Assembly (NCBI GenBank): GCA_016463595.1
Contig: JAEMQZ010000005.1
Span: 1 to 48,720 of the forward strand
Origin: Synechococcales cyanobacterium SupBloom_Metag_052
Lineage (GTDB): Bacteria > Cyanobacteriota > Cyanobacteriia > PCC-6307 > Cyanobiaceae
Direction: 5' to 3'
Length of the DNA: 48,720 bases
In this document: positions 1 to 48,720 of the stretch, in pieces
How the letters are laid out: every line of letters starts with the position of its first letter
How positions within the stretch are numbered: the first letter of the stretch is position 1
Position numbers and translations under genes: made by a program
The notes under the pieces: model-generated
The model's database searches: none
Seen by the model: the letters and a program-made list of their open reading frames with translations, nothing else
What the model was told of the DNA's origin: nothing

Positions 1-929
1 GGCCGGGGCTCGGGCGGCAGGGGCGCTTCGCCTAGGAGTTGGGCCTGCTCCAGGGCCGTGAGGCTGGGGCGCTGCCAGGCGGCAGCGGGACCCGCTTGGA
101 TCACCACTTCCTCCATCAGGCTGTTGAAGGGCGGATTGAGCGGTTCACCCCGGCCATCAAGTAGCTCCAGCTGCACGGCATTGCTGCCGCCGTGGAAACC
201 CTGCAGCCAGAGGGGGGTCTGGCGATCAACCAAGAAACTGTCGCCGTTAACGCTCACCCGCACTCGCCAACGGCCGTCGTCGTCCCTGAGATGTTGGAGG
301 GGAGCATCGATCAGGAGCCAGTCAATTAGCACGGGTTCCTGGCTGGGGCCTGGGCTGGCCGGGGCCACCAGCAATTGGGGCGAGCCTGGAGCAGGCACCT
401 GCTGGGGGTTGGCGGCCACCCGATCGAGGCGGATCTGGCGGCTGGCGCCCGGGGACTTCACCACTTCTCCCCAGGGCCTGGCGGCGTAAACGGTGAGGCG
501 ATGGCTGCCTGGATTGAGGGGGGGCATCGCTAGATGCCTTGCGGCGGTGGCGTCGCTGATGCGCAGGGGGGGGGCGTCATCGAGTTGCACCACCAGATGG
601 GGCCCGAGTCCAAGTGGACCGGCATCCGCCAGGGGCCAGTCCTGCACCTGGAGCTCCAACGACCAGGGGCCCGCCGGCAGCAGGGCGCCATCGGCGGGGG
701 CCAAGATCAACACTTGGGGATTCCGTTGATCCAGGCGGGTGCGTAGGTCTTGCACCAGCTGCGGTGGCGCCACTTCTTGAAGGGCACCCCGCGGGGCCGT
801 GGGGGCAAGGGGCTGGTCCGCTGGCTGGCTCGGGCTGGCTTGGCGGCCGAGGCGGCCGCAGCCTGAACTCAGCAGCAGCAGGGCCACGAGAACCCAGCCG
901 ATCACAGCCCGAAATGGCGCAACCCCCAT
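1..929 (-). CDS. Lipoprotein-like protein of unknown function (3' end outside window)
   Basis: An open minus-strand frame runs from an ATG at 929 through the left edge, so about 309 residues are visible and the C terminus is missing. The N terminus has a basic start, a hydrophobic run (VLVALLLL) and then SSGCG, which resembles a lipoprotein signal with Cys at about residue 24, although the -3 residue is Ser rather than Leu. The mature part is rich in Pro, Ala and Leu and looks like beta-rich extracytoplasmic sequence. I recognise no catalytic motif. An upstream in-frame ATG at 971 would add 14 residues; 929 is preferred because GGGAG lies about 10 nt before it. It is divergent from psaA. Function unknown. 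Confidence 0.7.
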   Translation of the reverse strand, partial: MGVAPFRAVIGWVLVALLLLSSGCGRLGRQASPSQPADQPLAPTAPRGALQEVAPPQLVQDLRTRLDQRNPQVLILAPADGALLPAGPWSLELQVQDWPLADAGPLGLGPHLVVQLDDAPPLRISDATAARHLAMPPLNPGSHRLTVYAARPWGEVVKSPGASRQIRLDRVAANPQQVPAPGSPQLLVAPASPGPSQEPVLIDWLLIDAPLQHLRDDDGRWRVRVSVNGDSFLVDRQTPLWLQGFHGGSNAVQLELLDGRGEPLNPPFNSLMEEVVIQAGPAAAWQRPSLTALEQAQLLGEAPLPPEPR

Positions 930-1257
930 GCCAGTCGATCTCCCTGGTGATTGCAGACGGTGTCGTCCCATTGTGACCGGCTGGCTACGGCGGCCTGGTC
1001 CTGCTCAGAACAGCGCTGGATTGGGCGCGCATTTTCAATAACTGATCGCTGCATTGTTGTCCATATTGCTGATACATAGCCCCGCCCAGAGCTCAGTCCC
1101 TGACTGGTGTGGCTCCGGATTGAACCTTTGTAACTGAGGGCCCTGAAACCTTGGTCATCGCCCTTATGGTTAGGCCAGCGGTCCCCTCCATGGGGCCCAA
1201 GCTCCAGTCATGGCAACAGGTTTCGGCTTCTGTCGATCCCGCTGCCGCGGCTGGCGC

Positions 1258-1373
1258 CCGTGGACGCTTCGGACTTCGGTCCACGGCCCCATGCGGCTCC
1301 ACCGGTCCGGCCCCCTGCCGGAACCGGAGGGGTGGACCTCCACCTCGATCCCGTCCCTCGAGGAACGTCTCGA
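1258..1373 (+). promoter_or_regulatory. Structured 5' leader of psaA-psaB
   Basis: The 443 bases between the upstream divergent gene and psaA hold no supported gene. The part next to psaA contains three consecutive stem-loops: 1258-1286 (8 bp arms CCGTGGAC/GTCCACGG), 1302-1327 (CCGGTCCGG against CCGGAACCGG, one bulge) and 1331-1344 (GGTGGACCTCCACC). A GAGGA ribosome-binding site at 1360-1364 sits 8 nt before the ATG. TCGAG at 1358-1362 can pair with CTCGA at 1369-1373, which would cover the ribosome-binding site and the first base of the start codon. I could not assign -35/-10 boxes with confidence. Confidence 0.5.
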
Positions 1374-3676
1374 TGACCATCAGCCCACCAGAGCGTGGGA
1401 AAACGGCGAAGGCCCAGGTCGACCGGGTGAACAACCCGGCCACCTTCGAACTGTTCGGTAAGCCCGGCCATTTCGATCGCACCCTCGCTAAAGGTCCCAA
1501 AACCACCACCTGGGTTTGGAACCTCCACGCCAACGCTCACGACTTCGATAGCCACACGAGCGATCTTGAAGAGATTTCTCGCAAGATCTTCTCGGCCCAT
1601 TTCGGCCATCTGGCCGTCATTTTCATCTGGTTAAGCGGCGCCTTCTTCCATGGGGCCCGTTTTTCCAACTATTCCGGCTGGCTCGGCGACCCCACGCACG
1701 TCAAACCGAGTGCGCAGGTGGTTTGGCCGATCTTCGGCCAGGAAATCCTCAATGGCGACATGGGTGCCGGCTTCCACGGCATTCAGATCACCTCCGGTCT
1801 TTTCCATGTGTGGAGGGCATGGGGCATCACCAATGAAACCCAGCTGCTGGCTCTGGCCATCGGTGCGTTAGTGATGGCTGGCCTGATGCTCAATGCAGGC
1901 GTCTTCCACTACCACAAGGCAGCTCCCAAGCTCGAGTGGTTCCAGAACGTTGAGTCCATGCTCAACCACCATCTGGCCGGTCTGCTTGGTCTGGGCTCCC
2001 TGTCCTGGACGGGTCACCTGATCCATGTGTCCCTGCCCACCACTGCCCTGATGGATGCCATTGATGCCGGCAAGCCGCTGGTTCTCAATGGAAAAACCAT
2101 CGCTTCCGTGGCCGATATCCCGCTGCCCCATGAGTTCCTCAACCAGGACCTCATTGCCCAGCTGTACCCCGGATTCGGCGCTGGCATCTCGGCATTCTTC
2201 AGTGGCAACTGGGCGGCCTACGGCGATTTCCTCACCTTCAAAGGTGGGCTTAATCCCGTCACCGGCAGCCTTTGGATGAGCGATATCGCCCACCACCACT
2301 TAGCGATTGCGGTGCTCTTCATCGTGGCCGGTCACATGTACCGCACGAACTGGGGCATCGGCCACAGCATCAAGGAGATCCTCGAGGGTCAGAAGGGTGA
2401 TCCCCTGCTGTTCCCGGCCCCTAACGGTCACGACGGTCTTTATGAGTTTATGACCACCTCCTGGCATGCCCAGTTGGCCGTGAACTTGGCGCTGATGGGC
2501 TCGCTGAGCATCATCGTGGCCCAGCACATGTACGCGATGCCTCCGTATCCCTACATCGGCGTCGATTACCCAACCCAGATCTCGATATTCACCCATCACA
2601 CCTGGATTGGTGGTTTCCTGATCGTCGGCGCCGGCGCCCACGCCGCCATCGCGATGATTCGCGATTACGACCCGGTCAAGCACGTCGATAACGTGCTCGA
2701 CCGGGTGCTCAAGGCCCGTGATGCCCTGATCAGCCACCTCAACTGGGTGTGTATCTGGCTGGGCTTCCACAGCTTCGGCCTCTACATCCACAACGACACG
2801 ATGCGTGCCCTGGGCCGTCCCCAGGACATGTTCAGTGACACCGCGATCCAGTTGAAGCCCGTCTTCGCTCAGTGGATCCAGGGTCTGCACGCTGCTGCCG
2901 CTGGCACCACCGCTCCCAATGCCCTTGCCGGTGTCAGCGAGGTGTTCAACGGTGCTGTCATTGCCGTTGGTGGCAAGGTGGCCGCCGGTCCGATCCCCCT
3001 GGGAACGGCCGACTTCATGGTCCACCACATCCACGCCTTCACGATCCACGTCACCGTGTTGATCCTGCTGAAGGGTGTGCTGTACAGCCGCAGCTCCCGC
3101 CTCGTCCCCGATAAGGCGAACCTGGGCTTCCGCTTCCCCTGCGACGGCCCCGGCCGTGGCGGCACCTGCCAAGTGTCAGCCTGGGACCACGTGTTCCTCG
3201 GCCTGTTCTGGATGTACAACTCCCTGTCGATCGTCATTTTCCACTTCTCCTGGAAGATGCAGAGCGACGTGTGGGGCACCGTTAATGCCGACGGCACCGT
3301 TTCCCACATCACCAACGGCAACTTCGCCAACAGCGCCATCACCATTAATGGTTGGCTGCGTGATTTCCTCTGGGCCCAGGCTGCCCAGGTGATCAACAGC
3401 TATGGCTCTTCCAGCAGTGCCTACGGTCTGATGTTCCTCGGAGCCCACTTCATCTGGGCATTCAGCCTGATGTTCCTCTTCAGTGGCCGCGGCTACTGGC
3501 AGGAGCTGATTGAGTCCATCGTTTGGGCCCATAACAAGCTGAAGGTTGCTCCCGCCATTCAGCCGCGGGCGCTCTCCATCACCCAGGGTCGCGCCGTTGG
3601 CGTTGCCCACTATCTGCTGGGCGGTATCGCTACCACCTGGTCCTTCTTCCTGGCCCGCATCATTGCGGTCGGCTGA
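1373..3676 (+). CDS. psaA: Photosystem I P700 chlorophyll a apoprotein A1
   Basis: PsaA, one of the two large thylakoid membrane subunits of the photosystem I reaction centre. With PsaB it binds P700, the primary acceptors, phylloquinones, most antenna chlorophylls and the shared 4Fe-4S cluster F_X. The product is 767 residues, the usual size. The family N terminus (MTISPPERG, then [15 protein letters not shown]) fixes the ATG at 1373; the frame stays open upstream but that part is not PsaA-like. Many His residues in hydrophobic helices fit chlorophyll ligands. [12 protein letters not shown] at residues 588-599 supplies the two F_X cysteines (C590, C599). psaB follows after 20 bp, so the two are surely co-transcribed. 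Confidence 0.99.
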
Positions 3677-3696
3677 CCTCCACCTGACCTTTCCCA

Positions 3697-5904
3697 ATGG
3701 CAACGAAATTTCCTTCGTTCAGCCAGGGTCTGGCACAGGACCCCACAACCCGCCGTATTTGGTACGGGATCGCCACGGCTCACGACTTCGAGAGCCATGA
3801 CGGAATGACCGAGGAGAAGCTTTACCAAAAGCTCTTCTCGACCCATTTCGGCCATCTCGCCATCATCGGTCTCTGGGTTTCTGGGAACCTGTTCCATATC
3901 GCCTGGCAGGGCAACTTCGAGCAGTGGGTCACCGATCCTCTGCATGTGCGTCCCATCGCTCACGCGATCTGGGATCCCCACTTCGGCCAAGGGGCCATCA
4001 CCGCCTTCACCCAGGCCGGTGCAACCTCTCCGGTGAACATTGCCTATTCCGGTCTGTACCACTGGTGGTACACGATCGGCATGCGCAGCAACGCCGAGCT
4101 GTATCAGGGTTCCATCTTCATGATGATCCTGTCGGCTTGGGCCCTGTTCGCCGGCTGGCTCCACCTTCAGCCCAAGTTCCGGCCTTCCCTGGCCTGGTTC
4201 AAGAATGCTGAATCCCGCCTCAACCACCACCTGGCCGTTCTGTTCGGGTTCAGCTCGATCGCTTGGACCGGTCACCTCGTTCACGTCGCCATTCCTGAGT
4301 CCCGTGGAGTCCACGTTGGCTGGGACAACTTCCTGAATGTGCTGCCCCACCCGGCTGGTCTGGCTCCCTTCTTTACCGGTAACTGGGGTGTGTACGCCCA
4401 GAACCCTGATACGGCCTATCAGGTGTTCAACAGCACCGAGGGCTCGGGCACCGCGATCCTCACCTTCCTGGGTGGTTTCCACCCCCAGAGCGAAGCCCTG
4501 TGGCTCACGGATATCGCCCACCACCACTTGGCGATTGGTTGCCTTTTCGTGATCGCTGGCCACATGTACCGGACCAACTTCGGTATTGGCCATTCGATTC
4601 GCGAGATTCTTGATGCCCACAACCCTCCCAAGGGCACCCCTGGTGACCTAGGTGCTGGCCACAAGGGTCTCTACGACACGATCAACAACTCGCTCCACTT
4701 CCAGCTCGGCCTCGCCTTGGCTTCCCTCGGCGTTGTCACCAGCCTGGTGGCGCAGCACATGTACGCGATGCCGTCCTACGCGTTTATCGCCAAGGACTAC
4801 ACCACGCAAGCTGCCCTTTACACGCATCACCAGTACATCGCCATCTTCCTGATGTGCGGTGCCTTCGCCCACGGTGCGATCTTCTTCATCCGCGACTACG
4901 ACCCGGAAGCGAACAAGAACAACGTTCTTGCCCGCGTGCTGGAGCACAAGGAAGCGATCATCAGCCACCTCAGCTGGGTTTCCCTGTTCCTCGGTTTTCA
5001 CACCCTGGGTCTGTACGTTCACAACGATGTGGTTGTTGCTTTCGGCACCCCCGAGAAGCAAATCCTGGTGGAGCCTGTCTTTGCCCAGTTTGTCCAAGCC
5101 GCTAGCGGCAAGGCTCTCTATGGCTTTGATGTGCTTCTGGCCAATTCCGCAAGCGCTGCCAGCACCACCAGTGCGGTCTATCTGCCCGGTTGGCTCGATG
5201 CGATCAATGGCGGCAGTGACCTCTTCCTGCAGATCGGCCCTGGTGACTTCCTGGTTCACCACGCCATCGCCCTTGGTCTGCACACCACGACCCTGATCCT
5301 GGTGAAGGGCGCCCTGGATGCCCGGGGTTCCAAGCTGATGCCCGATAAAAAGGACTTCGGCTATTCCTTCCCCTGCGACGGCCCCGGCCGTGGCGGCACC
5401 TGCGATATCTCCGCCTGGGACTCCTTCTATCTGGCAGTCTTCTGGGCCCTGAATACCGTCGGTTGGGTCACCTTCTACTGGCATTGGAAGCACCTCGCCA
5501 TCTGGCAGGGCAACGTTGCCCAGTTCAACGAATCCAGCACCTACCTGATGGGCTGGTTACGCGATTACCTCTGGCTCAACAGCTCCCAGCTGATCAACGG
5601 GTACAACCCGTATGGCAGCAACAACCTGGCCGTCTGGTCCTGGATGTTCCTGTTCGGTCACCTGGTGTGGGCCACCGGTTTCATGTTCCTGATCTCCTGG
5701 CGTGGTTACTGGCAGGAACTGATCGAGACGATCGTTTGGGCTCACCAACGCACCCCGCTCGCCAACTTGGTGGGCTGGCGCGATAAGCCCGTCGCTCTCT
5801 CGATCGTTCAGGCCCGGGTCGTTGGTCTAGCCCATTTCACAATCGGCTACATCCTTACCTACGGCGCCTTCCTGATCGCCTCAACCTCCGGTAAGTTCGG
5901 CTGA
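3697..5904 (+). CDS. psaB: Photosystem I P700 chlorophyll a apoprotein A2
   Basis: PsaB, the partner of PsaA in the photosystem I core heterodimer. It has 735 residues, full length, starting [16 protein letters not shown] as in the family. It is a multi-helix thylakoid protein with many His ligands for chlorophyll. The F_X-binding loop [12 protein letters not shown] is at residues 558-569, with C560 and C569 completing the inter-subunit 4Fe-4S cluster. It is the second gene of the psaAB operon, and a TTCG-loop terminator starts 36 bp after its stop. A 37-base segment coding for the F_X loop is identical in DNA to the same place in psaA. Confidence 0.99.
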
Positions 5905-5940
5905 TCCCAGTGGATTAGCTGTTCTCTCGAGGGACGATTA

Positions 5941-5968
5941 AACCCCCGGCTTCGGCCGGGGGTTTTTT
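5941..5968 (+). terminator. Intrinsic terminator of psaAB
   Basis: A near-ideal rho-independent terminator: CCCCCGGC, loop TTCG, then GCCGGGGG followed by TTTTTT. It lies 36 bp after the psaB stop and ends the photosystem I core operon. Confidence 0.95.
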
Positions 5969-6265
5969 AATGGCGGGATCCCCGGGTCCCTCGATTAAAA
6001 GGCCCCAACGGCGCCGCCTTTGAGTCTGCAGAGCTTATCAATATCCCCCCAACCCAGAGGCTTGTCCCCTCCGCCCATGGCCAAGCTGCGGCAGTTCGAG
6101 GGGGGCCTCAAGCCAGGCCTTGTTCTTAAGAAGCGTCTGCTTCACCGGGCAGACTGGCGCTGCAGACCCTGTGGTCTGATTTGGGCAGTTGGACCCCAAC
6201 GCCCAAGCCATAGACCCTGGGGACGCGGCATGGGTTCTTGGTGGTTCCAAGCCAAGCCAAGCCAA
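5969..6265. other. Gene-free interval between psaB and psaL with two stem-loops
   Basis: No coding frame here has support. The plus strand can form two neighbouring stem-loops: 6163-6178 (CAGACC, loop CTGT, GGTCTG) and 6181-6206 (TTGGGC plus GTTGG pairing with CCAAC plus GCCCAA, an 11 bp stem with one bulged A). Neither is followed by a T run, so they are not ordinary terminators. A short CCAAG triplication lies at about 6246-6264. The interval could encode a small structured RNA ending at the downstream hairpin, but this is only inferred. Confidence 0.35.
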
Positions 6266-6266
6266 T

Positions 6267-6294
6267 AAAAAAGCCCCGCAGTTGCGGAGCTTTT
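6267..6294 (-). terminator. Terminator downstream of psaL, possibly bidirectional
   Basis: On the minus strand, GCTCCGCA, loop AC, TGCGGGGC is followed by TTTTTT, about 75 nt past the psaL stop. The plus strand has only four T after the same hairpin, so it could also stop plus-strand transcripts weakly. Confidence 0.85.
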
Positions 6295-6368
6295 GCTAAG
6301 CAGATTTGATGGCTTAATTGTCTACAGCATTGCTAGCTGTTTGAACGGGTTTGGGGTCTGCTGAAAAC

Positions 6369-6860
6369 TCAGCCGACGCTCCAGGCGCCACCGGCGATTT
6401 TCACCAGGGGAGCCACGATCTCTGTGCCAGCCAAGAACCAGGCGAAGGCGGCGCCACCGCAACCGCCCAGCCAGAAGCCGCTGGCGAATTCGGCCCAGCC
6501 GGCTTTGGTGAACAGGTCAGCCGGGGGATTGTCGATCGTGGCGTCGGCGGGCTGCACGTTCGGTCCGTCGCCGGCGGTTCCGTAGAGGGACAGGCAAACG
6601 GTGAGGATCGACACCAAGCCGATGGTGGCCAGCAGGCCGGAGGTGCTGGCGTACTCGGTCAGGCGCAGGGGGCCGGTGATGGCGAAGGGGCCATAGAGGA
6701 AGAAGCCATGGGCCATGCCCACTTCCAGGCCACGGCGATTCGGCGACAGGGAAGGGCGATAGGCCGGCAGGGCATTCAGGAACGCCTTGCTGAAGGAGCT
6801 GCTGTTGATCGGGGTGGCCAGATTGCCGACGGTCGGGTCGGCGACGGGGGTTACGGTCAT
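6369..6860 (-). CDS. psaL: Photosystem I reaction centre subunit XI
   Basis: PsaL, a thylakoid membrane subunit of photosystem I that forms the monomer contacts in trimeric or tetrameric PSI and binds a few chlorophylls. The 163-residue length is normal. The N-terminal part carries the family signature (ATPINSS, then [21 protein letters not shown]), followed by hydrophobic helices around residues 75-95 and 120-150. It is the second gene of a psaI-psaL pair, 45 bp after psaI, a common cyanobacterial order, and is followed by an intrinsic terminator. Confidence 0.98.
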
Positions 6861-6905
6861 GGGTTCAAGGAAGGAAGCGGTTGACAGAAGGGGAAGCGGG
6901 CCGGA

Positions 6906-7022
6906 TCAGTCGCTGGCTTCAATCACGTTGAACAGCAGGGCCATGGCAACCGCTGGACCAAGGATTCCAACAAGGGGAACTAACACCGAGGGAAGCCAGG
7001 CGGCGACGAAGTCTCCGGTCAT
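6906..7022 (-). CDS. psaI: Photosystem I subunit VIII (small membrane protein)
   Basis: A 38-residue protein starting MTGDFVAAWLPSVLVPLVG with one hydrophobic span and ending in FNVIEASD. Length, the WLP motif and the position directly upstream of psaL identify PsaI, a single-helix PSI subunit that supports PsaL binding and oligomer formation. The ATG at 7022 begins the frame and the TGA lies at 6906-6908. The product is too short for most gene callers. Its promoter must lie in the 98 bp between it and the divergent gene at 7121. Confidence 0.95.
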   Translation of the reverse strand: MTGDFVAAWLPSVLVPLVGILGPAVAMALLFNVIEASD

Positions 7023-7614
7023 CAGGGCGAGCCAATACAGTCAGCGGAGCTACTGTAAGAAAGACACCCGATCTAGCCCGGTGGTGGCTTGAGGGGCGAC
7101 ATAAAAGTTCAATCCTTGTCATGACCCAGGCCCTCTCCGGCGGCGCCGTTGCCCTTGTTTTGCTGGTGCTCTGGCTGCTGCGCCGGCCGAGGCCCCAGCT
7201 GATGCGCTCCACCGATGGGGCTGCTGTGGCAGCCCTGAACCGGATCCAAATGGAGCTGGTCGTAACCGAACCTGCCTCCGGCATGGGGTCTGGTCCCCTG
7301 TCCGGCGTCAGGTTCCTTCCAGAGCCAACGGTTGCTCCGGGCTCCCTGGGGACGGCCCTTTCCCCTGGGCTGCCCCCGCTGCAGCCCCGCAGCCTGCGGG
7401 AGGTGAATGCCCAGCTCGCCTCCCTCAAGGCTGGCTATGCCCTGGGCGGCCCGGCCCGGCGCCAGGCCCTGGAAACATGTTTGGCCTGGGGCCACCGCTC
7501 GGCCCTGCCCCTGCTTCACCTCGGCCTGCGCGATGCCGATCCGGTGGTGGCGGGTCTGGCGGCCCGGGGTCTGGATCGCTTCCGCGGCCGCAGCGGCCCC
7601 TCTGCCGGGCCTTT

Positions 7615-8571
<957 letters not shown>

Positions 8572-8656
8572 CAATCCCCACTGCTGTTTGCAGCAACCTT
8601 GCAGGCAGCAACTTAGGTCGCAGCTGTTCGCCGCCCAGGGCCCCAGGTCGAGAGAC

Positions 8657-9415
8657 TCAGGCCAGGGTGGTGCCGTCGTGGCAGCGCTGCACCCGGCCCG
8701 CGCCCCGCAGCTCTAGCCGGTAGTGGCGGCTGATCGGATCCTGGTGGTGGTTGCCGAGGCTGTTAATGCCCAGGCCGTTATGGCCGTGGTCGCGGCCGGA
8801 GCTGTGCAGGTAGCGGCCCTGGCCGAGGTGGAGCCCCACATGGGTGCAGCGGGTGGGCTGGCCAAAAAAGATCAAGTCGCCTGGTTGCAACAGGCCATAG
8901 GTGCCTGGGCGCACCGCCACCGGTTGGCAGAACCGTTCCTGCTGGTAGGCGTCGCGGGGGATCCAGATTCCAGCCTGGGCGAAGGCGGCCTGGGTGAAGC
9001 CGGAGCAGTCGTAATCGGGCCCAAGCCTGCCGCCCCAGAGGTAGCAGTTGGGCCGTTCTCGGGCCGCTGCCGCGAAGGCCAATACCGAATCCAGCCGAGC
9101 CCTGATCGCCGCGCTGGTCAACAACTGGGGTGGCCGGGGGCTGGAGGCCCTGGCCTGGCCCAGCAGCTGGGCGGGATCGATCCAGCCGGGATAGCCGTCC
9201 TCGACTAGGCGCACCCCCAGGCGCCTGGCTCCTGCCGGATCGGCGCCGGTCACGGTCAACTGGCGGCCGGCGGCGGCCTCGGTGGCCAGCCCCTGGCCGC
9301 GGGGGTTGCTGTAGCAGGGCACCGCTGCCAGCAGGGTCCAGGTGGTGCCCCACTGAAGGAGTTCGGGGGCAGCCGGGGTGCCTGGCGCCAGGATGCCTAA
9401 GTTCGTGAATGCCAC
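8657..9415 (-). CDS. NlpC/P60 family cell-wall peptidase with N-terminal SH3-like region
   Basis: A cysteine peptidase of the C40 NlpC/P60 family, which cuts peptide cross-links or stems in peptidoglycan. The catalytic Cys lies in YDCSGFTQAAF and the catalytic His in CTHVGLHLGQGRYLHS. The N-terminal 100 residues resemble a bacterial SH3 wall-binding domain (TLLAAVPCYSNPRGQGL ... GYPGWI). No clear signal peptide is seen, so export is unproven. The start is uncertain; GTG at 9415 gives 252 residues and overlaps the divergent hydrolase start by 7 bp. A TTG at 9454 would run further into that gene. Confidence 0.88.
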   Translation of the reverse strand: MAFTNLGILAPGTPAAPELLQWGTTWTLLAAVPCYSNPRGQGLATEAAAGRQLTVTGADPAGARRLGVRLVEDGYPGWIDPAQLLGQARASSPRPPQLLTSAAIRARLDSVLAFAAAARERPNCYLWGGRLGPDYDCSGFTQAAFAQAGIWIPRDAYQQERFCQPVAVRPGTYGLLQPGDLIFFGQPTRCTHVGLHLGQGRYLHSSGRDHGHNGLGINSLGNHHQDPISRHYRLELRGAGRVQRCHDGTTLA

Positions 9416-10347
9416 AGGCGGCGCTGATGGGGATCTACGGCCCGGATGGGGCAATGGACGCGATCCTCGCCGATGGGATTGCGGCCTTGGAGGCGGACGG
9501 GCGCCCCTCCCTCAAGGACGAGCTGTCGGTGACCTGGCTGCGCTACCCCAGCTCGCCTTTGGCGGGGGCCTGGGGCGATGGTTCCCAGGCCCTTGCCGTC
9601 CACGGGGCCAGCTGGGCAGGCGAGCGGGCCCGCTATCCAGCCAGCGTGGTCAAGCTCGCCTATCTGGTGGCCACAGAAGCTTGGCTACAGCGCCAATGGC
9701 TGGAGCGCTCGCCCGAGCTCGAGCGGGCTTTGGCGGCGATGATCCGGGATTCCAGCAATGACGCCACTGGCCTGGTACTGGACCTGCTCAGCGGCACTAC
9801 CAGCGGTCCGGAGCTGCCCCCTTGGGCCTTGGCCAGCTGGAGTGAGCAACGCCAGCTGGTCAACCGCTGGTATGGCTCCCTGGGATGGCAGGAGTGGCAA
9901 GGTTGCAATGCCTGCCAGAAAACCTGGGGCGATGGCCCCTTTGGCCGGGAGCGCCAGTCCTACGGCCCGGATTTGGCCAACCGCAACCGGCTCAGCACGG
10001 ACTTCACGGCAAGGTTGCTGCACGGGGTGATCAGCGGCTCGCTGGTGTCGCCCCTGGCCTGTCAGCGCATGCAGGCCCTGCTGCAGCGAAGCCTTGATCC
10101 GGAAGCACGCCGCGCCGATCCGGAGAATCAGGTGGATGGCTTCCTGGGCGCAGGCCTGCCCGGCGCTGCCCGCCTCTGGAGCAAGGCCGGCTGGATGAGC
10201 CAGGCCAGGCACGATGCGGCCTACATCGAAATCGAAGGCCACCTGCCCTTCCTGGTGGTGGCCTTCAGCGAGGGCCCCGCCCGGGCAACCGATGCCCAGC
10301 TGCTGCCGGCCCTGGCCCAGAGGCTTGCCGAGGCTTGCCGGGCATGA
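9409..10347 (+). CDS. Class A beta-lactamase-fold serine hydrolase
   Basis: A 312-residue protein of the beta-lactamase / penicillin-recognising family. It shows the SxxK nucleophile motif (ASVVKLAYL), an SxN-type motif (SSNDATG) and a C-terminal KTG-like triad that reads K-A-G here (WSKAGW). Class A enzymes hydrolyse beta-lactams or act on related wall substrates; which applies cannot be told. No obvious signal peptide is present, which is unusual for a resistance enzyme. ATG at 9409 is used, with ATG at 9427 as alternative. It is back to back with a peptidoglycan peptidase gene, which suggests a wall-related role. Confidence 0.82.
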   Translation: MPQAALMGIYGPDGAMDAILADGIAALEADGRPSLKDELSVTWLRYPSSPLAGAWGDGSQALAVHGASWAGERARYPASVVKLAYLVATEAWLQRQWLERSPELERALAAMIRDSSNDATGLVLDLLSGTTSGPELPPWALASWSEQRQLVNRWYGSLGWQEWQGCNACQKTWGDGPFGRERQSYGPDLANRNRLSTDFTARLLHGVISGSLVSPLACQRMQALLQRSLDPEARRADPENQVDGFLGAGLPGAARLWSKAGWMSQARHDAAYIEIEGHLPFLVVAFSEGPARATDAQLLPALAQRLAEACRA

Positions 10348-10479
10348 GGTTCGCGGGGAGGGCTCGCCTGGCCACACTTTTGGCCTTCCCCCATGGCCAT
10401 GGCTAGGCAAACGGGCTTTGCTAGGCAGGAGCGAGCTCCCCTGCAAAATCCGATGCCCCTAATTCCCCGTTGGCGCTTC

Positions 10480-10629
10480 ATGACCGATGAGGCCAAGGCC
10501 CTGACCAAGCGAACCGCCGTTTCGGCTGGTGTCGTGGTGCTGGTGTTGTTGGTTTTTAGGTCCCTGCTGCCCTGGCTGCTGCTGGCGCTCGCCGCCTACT
10601 GGATCTGGAAGGTTGTCAGCAAGTCATAA
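10480..10629 (+). CDS. Small single-pass membrane protein of unknown function
   Basis: A 49-residue protein (MTDEAKALTKRTAVSAG, then a hydrophobic run and a WKVVSKS tail) with a membrane span at about residues 16-42. Upstream in-frame starts at 10453 and 10393 would add sequence unlike a membrane protein, so the ATG at 10480 is preferred. No family recognised. It lies 132 bp after the serine hydrolase gene and may share its transcript. Confidence 0.55.
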   Translation: MTDEAKALTKRTAVSAGVVVLVLLVFRSLLPWLLLALAAYWIWKVVSKS

Positions 10630-10658
10630 AATTAGGGCCAAACCATGGGCCGACTAAG

Positions 10659-10682
10659 GCCCCCAACGGAGGGCGCGTTTTT
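10659..10682 (+). terminator. Possible weak terminator after the small membrane protein gene
   Basis: GCCC-C-C, loop AACG, G-A-GGGC with one mismatch, then CGCG and TTTTT. The stem is short and separated from the T run, so this is tentative. The rest of 10630-10908 holds no supported gene. Confidence 0.35.
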
Positions 10683-10908
10683 GATGGCCACGGCTGATCG
10701 GAACAGCCTTCCAGTTAGGTGAATGCCATCTAATCGGCAAGTTGTCTGGCCATTGCCATGAACTTCAGCTTTCTCTAGGCCATCTAAAAGTGTCTCAGCA
10801 TGCTGCCAATTTCCCCTGGCTGGCAGGGTTAAGTTGTGTGCCTTGTGAGATATTGTAGAGAATGATAGTGCCAAAAAGGCATCCATTCCTCGAATACTGG
10901 TTTAAAAC

Positions 10909-10996
10909 GGAGAGGGAGGGATTCGAACCCTCGACAAAAGTTGCCTCCTGTAACTCCTTAGCAGGGAGCCGCCTTCAACCACTCGGCCACCTCTCC
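10909..10996 (-). tRNA. tRNA-Ser(GCU)
   Basis: An 88-nt class II tRNA on the minus strand. The acceptor arms GGAGAGG and the 3' CCTCTCC pair perfectly. The D-arm contains GCCGAGTGGTTGAAGGC, the anticodon loop CTGCTAA gives anticodon GCU, a long variable arm follows, and the T-arm is GAGGGTTCGAATCCCTC. The 3' CCA is not encoded. Confidence 0.98.
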
Positions 10997-11125
10997 AGGT
11001 GCTTTGCCATCTTATCAGCGGGCTGCCCGGATCGCCCAGTCCTGGGATGGCCTGTTGTGATCCCAGCGGCGAACCGGCCCGCCCTAGGGCACTAGTCCCC
11101 ATGGCGATCTGGCCTAGGAGGCACG

Positions 11126-12382
11126 TCAGCTGTCGGTGCCTAGGCGCGGCAGGCGGTGTTTGAAGCCGCAGAGGATTTCCCAGGGGATCGTGCCGCAGGC
11201 GTCGCTCCAGGTCTTCGGACTGATGCCGGGCTCGATGTCGTTCTCGCCGCCCAGCAGGGTCACGGTGGCGCCTAGCTCCAGGTCGGGGGCATCGGTGACA
11301 TCGATCACCATCTGATCCATGGTGATCGCCCCCACCTGGGGCAACAGCCGGCCCCGGTGCAATACCTGTAATTGCCCCGACAGCAGCCTTGGAACCCCAT
11401 CGGCGTAGCCGATGCCGACGACCGCTAGGCGGCTGGGCCGTTGGGTAATGAAACGGTGGCCATAGCTCACCCCCACCCCCGCCGGCACGTCCCGTAGCAG
11501 GCTGACCCGCGCCCGTACCCGCATGGCCGGCCGCAGGGCGATGTCGTTGCCAAGGTGGGCGGCGGGGCGGTGGCCATAGAGGGCCAGGCCCACCCTCACT
11601 AAGTCGAAGTGGAGGCTGGGGCTGCGCAGGGTGCCGGCCGAATTGGCCAGGTGGCGGCAGCCCACCGCCAGCCCCTGGTTTTGCACTTCCGCAAGAACGC
11701 TTTCATAGCGCTGCAATTGCAGGCGGCTCAGGTCCTCGTCCTGGTTGCCTTGTTGGTTGAGGTTCTGGTCAAGGGGGGCGTCGGCATGGGCCAGGTGGGA
11801 ATAGATCCCGGCCAACTGGATCGAGTCCAGGTTGCTGATCGCTTGCGCCAGCCGGGGACCCTCTTGCCAATCGGCGCCCAGGCGGGTCATGCCGGTATCC
11901 ACTTTGAGGTGCACCGCCATGGGCCGGCCGCTGCCGTTGGCCAGGTTCTGGCAAAGCAGGGCCTCGCGCAAGGTGCTGAGCGTGGGCATCAGCTGGGCCT
12001 GCAGGCAGTTGCGTAGTTCCTCTGCTTGGACCAGGTTGCCGAGCACGAGCACGGGTTCGTGGAAGCCGGCCTGGCGCAGCTCCAGCCCTTCCCCCAGGGT
12101 GGCCACGCCAAAGCAGCTGGCCCCACCTGCCGCCGCCGCCCGGGCGACTGGCACGGCCCCATGGCCGTAGCCATCGGCCTTGACCACAGCCATCAACTGG
12201 CAGCCAGGGTCCATGGAACGCCTCAGGGCCCGCACATTGGCAGTGATCGCTTGCCCACTCACTTCAACCCAGGCGCGCTGGCGCGGGTGGGTGCCGAGCT
12301 CCGGCTGGTTGGAGCGGTCCGTTTTGGTGGTGTTCGGGGGGGCCAGGGGTAGGGCGGGGGAGTGGGGCATGCGGTCCGACAT
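11126..12382 (-). CDS. alr: Alanine racemase
   Basis: A PLP-dependent racemase that makes D-alanine for peptidoglycan. The 418-residue product has the PLP-lysine motif VVKADGYGHG (Lys at about residue 68) on the N-terminal barrel. The C-terminal domain carries the second catalytic base, Tyr in GVSYGHRF, and GAITMDQMVIDV. An N-terminal extension of about 30 residues rich in Pro, Thr and Asn precedes the barrel; ATG at 12382 or 12370 are both possible. The frame is open to 12478, but that would run into the divergent HNH gene. Confidence 0.96.
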   Translation of the reverse strand: MSDRMPHSPALPLAPPNTTKTDRSNQPELGTHPRQRAWVEVSGQAITANVRALRRSMDPGCQLMAVVKADGYGHGAVPVARAAAAGGASCFGVATLGEGLELRQAGFHEPVLVLGNLVQAEELRNCLQAQLMPTLSTLREALLCQNLANGSGRPMAVHLKVDTGMTRLGADWQEGPRLAQAISNLDSIQLAGIYSHLAHADAPLDQNLNQQGNQDEDLSRLQLQRYESVLAEVQNQGLAVGCRHLANSAGTLRSPSLHFDLVRVGLALYGHRPAAHLGNDIALRPAMRVRARVSLLRDVPAGVGVSYGHRFITQRPSRLAVVGIGYADGVPRLLSGQLQVLHRGRLLPQVGAITMDQMVIDVTDAPDLELGATVTLLGGENDIEPGISPKTWSDACGTIPWEILCGFKHRLPRLGTDS

Positions 12383-12455
12383 CAGCCAACGGTAGACGGC
12401 ATCACAGGTGGGCTTTCTAGCTCCCGTTAGCATGCTGGCAACCAGGCGCATGGGC

Positions 12456-12968
12456 ATGGGCCGAGTACTCGTTCTCAACGCCTCCTATGAGCCGCTGAAC
12501 ATCACCACCTGGCGGCGTGCCACGGTGATGGTGTTGAAGGGGAAAGCCGAAGGGCTTGAGCACGAAAGGGGGCGCCAGCTGCGGCCCGATGTGCTGCTGC
12601 CAACGGTGATCCGCCTGCGCCAGTTCGTTCGGGTGCCCTTCCGGCCCCTGGCCCTCACCCGCCGAAACGTCTTTCACCGGGACGGCCATTGCTGCCAGTA
12701 CTGCGGCTACGAAGGCGAGCAGCTCTCGATCGACCACGTGATCCCCCGCAGCCGCGGTGGCCAGGATGTCTGGGAGAACGTGACCACGGCCTGTCTGCGC
12801 TGCAACGTGCGCAAGGGCAACCGCACGCCGCGGGAGGCGGAGATGCCCCTCAATCGGGTTCCGCGGCGGCCTAGCAGCAGCCTGGCCTTTGAGGCCACCC
12901 GTCAGATGCGCTCTGGCCAACACGCCGAATGGGCCAAGTATGTGATCGGCGTCGAGCAGGTCGCCTAG
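12456..12968 (+). CDS. HNH endonuclease family protein
   Basis: A 170-residue protein of the HNH family widespread in cyanobacteria. It starts MGRVLVLNASYEPLNITTWRR, the typical N terminus, so the ATG at 12456 is chosen over upstream in-frame codons. The ββα-metal core has a zinc site, C80-x2-C83 and C113-x2-C116, around the active-site segment SIDHVIPRSRGG (His94), and ends with the Asn-containing N-V-R-K-G. The cellular substrate is unknown; conservation outside mobile DNA suggests a housekeeping role rather than homing. It is divergent from alr and converges on prfA. Confidence 0.9.
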   Translation: MGRVLVLNASYEPLNITTWRRATVMVLKGKAEGLEHERGRQLRPDVLLPTVIRLRQFVRVPFRPLALTRRNVFHRDGHCCQYCGYEGEQLSIDHVIPRSRGGQDVWENVTTACLRCNVRKGNRTPREAEMPLNRVPRRPSSSLAFEATRQMRSGQHAEWAKYVIGVEQVA

Positions 12969-13003
12969 CCAGTGATCTGGCTGGGCTTCCGCTTGGCTGG
13001 GCT

Positions 13004-14098
13004 TTAGCCGCTCTGATCCGCTAGGGCTTCGAGTTGCCGTTGCTGATCAGCGGCGATGCAGGCGCCAATGACATCGGCCAGTTGACCCTGCAACACCGGT
13101 TCCAGGGCGAAGTTGCGGCCGAGGCGGTGGTCGGTGCTGCGGTTGTCCTTGAAGTTGTAGGTGCGGATCTTTTCGCTGCGGTCGCCGCTGCCGACCTGGG
13201 CGCGCCGCTGGGAGCTTTCCTTGGCGTTGGCTTCGGCCAGCTGGAGCTCATAGAGCTTGGCGCGCAGGATCTCCATGGCCCGTTCGCGGTTTTGCAGCTG
13301 GGAGCGCTGCTGGGTGCAGAACACCCGAATGCCGGTGGGTTTATGCAGCAGGTCCACCGCCGTTTCCACCTTGTTGACGTTCTGGCCACCGGCGCCGCCG
13401 GAGCGGGCGGTGCTGATCTCCAGGTCGCCCGGATCGATCTGCACCTCCACCGGATCGGCCTCGGGCATCACGGCCACCGTGGCCGTGGAGGTGTGCACCC
13501 GCCCCTGGGATTCGGTGGCCGGCACCCGCTGCACCCGGTGCACGCCAGCCTCATACTTCAGCTGGCTGTAAACACCCGGGCCTTTGATCGCCAGGATCAG
13601 TTCTTTGTAGCCGCCTAGTTCGGCCTCCGAGGCACTCACTGGATCGACTCGCCAGCCAATGCTTTGGGCGTAGCGCTCATACATCCGGGCTAGATCGCCG
13701 GCCCAGATGCTGGCCTCATCACCGCCGGCCCCGGCCCGGATCTCCAGCATCACGCTGCGTTCATCGCGGGGATCGGTGGGCAGCAGGGCCAGGGTGAGCC
13801 GTTTTTCGATCATCCCGATCTGGCCTGCGAGGCTGGCTAGCTCCTCCTGGGCCAGGCTTTCCATCTCCAGGTCGCCGCGGTGTTCCTTGAGCAGGCTGCG
13901 GGCGTCGAGTTGCTGCTGCTGCAGGTGTTGTAGCTCGCCGTAGTCGTTGACCAAGGGTTCCAGCTTGGCCCGCTCCCGGGCAATCGGTTCGAGCTGGCTG
14001 GGGTCCGCCGCCACGGAGGGATCGGCCAGTTGGCGCTCGAGGCTGGCAAAGGTGCGGCAGGCCGTCTCCAGCCGTTCACTCAGAAAGGAGGTGTCCAT
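13004..14098 (-). CDS. prfA: Peptide chain release factor 1
   Basis: RF1 ends translation at UAA and UAG. The 364-residue length is normal. The stop-codon-reading P-A-T motif (RVPATES, residues 193-195) separates it from RF2, which has SPF. The GGQ motif that triggers peptidyl-tRNA hydrolysis is at residues 237-239 ([13 protein letters not shown]). The ATG at 14098 gives the usual start [11 protein letters not shown]. It is the last gene of the ribosomal cluster but lies beyond an intrinsic terminator, so it may need read-through or its own promoter. Confidence 0.98.
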
Positions 14099-14123
14099 GG
14101 CTCGGGGCCCCTGCAGGGACAGC

Positions 14124-14152
14124 AAAAAGCCGGATGCCCTGGAGCATCCGGC
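14124..14152 (-). terminator. Intrinsic terminator between rpmE and prfA
   Basis: On the minus strand GCCGGATGC, a 6-nt loop and GCATCCGGC are followed by TTTTT. It lies 31 nt after the rpmE stop and 26 nt before the prfA start. Confidence 0.85.
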
Positions 14153-14182
14153 GGCGAACAAGGGGAACAGCGCGTTCCGATC

Positions 14183-14464
14183 TCAGGCTTCGGTGCTGGC
14201 TGCTTCGGGAGCTGTTTCTGCAGCCGTCTTTTCGGCCGCCGCAACGGCGCTGGGGCTGCCACCCATGCCGTATTTGCGCATGAAGCGATCCACCCGGCCC
14301 TCGGTATCGAGGATTTTTTGGGTGCCGGTATAGAAGGGATGGTTGCCACTCCACACATCGACGTGGAGCTCGGGTGAGGTGGAGCCGGTGGTCATTACCA
14401 CCACTCCGTTGCAGATCACCTTGGCATCGGGATACCAGGTGGGATGGATGTCGGGCTTGGCCAT
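14183..14464 (-). CDS. rpmE: 50S ribosomal protein L31, zinc-free form
   Basis: L31 bridges the central protuberance of the 50S and the 30S head. The sequence has the family core IHPTWYPDAKVICNG and HVDVWSGNHPFYTGTQK. Zinc-binding L31 has CxC and CxxC cysteines; here only one Cys remains and the second site reads V-W-S-G-N, so it is the cysteine-poor C- type. At 93 residues it is longer than usual because of an Ala/Glu-rich tail after residue 70. It lies 8 bp after rpsI, in the same transcript. Confidence 0.96.
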   Translation of the reverse strand: MAKPDIHPTWYPDAKVICNGVVVMTTGSTSPELHVDVWSGNHPFYTGTQKILDTEGRVDRFMRKYGMGGSPSAVAAAEKTAAETAPEAASTEA

Positions 14465-14472
14465 GGCGAAAA

Positions 14473-14880
14473 TCAGCGCTTGGAGAACTGGGGTGCCTTA
14501 CGGGCTTTCTTCAGACCGTATTTACGACGCTCCTTGGCGCGGGGATCGCGGCTGAGGTGGCCTTCGGTCTTGAGGGGCTTGCGGTTGTCCGGGGACAGGT
14601 CGCACAGGGCCCGGGCCGTACCCTGCTTGATGGCATCGGACTGGCCGGTGAGACCACCGCCACGCACGTTGACCAGCAGGTCGTACTCGCTAGAGAGACC
14701 CAGGGTCTGGAGAGGAGCCTTCACCGCCGCCAGGTAGGCGGGGTTGTAGTTGAGGTAGTTGTCACCGGGGCGCCCATTAATGGTGATAGCTCCGGTACCG
14801 GGAACCACCCGAACGCGGGCCACGGAGGTCTTGCGACGACCCGTTCCCCAGTAGACGACGCGGTTGTTGGAGGTGCTCAT
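14473..14880 (-). CDS. rpsI: 30S ribosomal protein S9
   Basis: S9 is a 30S head protein whose C-terminal tail reaches the P-site tRNA. The 135-residue product has the core motifs [18 protein letters not shown] and [14 protein letters not shown], and the basic tail ends in KAPQFSKR as in the family. Its ATG overlaps the rplM stop (ATGA), a sign of translational coupling. L13-S9 pairing is conserved across bacteria. Confidence 0.98.
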
Positions 14881-15329
14881 GATGCGGTGGTGGCGGGATC
14901 GAGCGCGAGAACCTTGGGTTGCTGGGCAGCGTGGGGATGCTCCACACCCTTGTAAACCTTCAGCTTGCGGAACAGCTGGCGCCCGAGGGCGTTGTGGGGA
15001 AGCATGCCCTTGATCGCTTTCTCGATGATCCGCTCTGGAAGGCGGGCCTGCAGGGCGGCGAAGCTTTCGGTCTTCATGCCACCCGGACGACCGGAATGGC
15101 GGCGATAAACCTTTTGGGTAGCCTTGTTGCCGCTCACCTTCACCTTTTCGGCATTGACGATGACGACGAAGTCACCGGTGTCGAGGTGGGGGGCGTAGTT
15201 GGGGTTGTTCTTGCCCCGAAGAACTTGGGCGACCTCACTGGCAAGGCGGCCCAGGGTCTGATTCTCCGCATCCACCAGAAACCACTGGCGGTCGGAAGCA
15301 TCAATGTTGGGGACGAGAGTCTTGTTCAT
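14877..15329 (-). CDS. rplM: 50S ribosomal protein L13
   Basis: L13 is an early assembly protein of the 50S. The ATG at 15329 gives 150 residues beginning [20 protein letters not shown]; the upstream open frame is not L13-like. Core motifs are [18 protein letters not shown] and [19 protein letters not shown]. It is followed by rpsI with a 4-bp overlap. The 255 bp between truA and rplM hold no gene and may carry a promoter, but I could not define one. Confidence 0.98.
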
Positions 15330-15584
15330 CGCGCCGGCGGGCCGGATCGGGGTAGCGCGCCATCGGGGGAGATGGGGCTGGACAGGGAACGGCAGCTCAC
15401 CTGACAAGGCAGGTGGCAGAAGCTCGTACAAACGACCTTACCTCTTCGGCGTCCCGGCCCCTGGGGGCCAGGGACGGGCGAGATCGGGGCTCGATCGGCT
15501 GCACGGGGGGCCTTGATCGCTTGATCGGCCCTGGGTGGTGGAAATCTCCGTGGAACCGGGCTGCCTTGGATGGGGTGCCCAGGT

Positions 15585-16496
15585 TCAGGGTCCAGGCTCC
15601 TCGGCTGGGCCGGGGGAGCTGGACTCCAGAGATTCGCTTGACCCAAGCAAATACCGTGGTTGGCTAGCGTACCACGCCGCTTTTGGGAAAAGCGGTTCGA
15701 GATAGCCCACCCGTAGCAGGCAGAGCCCCTGGGGAGGCGCTGCCTCCTTCACTTCCGAGCGGGCCTGGCTGCGCCAGCGCCGCTGGAAATCGGCCAGGCT
15801 CAGGCGCCTCTCGCCCACGGCTACCAATTGGCCGATGAGTAGGCGCACCATGCCGTAAAGGAAGCCGCTGGCCTGGATCTCGGCCACAACAAGGTCTCCC
15901 TGGCGTTCCAGCTCCACCGCCTGGACCGTGGTGCGGCCATGGGCGCGGCTACTACCGGCTCGCATGAAGGCAGAGAAGTCATGCTCCCCCAGCAGGTCTT
16001 CGAGGGCCGCCGCCATCAGGCCCTCATCGAGCCGGCTCTGGTAGCGATGCCAGCTCCAGGGGCTGAGGAACAGGTTGGGAATCGGGCCGTTGTAGAGGGT
16101 GTAGCGGTAGCGGCGATAGCGGGCAGAGAAGCAGGCGTGCCAGCTGGCGGGCACCTCCCGGGCGGCCCGCACGCGGATGCTGGCGGGTAGGCGGCCATTG
16201 AGGGCGGGTGCCCAGCGCTGGGCTGGAATCGGACCGGCCACATCGAAATGAACCACCTGGCCGGCCGCATGCACGCCGCTGTCGGTGCGGCCGGCGGCCA
16301 CCGCCGTGGCGGGCCGGTGGGGGTCGAGCTGGGCAATCGCCCCCTCCAGGGTCTCCTGGACGCTGGGGTGATGCGGTTGACGTTGCCAGCCGCAGTAGGC
16401 GCTGCCGTCGTATTGCAGGCAGATGGCGATGCGCCGGGTGCCTGGTGCCGCCTGGCTACGGCTGGTTGGACTGGTCTGGGCGAGCGTGGAATCCAT
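15585..16496 (-). CDS. truA: tRNA pseudouridine(38-40) synthase
   Basis: TruA makes pseudouridine in the anticodon stem-loop of many tRNAs. The catalytic Asp is in GRTDSGVHA, preceded by the strand [16 protein letters not shown]. The product is 303 residues, including about 20 extra N-terminal residues and a Ser/Pro-rich C-terminal tail beyond the fold. The ATG at 16496 begins two bases after the T run of an intrinsic terminator, so the gene has almost no room for a leader of its own. Gene order rpoA-rplQ-truA-rplM-rpsI is common in bacteria. Confidence 0.97.
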
Positions 16497-16497
16497 G

Positions 16498-16530
16498 AAA
16501 AAGCCGCGATGGAGGTCAATCCAGCGCGGC
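16498..16530 (-). terminator. Intrinsic terminator between rplQ and truA, abutting the truA start codon
   Basis: On the minus strand GCCGCG plus an inner TGGA/TCCA pairing and CGCGGC form a stem followed by TTTTT; the next bases are C and the truA ATG. It starts 47 nt after the rplQ stop and marks a likely end of the alpha-operon transcript. Confidence 0.85.
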
Positions 16531-16577
16531 AGAGGGGTGGGGGAGAAACCAGGTGCGGCTGCCGCGGGGACTGGTGC

Positions 16578-16928
16578 TCAGACCAGCTCGATGATTGCCA
16601 TCTCGGCGTTGTCGCCCCGGCGGGGCACCGTGCGGATGATGCGGGTGTAACCACCGTTGCGATCGCCGTAACGCTCCTGGGCCTTATCAAACAGGGCGTG
16701 CACCAGCTGCTTGTCGTAGATGTAGCCAATCGCCCGGCGGCGGGCGGCCAGGGTGCCGTCCTTGGCCAGGGTGATCATGCGTTCGGTCTCATCGCGGAGG
16801 GCCTTGGCCCGCGCTTTGGTAGTGGTGACGCGACCTTCGCGGATTAGCTGGGTGGCCAGACCACGCAGCAGGGCTTTGCGTTGGTCGGCGGGGCGTCCCA
16901 ACATGGGGACTCGGCACTGGTGGCGCAT
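16578..16928 (-). CDS. rplQ: 50S ribosomal protein L17
   Basis: L17 is a 50S protein near the peptide exit tunnel. The 116-residue product starts [29 protein letters not shown], the conserved N terminus, and has the family end [25 protein letters not shown]. It is downstream of rpoA, as in nearly all bacteria, and is followed by an intrinsic terminator. Confidence 0.98.
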
Positions 16929-17004
16929 GGCTCTGGGGCGAGAAAGCGATTCGGGCGGGTAGGGGGCGCTGCGCTGATCGGCAGGGGCAGCCGGGGCTGG
17001 CCGA

Positions 17005-17943
17005 TCAGGCGGTGGTGCGGCTCTGGGGCAGGGAGATGCCGATGCGCTCGAGGGCTTCGATCACCTCGTCGGCAGACTTAGAACCAAAGTTCTTGATCTC
17101 GAGCAGGTCTTCGTAGCTGAAGCCCATCAAGTCGGAGACGGAATTCACCTGGGCCCGCTTAAGGCAGTTGTAGGCCCGCACCGAGAGGTTGAGCTCTTCA
17201 AGCGGGATCTGGGCCTCAGCCGAAGGCTCGGGCTCCAGGCCGGGTTCGTCAGCCATGGTGAGGCTGGCGAGGGGCTGGAACATGGCGATCAGCTGGTTGG
17301 CGGCCTGGGCCATGGCGTCGTCAGGGGTGACGGAGCCATCGGTTTGGATTTCCAGGCGAAGGCGCTCGCGGGCCGAGCCGCCTTCGCCCACGGCGGTTTC
17401 ATCCACCGTGTAGTTGACCCGGCGCACGGGCATGAACACCGCATCGATCTGGAGCAGGTCGATGGCGCTGCTGTCCTCATGGCGGCGATCCACGGGCCGA
17501 TAGCCCACACCCCGCTCCACATGGACCTCCAGTTCAAGACCGAAGCCTTCGGCCACGGTGGCGATCGGCCGGTTGCCGTCGATCACCTGAACCTGGGAGG
17601 AGAACTGCAGGTGGGAGGCGGTGACCGTGGCAGGACCAGTGACAACCAGCCGGCCGATCTCAAGCTCGCGGTTGCGGCTGTTGACGGCCACCTCCTTGCA
17701 GTTGAGCAAGATGTCGAGCACGTCCTCGCGGACCCCCGGCACGGTGGCATATTCGTGGTTGACCCCGGCAATGCGCACAGCCGTAATGGCGCTGCCCTCG
17801 AGGGAGCCCATCAGGACACGCCGTAGGGAGTTACCAAGGGTGATGGCCTGGCCCCGGTCGAGGGGCCCGATCACAAAAACGCCCGTTTGGGAACGGTCTT
17901 CGGCGATCTGGTGCTCGACCCGATCAATCTGATACTGCAGCAC
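17005..17943 (-). CDS. rpoA: DNA-directed RNA polymerase subunit alpha
   Basis: The alpha subunit assembles RNA polymerase and contacts promoters and activators. A GTG at 17943 gives 312 residues starting (M)[11 protein letters not shown], matching cyanobacterial alpha; the upstream frame is not conserved. The N-terminal dimerisation domain includes [20 protein letters not shown] and [13 protein letters not shown]. The C-terminal domain (from about residue 240) has the helix-hairpin-helix region [12 protein letters not shown] ... [12 protein letters not shown]. It lies between rpsK and rplQ in the alpha operon. Confidence 0.98.
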
Positions 17944-18002
17944 GGTCTGAGGCTCAAAAGGAAAGGATTGGGCCCGCCTGGGGCCTGGGGCGCCGGTCTG
18001 GA

Positions 18003-18395
18003 TCAGACCCGGCGACGCTTGGCGCGGCGGCAACCGTTGTGGGGCAGCGGCGTGACATCCCGGATCAGGGTGATCTCCAGGCCAGCCACCTGCAGGGCCC
18101 GGATCGCCGTTTCACGGCCGGAGCCAGGACCCCGGACCAGCACTTCGATCTGGCGCATGCCCTGTTCCAGGGCACGTCGACCGGCAGCTTCCGCCGCCGT
18201 TTGGGCAGCGAAGGGGGTGCCTTTGCGGGCCCCTTTGAAGCCACTGGCGCCGGCCGAGGACCAAGAGATCACCTCACCGGCCGTGTCGGTGATCGACACG
18301 ATCGTGTTGTTGAAGGTGCTCTGGATGTGGGCGACACCGTTGGGCACGTTGCGCTTGGTCTTCTTTGCGCCTGATTTTTTGGCTGGCTTGGCCAT
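18003..18395 (-). CDS. rpsK: 30S ribosomal protein S11
   Basis: S11 is a platform protein of the 30S. The 130-residue product has the basic N terminus [16 protein letters not shown], the core [20 protein letters not shown], and the conserved C terminus [18 protein letters not shown]. It sits between rpsM and rpoA in normal alpha-operon order. Confidence 0.99.
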
Positions 18396-18452
18396 GGACC
18401 TGGGGGTAGGGGAGTCGGGAGAGGAGCCACTAGTTGGGGCTCAGTGGGCGGC

Positions 18453-18818
18453 CTATTTCTTCTTGCCAGCCACGGTTTTGCGGGCACCCCGGCGGGTGCG
18501 GGCATTGGTTCGGGTGCGTTGGCCCCTAACCGGCAGGCCGGCCCGATGGCGACGACCACGGACGCAGCCGATGTCCTGGAGGCGCTTGAGGGCCATGCCC
18601 TCCTGGCGGCGCAGGTCGCCTTCCAGGGTGAAGCTTTCGACGGCGGCGCGCAGTTTTTGCACGTCGGCGTCCTCCAGATCCTTGACCCGGATGTCCGGGT
18701 TCACGCCTGACTTAGCAATGATTTTCTGGGCCCGGGTCAACCCGATGCCATACACGTAGGTGAGAGCAATCTCGATCCTCTTGTCACGAGGAATGTCGAC
18801 ACCGGCGATCCGAGCCAC
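18453..18818 (-). CDS. rpsM: 30S ribosomal protein S13
   Basis: S13 lies at the top of the 30S head and contacts the 50S and P-site tRNA. A GTG at 18818 gives 121 residues beginning (M)[15 protein letters not shown], the family N terminus; the longer open frame upstream is Pro-rich and not conserved. The C terminus has [18 protein letters not shown] and a basic tail ending AGKKK. It follows rpmJ at a distance of 225 bp, a rather long gap for this cluster. Confidence 0.98.
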
Positions 18819-19043
18819 GAAAAAACGATCAGTTGGGCAGTTGGGGCCTAACCGCAGGCGGTTGGGCGGGGGTGGGTTCAGATCAGGGGCCCGATTGGGG
18901 GTCGGGCTTGAGTGGACCTTGAAGCTGGGCCTGGCGGAGGCAGGACCGGAACCCAGGTGGGCAGGAGCCAACTTGGGGAGCCTGGACCTGCTACGGGGCA
19001 GGTATCCAGACAGGAATGGAACGGCAAGGGGCCCAGGGTTGGG

Positions 19044-19157
19044 TCAACCCTGGCGCTGCTTGTGCTTGGGGTTGGGGCAGATCACCATCACCCGACCATG
19101 GCGGCGGATCACCCGGCACTTGTCGCACATTTTCTTGACCGAGGCGCGCACCTTCAT
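19044..19157 (-). CDS. rpmJ: 50S ribosomal protein L36
   Basis: A 37-residue protein starting [20 protein letters not shown] and ending KHKQRQG. It has the complete zinc knuckle: Cys11, Cys14, Cys27 and His32, so this is the zinc-binding form. It is too short for most gene finders. It lies between adk and rpsM; infA, which often occupies the space between adk and rpmJ in other cyanobacteria, is not in the 45 bp there. Confidence 0.97.
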
Positions 19158-19202
19158 GGGTGTGAGCTCTCCACTTTCCAAACGACGACTGTACCACACT
19201 GG

Positions 19203-19751
19203 TCAACTAGTGAGCTCCAGGATCCGAGTTGCAATGGCCTCGACGCTGCCGGAGGCATCGACAGGTTCCAGCAGCTGGCGCTGGCGGTAGTAGCTGATCA
19301 GGGGCTCGGTTTGCTCCCGGTAGACCTCGAGCCGGTGGCGAATCACTGCCTCGTTGTCGTCGGCCCGGCCCCGACCCAGCAGGCGCTGGATCAGTAGGTC
19401 GTCGTCGAGCTCCATCAGCACCACGAGCTCGACCTGCTGGGCCAGATCCTCCAGGAGGCTGTTGAGGGCTTCAGCCTGCACCAGGTTGCGGGGGAAACCA
19501 TCGAGCAGCCAGCCGCCGCTGTGGCCCACCAGGCGGCTGCGCACGATTGCCAAGACCAGGCCATCGCTGACCAGTTCGCCGCGGGCCATCACCGCTTCGG
19601 CCTCGCGGCCCAGCTCCGTAGCCGCGGCCACTTCAGCCCGCAGCAGGTCACCGGTGGAGAGGTGTAAAAGACCTTGGCTGGCGGCTAGGCGCTCGGCCTG
19701 GGTGCCCTTGCCGGCGCCGGGGGGGCCAAGGAAGAGGAGGCGTTGTTTCAT
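19203..19751 (-). CDS. adk: Adenylate kinase
   Basis: Adenylate kinase converts AMP and ATP to two ADP. The 182-residue product is the short form without the zinc LID. The P-loop is GPPGAGKGT (residues 8-16), the AMP-binding motif STGDLLR follows, and the LID-region Arg residues are in LLGRGRADDNEAVIRHRL. ATG at 19751 is used rather than the adjacent TTG. It lies downstream of secY, the usual bacterial arrangement. Confidence 0.97.
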   Translation of the reverse strand: MKQRLLFLGPPGAGKGTQAERLAASQGLLHLSTGDLLRAEVAAATELGREAEAVMARGELVSDGLVLAIVRSRLVGHSGGWLLDGFPRNLVQAEALNSLLEDLAQQVELVVLMELDDDLLIQRLLGRGRADDNEAVIRHRLEVYREQTEPLISYYRQRQLLEPVDASGSVEAIATRILELTS

Positions 19752-19839
19752 CAAGGGCTTGCGAAGGGATACGGGAGGGGCCGGCCGGGATGGCTCAGGA
19801 GCCCAAGCTCTGGTAGGGAGGGGTTCGGCGCTGGCCGGC

Positions 19840-21159
19840 TCACTGCCGCACCATGCCCTCGTAGCGCTGGGAGATCACGTAGGTCTGCACCTGCTTGGCC
19901 GTGTCAATCGCCACACCCACCAGGATCAACAAGGAGGTGGCCCCCAGGCCCTGGAAGGTTTTCACCTGGGTGGCTGATTCGACTGCCGAGGGGATGATGG
20001 CCACGGCCCCGAGGAACAGGCCCCCTAGCAGGGTGAGCCGGTTTTGCACCTTGCCGAGATAGAGGGCCGTGGCCGAACCGGGCCGCACCCCCGGCACGGC
20101 GACGCCGGAGCGCTTGAGGTTCGTGGCGATATCGATCGGATTCACCGCCAGGCTGGCGTAGAAGAAGGAAAAGCCGCAGATCAGGCCAAAGAACAGCAGG
20201 GCATAGAGCCAGGGGGTGCTGCTATTTGGGCTCAGGTAGCCAGCTGCCTTGATCAGCCAGGGAGTCTTGGTCATGTTGGCGACCGTCAGGGGCAGGAAGA
20301 CCACCGCTGAAGCGAAGATGATCGGCATCACGCCGCCGGCGTTGAGCTTCAGGGGCAGGTAGCTCTGGCGGGCGGCCAGCAGGTTGGCGCCGCCCACCTG
20401 GCGTTTGGCACTGACGATCGGGATGCGGCGGTTGCCCTCCTGCACAAAAATGATGCCAAGGATCGTGGCCAGGAACACGATCACCAGCACAACAATGCCG
20501 CCAACCGTGCTGCGGTCACCGCTTTGGGCCAGCTCGATCGTGGAGCCCAGGGCCTGGGGCAAGGTGGCAACGATGTTGACGAAGATCACCAGGGAGGCTC
20601 CCTGGCCGATGCCCCGTTCGGTGATCACCTCACTGATCCACATCACCACCATCGAACCCGTCACCAGGGCCAGGGAGGTTTGGACCACAAAGACCAGGTC
20701 GCTGCTGCCGGCCGAGGCATAGGGGCGCAGGATCAGGGCAAAAACGATGCTTTGCAGCAGGCCCCAGCCCAGGGCCACATAGCGAGTGATTTGGGCGATC
20801 TTGCGTCGTCCTGCCTCGCCCTCATTTTTTTGGAGATCCTCCAGCTGGGGCAGGGCGGCCGTGAGCAGCTGCAGGATGATCGAGGCGTTGATGAAGGGCA
20901 GGATGCCCAGGCCAAACACCCCCAGGGTGGAGATGCCGCCGCCGGTGAAGATGTCGAGGAAGCCAATCAGTTGGCCGCCCTTGGCGATGAAGTCTTGGAA
21001 GGCGAGGCGATCGATGCCGGGCACGGGGATGTAGATCCCCAGGCGCACCAGCAGCAGCAGGCCCAGGGTGACTAGCACCCGGTCGCGCAGGGCCTTGGCC
21101 TGGATCAGCTGGCTGATGATTTCCCCAGCACTGGGATTTCGGCCCCGGCTTACGAGCAT
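19840..21159 (-). CDS. secY: Protein translocase subunit SecY
   Basis: SecY is the pore of the Sec translocon in the plasma and thylakoid membranes. The ATG at 21159 gives 439 residues beginning MLVSRGRNPSAGEIISQL; ten hydrophobic helices can be traced. Family motifs include RLGIYIPVPGID, the plug region after GGQLIGFLDIFTGGG, GIGQGASLVIFVNI and the C-terminal loop RPGSATALYLGKV. It begins 110 bp after rplO, with a strong terminator hairpin in between, so its level may be set apart from the ribosomal genes upstream. Confidence 0.98.
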   Translation of the reverse strand: MLVSRGRNPSAGEIISQLIQAKALRDRVLVTLGLLLLVRLGIYIPVPGIDRLAFQDFIAKGGQLIGFLDIFTGGGISTLGVFGLGILPFINASIILQLLTAALPQLEDLQKNEGEAGRRKIAQITRYVALGWGLLQSIVFALILRPYASAGSSDLVFVVQTSLALVTGSMVVMWISEVITERGIGQGASLVIFVNIVATLPQALGSTIELAQSGDRSTVGGIVVLVIVFLATILGIIFVQEGNRRIPIVSAKRQVGGANLLAARQSYLPLKLNAGGVMPIIFASAVVFLPLTVANMTKTPWLIKAAGYLSPNSSTPWLYALLFFGLICGFSFFYASLAVNPIDIATNLKRSGVAVPGVRPGSATALYLGKVQNRLTLLGGLFLGAVAIIPSAVESATQVKTFQGLGATSLLILVGVAIDTAKQVQTYVISQRYEGMVRQ

Positions 21160-21196
21160 GGTGACGACAAGGGGAGAGGGAGAAGGGGCGGAGGCG

Positions 21197-21237
21197 AAAA
21201 AAAACCGTCTGCCCGGCCCTAGGGGCATGGCAGACGG
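21197..21237 (-). terminator. Intrinsic terminator or attenuator between rplO and secY
   Basis: On the minus strand CCGTCTGCC, a 15-nt loop that can itself pair (CCCTAGGG), and GGCAGACGG are followed by TTTTTTTT. The 9-bp perfect stem and eight T make it one of the clearest terminators in the window, 33 nt after the rplO stop and 38 nt before secY. Confidence 0.9.
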
Positions 21238-21269
21238 CAAGACCTTAGGAAAGGGCGTCCAAAGGCGGA

Positions 21270-21722
21270 TCAGTCGTTGAGGTCGCAGCTGCCGCCGGCC
21301 GCTTCGATCTTGGCCCGGGCACTGGCGGTGAAAGCCGCAGCCTGAACCGTCAGCTTGACGGCCAGTTCGCCATTGCCGAGCACCTTGAGGGGGTACTTGG
21401 GACTGGTGACGATGCCGGCCTTCACCAGGGAATCCAGGGTGACAGTACTGCCAGCCTCCAGGTCGGCCAGGTTCTCCACGTTGATCACGGTGAAGTTCTT
21501 GGGGTTGATCAGGGTGAAGTGCTTGAGCTTGGGCACGCGCCGGTAGAGGGGCATCTGGCCACCCTCAAAACCGGGGCGGGTGGGACGGCCCGAGCGGGAC
21601 TTCTGACCGCGCATACCGAAACCGCAGCTGGCTCCCTGGCCGGCGGCGATGCCGCGGCCCTTGCGGGTTTTGCGGCGACGGGACCCAGGCTGGGGCTGGA
21701 GGGATTCAAGACGAAGCGTCAT
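21270..21722 (-). CDS. rplO: 50S ribosomal protein L15
   Basis: L15 is a late assembly protein of the 50S. The 150-residue product starts [24 protein letters not shown], followed by the Gly/Arg-rich [18 protein letters not shown] and [18 protein letters not shown], all typical. It comes directly after rpsE (8 bp); rpmD (L30), which lies between them in many bacteria, is absent as in other cyanobacteria. An intrinsic terminator follows. Confidence 0.98.
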
Positions 21723-21730
21723 GGCGATTC

Positions 21731-22405
21731 TCAGGAGTAGATCTGCTCAAGGGAAATGCCCCGCTCCTTGGCGGTCTCCTTGTGGGTGCGCAGCCCCTGG
21801 AGCGCTTCCATGGCGGCGCGGGCATTGTTCAGCGGCGTTTTCGAGCCGAGGCGCTTGGCCAGCACGTTCTTGATGCCGGCGAGCTCTAGCACCGTGCGGA
21901 TCGAGCCACCCGCGATCACACCGGTACCAGGGGCAGCCGGACGGATCAGGACACTGGCGGCGCCATCGCGGCCATTGCTGAGGGTGGGGATCGAGCTGTG
22001 GCGGGTGAGGGGCACCTTGACCAGGTGCTTTTTGCCATCGGTGACGCCCTTGCGGACGGCTCCGATCACATCGCCGGCCTTGCCGACACCGACGCCGACC
22101 TGGCCGCGCTCATTGCCGACGACAACGATGGCCCGGAAGCTCATCTTTTTACCGCCCTTAACGGTTTTGGAAACCCGGCGGATTTGCACCACCCGTTCCT
22201 GCCATTCGGAGTCACGCTCCTGGCCACGGCGGTTGTCACGGCCGCGGCCGCCACCGCCGCGGCGGTCGCCGCCGCCCTTGCCTTCACCGCCACGGTTACC
22301 ACCGCCACCACCGCCACCGCGGGTCGGTTGACCCTCGGCAGCTGCGGGCACGTCGGATGCCGCCGGAATTTTGCTGGACTGGATTTGATCGTTGGTTTCG
22401 GTCAT
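21731..22405 (-). CDS. rpsE: 30S ribosomal protein S5 with Gly/Arg-rich N-terminal extension
   Basis: S5 lines the mRNA entry and affects decoding accuracy. The S5 core starts near residue 66 ([25 protein letters not shown]) and includes [13 protein letters not shown] and the C-terminal [10 protein letters not shown]. At 224 residues it is about 55 longer than E. coli S5 because residues 1-65 form an acidic head followed by a low-complexity RGG-type stretch (about 29-62). The start at 22405 has no better alternative before the core. Confidence 0.97.
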
Positions 22406-22419
22406 GGTGAGAGCAGGGA

Positions 22420-22785
22420 TCAGAACTGAAGGCCCGCTTCCCGGGCGGCGTCAGCCAGGGCCTTGACCCGGCCGTGGTACAGGTTGCCGCCTCGATCGAA
22501 GACCACCTGCTGGATGCCCTGGGCGAGGGCGCGCTGGGCGACCAGCTCCCCGACGGCCACAGAGGCATCGCAGGTGGCACCGGTTTTGACCGTGACGCGC
22601 AGATCCTTGTCGAGGGTCGACGCGGAGCAGATCGTGCTCTGGGCGTCGTCGTCGATGAGCTGGGCGTAGATGTGGTTGTTGGAGCGGAACACAGCCAGGC
22701 GTGGACGCACGGCGCTGCCATTGAGGTAGCGGCGCAGGCGACGGTGTCGCTTCTGGGTCTGCTGTTTGCGGGAGAGGGTGGCCAT
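22420..22785 (-). CDS. rplR: 50S ribosomal protein L18
   Basis: L18 binds 5S rRNA together with L5 and L25. The 121-residue product has the basic N terminus [41 protein letters not shown], and the conserved C terminus [26 protein letters not shown]. It lies between rplF and rpsE as in the standard spc operon. Confidence 0.98.
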
Positions 22786-22817
22786 GGGGATGCAGGGTAA
22801 CGGCGATCAGACAGATC

Positions 22818-23357
22818 TCATTTCTTACCGGTCTTGCCGGCTTTGCGGAGAATCTTCTCGCCTTCGAACTTGATGCCCTTGCCCTTGTAGGGCTCAGGGG
22901 GACGAATGGCCCGCACCTTGGCGGCTTCGTTGCCCACAATCTCCTTGTCGGCGCCAGACACCAACACCGTGGTGTTGCCATCGACGGCGAAGGTGATGCC
23001 GGCAGGAGGATCCATCTCGACCTGATGGCTGTAACCGGCGCTGACCACCAGCTTCTTGCCCTGAACAGCAGCGCGGTAGCCCACGCCGATGATCTCGAGC
23101 TTGCGGGTGAAGCCCTGGCTCACCCCTTCGACCATGTTGGCCACAAGGGTGCGGCAGAGGCCGTGGCGCTCGCGCGAGCGGCGGTGGCTGCTGGTCGGGC
23201 TCACCACAATGGTGTTGCCGTCTTGGGCAATGCTCACCCCGTCGGGCAGGGTGCGGCTTAATTCCCCTTTGGGGCCCTTCACGGTGACAGCGAGGCCGTT
23301 GAGGCTGACGCTGACCTTATCGGGAACAGAAATTGGTGCTTTACCAATACGAGACAT
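22818..23357 (-). CDS. rplF: 50S ribosomal protein L6
   Basis: L6 lies near the factor-binding site of the 50S. The 179-residue product starts [21 protein letters not shown] and ends with the rRNA-binding signature [17 protein letters not shown] and a basic tail. Two L6 half-repeats can be traced. It is 14 bp after rpsH. Confidence 0.98.
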
Positions 23358-23371
23358 GGAAACCTCCCAGT

Positions 23372-23773
23372 TCAGTAGACATAGCAGAGCACTTCGCCGC
23401 CCACGCCCTGTTTGCGGGCGTCACGGTCGCTCATCACACCTTTGGAGGTGGAGATGATGGCCACACCGAGACCGCCCAGCACTTTGGGGAGCTGGCGGGT
23501 GTTCTTGTAAATCCGCAGGCCTGGCTTGCTCACCCGTTGCACGGAACGGATGATCGGCAGGCGGTGCTTGCCGTTGTACTTGAGACCAAGCACGAGGGTG
23601 GTCAAAACGCCTTCTCCTTCTTCGGAGATGTCGCTGATGAATCCCTCCTGCTGCAGCACTTTTGCAATGCTGCGGGCCATGCGCGAGGCAGGCACCTTGG
23701 TGGTCTGGTGGCGCTTCTCACTCGCATTGCGGATGCGAGTGAGCATGTCTGAAATTGGGTCGTGGTTGGCCAT
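23372..23773 (-). CDS. rpsH: 30S ribosomal protein S8
   Basis: S8 binds the central domain of 16S rRNA early in 30S assembly and in some bacteria represses its own operon. The 133-residue product starts [20 protein letters not shown] and ends with the conserved [26 protein letters not shown]. Position between rplE and rplF is standard. Confidence 0.98.
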
Positions 23774-23793
23774 GGGTCGGGTCCGAGGAGGGC

Positions 23794-24333
23794 TCAGTTG
23801 CTGCGGAACGGCATTCCCATCTCGCGGAGGAGGGCCCGGCCCTCTTCGTCGTTACGGGCACTGGTCACGATGGTGATGTCCATGCCCCGGATGGCGTCAA
23901 TCTTGTCGAAGGAAATCTCCGGAAAGATGATTTGCTCGCGGACACCCAGGGTGTAGTTCCCCCGGCCGTCAAAGCTTTTCGGGCTGACGCCGCGGAAGTC
24001 CCGGATGCGGGGCAGGGCCAGGTTGATCAGGCGCTCCAGGAAGGCGTACATGCGGTCGCCGCGAAGGGTGACAGCAACGCCGATTGGCATGCCGGCACGA
24101 ATCTTGAAACCAGCGATGGCTTTTTTCGCCCTGGTCACCAGGGCCTTTTGGCCGGTGATCGTGGCAATTTCCTGGATCGAGGCCTCGAGCGCCTTGGCGT
24201 TCTGGGCGGCCTCACCTAGGCCCCGGTTGATGGTGACCTTGAGCACCTTCGGGACTTCGTGGACGTTCGAGAGATTGAGATCTTTCAGCAACTTGGGCTG
24301 GATCGTCTCCCGATAGCTCTGTTTGAGGGACAT
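23794..24333 (-). CDS. rplE: 50S ribosomal protein L5
   Basis: L5 binds 5S rRNA and contacts P-site tRNA. The 179-residue product has [21 protein letters not shown], the [19 protein letters not shown] segment and the end [21 protein letters not shown] 92-bp gap separates it from rplX, longer than most in the cluster; it can form a CGCTTCTG/CAGAAGGCG stem but has no T run. Confidence 0.98.
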
Positions 24334-24425
24334 GGCGGGGGGAAGGGGGTGCGCTTCTGGGCGTTGTCAGAAGGCGGACGGGATCGGGTCAGGGGATGGG
24401 GAATGGGGCAAAACGCGTGGGCTGC

Positions 24426-24782
24426 TTAAGGGAGCAGTTCACCGGTTTTCTTGAGGCGGCGCTGTTTGGTGCCGTCTGCGTTGACAACGATCTCGACGCG
24501 GCTGGCCACCTTTTTATCGGTGGAATACAGCATCACATTGGAGGCGTGCAGCGAGGCTTCCTCGGTAACGATGCGGCCTGTCTCGCCTTCTTGCGTTGGC
24601 TTGACATGGCGCGTGCGCAGGTTGATGCCCTGCACGATCAGCCGGTTTTCCGTGGGCAGGGTGCGCAGGACCTCACCGGTCTTGCCCTTGTCCTTGCCGC
24701 TGATCACTTGGACGGTGTCGCCCTTTTTGACGCGCATCTTGATGCGCGTGGTGGGCTTGGCCTTGGGGGTGGCGGTTGCCAT
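24426..24782 (-). CDS. rplX: 50S ribosomal protein L24
   Basis: L24 starts 50S assembly by binding the 5' end of 23S rRNA. The KOW motif is in [21 protein letters not shown], followed by [20 protein letters not shown]. The 118-residue product has a short Thr/Lys-rich N terminus before the KOW motif. It starts 2 bp after the rplN stop. Confidence 0.98.
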
Positions 24783-24784
24783 GG

Positions 24785-25150
24785 TCAGATCACCTCCGGA
24801 GCGAGGGACACGATCTTGGTGAAGTTCCGCTCCCGCAGTTCACGGGCGACGGGACCGAACACGCGGGTGCCCTTGGGGTTGTTGTCGTTGCCCAGGATCA
24901 CGGCGGCGTTGTCGTCAAACCGGATCGAGTTGCCGGTGTCGCGGCGCAGGGTGGCGCGGGTGCGCACCACAACGGCCTTGACTACATCGGACTTCTTGAC
25001 GCCCATGTTGGGCATGGCGTCCTTGACGGCGGCCACAATCACATCACCGACGTGGGCATAACGCCGGTTGGTGCCGAGCACCCGGATGCATTGGATGCGC
25101 TTGGCGCCGCTGTTGTCAGCGACGTTTAGGTAGGTTTCCTGCTGAATCAT
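24785..25150 (-). CDS. rplN: 50S ribosomal protein L14
   Basis: L14 forms an inter-subunit bridge with 16S rRNA and contacts L19. The ATG at 25150 gives 121 residues starting [19 protein letters not shown], the family N terminus; the longer open frame upstream is not conserved. The end [26 protein letters not shown] is typical. Followed closely by rplX. Confidence 0.99.
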
Positions 25151-25163
25151 CGGTTGGGACTCC

Positions 25164-25415
25164 TCAGCTGGCGCTGGATGGGGACAGGATTTCAGCCACG
25201 GCCCAACGTTTGGTGCGGCTGAGGGGACGGGTTTCGGTAATGCGAACCCGGTCACCCACGCGGCAGGAATTCTCCTCGTCGTGGGCTTTGTAGCGGGTGG
25301 TGCGGCTGACGGTCTTTTGATAGATGGGATGGGGGAAGCGGTTTTCGACCGCCACTACCACCGTTTTTTCCATCTTGTCGCTGACGACGGTGCCGACCCT
25401 TTCCTTGAGTGCCAT
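25164..25415 (-). CDS. rpsQ: 30S ribosomal protein S17
   Basis: S17 is a primary 16S rRNA-binding protein. The 83-residue product starts [23 protein letters not shown] and has the conserved [19 protein letters not shown]. It sits between rpmC and rplN, in standard order. Confidence 0.98.
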
Positions 25416-25432
25416 GGCGTTTCAGTGGGGGT

Positions 25433-25645
25433 TCAGGAGGCGACGGTGGCGCGGCTGCGCTCCGTTTTCACCGTCATCAATTGGGCCAGCCGGATGCGGG
25501 CAGCTTTGAAACGGTGGGGTTTTTCGAGCCGGCGGGTGGCCTGCTCGAAGCGCAAGGTGAACAGTTCGCGGCGGATGCCATCGATCTGATCATTGATCTC
25601 GCCGTCGGTGAGCTTGCGGGCCTCGGCGATGTCGGGACGGGCCAT
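25433..25645 (-). CDS. rpmC: 50S ribosomal protein L29
   Basis: L29 is near the tunnel exit and helps dock trigger factor and SRP. The 70-residue product is mostly helical, with the core [29 protein letters not shown]. It begins 2 bp after the rplP stop. Confidence 0.96.
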
Positions 25646-25647
25646 GG

Positions 25648-26124
25648 TCAGGACTCCACGGTGACGGCGGCTTCTGGGCTGGCCTTGACGGCAGCACCAG
25701 AGGGAGCCTGGTCGGCCAGGCTCAGGAACTTGGTCTTGATCGGCAGTTTGAACTGGGCCAGACGCATGGCCTCCTTGGCGATTTCGGGGGTGAGTTCGGC
25801 ACCACCCATCTCAAAGAGGATGCGACCGGGCTTGACCACGGCCACCCAGAACTCTGGGTTGCCCTTACCAGAGCCCATCCGGGTTTCGGCCGCGCGCATG
25901 GTGACGGGCTTGTCCGGGAAGATCCGGATCCAGATCTGGCCGCCCCGCTTGACGTAGCGGCTCATGGCCCGACGGCTGGCTTCAATTTGGCGGGAGGTGA
26001 TCCAGCCACATTCTTGGGCCTGAAGCGCATACTCACCGAAGGCAATCGTGGCGCCCCGGGTGGCGACGCCGCGCATGCGGCCCCGCTGCTGTTTGCGAAA
26101 ATTGACTCTTTTAGGACTTAGCAT
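25648..26124 (-). CDS. rplP: 50S ribosomal protein L16
   Basis: L16 organises the A-site region of the 50S. The 158-residue product starts [19 protein letters not shown] and contains [17 protein letters not shown]-type sequence ([19 protein letters not shown]) and [21 protein letters not shown]. It is about 20 residues longer than usual through an Ala/Ser-rich C-terminal tail. The region before the start is unusually AT-rich for this cluster. Confidence 0.98.
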
Positions 26125-26140
26125 AATTTAGATTTCCTGA

Positions 26141-26869
26141 TCACTCCTCGTTGGAGCGGTCTTCGAACTGTTGGGGCCGCCGATTCGCGCGCCGCTTGGG
26201 TGAAACACCCACCGGCTGCTTGTCGGATTGCCCTGGCAGCACTTCGCCCTTAAACACCCAGACCTTGATGCCCAGGACGCCATAGGTGGTTGTGGCCACC
26301 TTGGTGGCGTAGTCGATGTCGGCCCGCAGGGTATGCAGGGGAACACGACCTTCGCGGGTCCATTCGGTCCGGGCGATCTCGGCGCCGTTGAGGCGACCGC
26401 TCACTTGGATTTTGAGGCCAAGCACGCCAGCCCGTTGGGCCCGCTGCACGGTCATGCGCATGACCCGTCGGAAGGCCACCCGCTTTTCCAATTGCTGGGC
26501 GATGTATTCGGCCAGCAGGAAGGCGTCGGCGTCGACGCGCTCCACTTCGACCACGTTGATGCGCACCTGACGGTTGCGATCGCCAATGGTCGTTTGGATA
26601 CCGGTGCGGAGGTCCTCAATGCCGGTGCCTTGGCGGCCGACAAGCACGCCTGGGCGGGCGGTCTTGAGTTCCACTTCAAGCTGGTCGGCCTTACGGGCAA
26701 TCAGCACGTCGCTGATGCCAGCGGCGCCGTATTTCTTGTGGATGAACTTGCGGATCCGGTCGTCCTCTTGGAGGAGGGTCGGATACGTTTTGCTGGGTGC
26801 ATACCAGCGGGACCGGTGTTCCTGGGTGATCCCCAGGCGCAGTCCGGTTGGATGGATCTTGTGTCCCAT
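26141..26869 (-). CDS. rpsC: 30S ribosomal protein S3
   Basis: S3 lies at the mRNA entry and has a KH domain. The ATG at 26869 gives 242 residues starting [18 protein letters not shown]. The KH region includes [14 protein letters not shown], and the C-terminal domain has [10 protein letters not shown]-type sequence ([14 protein letters not shown]) followed by a basic tail. Standard position between rplV and rplP. Confidence 0.99.
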
Positions 26870-26888
26870 CGGTCGGTGTCCTCGGGGG

Positions 26889-27242
26889 TCAGGCGGAAGG
26901 GGCCACAGCAATGCTGATGTGGCAGGTCTGTTTTTTGATCGCGTAGGCGCGACCCTGGGCGCGGGGCCGGAAGCGCTTCAGGGACGGACCCATGTCAGCG
27001 CTAGCGGTGGTGATCACCAGGGAGGACGGATCCAGGCCCATGTTGTGTTCAGCGTTGGCCACGGCCGAACGCAGCACCTTGGTGATGGGTCCGGTGGAGC
27101 GGTAGGGCATGAACTCCAGCATGATCAAGGCGTCCCGATAGGTCCGACCACGGATCTGGTCGAGCACGCGACGGACCTTTGACACGGAGCCTCGGATGAA
27201 GCGCCCGTGGGCGAGTGCCTGGGTGGGGGGTGGGTTGGCCAT
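26889..27242 (-). CDS. rplV: 50S ribosomal protein L22
   Basis: L22 has a long hairpin that lines the peptide exit tunnel. The 117-residue product contains [21 protein letters not shown], the core [22 protein letters not shown] and the tunnel hairpin [20 protein letters not shown]. It begins 3 bp after rpsS. Confidence 0.98.
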
Positions 27243-27245
27243 GTC

Positions 27246-27521
27246 CTAGCGACCTCCTTTCTTGTCCTTGATGTGGCCTCGGAAGGTACGCGTGGGCGCG
27301 AATTCTCCGAGTTTGTGGCCCACCATCTGTTCCGTCACGTAGACGGGGAGATGGGCCTTGCCGTTATGGACGGCAATGGTGTGACCGATCATCATCGGCA
27401 GGATCGTGGAAGCCCGCGACCAAGTCTTGATGACGGATTTGTCTTCGGTGGCGTTTTGCTTTTCAACCTTGCGAAGCAGGCTGTCAGCAACAAACGGACC
27501 TTTTTTGAGTGAACGTCCCAT
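27246..27521 (-). CDS. rpsS: 30S ribosomal protein S19
   Basis: S19 is in the 30S head and pairs with S13. The 91-residue product starts [20 protein letters not shown] and has the conserved [10 protein letters not shown]-type segment, [29 protein letters not shown] and a basic end. Standard position after rplB. Confidence 0.99.
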
Positions 27522-27556
27522 GGTGGTTTAAGCGAAAAGCAAAGCGGTGTGGTTCA

Positions 27557-28420
27557 TCAGGAATCGCGTCCGCCACGGCTCCGCTTGGAGGTGCGGCGAC
27601 GTTTCCGGAGCACAAACCGATTGCTGGGTTTGTTCCGCTTACGGGTCTTGTATCCCAGGGCCGGTTTGCCCCAGGGGGTGACGGGACCCGCCCGACCGAT
27701 CGGTGCCCGACCCTCGCCACCACCGTGGGGGTGATCGCAGGGGTTCATCACACTGCCGCGCACTTCGGGGCGGCGTCCGAGCCAGCGTTTGCGGCCGGCT
27801 TTGCCGAGGCTGGTGTTACGCACCTCGGCGTTGCCCACTTCACCCAGGGTGGCGTAGCACTCGCGGCGAACGAGGCGCACCTCGGTGGAGGGCAGCTTGA
27901 GGGCGACGTAATCGCCTTCCTTGGCCATTACCTGGGCGCTGGCGCCGGCGGTGCGCACCATTTGGCCGCCGCGGCCGGCGTAGAGCTCAACGTTGTGAAC
28001 GTTGGAGCCCAGGGGAATGGACGAGAGCGGCAGGGCGTTGCCGGTTTCGATCGGTGACTCCGGGCCGGAGACCACGGTTTGACCGACTTCGATCCCAGCC
28101 GGAGCCAGGATGTAGCGCTTCTCGCCATCGGAGTAGAAGAGCAGGGCCAGGCGGGCGTTGCGGTGCGGGTCGTAGTGGATTGCGGCGACGCGAGCCACTA
28201 CATCGTGCTTATCGCGACGGAAGTCGACGATGCGATAGAGGCGCTTGTGGCCGCCACCCCTGTGGCGGCAGGTGATCACACCGCGGTTGTTGCGGCCCTT
28301 GCGGCGGTGTTTGGCGACCACCAGGCTGCGTTCCGGACGCCGCTCAGTGACTTCACTGAAGTCGCTGGCGACCCGGGTGCGGGTGCCTGGGGTAATTGGG
28401 CGGTACTTACGGATTCCCAT
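27557..28420 (-). CDS. rplB: 50S ribosomal protein L2
   Basis: L2 is needed for subunit joining and peptidyl transferase activity. The 287-residue product has [18 protein letters not shown] in the N-terminal domain, and the catalytic-region signature [18 protein letters not shown] near the C terminus containing the conserved His. It lies between rplW and rpsS, as usual. Confidence 0.99.
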
Positions 28421-28435
28421 GTCGGTTCAGACCCC

Positions 28436-28738
28436 TCAGGCCTCGGGGAAGAGCTGGATGGCGTTGCCCACGGCTAGGCGCACCACGGCCTTTTTCACCT
28501 GGGCACGCTTGCCGGCGAAACGGCCGACGCGACGGCTGCGACGCGGCGGATTCATGGTGCTGATGCCGACGACCTTGACGTCGAACAGCTGTTCAACGGC
28601 GGCCTTGATGTCGGGTTTGGCAGCCCGGTGGTCCACCTCGAAGGTGTACTGGTTCTGCTCAATGGCCCGGGTGGCCTTCTCGGTGATCAGCGGCCGGCGG
28701 ATCACATCCGCAAGCCGGCCTGCAAAACGTTCAGTCAT
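28436..28738 (-). CDS. rplW: 50S ribosomal protein L23
   Basis: L23 sits at the tunnel exit and is the main docking site for trigger factor and SRP. The 100-residue product has [22 protein letters not shown] and the loop [24 protein letters not shown]. Its start overlaps the rplD stop by 8 bp, which suggests translational coupling. Confidence 0.98.
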
Positions 28739-29366
28739 CGCCGTAGACCTCCTGAATCTTCGCGAGTGCTTCGTCGCTCACCACCAGCGAACTGGCGTGG
28801 AGCAGGTCAAACACGTTGAGCTGATCGGCGGCGATCAGTTTGACTTTCTCGAGGTTGCGCACCGAGAGGCGCACCACATCGCTGGGGGTATCGAGCACCA
28901 GCAATACCTTGGTGCCTTCGGCGATGCCGAGGCGGCCGAGGCCAGCGAGGATTTCCTTGGTTTTAGGAGCGGTGAGGCCCTCGGCAAAACCCTTCACCAC
29001 CACGAGGTCAGCGCCGCGGCTCATTAGGGCCGTGCGCAGGGCCAGGCGACGTTCCTTGCGGTTCATCCCCAGGGTGTAGCTGCGGGGTTTGGGACCGAAC
29101 ACCACACCACCGCCGGGACGGAGGGGGGTGCGGATCGAGCCCTGACGGGCGCGACCGGTGCCTTTTTGCTTGTAGGGCTTACGACCACCACCGGCCACTT
29201 CGGCCCGGGTGAGCGTGCTGGCCGTGCCCTGGCGGGCATTGGCGAGTTGCCGAACGATGGCGCGATGCACCAGAGCGTTGGCAGTTGTTTCCTTGGCGAC
29301 TTTCAGATCAAGGCTGGCCTTGCCGGCTTCCTTGCCCTGCCAATCGCGGACGACACAGTTGACCAT
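28731..29366 (-). CDS. rplD: 50S ribosomal protein L4
   Basis: L4 has a globular part and a tunnel-lining loop, and in several bacteria represses the S10 operon. The 211-residue product includes [50 protein letters not shown] (the loop region) and a Rossmann-like C-terminal half. Overlaps rplW by 8 bp. Confidence 0.98.
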
Positions 29367-29384
29367 GGCTTACTTACGTCCTCC

Positions 29385-30032
29385 TCAATTCGCGGCTTTG
29401 AAGCCAACCCGTCTAGCGGGGAGGATGTTGAGCAGGGAGCCGGGTTTCCCCGGCACCGAGCCCTTCACCACCAGCAGGTTGCGTTCGGTGTCCACCTTGA
29501 GGATGACCAGGCCCTTGGTGGTGATTTGTTTGCCGCCGTAGCGGCCGGCCATGCGCTTGCCGGGGTAGACGCGACCGGGGGTCGTGCCTGCGCCGATCGA
29601 ACCCGGTTCGCGGTGGTTCTTCGAACCGTGGCTCATCGGGCCCCGGCTGAAGCCGTGGCGCTTCTGCAGGCCCGCAAAACCGCGGCCCATGGTGTCGCCG
29701 CTCACATCAACCTTCTGTCCGGCTTCAAAGTCGGAGACGGTGATGCTGCTGCCCAGCGAAAGGCCCTCAACGCTGTCAACGCGGTATTCGCGTAGGTGGC
29801 GCAGGGGCTCTTCGCCTGACTTGGCTAGGTGGCCCGCAGCCGGCTTATTCACGAGCTTGACGCGAATGTCACCGAAGCCCAGCTGCACGGCGGTGTAACC
29901 GTCGGTGCTGGTGGACTTGAGCTGGGTAATGCGGCAGGGACCCGCCTCGATCACGGTGACCGGGATGGATTTGCCTGTGTCGTCGAAGAATTGGGACATG
30001 CCCAATTTCTTCCCAAGAATGCCGATGGACAT
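29385..30032 (-). CDS. rplC: 50S ribosomal protein L3
   Basis: L3 binds near the peptidyl transferase centre and starts 50S assembly. The ATG at 30032 gives 215 residues starting [16 protein letters not shown]; an upstream start at 30062 is unlikely. The family signature [29 protein letters not shown] is present. It is the first gene of the cluster here; rpsJ (S10) is not upstream, as in other cyanobacteria where it lies with the str genes. Confidence 0.98.
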
Positions 30033-30524
30033 AGAACTCTGAACAAACGCCAGCAGGACCACCTAGGGAAAGGACCGGTTTGGTCGTCCCTGAGGTGAAG
30101 CTGGTTCGATCGATGCAGGCTGGAGAGGGCCACCGGGGTGGTCCATCTGAAGGCGCTAGCGACGCTCGAAGCAGCAGGCTGGGACTTACTCATCCGGGCT
30201 GCTTGGTCGGGTTGGAATGAACCAGCCCAGCAGCGTGAGAAGCAGTTTCCCGGCGATGGCACCAGCTCCGAAGAGCAGGTTCCATGGCACTGGCCGAGGG
30301 AGCTGCCCCCAAGGGCAACCCTGTGCAATGCGCTGGAGGCCCGGCTAGCGGACGGGCACAGGCAGTAGCACAAGCAAATAACTTACCTCATGACAGAACC
30401 TCTTTATCTCGGCCCGTTGACCAGGCTCGTATCCATGGCTGCCCTGGTCCAGCCCTGCAGGCAGCATTCCCCACATGCGGATAGCTGCTGTCAAAGTGGA
30501 TTGACCTGACCCGTCGACCTCCGC
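30033..30524. promoter_or_regulatory. Divergent intergenic region, likely leader of the ribosomal cluster and promoter of ndhN
   Basis: This 492-bp gap between rplC (minus) and ndhN (plus) has no supported gene. An AT-richer patch at about 30367-30410 stands out from the GC-rich surroundings and may hold promoters, but no convincing -35/-10 pair was found. If minus-strand transcription starts there, the rplC leader is over 300 nt. A hairpin at 30127-30144 (CCACC/GGTGG core) and a GGAC/GTCC pairing near 30070-30095 could be part of an autoregulatory leader. Confidence 0.4.
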
Positions 30525-30983
30525 ATGCCCTTGCTGCTCACCGGCCGTGGTTTTCGTCGGGATCTCGAGCGCTCCGGTGCCTTGGCCCTCTACGTCCCCT
30601 TAGAAGGGGGATCGGAAACCCGGCTGCTGCGGCGCCTGCGCGCCGCCGGCTACCGGGCCCAGATGACCTCGGCCCGGGGCCTGGGCGATTTAGAGGCCTT
30701 TCTCTATCAATCCCACGGCATCCGCCCTCCCCACCTGGGTCACCAGAACGTGGGCCGCAGCGCCGCCGTCGGCGAGGTGCAGCGGGTGATGCCCCAGTTG
30801 GGTGCCCTGCTGGAGAGCTCCCAACCGATGTTGCTTTGGTTGCTCGAGGGTCAGGTGCTCTCTGACGCTGAACGGGCCTCCCTGGTGGAACTCACCCAGC
30901 GGGATGGGCGCCTGAAGGTGGTCGTGGAGATGGGGGGTGCCCGGGCCCTGCGCTGGCAACCCCTCGCCCAGGTTGTCGCCTGA
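30525..30983 (+). CDS. ndhN: NAD(P)H-quinone oxidoreductase subunit N
   Basis: NdhN is a peripheral, oxygenic-phototroph-specific subunit of the NDH-1 complex, which takes electrons from ferredoxin to plastoquinone in cyclic flow and respiration at the thylakoid. The 152-residue product fits the family: [24 protein letters not shown] at the start, [23 protein letters not shown] in the middle, and the end [23 protein letters not shown]. It is followed after 5 bp by ldpA, so the two are probably co-transcribed. Confidence 0.96.
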
Positions 30984-30988
30984 GCTGG

Positions 30989-32065
30989 GTGGCGCCGGAG
31001 CTGGCCCTGGCCCGGGGCCAATGGGTCAAGTTGATCTGCGGAGCCAGCAACCACGACCTGGCCGCGATCGAAGATCTGTGTGCGCTGTACAGCCTGGTAG
31101 GCGTTGATTGCATTGATGTGGCGGCCGATCCGGCGGCGGTTGCCGCCGCCCGGCGCGGCATCGCCTGGGCCGAGACCCAAAGCCAACGGCAGGGCCAGCT
31201 CGAGGAGCACCCCCAGGGCTTCCAACCCCCCTGGTTGATGGTCAGCCTTAGCGATGGCGATGACCCCCATTTCCGCAAGGCAAGCTTCGATCCCCGGCTC
31301 TGCCCGTCGGATTGCCCCAGGCCCTGCCAGCGGGTCTGTCCGGCCCTGGCGATCGGCGCCGTGGGCGGGGTGGAGCCTGATCGCTGCTACGGCTGTGGCC
31401 GGTGCCGGCCCGCCTGTCCCCTCGGACTGATTGAGGAGCGCCAGACCGTGTTTAGTGCCGAGGCGGTGCCAGCGCTTTTGGCCGAGTTGCGGCCCGACGC
31501 GGTTGAGATCCACACCCGCATTGGCCGGGCCAGGGCCTTTGGGCTCCGCCTGCAGCAGGTGCTGGCGAGTGGGGTGCCGTTGCGGCGATTGGCGGTCAGT
31601 TGTGGGCTGGAGCAGGACGGGCCCGGGCCCGCCAGTGCCCGGCAGCTGGCCGCCGAGCTCTGGCATCGCTTCGCTCTGCTACGTCAGGCGGGTCTGCGGC
31701 CCCTCTGGCAGCTGGATGGCCGGCCGATGAGTGGTGATGTGGGCGTGGGCACCGCCCGGGCAGCGGTGGCCCTTCTCCAGGCGGTCCGTCCCTGGGCGCC
31801 GCCGGGCCCCCTGCAATTGGCAGGCGGTACCAACGGGGCCAGCCTCACCCTTCTTCCTGTTCATTCCGGCGCCGCAGGGGTGGCCTTTGGCGGCAGGGCC
31901 CGCAGCCTGCTCCAGCCCCTCCTGATGGAGGCCGAAGCCCGGGGGGGACCCCTGCGCGAACAGGTCGACCTGCGCCGCCAGGCCCTAGGCCTGGCCCGCG
32001 GCTTGGTGGCCCCTTGGCGCCAGCGCCGCTGGTTAGAACAGGGACCGGACGCGCCCAGCCCCTGA
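30989..32065 (+). CDS. ldpA: LdpA-like iron-sulfur protein, light/redox input to the circadian clock
   Basis: LdpA (light-dependent period A) was described in Synechococcus elongatus as a two-cluster Fe-S protein that senses redox state and adjusts the Kai clock. The 358-residue product has eight Cys in two ferredoxin-like groups: C105, C109, C113, C117 and C133, C136, C139, C143 (CPSDCPRPCQRVC and CYGCGRCRPAC), enough for two 4Fe-4S clusters. The start is a GTG at 30989, 5 bp after ndhN. The assignment to LdpA rests on domain layout, length and the ndhN neighbour; clock function in this organism is inferred. Confidence 0.88.
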   Translation: MAPELALARGQWVKLICGASNHDLAAIEDLCALYSLVGVDCIDVAADPAAVAAARRGIAWAETQSQRQGQLEEHPQGFQPPWLMVSLSDGDDPHFRKASFDPRLCPSDCPRPCQRVCPALAIGAVGGVEPDRCYGCGRCRPACPLGLIEERQTVFSAEAVPALLAELRPDAVEIHTRIGRARAFGLRLQQVLASGVPLRRLAVSCGLEQDGPGPASARQLAAELWHRFALLRQAGLRPLWQLDGRPMSGDVGVGTARAAVALLQAVRPWAPPGPLQLAGGTNGASLTLLPVHSGAAGVAFGGRARSLLQPLLMEAEARGGPLREQVDLRRQALGLARGLVAPWRQRRWLEQGPDAPSP

Positions 32066-32232
32066 TGGCCCTCCCATCGGCCCATGGGCCCCAGCCTGAT
32101 CAGCCCTTAGGCCCCGCGTGCGCCCAGTCCCTTGGGGCCGGTTGGGTTGGCCCCCCGGCTAGGCACCCAACTGCAGGGTTTCCTGGAGAGCGCCCTGGGA
32201 ATCTCCAGGGCGATGGGACCAACCTGCAGCGG

Positions 32233-34014
32233 ATGGCTGATGACCTCGATCGCCTGCTGGAGCTCCTACCTGAGCCCGTGCGCCTGGCCCTGGCAGCGCC
32301 CGAGGCCCGCGATCAATTATTGGAAGTGGTGCTGGATCTGGGCCGGATCCCGGAGGCCCGCTATCCCGGCCGGGCCCTGGCCCTGGGTTCGGCGGTGATC
32401 GAGCGCCGGGATCTGGGGGCGGTGGTTGAGCAGCTGGGCCCCTTCGGCGGCGATAACCGGGCCGGGATCGAGCGCACCCTGCATCGCATCAGCGCCATCC
32501 GCAATCGCACCGGCGAGATCGTGGGCCTGACCTGCCGGGTGGGCCGGGCCGTCTACGGCACGGTGGCGATGGTGCTGGACCTGCTCGATACGGGCCAGTC
32601 GTTGCTGCTGATGGGGCGGCCCGGGGTGGGCAAAACCACGGCCCTGCGGGAGATCGCCCGGGTGTTGGCCGATGACCTGCTGCGCCGCGTGGTCGTGATC
32701 GACACCAGCAACGAGATCGCCGGCGACGGCGATATCCCCCACCCCGCCATTGGCCGGGCCCGGCGCATGCAGGTGGCCCGGCCGGAGCTGCAACACCAGG
32801 TGATGATCGAGGCGGTGGAAAACCACATGCCCGAAGTCATCGTCATCGATGAGATCGGCACCGAGTTGGAGGCCCAGGCGGCCCGCACGATCGCCGAGCG
32901 GGGCGTGATGCTGGTGGCCACGGCCCATGGCAACGCCCTCGGCAACCTGCTCAAGAACCCCACCCTCAGCGACCTGGTCGGCGGCATTGAGTCGGTGACC
33001 CTGGGCGATGAGGAGGCGCGGCGCCGGCGCAGCCAAAAGACCGTGCAGGAACGGGCGGCCGAACCCACTTTCCCCCTGGCCGTGGAAATGCATAGCCGCA
33101 GCCTCTGGTTGGTGCACCTTGATGTGGCGGCCACCGTTGATTTGCTGCTGCGGGGCCAGGCCGCCATGCCCCAGTTGCGCCAGCTGGGAGCGGACGGCCA
33201 GGTGTTGGTGCAGGAGCCAGCCCCGCCACCGCGCCCGCCGGCCAGCCGGGCCCCCTCCTTCCCCAGCCCGTTCGCTGCCCAAGGGCCGGCCCGACCGCGC
33301 CTGGTACCCCTGGCGCCGGTTCCCTTGCCCGATCCCCGCCGCCGCCCCGGGCCAGGGGGGAATGGGGCCGTCAGTCCGGCCAGGACCCATCCCATCGAGG
33401 CCTTGGAAACTGGGGTTCGGGAGCCATCCCCGCCGTCTGAGCTGGATCCCCCCGGGCCGCTGCGGCTCTATGGGGTGGGGGTGAGCGCCCATCTCTGGCA
33501 GCAGGCGGTGCGGAGCCGGGATCTGGCCGTGCAGCGGGTCGAGTCGCTTGAGCAGGCGGAGGCGGTGTTGGCGGTGCGCCAGCAGTTGGGCCTCGATCCC
33601 CAGGTGCGCCGATCGGCCCATCGCCAGGGCCTTCCAATTCTGGTGATCAAGGCCGACACCTTGCCCCAGATCCAGCGGGGCCTGGAGCGGCTGCTAACCC
33701 GTCGCGGCGGCCCAGACCAGCCCAGGGGTATTCAGGCCAGCCCCGGGAGCCCTGGCCCGCTCTCCAGTTCGCCTGGCTCCCCCAGCGGCTTCCCCAGTCG
33801 CCCAGACGACAGCCCGGACGACAGCCTCGAGGCCCTGGAGGAGTGCCGTCTGGCCGTGGAGCAGGTGGTACTGGCCCAGGGGCGGCCGATCGAGCTCCTG
33901 CCCCGCAGGGAGCCCATCCGGGCCCTTCAGGCCGAGCTGGTGGCCCGTTATCGGCTGGCGTCGGCCGTGTTCGGCCGGGGCGATCAGCAGCGCCTGCGGG
34001 TGTTCCCGCCCTGA
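32233..34014 (+). CDS. Ycf45-like AAA ATPase with C-terminal R3H domain
   Basis: A 593-residue protein of the SpoIIIAA/Ycf45 group found in cyanobacteria and algal plastids. The ATPase has Walker A GRPGVGKTTA (about 128-137) and Walker B EVIVIDEIG (201-209), with an Arg-rich DEEARRRRSQKTVQERA after it. Residues about 330-410 are a Pro-rich, low-complexity linker. The C terminus (LLPRREPIRALQAELVARYRL) fits an R3H single-strand nucleic-acid-binding domain. The ATG at 32233 (MADDLDRLLELLPEPV) is chosen because sequence before it is Pro/Gly-rich and unconserved. Its cellular role is not known. It follows ldpA on the same strand. Confidence 0.87.
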   Translation: MADDLDRLLELLPEPVRLALAAPEARDQLLEVVLDLGRIPEARYPGRALALGSAVIERRDLGAVVEQLGPFGGDNRAGIERTLHRISAIRNRTGEIVGLTCRVGRAVYGTVAMVLDLLDTGQSLLLMGRPGVGKTTALREIARVLADDLLRRVVVIDTSNEIAGDGDIPHPAIGRARRMQVARPELQHQVMIEAVENHMPEVIVIDEIGTELEAQAARTIAERGVMLVATAHGNALGNLLKNPTLSDLVGGIESVTLGDEEARRRRSQKTVQERAAEPTFPLAVEMHSRSLWLVHLDVAATVDLLLRGQAAMPQLRQLGADGQVLVQEPAPPPRPPASRAPSFPSPFAAQGPARPRLVPLAPVPLPDPRRRPGPGGNGAVSPARTHPIEALETGVREPSPPSELDPPGPLRLYGVGVSAHLWQQAVRSRDLAVQRVESLEQAEAVLAVRQQLGLDPQVRRSAHRQGLPILVIKADTLPQIQRGLERLLTRRGGPDQPRGIQASPGSPGPLSSSPGSPSGFPSRPDDSPDDSLEALEECRLAVEQVVLAQGRPIELLPRREPIRALQAELVARYRLASAVFGRGDQQRLRVFPP

Positions 34015-34087
34015 GGGGCCGGCCGGGGATGGCTGCTGGGCTTTTCAGCTTTTGGCGGGTGCCTGGGCCGAGATGGGGGCTCGGACA

Positions 34088-34119
34088 TTGACGAAGGTCG
34101 GCCCGCTGTGGGTAACTAT
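34088..34119 (+). promoter_or_regulatory. Possible promoter for tRNA-Gln
   Basis: TTGACG at 34088-34093 and TAACTAT at 34113-34119 resemble -35 and -10 boxes, 75 nt before the tRNA. The 19-nt spacing is wider than ideal, so this is tentative. Confidence 0.3.
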
Positions 34120-34193
34120 CAAGGTGTTCAAGTGAGATTCAGCGCTTCACGGTTCCTGCCGCTGATCGTGCTGTTTCGACCCACTGAACCTGT

Positions 34194-34265
34194 TGGGTCG
34201 TCGCCAAGTGGTAAGGCAGCGGGTTTTGGTCCCGCCATTCCTAGGTTCGAATCCTAGCGACCCAG
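34194..34265 (+). tRNA. tRNA-Gln(UUG)
   Basis: A 72-nt tRNA: acceptor TGGGTCG pairs with CGACCCA, D-arm GCCAAGTGGTAAGGC, anticodon arm GCGGG-TTTTGGT-CCCGC giving UUG, and T-arm CCTAGGTTCGAATCCTAGG-like. The discriminator is G and CCA is not encoded. A HAD-family gene begins only about 21 nt downstream. Confidence 0.98.
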
Positions 34266-34286
34266 TTTTAACTGCCTTAAAAGCCC

Positions 34287-35042
34287 CTGACCACAGCTCC
34301 CCTGCTGGTTTTTGACTTTGATGGGGTGCTGGTCGATGGCATGGCCGAATACTGGTGGAGCGCTCGCCGCGCCGCCCTGGCCCTCCAGCCTCAGGTGCCG
34401 TTGCCGGCCATGGCCCCGCCTGGTTTTGGCCTGTTGCGACCCCTGATCCACAAGGGCTGGGAGATGGTGTTGGTCGCCCTCGAGCTCTCCCGCCCAGACC
34501 TGGACCTGCAGGCCTATCTGGCCCACTACCGGGTCCAGCTCCAGGCGGCCCTGGAGCGTTGGCAGCTGGAGCCTGAGTCGCTCCAGCGGGCCCTCGAAGC
34601 CGGTCGCCACCAGGCCCTGGACCACGATCGGGCCGCCTGGCTCGCGCTCCACCAGCCCTATCCGGGAGTCGCCAAGAGGTTGGCCCAGCTCGCCGCTGAA
34701 GGCTCCGACTGGATCGTGCTCACCACCAAGGGTCGGGCCTTCGCCTGCGAGCTGCTAACGGCCCATGGCCTGGAGCCCCGGGCCGTGTACGGCCACGAGC
34801 AGGGCAGCAAGCCCGAGGTCTTGCTGCGCCTGGTCCAGGAGCGACCAGACGTGCCGCTCTGGTTTGTCGAAGACCGGCGCGCCACCCTCGAGCAGGTGCG
34901 CGCCACCTTGGGCCTCGAATCGGTGCGCTGCCTGCTGGTGTCCTGGGGCTACCTGGGTCCTGAGGATCGCCAGGGCTTGCCCCGCGGGATCGCGCTGTTG
35001 GAGCCGGATCGCTTTGCGGCCCCCTTGGCGAGCTGGCCCTGA
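34287..35042 (+). CDS. HAD-superfamily hydrolase with apparent CTG start
   Basis: A phosphatase-like HAD protein. Motif I is [12 protein letters not shown] (nucleophile Asp10, Asp12), motif II the Thr of VLTTKGR, motif III the Lys of GSKPEVLL, and motif [10 protein letters not shown]. The frame opens after a TAA at 34278-34280, and there is no ATG, GTG or TTG before motif I. The first GTG (34326) would delete the catalytic aspartates. A CTG at 34287 ([13 protein letters not shown]), 34302 or 34305 is the likely start; coordinates use 34287. About 251 residues. Substrate unknown. Directly downstream of tRNA-Gln. Confidence 0.82.
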
Positions 35043-35050
35043 TTCGCTAG

Positions 35051-35064
35051 GGTACGCCTGTACT
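35051..35064 (+). promoter_or_regulatory. LexA (SOS) box upstream of recA
   Basis: GGTACGCCTGTACT agrees at every position with the published cyanobacterial LexA consensus RGTACNNNDGTWCB. It begins 9 bp after the stop of the HAD gene and ends 259 bp before the recA start. The overlapping TACTAG could be a -10 box. The remaining bases up to recA hold no supported gene and would form a long leader. Confidence 0.75.
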
Positions 35065-35323
35065 AGATGCGTCCCCTCGGGGCTGCCCTCTCCCGTTCGG
35101 CCCCCCGGCTTCGGTGGCCCGATCCCAATCCCCAGTCCGTTCCCCTGGGACACCTGGGCCTTCCGGTGGCATTGGCTTCTGTGGGGTCGCTCCGGTGACC
35201 ATGCCAGGTGAACTCACCGGGGCAACTCACCCTGGGAGATCTGGGGTCGGCCTCGATTTCGGCTTCGGCCTTGCCGTTGCCCCGCTCCAGCCCTGCGGCC
35301 CATTCCATCGCTGATTCGCAGAC

Positions 35324-36523
35324 ATGCCTGCTGACGACAAATCTTCAGAGTCCAAAGCCACCTCCGGCCGGGGCACGGATTCCCGGGGCCTCGAAACACG
35401 CCTGGGCGAGACTCGGGGTTCGGATGCCCGCGCCGCTGGCGAACGGGACAAGGCCCTCGGCCTGGTGCTGAACCAGATCGAGCGCAACTTCGGCAAGGGC
35501 TCGATCATGCGGTTGGGGGATGCCTCCCGCATGCGGGTTGAAACGACCCCCACTGGGGCCCTCACCCTGGATTTGGCCCTGGGCGGCGGCTATCCCAAGG
35601 GACGGGTGGTGGAGGTTTACGGCCCGGAAAGTTCCGGCAAGACCACCCTTACCCTCCATGCCATTGCTGAGGTGCAGCGGCGTGGTGGTGTGGCGGCCTT
35701 CGTGGATGCGGAGCATGCCCTCGATCCCGTCTATGCGGCGGCCCTGGGGGTAGACATCGAAAACCTGCTGGTGTCCCAGCCCGACACCGGCGAGATGGCC
35801 CTGGAAATCGTCGACCAGCTGGTGCGCTCCGCCGCGGTCGACATTGTGGTGGTGGACTCGGTGGCGGCCCTGACGCCCCGGGCTGAGATCGAGGGGGAGA
35901 TGGGCGATCTGGCGGTGGGGGCCCAGGCCCGGCTGATGAGCCAGGCCATGCGCAAGATCACCGGCAATATCGGCAAATCCGGTTGCACCGTGATCTTCCT
36001 CAACCAGCTACGCCAGAAGATCGGCGTTACCTACGGCAACCCGGAAACCACCACCGGTGGCAATGCCCTGAAGTTTTACGCCTCGGTGCGCCTCGACATC
36101 CGTCGCATTCAGACCCTCAAGCGGGGTACGGAGGAATACGGCATCCGCGCCAAGGTGAAGGTGGCCAAAAACAAAGTGGCGCCTCCCTTCCGCATCGCCG
36201 AATTCGACATCCTGTTTGGCCGCGGCATTAGCACGATTGGCTGCCTGCTCGACCTGGCCGAAGAAACCGGTGTGGTGGTGCGTAAGGGCGCTTGGTATAG
36301 CTACGAGGGCGACAACATTGGCCAGGGTCGCGACAACACGATCATCTGGTTGGAGCAAAACCCGGCGCCGAAGGATGCGATCGAAGTGCTGGTGCGCCAG
36401 AAGCTCACCGAAGGGGCCGATGTCACCGCCAACTCGATGAAGCCCCTGGCTGCGGCGGCAGCGGCCAAGTTGGCCGCTGCCGCCGCAGCGGTGGAGGAGG
36501 CGACCAATTTTCCGGTTGACTGA
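35324..36523 (+). CDS. recA: Recombinase A
   Basis: RecA forms filaments on single-stranded DNA, pairs homologous strands and triggers LexA self-cleavage. The 399-residue product has Walker A GPESSGKT at residues 100-107, [12 protein letters not shown]-type Walker B ([22 protein letters not shown]) and the [21 protein letters not shown]2 region. About 35 extra N-terminal residues rich in Ser, Arg and Gly precede the core, and the C terminus is Ala-rich ([14 protein letters not shown]) rather than strongly acidic as in E. coli. A consensus LexA box lies upstream and a bidirectional terminator downstream. Confidence 0.99.
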
Positions 36524-36673
36524 CCGGCCAGTTGGCTGTCTTTGGGCCGGCAAGTGTGCTGGGGTGGGGGCCCCGACCCGCTTTCTCGCTAGGTGGGTTG
36601 GGGCTCGAAGGTCCAGGCGGCCCAGCCCAGGTCTTCTGGGCTTGGCCCAGGCAATGTCCAAGGGCTGAAAACC

Positions 36674-36710
36674 AAAAAGCCACCCAGGGCTTGGCCTTGG
36701 GTGGCTTTTT
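36674..36710. terminator. Bidirectional terminator between recA and the DUF1815 gene
   Basis: AAAAA, GCCACCCAGGGC, loop TTG, GCCTTGGGTGGC, TTTTT: a 12-bp stem with one wobble pair, with T runs on both strands. It serves recA (plus) and the convergent gene ending at 36763 (minus). Confidence 0.92.
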
Positions 36711-36762
36711 CGTGGGTTTAGGTCCGTTGAGCGGAGGCTGACCCGGCAAAGGATTCGGAGGC

Positions 36763-37128
36763 TCAGGCGGCGATTTCCTGGGGGCCCAGGGGTTCGGCTG
36801 TTGGTACGGCGACCAGGTTGCCCACGCTTTGGACGACCCCTGCCACCCGGTCGAGCTCTTCGATTGCCGCCGCGCCTTCCAGCTTGATCAGCTCGTGGCC
36901 GTTGCGGGACTCCACCCAGCTGATGCCATCGTCGGAGACCAGGAAGCGCACCATGTGGCCTTCGCCCAGGTCGGCCACGAAGGAGGCCCCTTGGCCGTCG
37001 CGACCATCGCCGCAGACGTAGCAGGTGGCCGCATGCCCCTGACGCTGTAAACGGTCGGCTAGGGCGCGCAGGCTGAGGACCAGATCTTCGACCAGGGCTC
37101 GGTAGTGCTCGGCGAGACGGGGGAACAT
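36763..37128 (-). CDS. DUF1815 family protein
   Basis: A cyanobacteria-specific small protein of unknown function. The 121-residue product starts MFPRLAEHYRALVEDLVLSLRALADRLQRQG, then has CYVCGDGRDGQGASFVADLGEGHMVRFLVSDDGISWVE, the recognisable core; Cys36 and Cys39 form a CxxC pair. The last 20 residues form a Pro-rich tail beyond the usual domain. It is monocistronic by appearance, with a shared terminator downstream. Just upstream, AATCC-TAA-GGATT (37155-37167) is a small inverted repeat that may be part of its promoter. Confidence 0.82.
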   Translation of the reverse strand: MFPRLAEHYRALVEDLVLSLRALADRLQRQGHAATCYVCGDGRDGQGASFVADLGEGHMVRFLVSDDGISWVESRNGHELIKLEGAAAIEELDRVAGVVQSVGNLVAVPTAEPLGPQEIAA

Positions 37129-37289
37129 GGAGCCTGGGGCACAAAATCTGAAGGAATCCTAAGGATTACTTCCTGGGGATGCTGCAAGGCGTGCTGGATT
37201 CCCCACAGGAGTGCCGACACTGCTTGCCCCGTCTGGGTTTAGATGCGGCGACAGCGCCTCAACAGCCCCTGAAGGGCCCTGGTAAGCGG

Positions 37290-37526
37290 TCAACCGTCCG
37301 CCAGGGCCCACCAGCCGGCGGCCGGGCCGATGAAGCGCACGGTCACCCAGAAGACGGCCAGGGCGCCGATGCCAATCCAGGCGCTGCGGGTCGTGATCGA
37401 TACGAAACGCTCGCCCTGGTTTCGGGTCAGCGGCAACCAGGGCAGGATCCGCGGCGAGTTGTCCTTGGTGGGCCTGGGGCCGCGGGGGGCTAGGCCCTGG
37501 TCGCTGCGTCGTTTGGCTTCGCCCAT
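37290..37526 (-). CDS. DUF2839 family small membrane protein
   Basis: A 78-residue cyanobacterial protein. The ATG at 37526 gives the family start MGEAKRRS; the upstream open frame is not conserved. The middle NSPRILPWLPLTRNQGERFV is typical, and residues about 50-72 (SAWIGIGALAVFWVTVRFIGPAAGWW) form one membrane helix. Function unknown. It is downstream of, and co-directional with, the DinG-like gene, 134 bp away. The 161 bp between it and the DUF1815 gene hold nothing recognised. Confidence 0.85.
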   Translation of the reverse strand: MGEAKRRSDQGLAPRGPRPTKDNSPRILPWLPLTRNQGERFVSITTRSAWIGIGALAVFWVTVRFIGPAAGWWALADG

Positions 37527-37639
37527 GCCCTGGTCATCGATCGTTTTGGCCAGGCTAATTCGGGCACCCTGGCCAGGGTCCCTTTGGTTTGTGGGCGCTT
37601 GGGGATCCCGCCAGGCCAGCCAAGCCCCCACCAGGGGGT

Positions 37640-37677
37640 GATTACCGGGGCAGGAGCCGATTACCGGGGCAGGAGCC
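37640..37677. repeat. 19-bp perfect tandem duplication across a stop codon
   Basis: GATTACCGGGGCAGGAGCC occurs twice head to tail (37640-37658 and 37659-37677). On the minus strand the unit codes the last residues and the TAA of the DinG-like gene, so the second copy lies just past the stop. Confidence 0.95.
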
Positions 37678-39181
37678 GTGGCAGGGCCACCCAGGGTTCC
37701 AGGGCTGCCATCACCTGCCGGCCCCAGCCGCGGCGCCGCATGCGGCCATCAAGCACGGCCAGGCGTCCGCCGCTGCGGCGCAGGTTGGCCACCGCGCGCT
37801 GCAACCGGCCCAGGGCCTCGGGCAGGAGCAGCTCCCGGAACCAGTCCCGGCCCTGCTGGCGCAGGGCCTGAACCTGGGCGGCGGTGAGGGGCGACTCCAG
37901 GCTGGCCAGGGGCAGGGTGCAGGCGATCACCTGGCAGGGGGCGGGCAGGCGGGCCTGCTGGTCCAGCCACCAGCCCCAGCTGGCGCAGATCACGCCATTG
38001 CTATCGGGAGCAGTGTCTTGATGGACCACCCGGCTGCCGAATTCCGCCGCCAGGCCGCTGGTGAGGCCCCGGCGCAGGCCATCGTCATCGAGCAACACCA
38101 GGGTGAGGCCCTCCTGGCCCAGCACCAGCCTGCGCGCTTGATCAAGCAGGTGGCCTGCGAAGTGGGGGCTGTTGGGCAGGGGCTGGCCAGCCGGGGCAAA
38201 GACCGGCAGCGGGTCCTGCAGGGGTGGATCGCCTAGGGCCACCTCCACCTGGGGCCGGAAGCCGGCCCGGGAGCCAGCGTTGCCGGGGCTACCCAGGCGC
38301 CCGCCGCTGGGGAGTTCCCCCACCAGCAGGGCACCCCGATCGGCGAACAGGCCGGCCAGGGCGGCCAGGGGATCGAGCGGTTGGCGGTGCAGTTGCCAGC
38401 GCAGCAGGCTGGGATTAACCGTGGCCCAGCTGACCCAGTCGCTGCCGCCACAGGCCAGCCAATGGGGCCAGGGCTCCGGTAGGGCCTCCATCAGCGCCAG
38501 TAATTGGCGTAGGGGCGCTTCCTCCTCCGGGCTCACGCCCACCTGCTCCACGGGGCCCTGGGGATGGGCGAAGATCCGCCGGCTGAGCCGTTCATGCAGG
38601 CCCAGCAGGCCGGTGGAGGCGGCGGGCAGGCTGCGGCGCAGCACCTCCCAGTCGTGGTTTTCGATCACCAGGCCCAGGGCGCTGCGCAGCAGCAGCTCCA
38701 GGTTTTCGGCCTCGGGGATCACCAGCTGGCGAGCGCCCAGGCCCTGGGCGCGCCAGGCCTGCACCAGCTGGCGGTGATCGAGCAGCCACAGCCGCGCCTG
38801 GGGCGGGGCGGCCGGGCCCTCCCAGCAGGGCAGGGTCAGGCCGGCGGCCTCGAGTCGGGGCAGTTCCACCTGCAACAGCCTTTGGCGCAGCCCTTCGCTG
38901 ACCACCAGGGCTAGGCCGGTGTCGGTGAGGGCGATGGGCACGAGTAGGGCCAGTAGCCAGCTGGGGTCACTGCCAGGGGCCAGGCGCACCAGGGTTTGAT
39001 CACCGCGCCGCAAGCTGCGGGCCGCCAGGCGGCTGAGGGTGAGGTGGTGGGGCCAGCGGGTTTCCCCCTCCAGCCGGAGGAGTGCCTTGAGCTGCTGGTG
39101 GGCCAGGGCTTCCAACATGGGGCGATCGTAGGAAGCTGGGGCCAGCAAACTGGCGCATCGATGACCGACTGGTTCAGCCAT
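37661..39181 (-). CDS. DinG/XPD-like helicase homologue lacking intact ATPase motifs
   Basis: A 506-residue protein resembling DinG-type superfamily 2 helicases in layout, as annotated in related picocyanobacteria. Where Walker A should be there is APGSDPSW (about 68-75), with no GKT/GKS. The DEAH box is replaced by VIPEAENL (about 154-161). The C-terminal motif VI region is recognisable as LPEALGRLQRAVANLRRSGGR (from 453). The four cluster cysteines of DinG/XPD are not evident. It is probably not an active ATPase. Start: ATG at 39181, or ATG at 39118 (MLEALAHQQLKALLR), which may be the real one. Divergent from tyrA. Confidence 0.65.
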   Translation of the reverse strand: MAEPVGHRCASLLAPASYDRPMLEALAHQQLKALLRLEGETRWPHHLTLSRLAARSLRRGDQTLVRLAPGSDPSWLLALLVPIALTDTGLALVVSEGLRQRLLQVELPRLEAAGLTLPCWEGPAAPPQARLWLLDHRQLVQAWRAQGLGARQLVIPEAENLELLLRSALGLVIENHDWEVLRRSLPAASTGLLGLHERLSRRIFAHPQGPVEQVGVSPEEEAPLRQLLALMEALPEPWPHWLACGGSDWVSWATVNPSLLRWQLHRQPLDPLAALAGLFADRGALLVGELPSGGRLGSPGNAGSRAGFRPQVEVALGDPPLQDPLPVFAPAGQPLPNSPHFAGHLLDQARRLVLGQEGLTLVLLDDDGLRRGLTSGLAAEFGSRVVHQDTAPDSNGVICASWGWWLDQQARLPAPCQVIACTLPLASLESPLTAAQVQALRQQGRDWFRELLLPEALGRLQRAVANLRRSGGRLAVLDGRMRRRGWGRQVMAALEPWVALPRLLPR

Positions 39182-39225
39182 GACCAACGGGGGGGTATAG
39201 CCATCGCCAATCCAGGGGGTCTGCC

Positions 39226-40062
39226 ATGACCATTTCCTGGCGCGATCGTCCAATCGGTGTGGTGGGCCTGGGCCTGATCGGCGGCTCCCTGGCCCTCGAT
39301 TTGCGGGCCCAGGGGTTACGGGTGCAGGCCCTGGTGCACCGGGAGGCCACGGCCCAGCGGGCCCGCCAGCGGGGGCTGGCCGATCAGGTGAGCACCGATC
39401 CGGCCGTGCTGGCCGATTGCGCCCTGGTGGTGCTGGCCCTGCCCCTGGATCGCTTGCTTGAGCCCAGCTCCGAGTTGCTGGGGGCCCTACCGGCCGGTGC
39501 GGTGATTACCGATGTGGGCTCGGTCAAGGGGCCGGTGCTGGATCGCTGGGCCCCCTGGCCCCGCTTTGTGGCCAGCCATCCGATGGCCGGCACGGCGCAA
39601 GCCGGGGTGGAGGCGGGGCTGGCGGGCCTGTTTGCCGGCCGGCCCTGGGTGGCGACGCCCACGGACGCCACCGACCCCGAGGCCCTGGCGGTGGTGAGGG
39701 GCCTGGCCGAGGCAGTGGACGCCCGCTGGATCGAATGCCTGGCCGCGGACCATGACCAGGCCGTGGCCTTGATTTCCCATTTGCCGGTGCTGCTGGGGGC
39801 CGCCCTGATCGAGGCGGCTGGCCAGGCGCCCCTGGCCCGGGCCCTGGCCTCCAGTGGCTTCGCCGACACCAGCCGCGTCGGCGCTGGCAACCCGGAACTG
39901 GGCAGCCTGATGGCCCGATATAACCGCGAAGCGCTGCTGGTAGCCCTGGCCCGCTACCGAACCAGCCTGGCGGTCCTTGAGCAGTTGGTTCAGGGCGGCG
40001 ATTGGCCGGGATTGGAGCAACGGCTCGTCCAGGCCCAGGCCCACAGGCCCGAATTTCTCTGA
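39226..40062 (+). CDS. tyrA: Prephenate/arogenate dehydrogenase
   Basis: TyrA oxidatively decarboxylates prephenate or arogenate in tyrosine synthesis; in cyanobacteria arogenate with NADP is common. The 278-residue product starts with a Rossmann fold, GVVGLGLIGGSLALDL (GxGxxG at 14-19). DVGSVKGPVLD and SHPMAGTAQAGVEA carry the conserved active-site region, with His in ASHPMAG, and DHDQAVALISHLPVLL follows with the second conserved His. The C-terminal helical dimer domain is complete. No ACT or chorismate mutase domain. Confidence 0.96.
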   Translation: MTISWRDRPIGVVGLGLIGGSLALDLRAQGLRVQALVHREATAQRARQRGLADQVSTDPAVLADCALVVLALPLDRLLEPSSELLGALPAGAVITDVGSVKGPVLDRWAPWPRFVASHPMAGTAQAGVEAGLAGLFAGRPWVATPTDATDPEALAVVRGLAEAVDARWIECLAADHDQAVALISHLPVLLGAALIEAAGQAPLARALASSGFADTSRVGAGNPELGSLMARYNREALLVALARYRTSLAVLEQLVQGGDWPGLEQRLVQAQAHRPEFL

Positions 40063-40082
40063 GCTGGAGCCGTTGGAGGGGG

Positions 40083-41705
40083 TCAGTTCTCCTTGAGCCG
40101 CAGGGTCCGGCCCCGGCCCGCCAGGAGCTGGCGGGCCACCATCAGGGCGCAGAGCGATACCCCGGCGGTGCCTTCGCCGGGGTGGATGCCGTCGCCGCAG
40201 AGCCATAGGCCTGGCAGGGGGGTGCGGCTGGCCAGGCCGAAGGGCCCGAAGCGGTCTGGTTGCTGGCCGAGTCCGCCCACAAAGCCAAAGGGGCGGCCGG
40301 TCCAGCGGGCAAAGCCCCTGGGGGTGGCCAGCTCCTGGTGCAGAAACTGCTCCGGTTCGATGCCGAGCAATTCGGTGAGGCCCGCCTGGATGCCCCGTAG
40401 GGCCTGGGCTTTGCGGGCCTGGTAGCTGGCCCGATCGAGGCCAAACCAGGGGCGCGCCGCGGTGAACACGCTGGCGATCACCGTGGCCTGTCCCGCCGGC
40501 GCCCGGCCATCGCCCTCGCGGCTGATCGACACGAACAGGTTGCCGGGGTCGGCCCATTCCAACTGGCCATGCAGGCCGAGGTCTTGGGCTAGGGCCTCGC
40601 GGGGGGCGGCCCCATAGAAGACCAGGGCGCCGGAGGGATCGCCAAAGCCGCTGATGCGGCGGTCGTAGCCCCGGGGCATGGCGTTCCCCAGCAGGCCTTT
40701 GAGCGCCTGGGGGGGCAGGGTCAGCACCACCTCCCGGGCGTCCAGACGCAAGGGTTCACCGCCCTGTCCCCCACCATGGCCGTCCGCCCCAAGGCGACCT
40801 TGCAGGCCGTCCAGGCTCCAACCGCCGCCAGGGATTGGCCGTAAAGCGGTCAGGCGGTGGTTGCAGTGGATCGCGCCGCCGGCCACGGCCAGGGCCTGCT
40901 CCAGGGCGCGGCTTAGTTCCTGCATGGAGCCTTCCAGGTGCCAGAGCCCTAGGGGCTCCTGGGCCATGGCCAGCACGGTGGCGCCATAGAGGGCGGCGGT
41001 GCGATCGGCTGGTTCTTGGGAATAGAGCTTGAGCTGCAGATCGAGGAAGCGGCGTAGGCGGCGATCGCCACCGCAGCCGCTCACGCTCAGCAGGTCGGCC
41101 ACGGTGGCGAAACTGGCCAGGCCGCTGGCCAGGGTGGCCGGGCGGATCGCCTGCAGCAGCTGGGCCAGATCCCAGCCATTGCGGGGCGGCAACACCGGAT
41201 CGCGGCCGGCGAAGGCCCAGTTGCTGCCATGGAGGGCGGCGCAGAGGTCCCAGAAGCGCTCACTGCCGGGGAACTGGCGCCGCCGCTCGGCCCGCCAACG
41301 CTCGGGATCGCGCCAGAGCCGGATCGGCTCCCGTTCGCCGGCCAGCTGCACGCTGCAGCCGGGATCAAGCGGGCTTGCGGCCGGCAGGTCCAGGCCGAAA
41401 TGGTCGAACAGGCGGCGATGGATGCCGCCGCTCTCCAGCCCCGCCACCTGGGTGGCACCCACATCAAAGGTGTAGGGGCCGCGGCGGAAGGTGCCGGCGC
41501 AGCCACCGCTTTGGCTGTGGGCCTCCAGCAGCACCACCTCCAGCCCTTCGCCGGCCAACAGGGCGGCGGCGGTGAGACCGGCGATGCCGGCCCCGACCAC
41601 GGCCACATCGCAGCGCTGGGGGCGATCAAGGGGGGAGCGATCGAGGTTGGGGCGAGCCGTGAGGGGCAGGAGCCAGCACCAGGGGAGCGGGCGGCATGCT
41701 GGCAA
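40083..41705 (-). CDS. crtD: FAD-dependent carotenoid desaturase/isomerase family protein, CrtD type
   Basis: An amine-oxidase-fold flavoprotein of the carotenoid desaturase/isomerase family. Motifs: FAD-binding VAVVGAGIAGLTAAALLAGEG followed by LLEAHSQSGGCAGTFRRG, and the C-terminal GLWLCGDGIHPGEGTAGVSLCA. It best fits cyanobacterial C-3',4' desaturase CrtD, but CrtISO-type isomerases are close and the reaction cannot be fixed by eye. No ATG lies near the fold: a TTG at 41705 gives about 540 residues, while a GTG at 41606 would remove part of the first beta strand. It faces the divergent fructosamine kinase gene 15 bp away. Confidence 0.8.
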   Translation of the reverse strand: MPACRPLPWCWLLPLTARPNLDRSPLDRPQRCDVAVVGAGIAGLTAAALLAGEGLEVVLLEAHSQSGGCAGTFRRGPYTFDVGATQVAGLESGGIHRRLFDHFGLDLPAASPLDPGCSVQLAGEREPIRLWRDPERWRAERRRQFPGSERFWDLCAALHGSNWAFAGRDPVLPPRNGWDLAQLLQAIRPATLASGLASFATVADLLSVSGCGGDRRLRRFLDLQLKLYSQEPADRTAALYGATVLAMAQEPLGLWHLEGSMQELSRALEQALAVAGGAIHCNHRLTALRPIPGGGWSLDGLQGRLGADGHGGGQGGEPLRLDAREVVLTLPPQALKGLLGNAMPRGYDRRISGFGDPSGALVFYGAAPREALAQDLGLHGQLEWADPGNLFVSISREGDGRAPAGQATVIASVFTAARPWFGLDRASYQARKAQALRGIQAGLTELLGIEPEQFLHQELATPRGFARWTGRPFGFVGGLGQQPDRFGPFGLASRTPLPGLWLCGDGIHPGEGTAGVSLCALMVARQLLAGRGRTLRLKEN

Positions 41706-41720
41706 GGGTGTGACGCCAGC

Positions 41721-42665
41721 GTGGATCCGGTGCAGCAGGCCCCCCTGAGCGACTGGCTGGAGCGGCGCCTGGGGGTCCCCTTGGCGGCCCAGAGCCCGGT
41801 GGGAGGGGGCTGCATCCACCAGGCCTGGTGCCTGGATCTGGCCGATGGCCGGCGCCTGTTTGCCAAAACCAATCGCCTCGCCGCGCTGCCCCTGCTGAGG
41901 GCCGAGGCCCATGGCTTGGAGGCCCTGGCGGCCGAGGCCGGGGAGCTGGTGATTCCCCAGCCGCTTGCTTGCGAGGCCTTGGGCGATCGGGCTTTGTTGC
42001 TGCTGGACTGGCTGCCCTTGGCGGGGGCTGGTCCGTCCCTGCCTGGATCACCAGGCTCCGCTCCGCCTCCCTTCGCTAGCCACGCCAACCCAGCCCAGGC
42101 CTGGGGGCGCTTCGGGGCGGCCCTGGCGGACCTGCATCGCCGCAGCCTGGCCAGCAGTGATGGCCGCTTTGGCTGGCAGCAGGACAACTTCATCGGCTCC
42201 GGCCCCCAGGCCAACGGCTGGCTGGCTGGTTGGGGCGAGTTCTTTGCGGAACGGCGTCTGGGTCCCCAGCTGCTCCTGGCTGCCAGGGCGGGCCGGCCCC
42301 TACGCCAGGCGGAAGCGCTATTGGCGCGCCTGCCGGCCTGGCTGGATCAGCACGGGGCCGGGCCCTGCCTGGTCCATGGCGATCTCTGGTCCGGCAACGG
42401 CGGCCTGCTGCAGGATGGCCGCGGTTCGCTTTTTGATCCAGCCGTTTACCGGGGTGACCGGGAAGTGGACCTGGCCATGGCCCGTTTGTTCGGCGGCTTC
42501 CCGGCGCCGTTCTTTGCGGGCTACGAGGGCCGCTGGCCCCTGCCCCCCGGCCACGACCAGCGCCTTGAGATCTACAACCTGTATCACCTGCTCAACCACG
42601 CCAACCTGTTCGGCGGCGGCTACTGGCGCCAGGCCCAGGCCCGTATCGACACCCTGATGGGCTAG
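41721..42665 (+). CDS. Fructosamine kinase family protein
   Basis: A protein-kinase-like-fold enzyme of the fructosamine/ribulosamine kinase family, which phosphorylates sugars on glycated proteins so that they fall off. The 314-residue product has GGGCIHQAWCLDLADGRRLFAKTN (nucleotide loop and Lys), the catalytic loop LVHGDLWSGNGG, then LFDPAVYRGDREVDLAM with the metal Asp. The start is GTG at 41721 (or GTG at 41730); the open frame further upstream overlaps the carotenoid gene on the other strand and is not used. A Pro/Ser-rich insert lies around residues 105-120. Confidence 0.9.
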   Translation: MDPVQQAPLSDWLERRLGVPLAAQSPVGGGCIHQAWCLDLADGRRLFAKTNRLAALPLLRAEAHGLEALAAEAGELVIPQPLACEALGDRALLLLDWLPLAGAGPSLPGSPGSAPPPFASHANPAQAWGRFGAALADLHRRSLASSDGRFGWQQDNFIGSGPQANGWLAGWGEFFAERRLGPQLLLAARAGRPLRQAEALLARLPAWLDQHGAGPCLVHGDLWSGNGGLLQDGRGSLFDPAVYRGDREVDLAMARLFGGFPAPFFAGYEGRWPLPPGHDQRLEIYNLYHLLNHANLFGGGYWRQAQARIDTLMG

Positions 42666-42741
42666 GGACCCTTGGCCAAAAACCCCCCTCCCCCAGCCGA
42701 GTTTTCCCAGGAAAAACTTGGACAGGCAAAAAATTTGCAAC

Positions 42742-42791
42742 AAAAAACCTGCTGAATGGCCCCCGACAGGGAAGGCATTCAGCAGGTTTTT
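42742..42791. terminator. Bidirectional terminator after the fructosamine kinase gene
   Basis: AAAAAA, CCTGCTGAATG, 17-nt loop, CATTCAGCAGG, TTTTT. The 11-bp perfect stem has T runs on both strands, serving the kinase gene (plus) and the CAAD gene (minus). Confidence 0.9.
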
Positions 42792-42814
42792 AGGCCCAAA
42801 GGGCCGATCAAGGC

Positions 42815-43180
42815 TCAGCCCAGGTATTCCTGGCGGAAGGACTGCAATTTGGTCACCACCGCCTGGCGTTTGTCGCTGGTGGTGAGATTGTGCCAGCTCC
42901 AGGTGCCCACTACGACCAGGCCCAGCAGTTCGAGCAGGCCGGGAATCACGGGCAGAAGATTGATGGTGTCGAGCACCCCCTTGATCAGAACCTGGGCGAC
43001 GATGACCGCCACCAGGACTCCGAGACCCTTGCCGAGGCGACCCATCTGGGTCCAATCCACCTGGTCGAGGGTGGCGTTGACCTTGCCAAGGATTTCGCTG
43101 TAGCGCTCGGTGAAGTTGGCGCCAGTGTCTGCGGTAGCGGCGGTCGCCTGCTCCTGTTGGTCGTTGGTCTCGTCGCTCAT
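42815..43180 (-). CDS. CAAD-domain thylakoid membrane protein, CURT1-like
   Basis: A 121-residue protein with a CAAD domain, first described as an insert in cyanobacterial aminoacyl-tRNA synthetases and related to plant CURT1, which bends thylakoid membranes. The N-terminal 30 residues are acidic and Gln/Thr-rich. An amphipathic segment (RYSEILGKVNATLDQVDW) precedes two hydrophobic helices (about 52-72 and 78-96), followed by the basic end TSDKRQAVVTKLQSFRQEYLG. The ATG at 43180 gives MSDETNDQQE; an ATG 18 bases upstream is less likely. Role in membrane architecture is inferred from family. Confidence 0.85.
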   Translation of the reverse strand: MSDETNDQQEQATAATADTGANFTERYSEILGKVNATLDQVDWTQMGRLGKGLGVLVAVIVAQVLIKGVLDTINLLPVIPGLLELLGLVVVGTWSWHNLTTSDKRQAVVTKLQSFRQEYLG

Positions 43181-43220
43181 GTCAACAGTGTTTATCACTC
43201 ATGACCCATAAGGTATCGGT

Positions 43221-43712
43221 GTGAGTCCTTTGTCGCCAGCGCTTTTGCGCCTTAATTTGGATTGGCTGACGATCCTGGTGGGAGTGCTCGCGGCGGCGGC
43301 CCCCGAGGAGGGCTGCGCCTTGCTGCTTGGGCAGCGGATGCTGGTTACCCCGGGGAGAGAACTGCTGCAGGTGAACGAGGTCTGGCCCTGCCAGAACAGA
43401 TGGGAGCCCAAACGCGAACGTTGCCAGCGTTTTTTGCTTGATCCGCGCGAGCAGTTGCTGGCCCAGCGCTGGGCTCGGCAGCGGGGAGTTCAAGTGCTCG
43501 GTTCGGCCCACAGCCACCCGGCCAGCCCAGCGCAGCCCTCCGCCACCGACGTAGAGCTGGCCGTTGGCCCCACCTTGATGGTCATCCGTTCGGGCCTGGT
43601 TGGGGCTGGAGCCGCGGACCAGCCTGGCGGTCCCCTGGCGGGCCTGGGGGCCTGGTGGCTGCCGGGGGACGGGGCTGCGCCCCTGGCCTTGGAGATCCAG
43701 ATCGCGTCCTAA
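43221..43712 (+). CDS. JAMM/MPN+ family metalloprotease
   Basis: A 163-residue zinc protease of the Mov34/JAB family. The JAMM motif is complete: Glu at 29 or 30 (APEEGCALLLG), H97-x-H99-x7-S107-x2-D110 (AHSHPASPAQPSATD). Bacterial members cut a peptide or isopeptide bond after the C-terminal Gly of ubiquitin-like sulfur carriers, or remove adducts from them. The start is a GTG at 43221. The next gene, 131 bp downstream, is a MoeB-rhodanese E1-type enzyme, which makes a joint role in sulfur-carrier metabolism likely. No carrier gene lies in the window. Confidence 0.88.
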   Translation: MSPLSPALLRLNLDWLTILVGVLAAAAPEEGCALLLGQRMLVTPGRELLQVNEVWPCQNRWEPKRERCQRFLLDPREQLLAQRWARQRGVQVLGSAHSHPASPAQPSATDVELAVGPTLMVIRSGLVGAGAADQPGGPLAGLGAWWLPGDGAAPLALEIQIAS

Positions 43713-43843
43713 CCCTCGCCATGGCCGCTGGCGGGATGGCGGACCTGGGCCAGGGCAGGTTTCTATCTCTTGTGATCGAGCCGCCCGGATTCCGATCCGG
43801 TTCAGGCATTTGGGAGAATGGGGATCTGGAGCCGAAACCGTCC

Positions 43844-45016
43844 ATGCTTCCCCCCGATACCACTGGCATCAGCCTGAGCCCCGATGAGGTGGCTCGCTAC
43901 TCCCGGCACCTGATCCTGCCGGAGGTGGGCATGGAGGGCCAGAAGCGCCTGAAGGCCGCCGCCGTGCTCTGCGTTGGCACCGGTGGCCTTGGCTCACCGC
44001 TGCTTCTTTATCTGGCCGCAGCTGGAGTGGGGCGCCTGGGCGTCGTCGATTTTGACGTGGTGGACCACAGCAACCTGCAACGCCAGGTGATCCATGGCAC
44101 CAGCTGGGTCGGTAAACCCAAGATCGAATCGGCCAAGGCCCGGATCCTGGAGATCAACCCCCACTGCCAGGTGGACCTCTACGAGACCGCCCTCACCAGC
44201 GAGAACGCCCTCGAGATCATCGCCGGCTACGACCTGGTCTGCGATGGCACCGACAACTTCCCCACCCGCTACCTGGTCAATGACGCCTGCGTGCTTCTGG
44301 GTAAGCCCAATGTGTATGGCTCGATCTTCCGCTTCGAGGGCCAGGCCACGGTTTTCAACCTCACCAGCGAGAGCCCCAATTACCGCGACCTTTTTCCCGA
44401 GCCGCCGCCGCCGGGCATGGTGCCCTCCTGCGCCGAGGGCGGCGTAGTTGGGGTGCTGCCCGGGATTATTGGCGTGATCCAGGCCACCGAGACCATCAAG
44501 ATCATCACTGGCATTGGCACCACCTTGAGCGGTCGGCTGCTCCTGTTTGATGCCCTGGCGATGAAGTTCCGCGAGCTCAAACTGCGCCCCAACCCCGAGC
44601 GCCCCGTGATCGAGAAACTGATCGATTACCAGGAATTTTGTGGCGTCGGCGGCTCGGCTCCCGGTCAGGAGGAAGCCGGCTCGGTAGAGAGCATCTCGGT
44701 GGGCGAACTCAAGGCCCTGCTTGATGGCGACACCAGTGGGTTGGTGTTGATCGACGTACGCAATCCACCCGAGGCCGACATTGCCGTGATCCCTGGGGCG
44801 ATTTTGATTCCCCTTGATCAAATTGAAAACGGCACGGCGCTTGAGCGCGTGCAGCAGCTGGCGGCGGGCAAAACCCTCTACGTCCATTGCAAGCTGGGGG
44901 GGCGCTCTGCGAAGGCCCTGATTGCCCTAAAGCGCTCCGGCATCGACGGGATCAACGTGGCCGGCGGCATTGACGCTTGGAGCTTGGAGGTGGATTCCAG
45001 CGTGCAGCGCTATTGA
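43844..45016 (+). CDS. moeB: MoeB/ThiF-type sulfur-carrier adenylyltransferase with C-terminal rhodanese domain
   Basis: A 390-residue two-domain protein like MoeZ/MOCS3: an E1-like domain that adenylates the C terminus of MoaD/ThiS-type carriers, and a rhodanese that supplies persulfide sulfur. Seen: SRHLILPEVGMEGQKRL, ATP-binding GTGGLGSP (45-52), DGTDNFPTRYLVND, and PSCAEGGVVGVLPG with Cys196. From about 285 the rhodanese domain ends with active-site loop HCKLGGRS (Cys349). E. coli MoeB has two CxxC zinc pairs; here each site keeps at most one Cys. ATG at 43844 (MLPPDTTGISLS) is chosen. Confidence 0.93.
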   Translation: MLPPDTTGISLSPDEVARYSRHLILPEVGMEGQKRLKAAAVLCVGTGGLGSPLLLYLAAAGVGRLGVVDFDVVDHSNLQRQVIHGTSWVGKPKIESAKARILEINPHCQVDLYETALTSENALEIIAGYDLVCDGTDNFPTRYLVNDACVLLGKPNVYGSIFRFEGQATVFNLTSESPNYRDLFPEPPPPGMVPSCAEGGVVGVLPGIIGVIQATETIKIITGIGTTLSGRLLLFDALAMKFRELKLRPNPERPVIEKLIDYQEFCGVGGSAPGQEEAGSVESISVGELKALLDGDTSGLVLIDVRNPPEADIAVIPGAILIPLDQIENGTALERVQQLAAGKTLYVHCKLGGRSAKALIALKRSGIDGINVAGGIDAWSLEVDSSVQRY

Positions 45017-45047
45017 GCTTGGGAAGCGAAAGACTGCTTTTTGGGCC

Positions 45048-46295
45048 TCAGTAATCCACGCCACGCTTGAGGTCCACGCCCCGTTCGGCGTAGTGCTTGT
45101 GGCAAACCATCTCGGAATGGACACTGGCCAGATCGAAGTAAGCCGGTGGATTTTTGCAGCGGCCGGTAATGATCACCTCCGTTTCTGAGGGTTTGCGCAG
45201 CAGGGTTTGCACGATCGGTTCGACAGGCAGCAGCTCCAGGTCCACGGTGGGGTTGAGCTCATCGAGGATCACGGTTTTGTAAAGGCCGCTGGCGATCGCT
45301 GCCCGGGCGATCTCCCAGGCCCGCTCCGCTTCCACGTAGTCGATCGGCTGCTGCTGGCCGCGCCAAACGATCGCATCGCGGCCGGAGCGCAGGTGGTCGA
45401 CCAGGTGGGGATAGCTCTCGCGTAGGGCGGCAATGGCGGCGTCTTCGGTATAGCCGCTGCCACCCTTGAGCCATTGCAGGATCAGCACCCGGTGGCTCTT
45501 GTCCTGGCTGATGCCGCGGCCAATTGCCTGCAGCGCCTTGCCGAGGGCGCTGGTGGATTTGCCCTTGCCTTCGCCGGTGTAGATCTCGATGCCATCGAGC
45601 CCCGGGTTGGCGGCCCCATCCGGGTAGCCCTCCTCGTCGAGCCAGAGATCCTTGCGGCGATGGGCCCGCATTTCCGAGTGGAGATCGGCGATCTGTACCA
45701 GCTGGCGCGGCGCGCCCCGGCCGGTGACGATCACCTCCATGCCGCCGGGCTTGGCGGCCAGGGTCTGCACCACATCGGCGATGTCGAGCAGGCCCAGGTC
45801 CAGCACCGGGCTCAGTTCATCGAGCACCACCACCGAATAAAGGGCGCTGGCGATCGCTCCCTTGGCGATGTCCCAGCCCCGCTGGGCCTCCTGACGATCG
45901 AATTTGGTGGCTTCATCGGCGGTGAAGAACTCACCGCGGCCGGTGCGCACCTGGTCAATCAGGTGGGGAAAGCCCTGCTGCAGGGCCTCGATCGCGGCGT
46001 CTTCGTCGTAGGAGCGGCCCGGACCCTTCAAAAACCGCAGCAGCAGCACGCGCGTGCGTTTCTGTTCGCAGATGCCCAGGCCGATCGTGCGTAGCACCAC
46101 CCCTAGGGCGGCCTGGCTTTTGCCCTTGCCGTTGCCGTCGTAGACGTGCAGCTGGCCATGGCTGCGCTCACTGGCGTCAGCGGCGGTGCGAATGCCGATA
46201 CCCCGGGAGCTGCCGGCGGTGGAACTACTGCTGGAACGGCGGTTGGCGATGCCTGTCACGGAGGTGCTGCCCTGCAGGGCCATGCCAGGGCTCAT
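45048..46295 (-). CDS. Tandem two-domain CobO/BtuR-like corrinoid adenosyltransferase family protein
   Basis: A 415-residue protein with two copies of the CobO/CobA (BtuR) P-loop fold, which in single form adenosylates cob(I)yrinic acid diamide or cobalamin. Domain 1 (about 45-215) has DGNGKGKSQAALG (P-loop 54-60) and VVLDELSPVLDLG. Domain 2 (about 235-415) has TGEGKGKSTSALG (241-247) and VILDELNPTVDLE. Both halves share EVI(V/I)TGR and DLHSEM-type ends. A single CobO is about 190 residues, so this is an internal duplication or fusion. A Ser-rich N-terminal tail of about 44 residues is likely disordered. Convergent with moeB, divergent from larE. Confidence 0.87.
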   Translation of the reverse strand: MSPGMALQGSTSVTGIANRRSSSSSTAGSSRGIGIRTAADASERSHGQLHVYDGNGKGKSQAALGVVLRTIGLGICEQKRTRVLLLRFLKGPGRSYDEDAAIEALQQGFPHLIDQVRTGRGEFFTADEATKFDRQEAQRGWDIAKGAIASALYSVVVLDELSPVLDLGLLDIADVVQTLAAKPGGMEVIVTGRGAPRQLVQIADLHSEMRAHRRKDLWLDEEGYPDGAANPGLDGIEIYTGEGKGKSTSALGKALQAIGRGISQDKSHRVLILQWLKGGSGYTEDAAIAALRESYPHLVDHLRSGRDAIVWRGQQQPIDYVEAERAWEIARAAIASGLYKTVILDELNPTVDLELLPVEPIVQTLLRKPSETEVIITGRCKNPPAYFDLASVHSEMVCHKHYAERGVDLKRGVDY

Positions 46296-46336
46296 ACCGT
46301 TGAATCCTAACGACGGCCCTGGGGGGCTCCGACTCG

Positions 46337-47272
46337 ATGAATCGCCACCGGCAAGTGGAGACGCTGGCTCCTGCCCAGCAGCAGGCGCTGGCGGCCCTGC
46401 GCGAGCGCATCGCCAGCTACGGCCAGGTGCTGGTCGCCTATTCCGGCGGGGTGGACAGCGCCCTAGTGGCGGCGATCGCCGCCGAGCAGCTGGGCGAGCG
46501 GGCGGTGGCCGTAACCGGCATCTCTCCCGCCCTGGCCCCCCACCTGCGCAGCGAGGCCCAGCTCCAGGCCGCCTGGCTGGGTCTGGTCCACCGCGAGATC
46601 GCCACCGCCGAGCTGCAGGATCCGGCCTACGCCAGCAACCCGATCGACCGCTGCTACGCCTGCAAAAAGGAACTGCATGGCTTGCTCGCCGCCCTGGCAG
46701 AGGCCGAACGGGTCGGGCTTGCCGAGGCTGGCTGGGGTGAGCAGGCTGGGGAGGCCCTGGCGCCCACGGTGCTGGATGGCGTCAACCTCGACGACCTGGG
46801 TGACCACCGTCCGGGCCTGCGGGCGGCCCAGGAGCGGGGCGTGCTTTCGCCCTTGGCGGAGCTGGGTATCGACAAGGCGGCGGTGCGGGCGATCTCCCGG
46901 GCCCTGGGCTTTCCCTGGTGGGATAAGCCGGCCCAGCCCTGCCTGGCCTCCCGCTTTCCCTATGGCGAGCCGATTTCGGCCACCCGGTTGCAGCGGGTGG
47001 CCGCCGCCGAGGACTGGCTACGGGCCCGGGGCCTGCCGGAGGTGCGGGTGCGCAGCCAGGGGGAGGCGGCCCGGATTGAGGTGCCGGCGGCCCTGATCGC
47101 CGGCCTGCTGGTCGATGGCGCCCGCGAACCCCTGGTGGCGGCCTTCCGCCAGCTGGGCTTCAGCGCCGTGAGCCTGGATCTGGAGGGATTGGTAAGCGGC
47201 AAGCTCAACCGCGACCACCTCGAGGCCGCTAGTCGCCGGGAGGCCCAGGCGCCCACAAAAAAGGGGCCCTAA
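46337..47272 (+). CDS. larE: LarE-type ATP-dependent sulfur transferase
   Basis: A 311-residue PP-loop enzyme. LarE adenylates a nicotinic-acid-derived carboxylate and adds sulfur in synthesis of the nickel-pincer cofactor of lactate racemase. PP-loop: AYSGGVDSALVA (36-41 core). Cys106 and Cys109 (RCYACKKEL) and Cys202 (PCLASRFPYG) are all present. Known LarE with a single Cys gives up its own sulfur; forms with three Cys carry a 4Fe-4S cluster. The cysteine pattern fits the latter. No larA, larB or larC gene is in the window. Its stop codon lies within the terminator hairpin of the convergent speD gene. Confidence 0.9.
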   Translation: MNRHRQVETLAPAQQQALAALRERIASYGQVLVAYSGGVDSALVAAIAAEQLGERAVAVTGISPALAPHLRSEAQLQAAWLGLVHREIATAELQDPAYASNPIDRCYACKKELHGLLAALAEAERVGLAEAGWGEQAGEALAPTVLDGVNLDDLGDHRPGLRAAQERGVLSPLAELGIDKAAVRAISRALGFPWWDKPAQPCLASRFPYGEPISATRLQRVAAAEDWLRARGLPEVRVRSQGEAARIEVPAALIAGLLVDGAREPLVAAFRQLGFSAVSLDLEGLVSGKLNRDHLEAASRREAQAPTKKGP

Positions 47273-47279
47273 GGCCCCT
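47257..47279 (-). terminator. Intrinsic terminator of speD inside the larE 3' end
   Basis: On the minus strand GGGGCC, loop TTAG, GGCCCC is followed by TTTTTT, about 30 nt after the speD stop. The larE TAA (47270-47272) lies in the loop. Confidence 0.85.
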
Positions 47280-47307
47280 ACATCAGATCGCTTGATCGTC
47301 CTTGGCG

Positions 47308-47802
47308 TTAGTTGTGCCCGGCTGCGGCCGCAGCTACTACGGGAGCACGGTCGGCACCGGCCACTTCGCTTGGGGTTTCCCGCAGGAAACTCTTGAGCTT
47401 GAAGCGGGCGGCGTTGAGTTCTTCACTCAACACGGCGCAGGCACGCTCCGGCATGGTGTGGTCCCCACAGGTGAACACATCCACCGCGGCGTAGCCCGAT
47501 TCGGGCCAGGTGTGAATCGAGATGTGCGATTCGGCGAGAAGGGCTAGGCCCGTGACTCCCTGCGGTTCAAACCGGTGGGTAATCAAGTTCAGGAGAGTGG
47601 CGCCAGCACGCTTGGCTGCTGTCGTGATGGCGGTCCTGAGAAAGGCTTCGTCATCGAGCTTTGCGGGATCGCAGTTGTAGAGCTCGAGAATGCAGTGTTT
47701 GCCCACCATGTCGGTGGCACTGAGGTTGGGATTGGGGCTTGGGGAGAAGGGGCTCGCAGCTCCGGTCCATCCCGGGTTGGGGTGGATGCAGGCCTGGGTC
47801 AT
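47308..47802 (-). CDS. speD: S-adenosylmethionine decarboxylase proenzyme
   Basis: SpeD decarboxylates S-adenosylmethionine for spermidine synthesis. It is made as a proenzyme that cuts itself before a Ser, which becomes the pyruvoyl cofactor. The cleavage site is in [14 protein letters not shown] (Glu-Ser), and Cys and His residues typical of the small bacterial form are in [14 protein letters not shown]. The ATG at 47802 gives 164 residues with a 31-residue Pro/Asn-rich leader; the ATG at 47709 ([14 protein letters not shown]) would give 133 and matches the minimal family. It is 26 bp after recF, likely one transcript. Confidence 0.94.
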
Positions 47803-47828
47803 TGATTCCTGTTGAACAGTTGTCCATC

Positions 47829-48720
47829 TTAAGTCCTGATTAAGCCCTTTTCGACCCGAATCACTTGGGATGTCTTGGACCAGTCATCGCTGAAGCTGCC
47901 CAGGTGGGTGGCGCTGACCAAGCATTGGTAGCCCTCCCCCTGGCCCACGGCCTCGAGGAGCAGCTGCTGGCGGGTGGGGTCGAGTTCGGCCAGCACGTCA
48001 TCGAGCAGCAGCAGGGGTGGTTCGCCCCAGAGTTGGCGCACCAGTTCGAGCTCCGCCAGTTTCAGGGCCAACACCAGGCTGCGCTGCTGGCCGGCGGAGC
48101 CATAGCGCCGGGCCGGCTGGCCGCCCAGCTGGAGCTGGATTTCGTCCCGGTGGGGACCCACGCCGCATTGGCCCAGCCGTAGCTCGCTGTCCCGTTGCTG
48201 GCGCAGTTGCCAGGCCAGGGCCTCCCGCCAGGGGGCTTCGGCCTCCTCCCCCTCCAGCACCGTGCCGGGCTGGTAGTGCAACAGCAGTTGTTCGTTGCCG
48301 CCGCTCAGGTGCCGTTGCCAGGCGGCTGCCAGGGGTTCGAGCCGAAGCAGGGCCCGTCGCCGCCGCCGGTGCAGGCGCGTGCCGATCAAGGCCATCTGCT
48401 GGTCAAAGGCATCGAGCAGGTCGGCTAGGTGGGCGCCGCCCAGGCCGCGGCGCAGCAGCTGGGCCCGTTGGCGCAGCAGGCGGCCATACCGGCTGAGCAG
48501 TTCGGCGTAGACCGGCTCCAGTTGCAGCACCACCCGGTCGAGCCATTGGCGCCGCAGGGCCGGTTCGCCCCGCACCAGCTCCAGATCCAGGGCGCTGAAG
48601 CCCACGCAGCGCAGGGGACCGACCAGATCCAGTTGGCGCTCGAGCAGCTTGCCGTTGCGGCGCGCCTGGCGGCCCCCCTGGCGCCGCAGTTCCAGCTCGA
48701 GCGCATCCCCCTGGCTGGCC
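47829..48720 (-). CDS. recF: DNA replication and repair protein RecF (5' end outside window)
   Basis: RecF is an SMC/ABC-like ATPase that with RecO and RecR loads RecA at single-strand gaps. The visible part, about 297 codons, lacks the N-terminal Walker A region, which lies past the right edge; the frame is open to the last base. Seen: [37 protein letters not shown], the ABC signature-like [17 protein letters not shown], and Walker [13 protein letters not shown]. The C terminus at 47829 is followed closely by speD. Confidence 0.96.

Follow-up and report, generated by a model that had tools for sequence, protein, structure and literature searches.

The minus-strand gene at 37661..39118 of the window, by which we mean the whole 48,720-nucleotide stretch analysed (positions 1 to 48,720 of contig JAEMQZ010000005.1, Synechococcales cyanobacterium SupBloom_Metag_052), encodes a protein of 485 residues that appears to have kept the DinG/XPD helicase fold while losing the motor. 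Its sequence and predicted structure make it a member of sDinG (short-type DinG), named in 2025 for proteins that comprise the motor domains MD1 and MD2 and a short Arch, without an Fe-S domain and without ATP-binding residues (PMC11981726, in the parts available). The dead motifs are fixed in the members examined, and by sequence comparison the family is present class-wide, is under purifying selection and forms one clade. The reading that we hold, with a little more belief than doubt, is that sDinG is a pseudo-helicase that does not act as a motor and would still grip nucleic acid, either ssDNA or RNA, through its motor domain 2.

The minus-strand frame 37661-39181 yields 506 residues if begun at ATG39181, and the sequence-only reading had described it as open over 500 codons. 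It is indeed open over that length, but the upstream part (39119..39181) is probably non-coding. The congeners L005 and L006 carry an in-frame TGA within the first codons of the 506-residue reading, before ATG39118, and in most relatives the protein starts where ATG39118 lies, as M or GTG followed by x-E. Because of these two observations, the real start is probably ATG39118, from which the gene runs for 485 codons to a TAA. It is the sole match in its own genome at E 0.001 or better. No Helicase_C_2 match in this genome exceeds the Pfam cut-off, the best being the window gene itself at 20.5 bits; since the assembly is 90.8% complete, the absence of a true DinG from this genome is likely rather than proven.

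The AlphaFold2 model of the protein (pLDDT 90.6, pTM 0.88) matches E. coli DinG 6FWS in Foldseek (E 3.8e-17) and S. aureus DinG in VIA (Z 25.1, rmsd 3.6, 466 of 485 residues aligned); CasDinG comes next by VIA Z, at about 20 to 23, and XPD structures reach about 17 to 21. It superposes on DinG over residues 1 to 485, with 11-17% identity to E. coli and S. aureus DinG in the structural alignments. As far as prediction shows, the DinG/XPD fold thus extends from end to end, including the RecA-like domains MD1 and MD2; these matches rule out a different fold, and the DinG-like character originally read from the letters holds in the predicted structure. Sequence libraries detect only the C-terminal part, and always below their cut-offs: Helicase_C_2 at E 0.0022 and 18.5 bits (cut-off 25.3), and in NCBIfam YoaA at E 1.1e-9 and 37.6 bits (cut-off 680) and DinG at E 5.5e-8. 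All 20 family members sampled from outside the picocyanobacteria hit Helicase_C_2 with an E-value of 1 or lower, and at least one of them (L033, 27.8 bits) exceeds the cut-off. A family profile of 40 sequences finds DinG 6FWR in the PDB (E 1.4e-9); phmmer with the single window protein returned nothing useful from the same database. The stretch from motif Ia to motif II, the region of the Fe-S domain, spans 54 residues in the window protein and, at the median, 59 in the family, as opposed to a median of 141 in 17 active or outgroup proteins, and it holds 0-2 Cys in the family versus 3-6 in the latter. By this measure the Fe-S domain is missing, and the window protein has no pseudo-Fe-S domain in its place. 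The motif II-to-III stretch, which contains the Arch, measures 128 residues versus a median of 176 in the active or outgroup set; the Arch is, on the same footing, kept but shortened. DSSP assigns coil to residues 47-53 and a single helix to residues 54-64 of the model, in which the extra helix alpha-3a described for a Nostoc sDinG model is not seen, and in the alignment the loop between beta1 and the alpha3 region is longer in other families than in the window protein.

The loss of the motor motifs extends to every family member examined. Our census compared 136 distinct full-length members, the window protein included, with 17 active or outgroup DinG/YoaA-type proteins; the 136 were obtained from 152 profile hits by requiring at least 440 residues and removing identical sequences, close relatives of the window protein being kept. 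In a joint alignment that includes active enzymes, APGSDPSW (residues 47-54; 38957..38980, minus strand like all features of this paragraph) stands opposite GTGSGKS of DinG, and VIPEAENL (residues 133-140; 38699..38722) opposite DEAH. These are the two replacements that the sequence-only reading had named, and the alignment bears out both, but its list was too short, since the Q-motif, motifs III, V and VI and the Fe-S stretch are gone as well. GK[ST] is present in 17/17 active or outgroup proteins and, within the first 120 residues, in 0/136 family members; the Walker A Lys column, occupied by K in all 17, never holds K in the family and holds Y, W or H in 134/136. D-E-x-H is likewise found in 0/136, while the 17 have DEAH, DEGH or DEMH; the commonest states of motif II in the family are DGVD or DGAD (52 together) and PEAE (38, picocyanobacteria). 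WPHH (residues 22-25; 39044..39055) replaces RPxQ of the Q-motif, RxxQ being present in 16/17 and 0/136, respectively, and W22 is family-wide. GELP (residues 267-270; 38309..38320) takes the place of SATL in motif III (SAT in 17/17 versus 0/136), and LQRAVANLR (residues 439-447; 37778..37804) that of KQGxGRLIR in motif VI (Q..GR..R in 17/17 versus 0/136). In SWGWWLDQQ (residues 380-388; 37955..37981), which replaces SFWEGVD of motif V, W384 is invariant (136/136), E is found in 4/136 and G in almost none. With the five scored motifs intact in none of the 136 members, the question whether the dead motifs are fixed across homologues is answered in the affirmative. The dead proteins of four presumed Gloeobacterales genomes have DGAH (three) or DRAH (one) at motif II, with Asp and His kept and the catalytic Glu lost, and three Gloeobacter-like dead proteins have the P-loop SGSGEHR; the DGAH and DRAH sites are, to judge from these residues, half-dead.

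The motor motifs have disappeared, but part of the surface that faces DNA in active enzymes seems to have been kept. In E. coli DinG, the ssDNA lying on motor domain 2 contacts the proline-rich strand 614-AFPPID-619, F615, which stacks on sugar, F638, a deoxyribose-stacking residue, and Y636, and at the border of the Fe-S domain and HD1 it is bound by R117 and R211 (PMC6300356, in the parts available). The counterpart of this proline-rich P motif in a profile alignment to E. coli DinG is LPLASLE (residues 402-408; 37895..37915, minus strand), in which P403 is conserved in 136/136 members; P410 is Pro in 135/136. The D, W and F of DWF (residues 425-427; 37838..37846, minus strand) are each found in 136/136, and F427 aligns with F638. 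The F615 column holds F in 17/136, I in 69 and L in 50, and the Y636 column is an invariant Asp. Half of the 26 invariant columns of a 40-row alignment (13) fall within residues 402-475. Among 68 columns conserved in at least 16/17 active or outgroup proteins, 15 are retained by 90% or more of family members, including the Pro of the P motif, the Phe of DWF, the Pro of LLP and both Asp and Arg of LDxR. A further 17 positions are family-wide (at least 97%) yet seldom shared by active proteins, W22, H24, R363, R428, R447 and R463 among them, which points to constraints of the family's own. On this reading the protein also retains some of the surface with which motor domain 2 faces DNA.

Selection on the gene was estimated by the Nei-Gojobori method, with five congeners and four more distant relatives. 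The dN/dS ratio is 0.05-0.10 for the former and 0.29-0.48 for the latter, compared with 0.73-1.69 for the exactly opposite frame across the nine pairs, and the frame is unbroken. By these ratios it is under strong purifying selection, and since homologues occur in 55/60 genomes and dN/dS lies well below that of the opposite frame, a chance frame is excluded. The ex-Walker A loop (residues 43-56) shows a pN of 0.007 and a pN/pS of 0.018 for the five near pairs pooled; between families it differs in both length and sequence. The proposal made from the letters, that dead catalytic sites in a long frame indicate a conserved role other than that of an ATPase and not decay, is well supported by the absence of intact motifs from all 136 members, by dN/dS, by the predicted DinG/XPD fold and by retention of the gene in genomes of 1.6-1.7 Mb.

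These small genomes belong to the window's own family and are presumed to be Prochlorococcus. One Prochlorococcus-like genome of 1.7 Mb (G022) carries a full-length sDinG (L046) that shares only about 23% identity with the window protein and sits on a very long branch of 2.58 changes per column. Homologues were found in 55/60 genomes, the window's own included, among them picocyanobacteria such as Synechococcus and Cyanobium and 22/23 genomes from other families of the class. Full-length members are also present in Nostoc (G169) and Dolichospermum (G111), both named via plasmid identity. PF06733 (DEAD_2) proved insensitive as a probe for active DinG, with matches in 3/99 genomes and in only 4/14 control genomes, and a profile of active DinGs was therefore used instead. 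It matches 186/212 genomes of the class at E 1e-5. The 20 misses listed all belong to one family (f23), six more being unlisted; f23 includes Synechococcus sp. PCC 7502 and Pseudanabaena galeata CCNP1313 (plasmids of the same length, 100% identity over the piece searched). Since 26/212 genomes of the class have no match, the gene can be lost. In a phylum-wide draw, 195/386 genomes match, 186 from the class and nine from outside it with a different, active DinG; the class members among the unmatched genomes listed, 171 further ones apart, are three, all of f23. The nine non-class genomes, which may be Sericytochromatia, gave no PsaA/PsaB match; the four class genomes tested all gave one. The window's own contig carries the photosystem I core genes psaA and psaB at its start (1472-5880, plus strand). 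A full-length active DinG tops the class-draw score list in five genomes, G048, G448, G453, G459 and G055, all of which carry the dead protein as well. We take G048, G453 and G459 to be Gloeobacter violaceus, G. kilaueensis and Anthocerotibacter panamensis, and G448 another Gloeobacter. The other listed class-draw matches cover part of the active profile only, mostly its C-terminal half, in frames mostly of about 480-600 residues. Relatives with intact GKT and DEAH motifs do exist, in the non-photosynthetic relatives, the presumed Gloeobacterales and G055, but as separate genes.

The dead family forms a single clade (support 100/100), with the presumed Gloeobacterales basal, in both of two trees that included seven of the nine non-class active DinGs (L128 and L134 were left out, and from the second tree also L046 and L205). 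Rooted with the outgroup, this clade groups as sister (92/88) of the seven non-photosynthetic active DinGs included. Grouping it instead with the active DinGs of class members (presumed Gloeobacterales) is 2.9 log units worse, but not significantly so (p-AU 0.232). The family profile scores the seven non-photosynthetic active DinGs at 145-172 bits, the four active DinGs of class members at 78-109, the YoaA proteins L200 and L204 at 107-108 and three other (plasmid) DinGs at 42-66. These scores favour the non-photosynthetic side. Perhaps sDinG is sister to the active DinGs of non-photosynthetic relatives, and in the simplest account a single loss of the motor would have preceded the divergence of the sampled oxygenic cyanobacteria. 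Within the active proteins themselves, those of the presumed Gloeobacterales and G055 (L146, L148, L150 and L149) have Ser at the expected first Fe-S Cys (YVSKRR/YLSKRR), and several non-photosynthetic DinGs seem by eye to be without the fourth Cys.

The surroundings of the gene offer candidate partners. In the window the order is recA (plus strand, identified by eye), DUF1815 (minus), DUF2839 (minus), sDinG (minus) and tyrA (plus). The downstream neighbours encode a DUF1815 protein (PF08844; 36763..37128, minus strand; E 1e-40) and a small DUF2839 protein (PF10999; 37290..37526, minus strand; E 3.5e-29) with, by eye, one likely membrane helix; the divergent neighbour (39226..40062, plus strand; PF02153, PF20463) encodes a tyrA-like prephenate/arogenate dehydrogenase. 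In a set of 37 loci (the window, 20 loci of the distant draw, L031-L050, and 16 named loci), tyrA lies within the available flanking sequence in 24, DUF2839 in 23 and DUF1815 in 20. Spacing was scored from 129 gene places each for sDinG and DUF1815, taken from part of the listed rows, with 127 class genomes in both. DUF1815 lies on the same strand 0.4-1.7 kb downstream of sDinG in 55/127; the two are on one contig yet apart in 34/127 (34/89 one-contig genomes), including two Gloeobacter-like ones, and on different contigs in 38/127, which is uninformative for draft genomes. DUF1815 matches are absent from all 26 class-draw genomes without sDinG (six of them inferred), and also from 20/186 genomes with it, 17 of the 20 in the window's own family. 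If all 26 belong to one family, the joint absence would amount to one event and thus to weak evidence. DUF2839 is not co-lost, since 11/11 tested genomes of the sDinG-less family have it; it is absent from the four non-class genomes tested. A control genome of S. elongatus matches both DUF1815 and DUF2839. A DUF1815 alignment was assembled from 10 of the 20 sequences found, those cut or holding X and some others being left out. The DUF1815 model (pLDDT 82.5, pTM 0.73) consists of a long helix, a five-stranded sheet and a helix, and because nothing in the PDB matches it with an E-value of 0.001 or lower, we assign no function to this protein.

How a protein of this kind might work can be proposed from what it has lost and kept. 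With the ATPase motifs and the iron-sulphur domain lost, two RecA-like domains and a short Arch would remain, and the second motor domain still carries the proline-rich strand and the DWF/LLP segment, which in DinG face bound ssDNA. Because motor domain 2 keeps these two elements, we propose that sDinG would hold ssDNA passively, presenting it to partners or protecting it for them, without moving along the strand; DUF1815 and DUF2839 are candidates for such partners by gene neighbourhood. The published AF3 model of Nostoc sDinG, with its partial DNA complex on MD2 and no ATP placed, also speaks for this reading. Counting against a grip on ssDNA are the I or L in the F615 column of 119/136 members, the change of Y636 to Asp, the disappearance of the Fe-S contact zone, the poor DNA metrics of that AF3 model and the 26/212 class genomes that do without the gene; moreover, the conservation of Pro, Trp and Phe may reflect structure instead of DNA contact. 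It is possible, though we think it distinctly less probable, that sDinG is a pure protein-protein scaffold, a rigid DinG-fold platform for DUF1815 or DUF2839, for example, that binds no nucleic acid. In its favour are the loss of the Fe-S domain and, with it, of the ssDNA contact zone between HD1 and Fe-S, the retention of only 15/68 active-conserved columns, the DUF2839/DUF1815 neighbourhood and the lack of DUF1815 in 26/26 sDinG-less genomes. However, the scaffold reading does not sit well with the concentration of 13/26 invariant columns in the part with the P motif, DWF, LLP and LDxR, one evolutionary event may account for the joint absence, 20/186 genomes that have sDinG are without DUF1815, and the two genes are apart in 34/89 one-contig genomes.

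The strong constraint on the ex-Walker A loop among near relatives (pN/pS 0.018) and the Y, W or H at the Lys column in 134/136 members would also fit a regulatory or sensing subunit that still binds a nucleotide or another ligand in a remodelled cleft, or an inactive subunit paired with an active enzyme, in the manner of RecC in RecBCD. We consider this unlikely, given that loop length and sequence vary across families and that none of the five scored ATPase motifs is left; an AF3 run on an sDinG, moreover, failed to place ATP (PMC11981726, in the parts available). That sDinG is in fact an active helicase whose motifs the alignment has misplaced is very improbable: we found no supporting point, and the motif census, in which the first 120 residues of all 136 members are free of GK[ST], together with the superposition on DinG over residues 1 to 485 rules it out. 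Least credible of all is a decaying pseudogene or chance open frame. The region is G+C-rich and has other long frames on the opposite strand, but homologues in 55/60 genomes, class matches in 186/212 and a dN/dS of 0.05-0.10 within the genus rule out this explanation too.

A more far-reaching scenario, which we regard as a doubtful one, can be built on the passive holding of ssDNA by sDinG. A DinG in the stem lineage of oxygenic cyanobacteria would have shed its redox-sensitive Fe-S and ATPase parts to become a passive ssDNA holder with DUF1815 (and DUF2839 at the membrane) in core single-strand handling, and would have been lost once, along with DUF1815, in the Pseudanabaena family. Whatever its role, the retention of a pseudo-enzyme across a bacterial class, even in genomes of 1.6-1.7 Mb, points to a basic function. 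The natural contrasts, namely active non-photosynthetic relatives, presumed Gloeobacterales with half-dead sites and a family that lacks the gene, make it a testable case, and a cyanobacterial annotation as 'DinG helicase' need not denote a helicase.

Among known systems, active DinG and YoaA are set apart from the window protein by Walker A GK[ST], DEAH, QxxGRxxR and the NCBIfam and Pfam cut-offs, all of which it lacks or misses. The YoaA proteins L200 and L204 share the DinG/XPD core with sDinG but have the five scored motifs intact. E. coli DinG (6FWR/6FWS) and S. aureus DinG (8ZEF/9II8) have the overall fold, the P motif region and the Phe of DWF in common with the window protein; unlike it, they are driven by ATP and, as far as the sources at hand describe them, carry an Fe-S or pseudo-Fe-S domain. 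The nearest active relatives by profile score (seven of the nine were scored) are the DinGs L126-L134 of non-photosynthetic relatives, which share the segment DWF..LPEA..L with sDinG but, in contrast to it, have GSGKS or GCGKS, DEAH, SATL, GRLIR and the Fe-S region, at a length of about 620-670 residues (L128 is a 793-residue frame with an upstream extension, and L133 and L134 are cut at the locus end). The closest match is sDinG as published, from a KEGG search with E. coli DinG in one representative strain per order, which yielded it in Nostocales, Chroococcidiopsidales and Pleurocapsales, its function being unstudied (PMC11981726, in the parts available). Among the literature matches listed, from a search outside which most subscription journals and bioRxiv preprints lay, nothing further appeared on sDinG function or essentiality, and the available part of PMC3744912 held nothing relevant to sDinG. 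The AF3 model of Nostoc sDinG yielded no more than a partial complex with DNA, located on MD2, its metrics with DNA were also poor, and it has the extra helix alpha-3a between beta1 and alpha3 (PMC11981726, in the parts available). This helix is not seen in the window protein's model. The window protein presents the MD1/MD2 fold, no Fe-S domain, a shortened Arch and no ATP-binding residues, all features described for sDinG. Because these features fit and Nostoc and Dolichospermum in our sample carry the family, we place the window protein, by the published description rather than by the Nostoc PCC 7120 sequence, in the already named sDinG. Compared with sections 2 and 3.9 of PMC11981726, the present analysis adds half-dead intermediates, ancestry, neighbourhood and selection, and extends a group published from three orders to the whole class, picocyanobacteria included.
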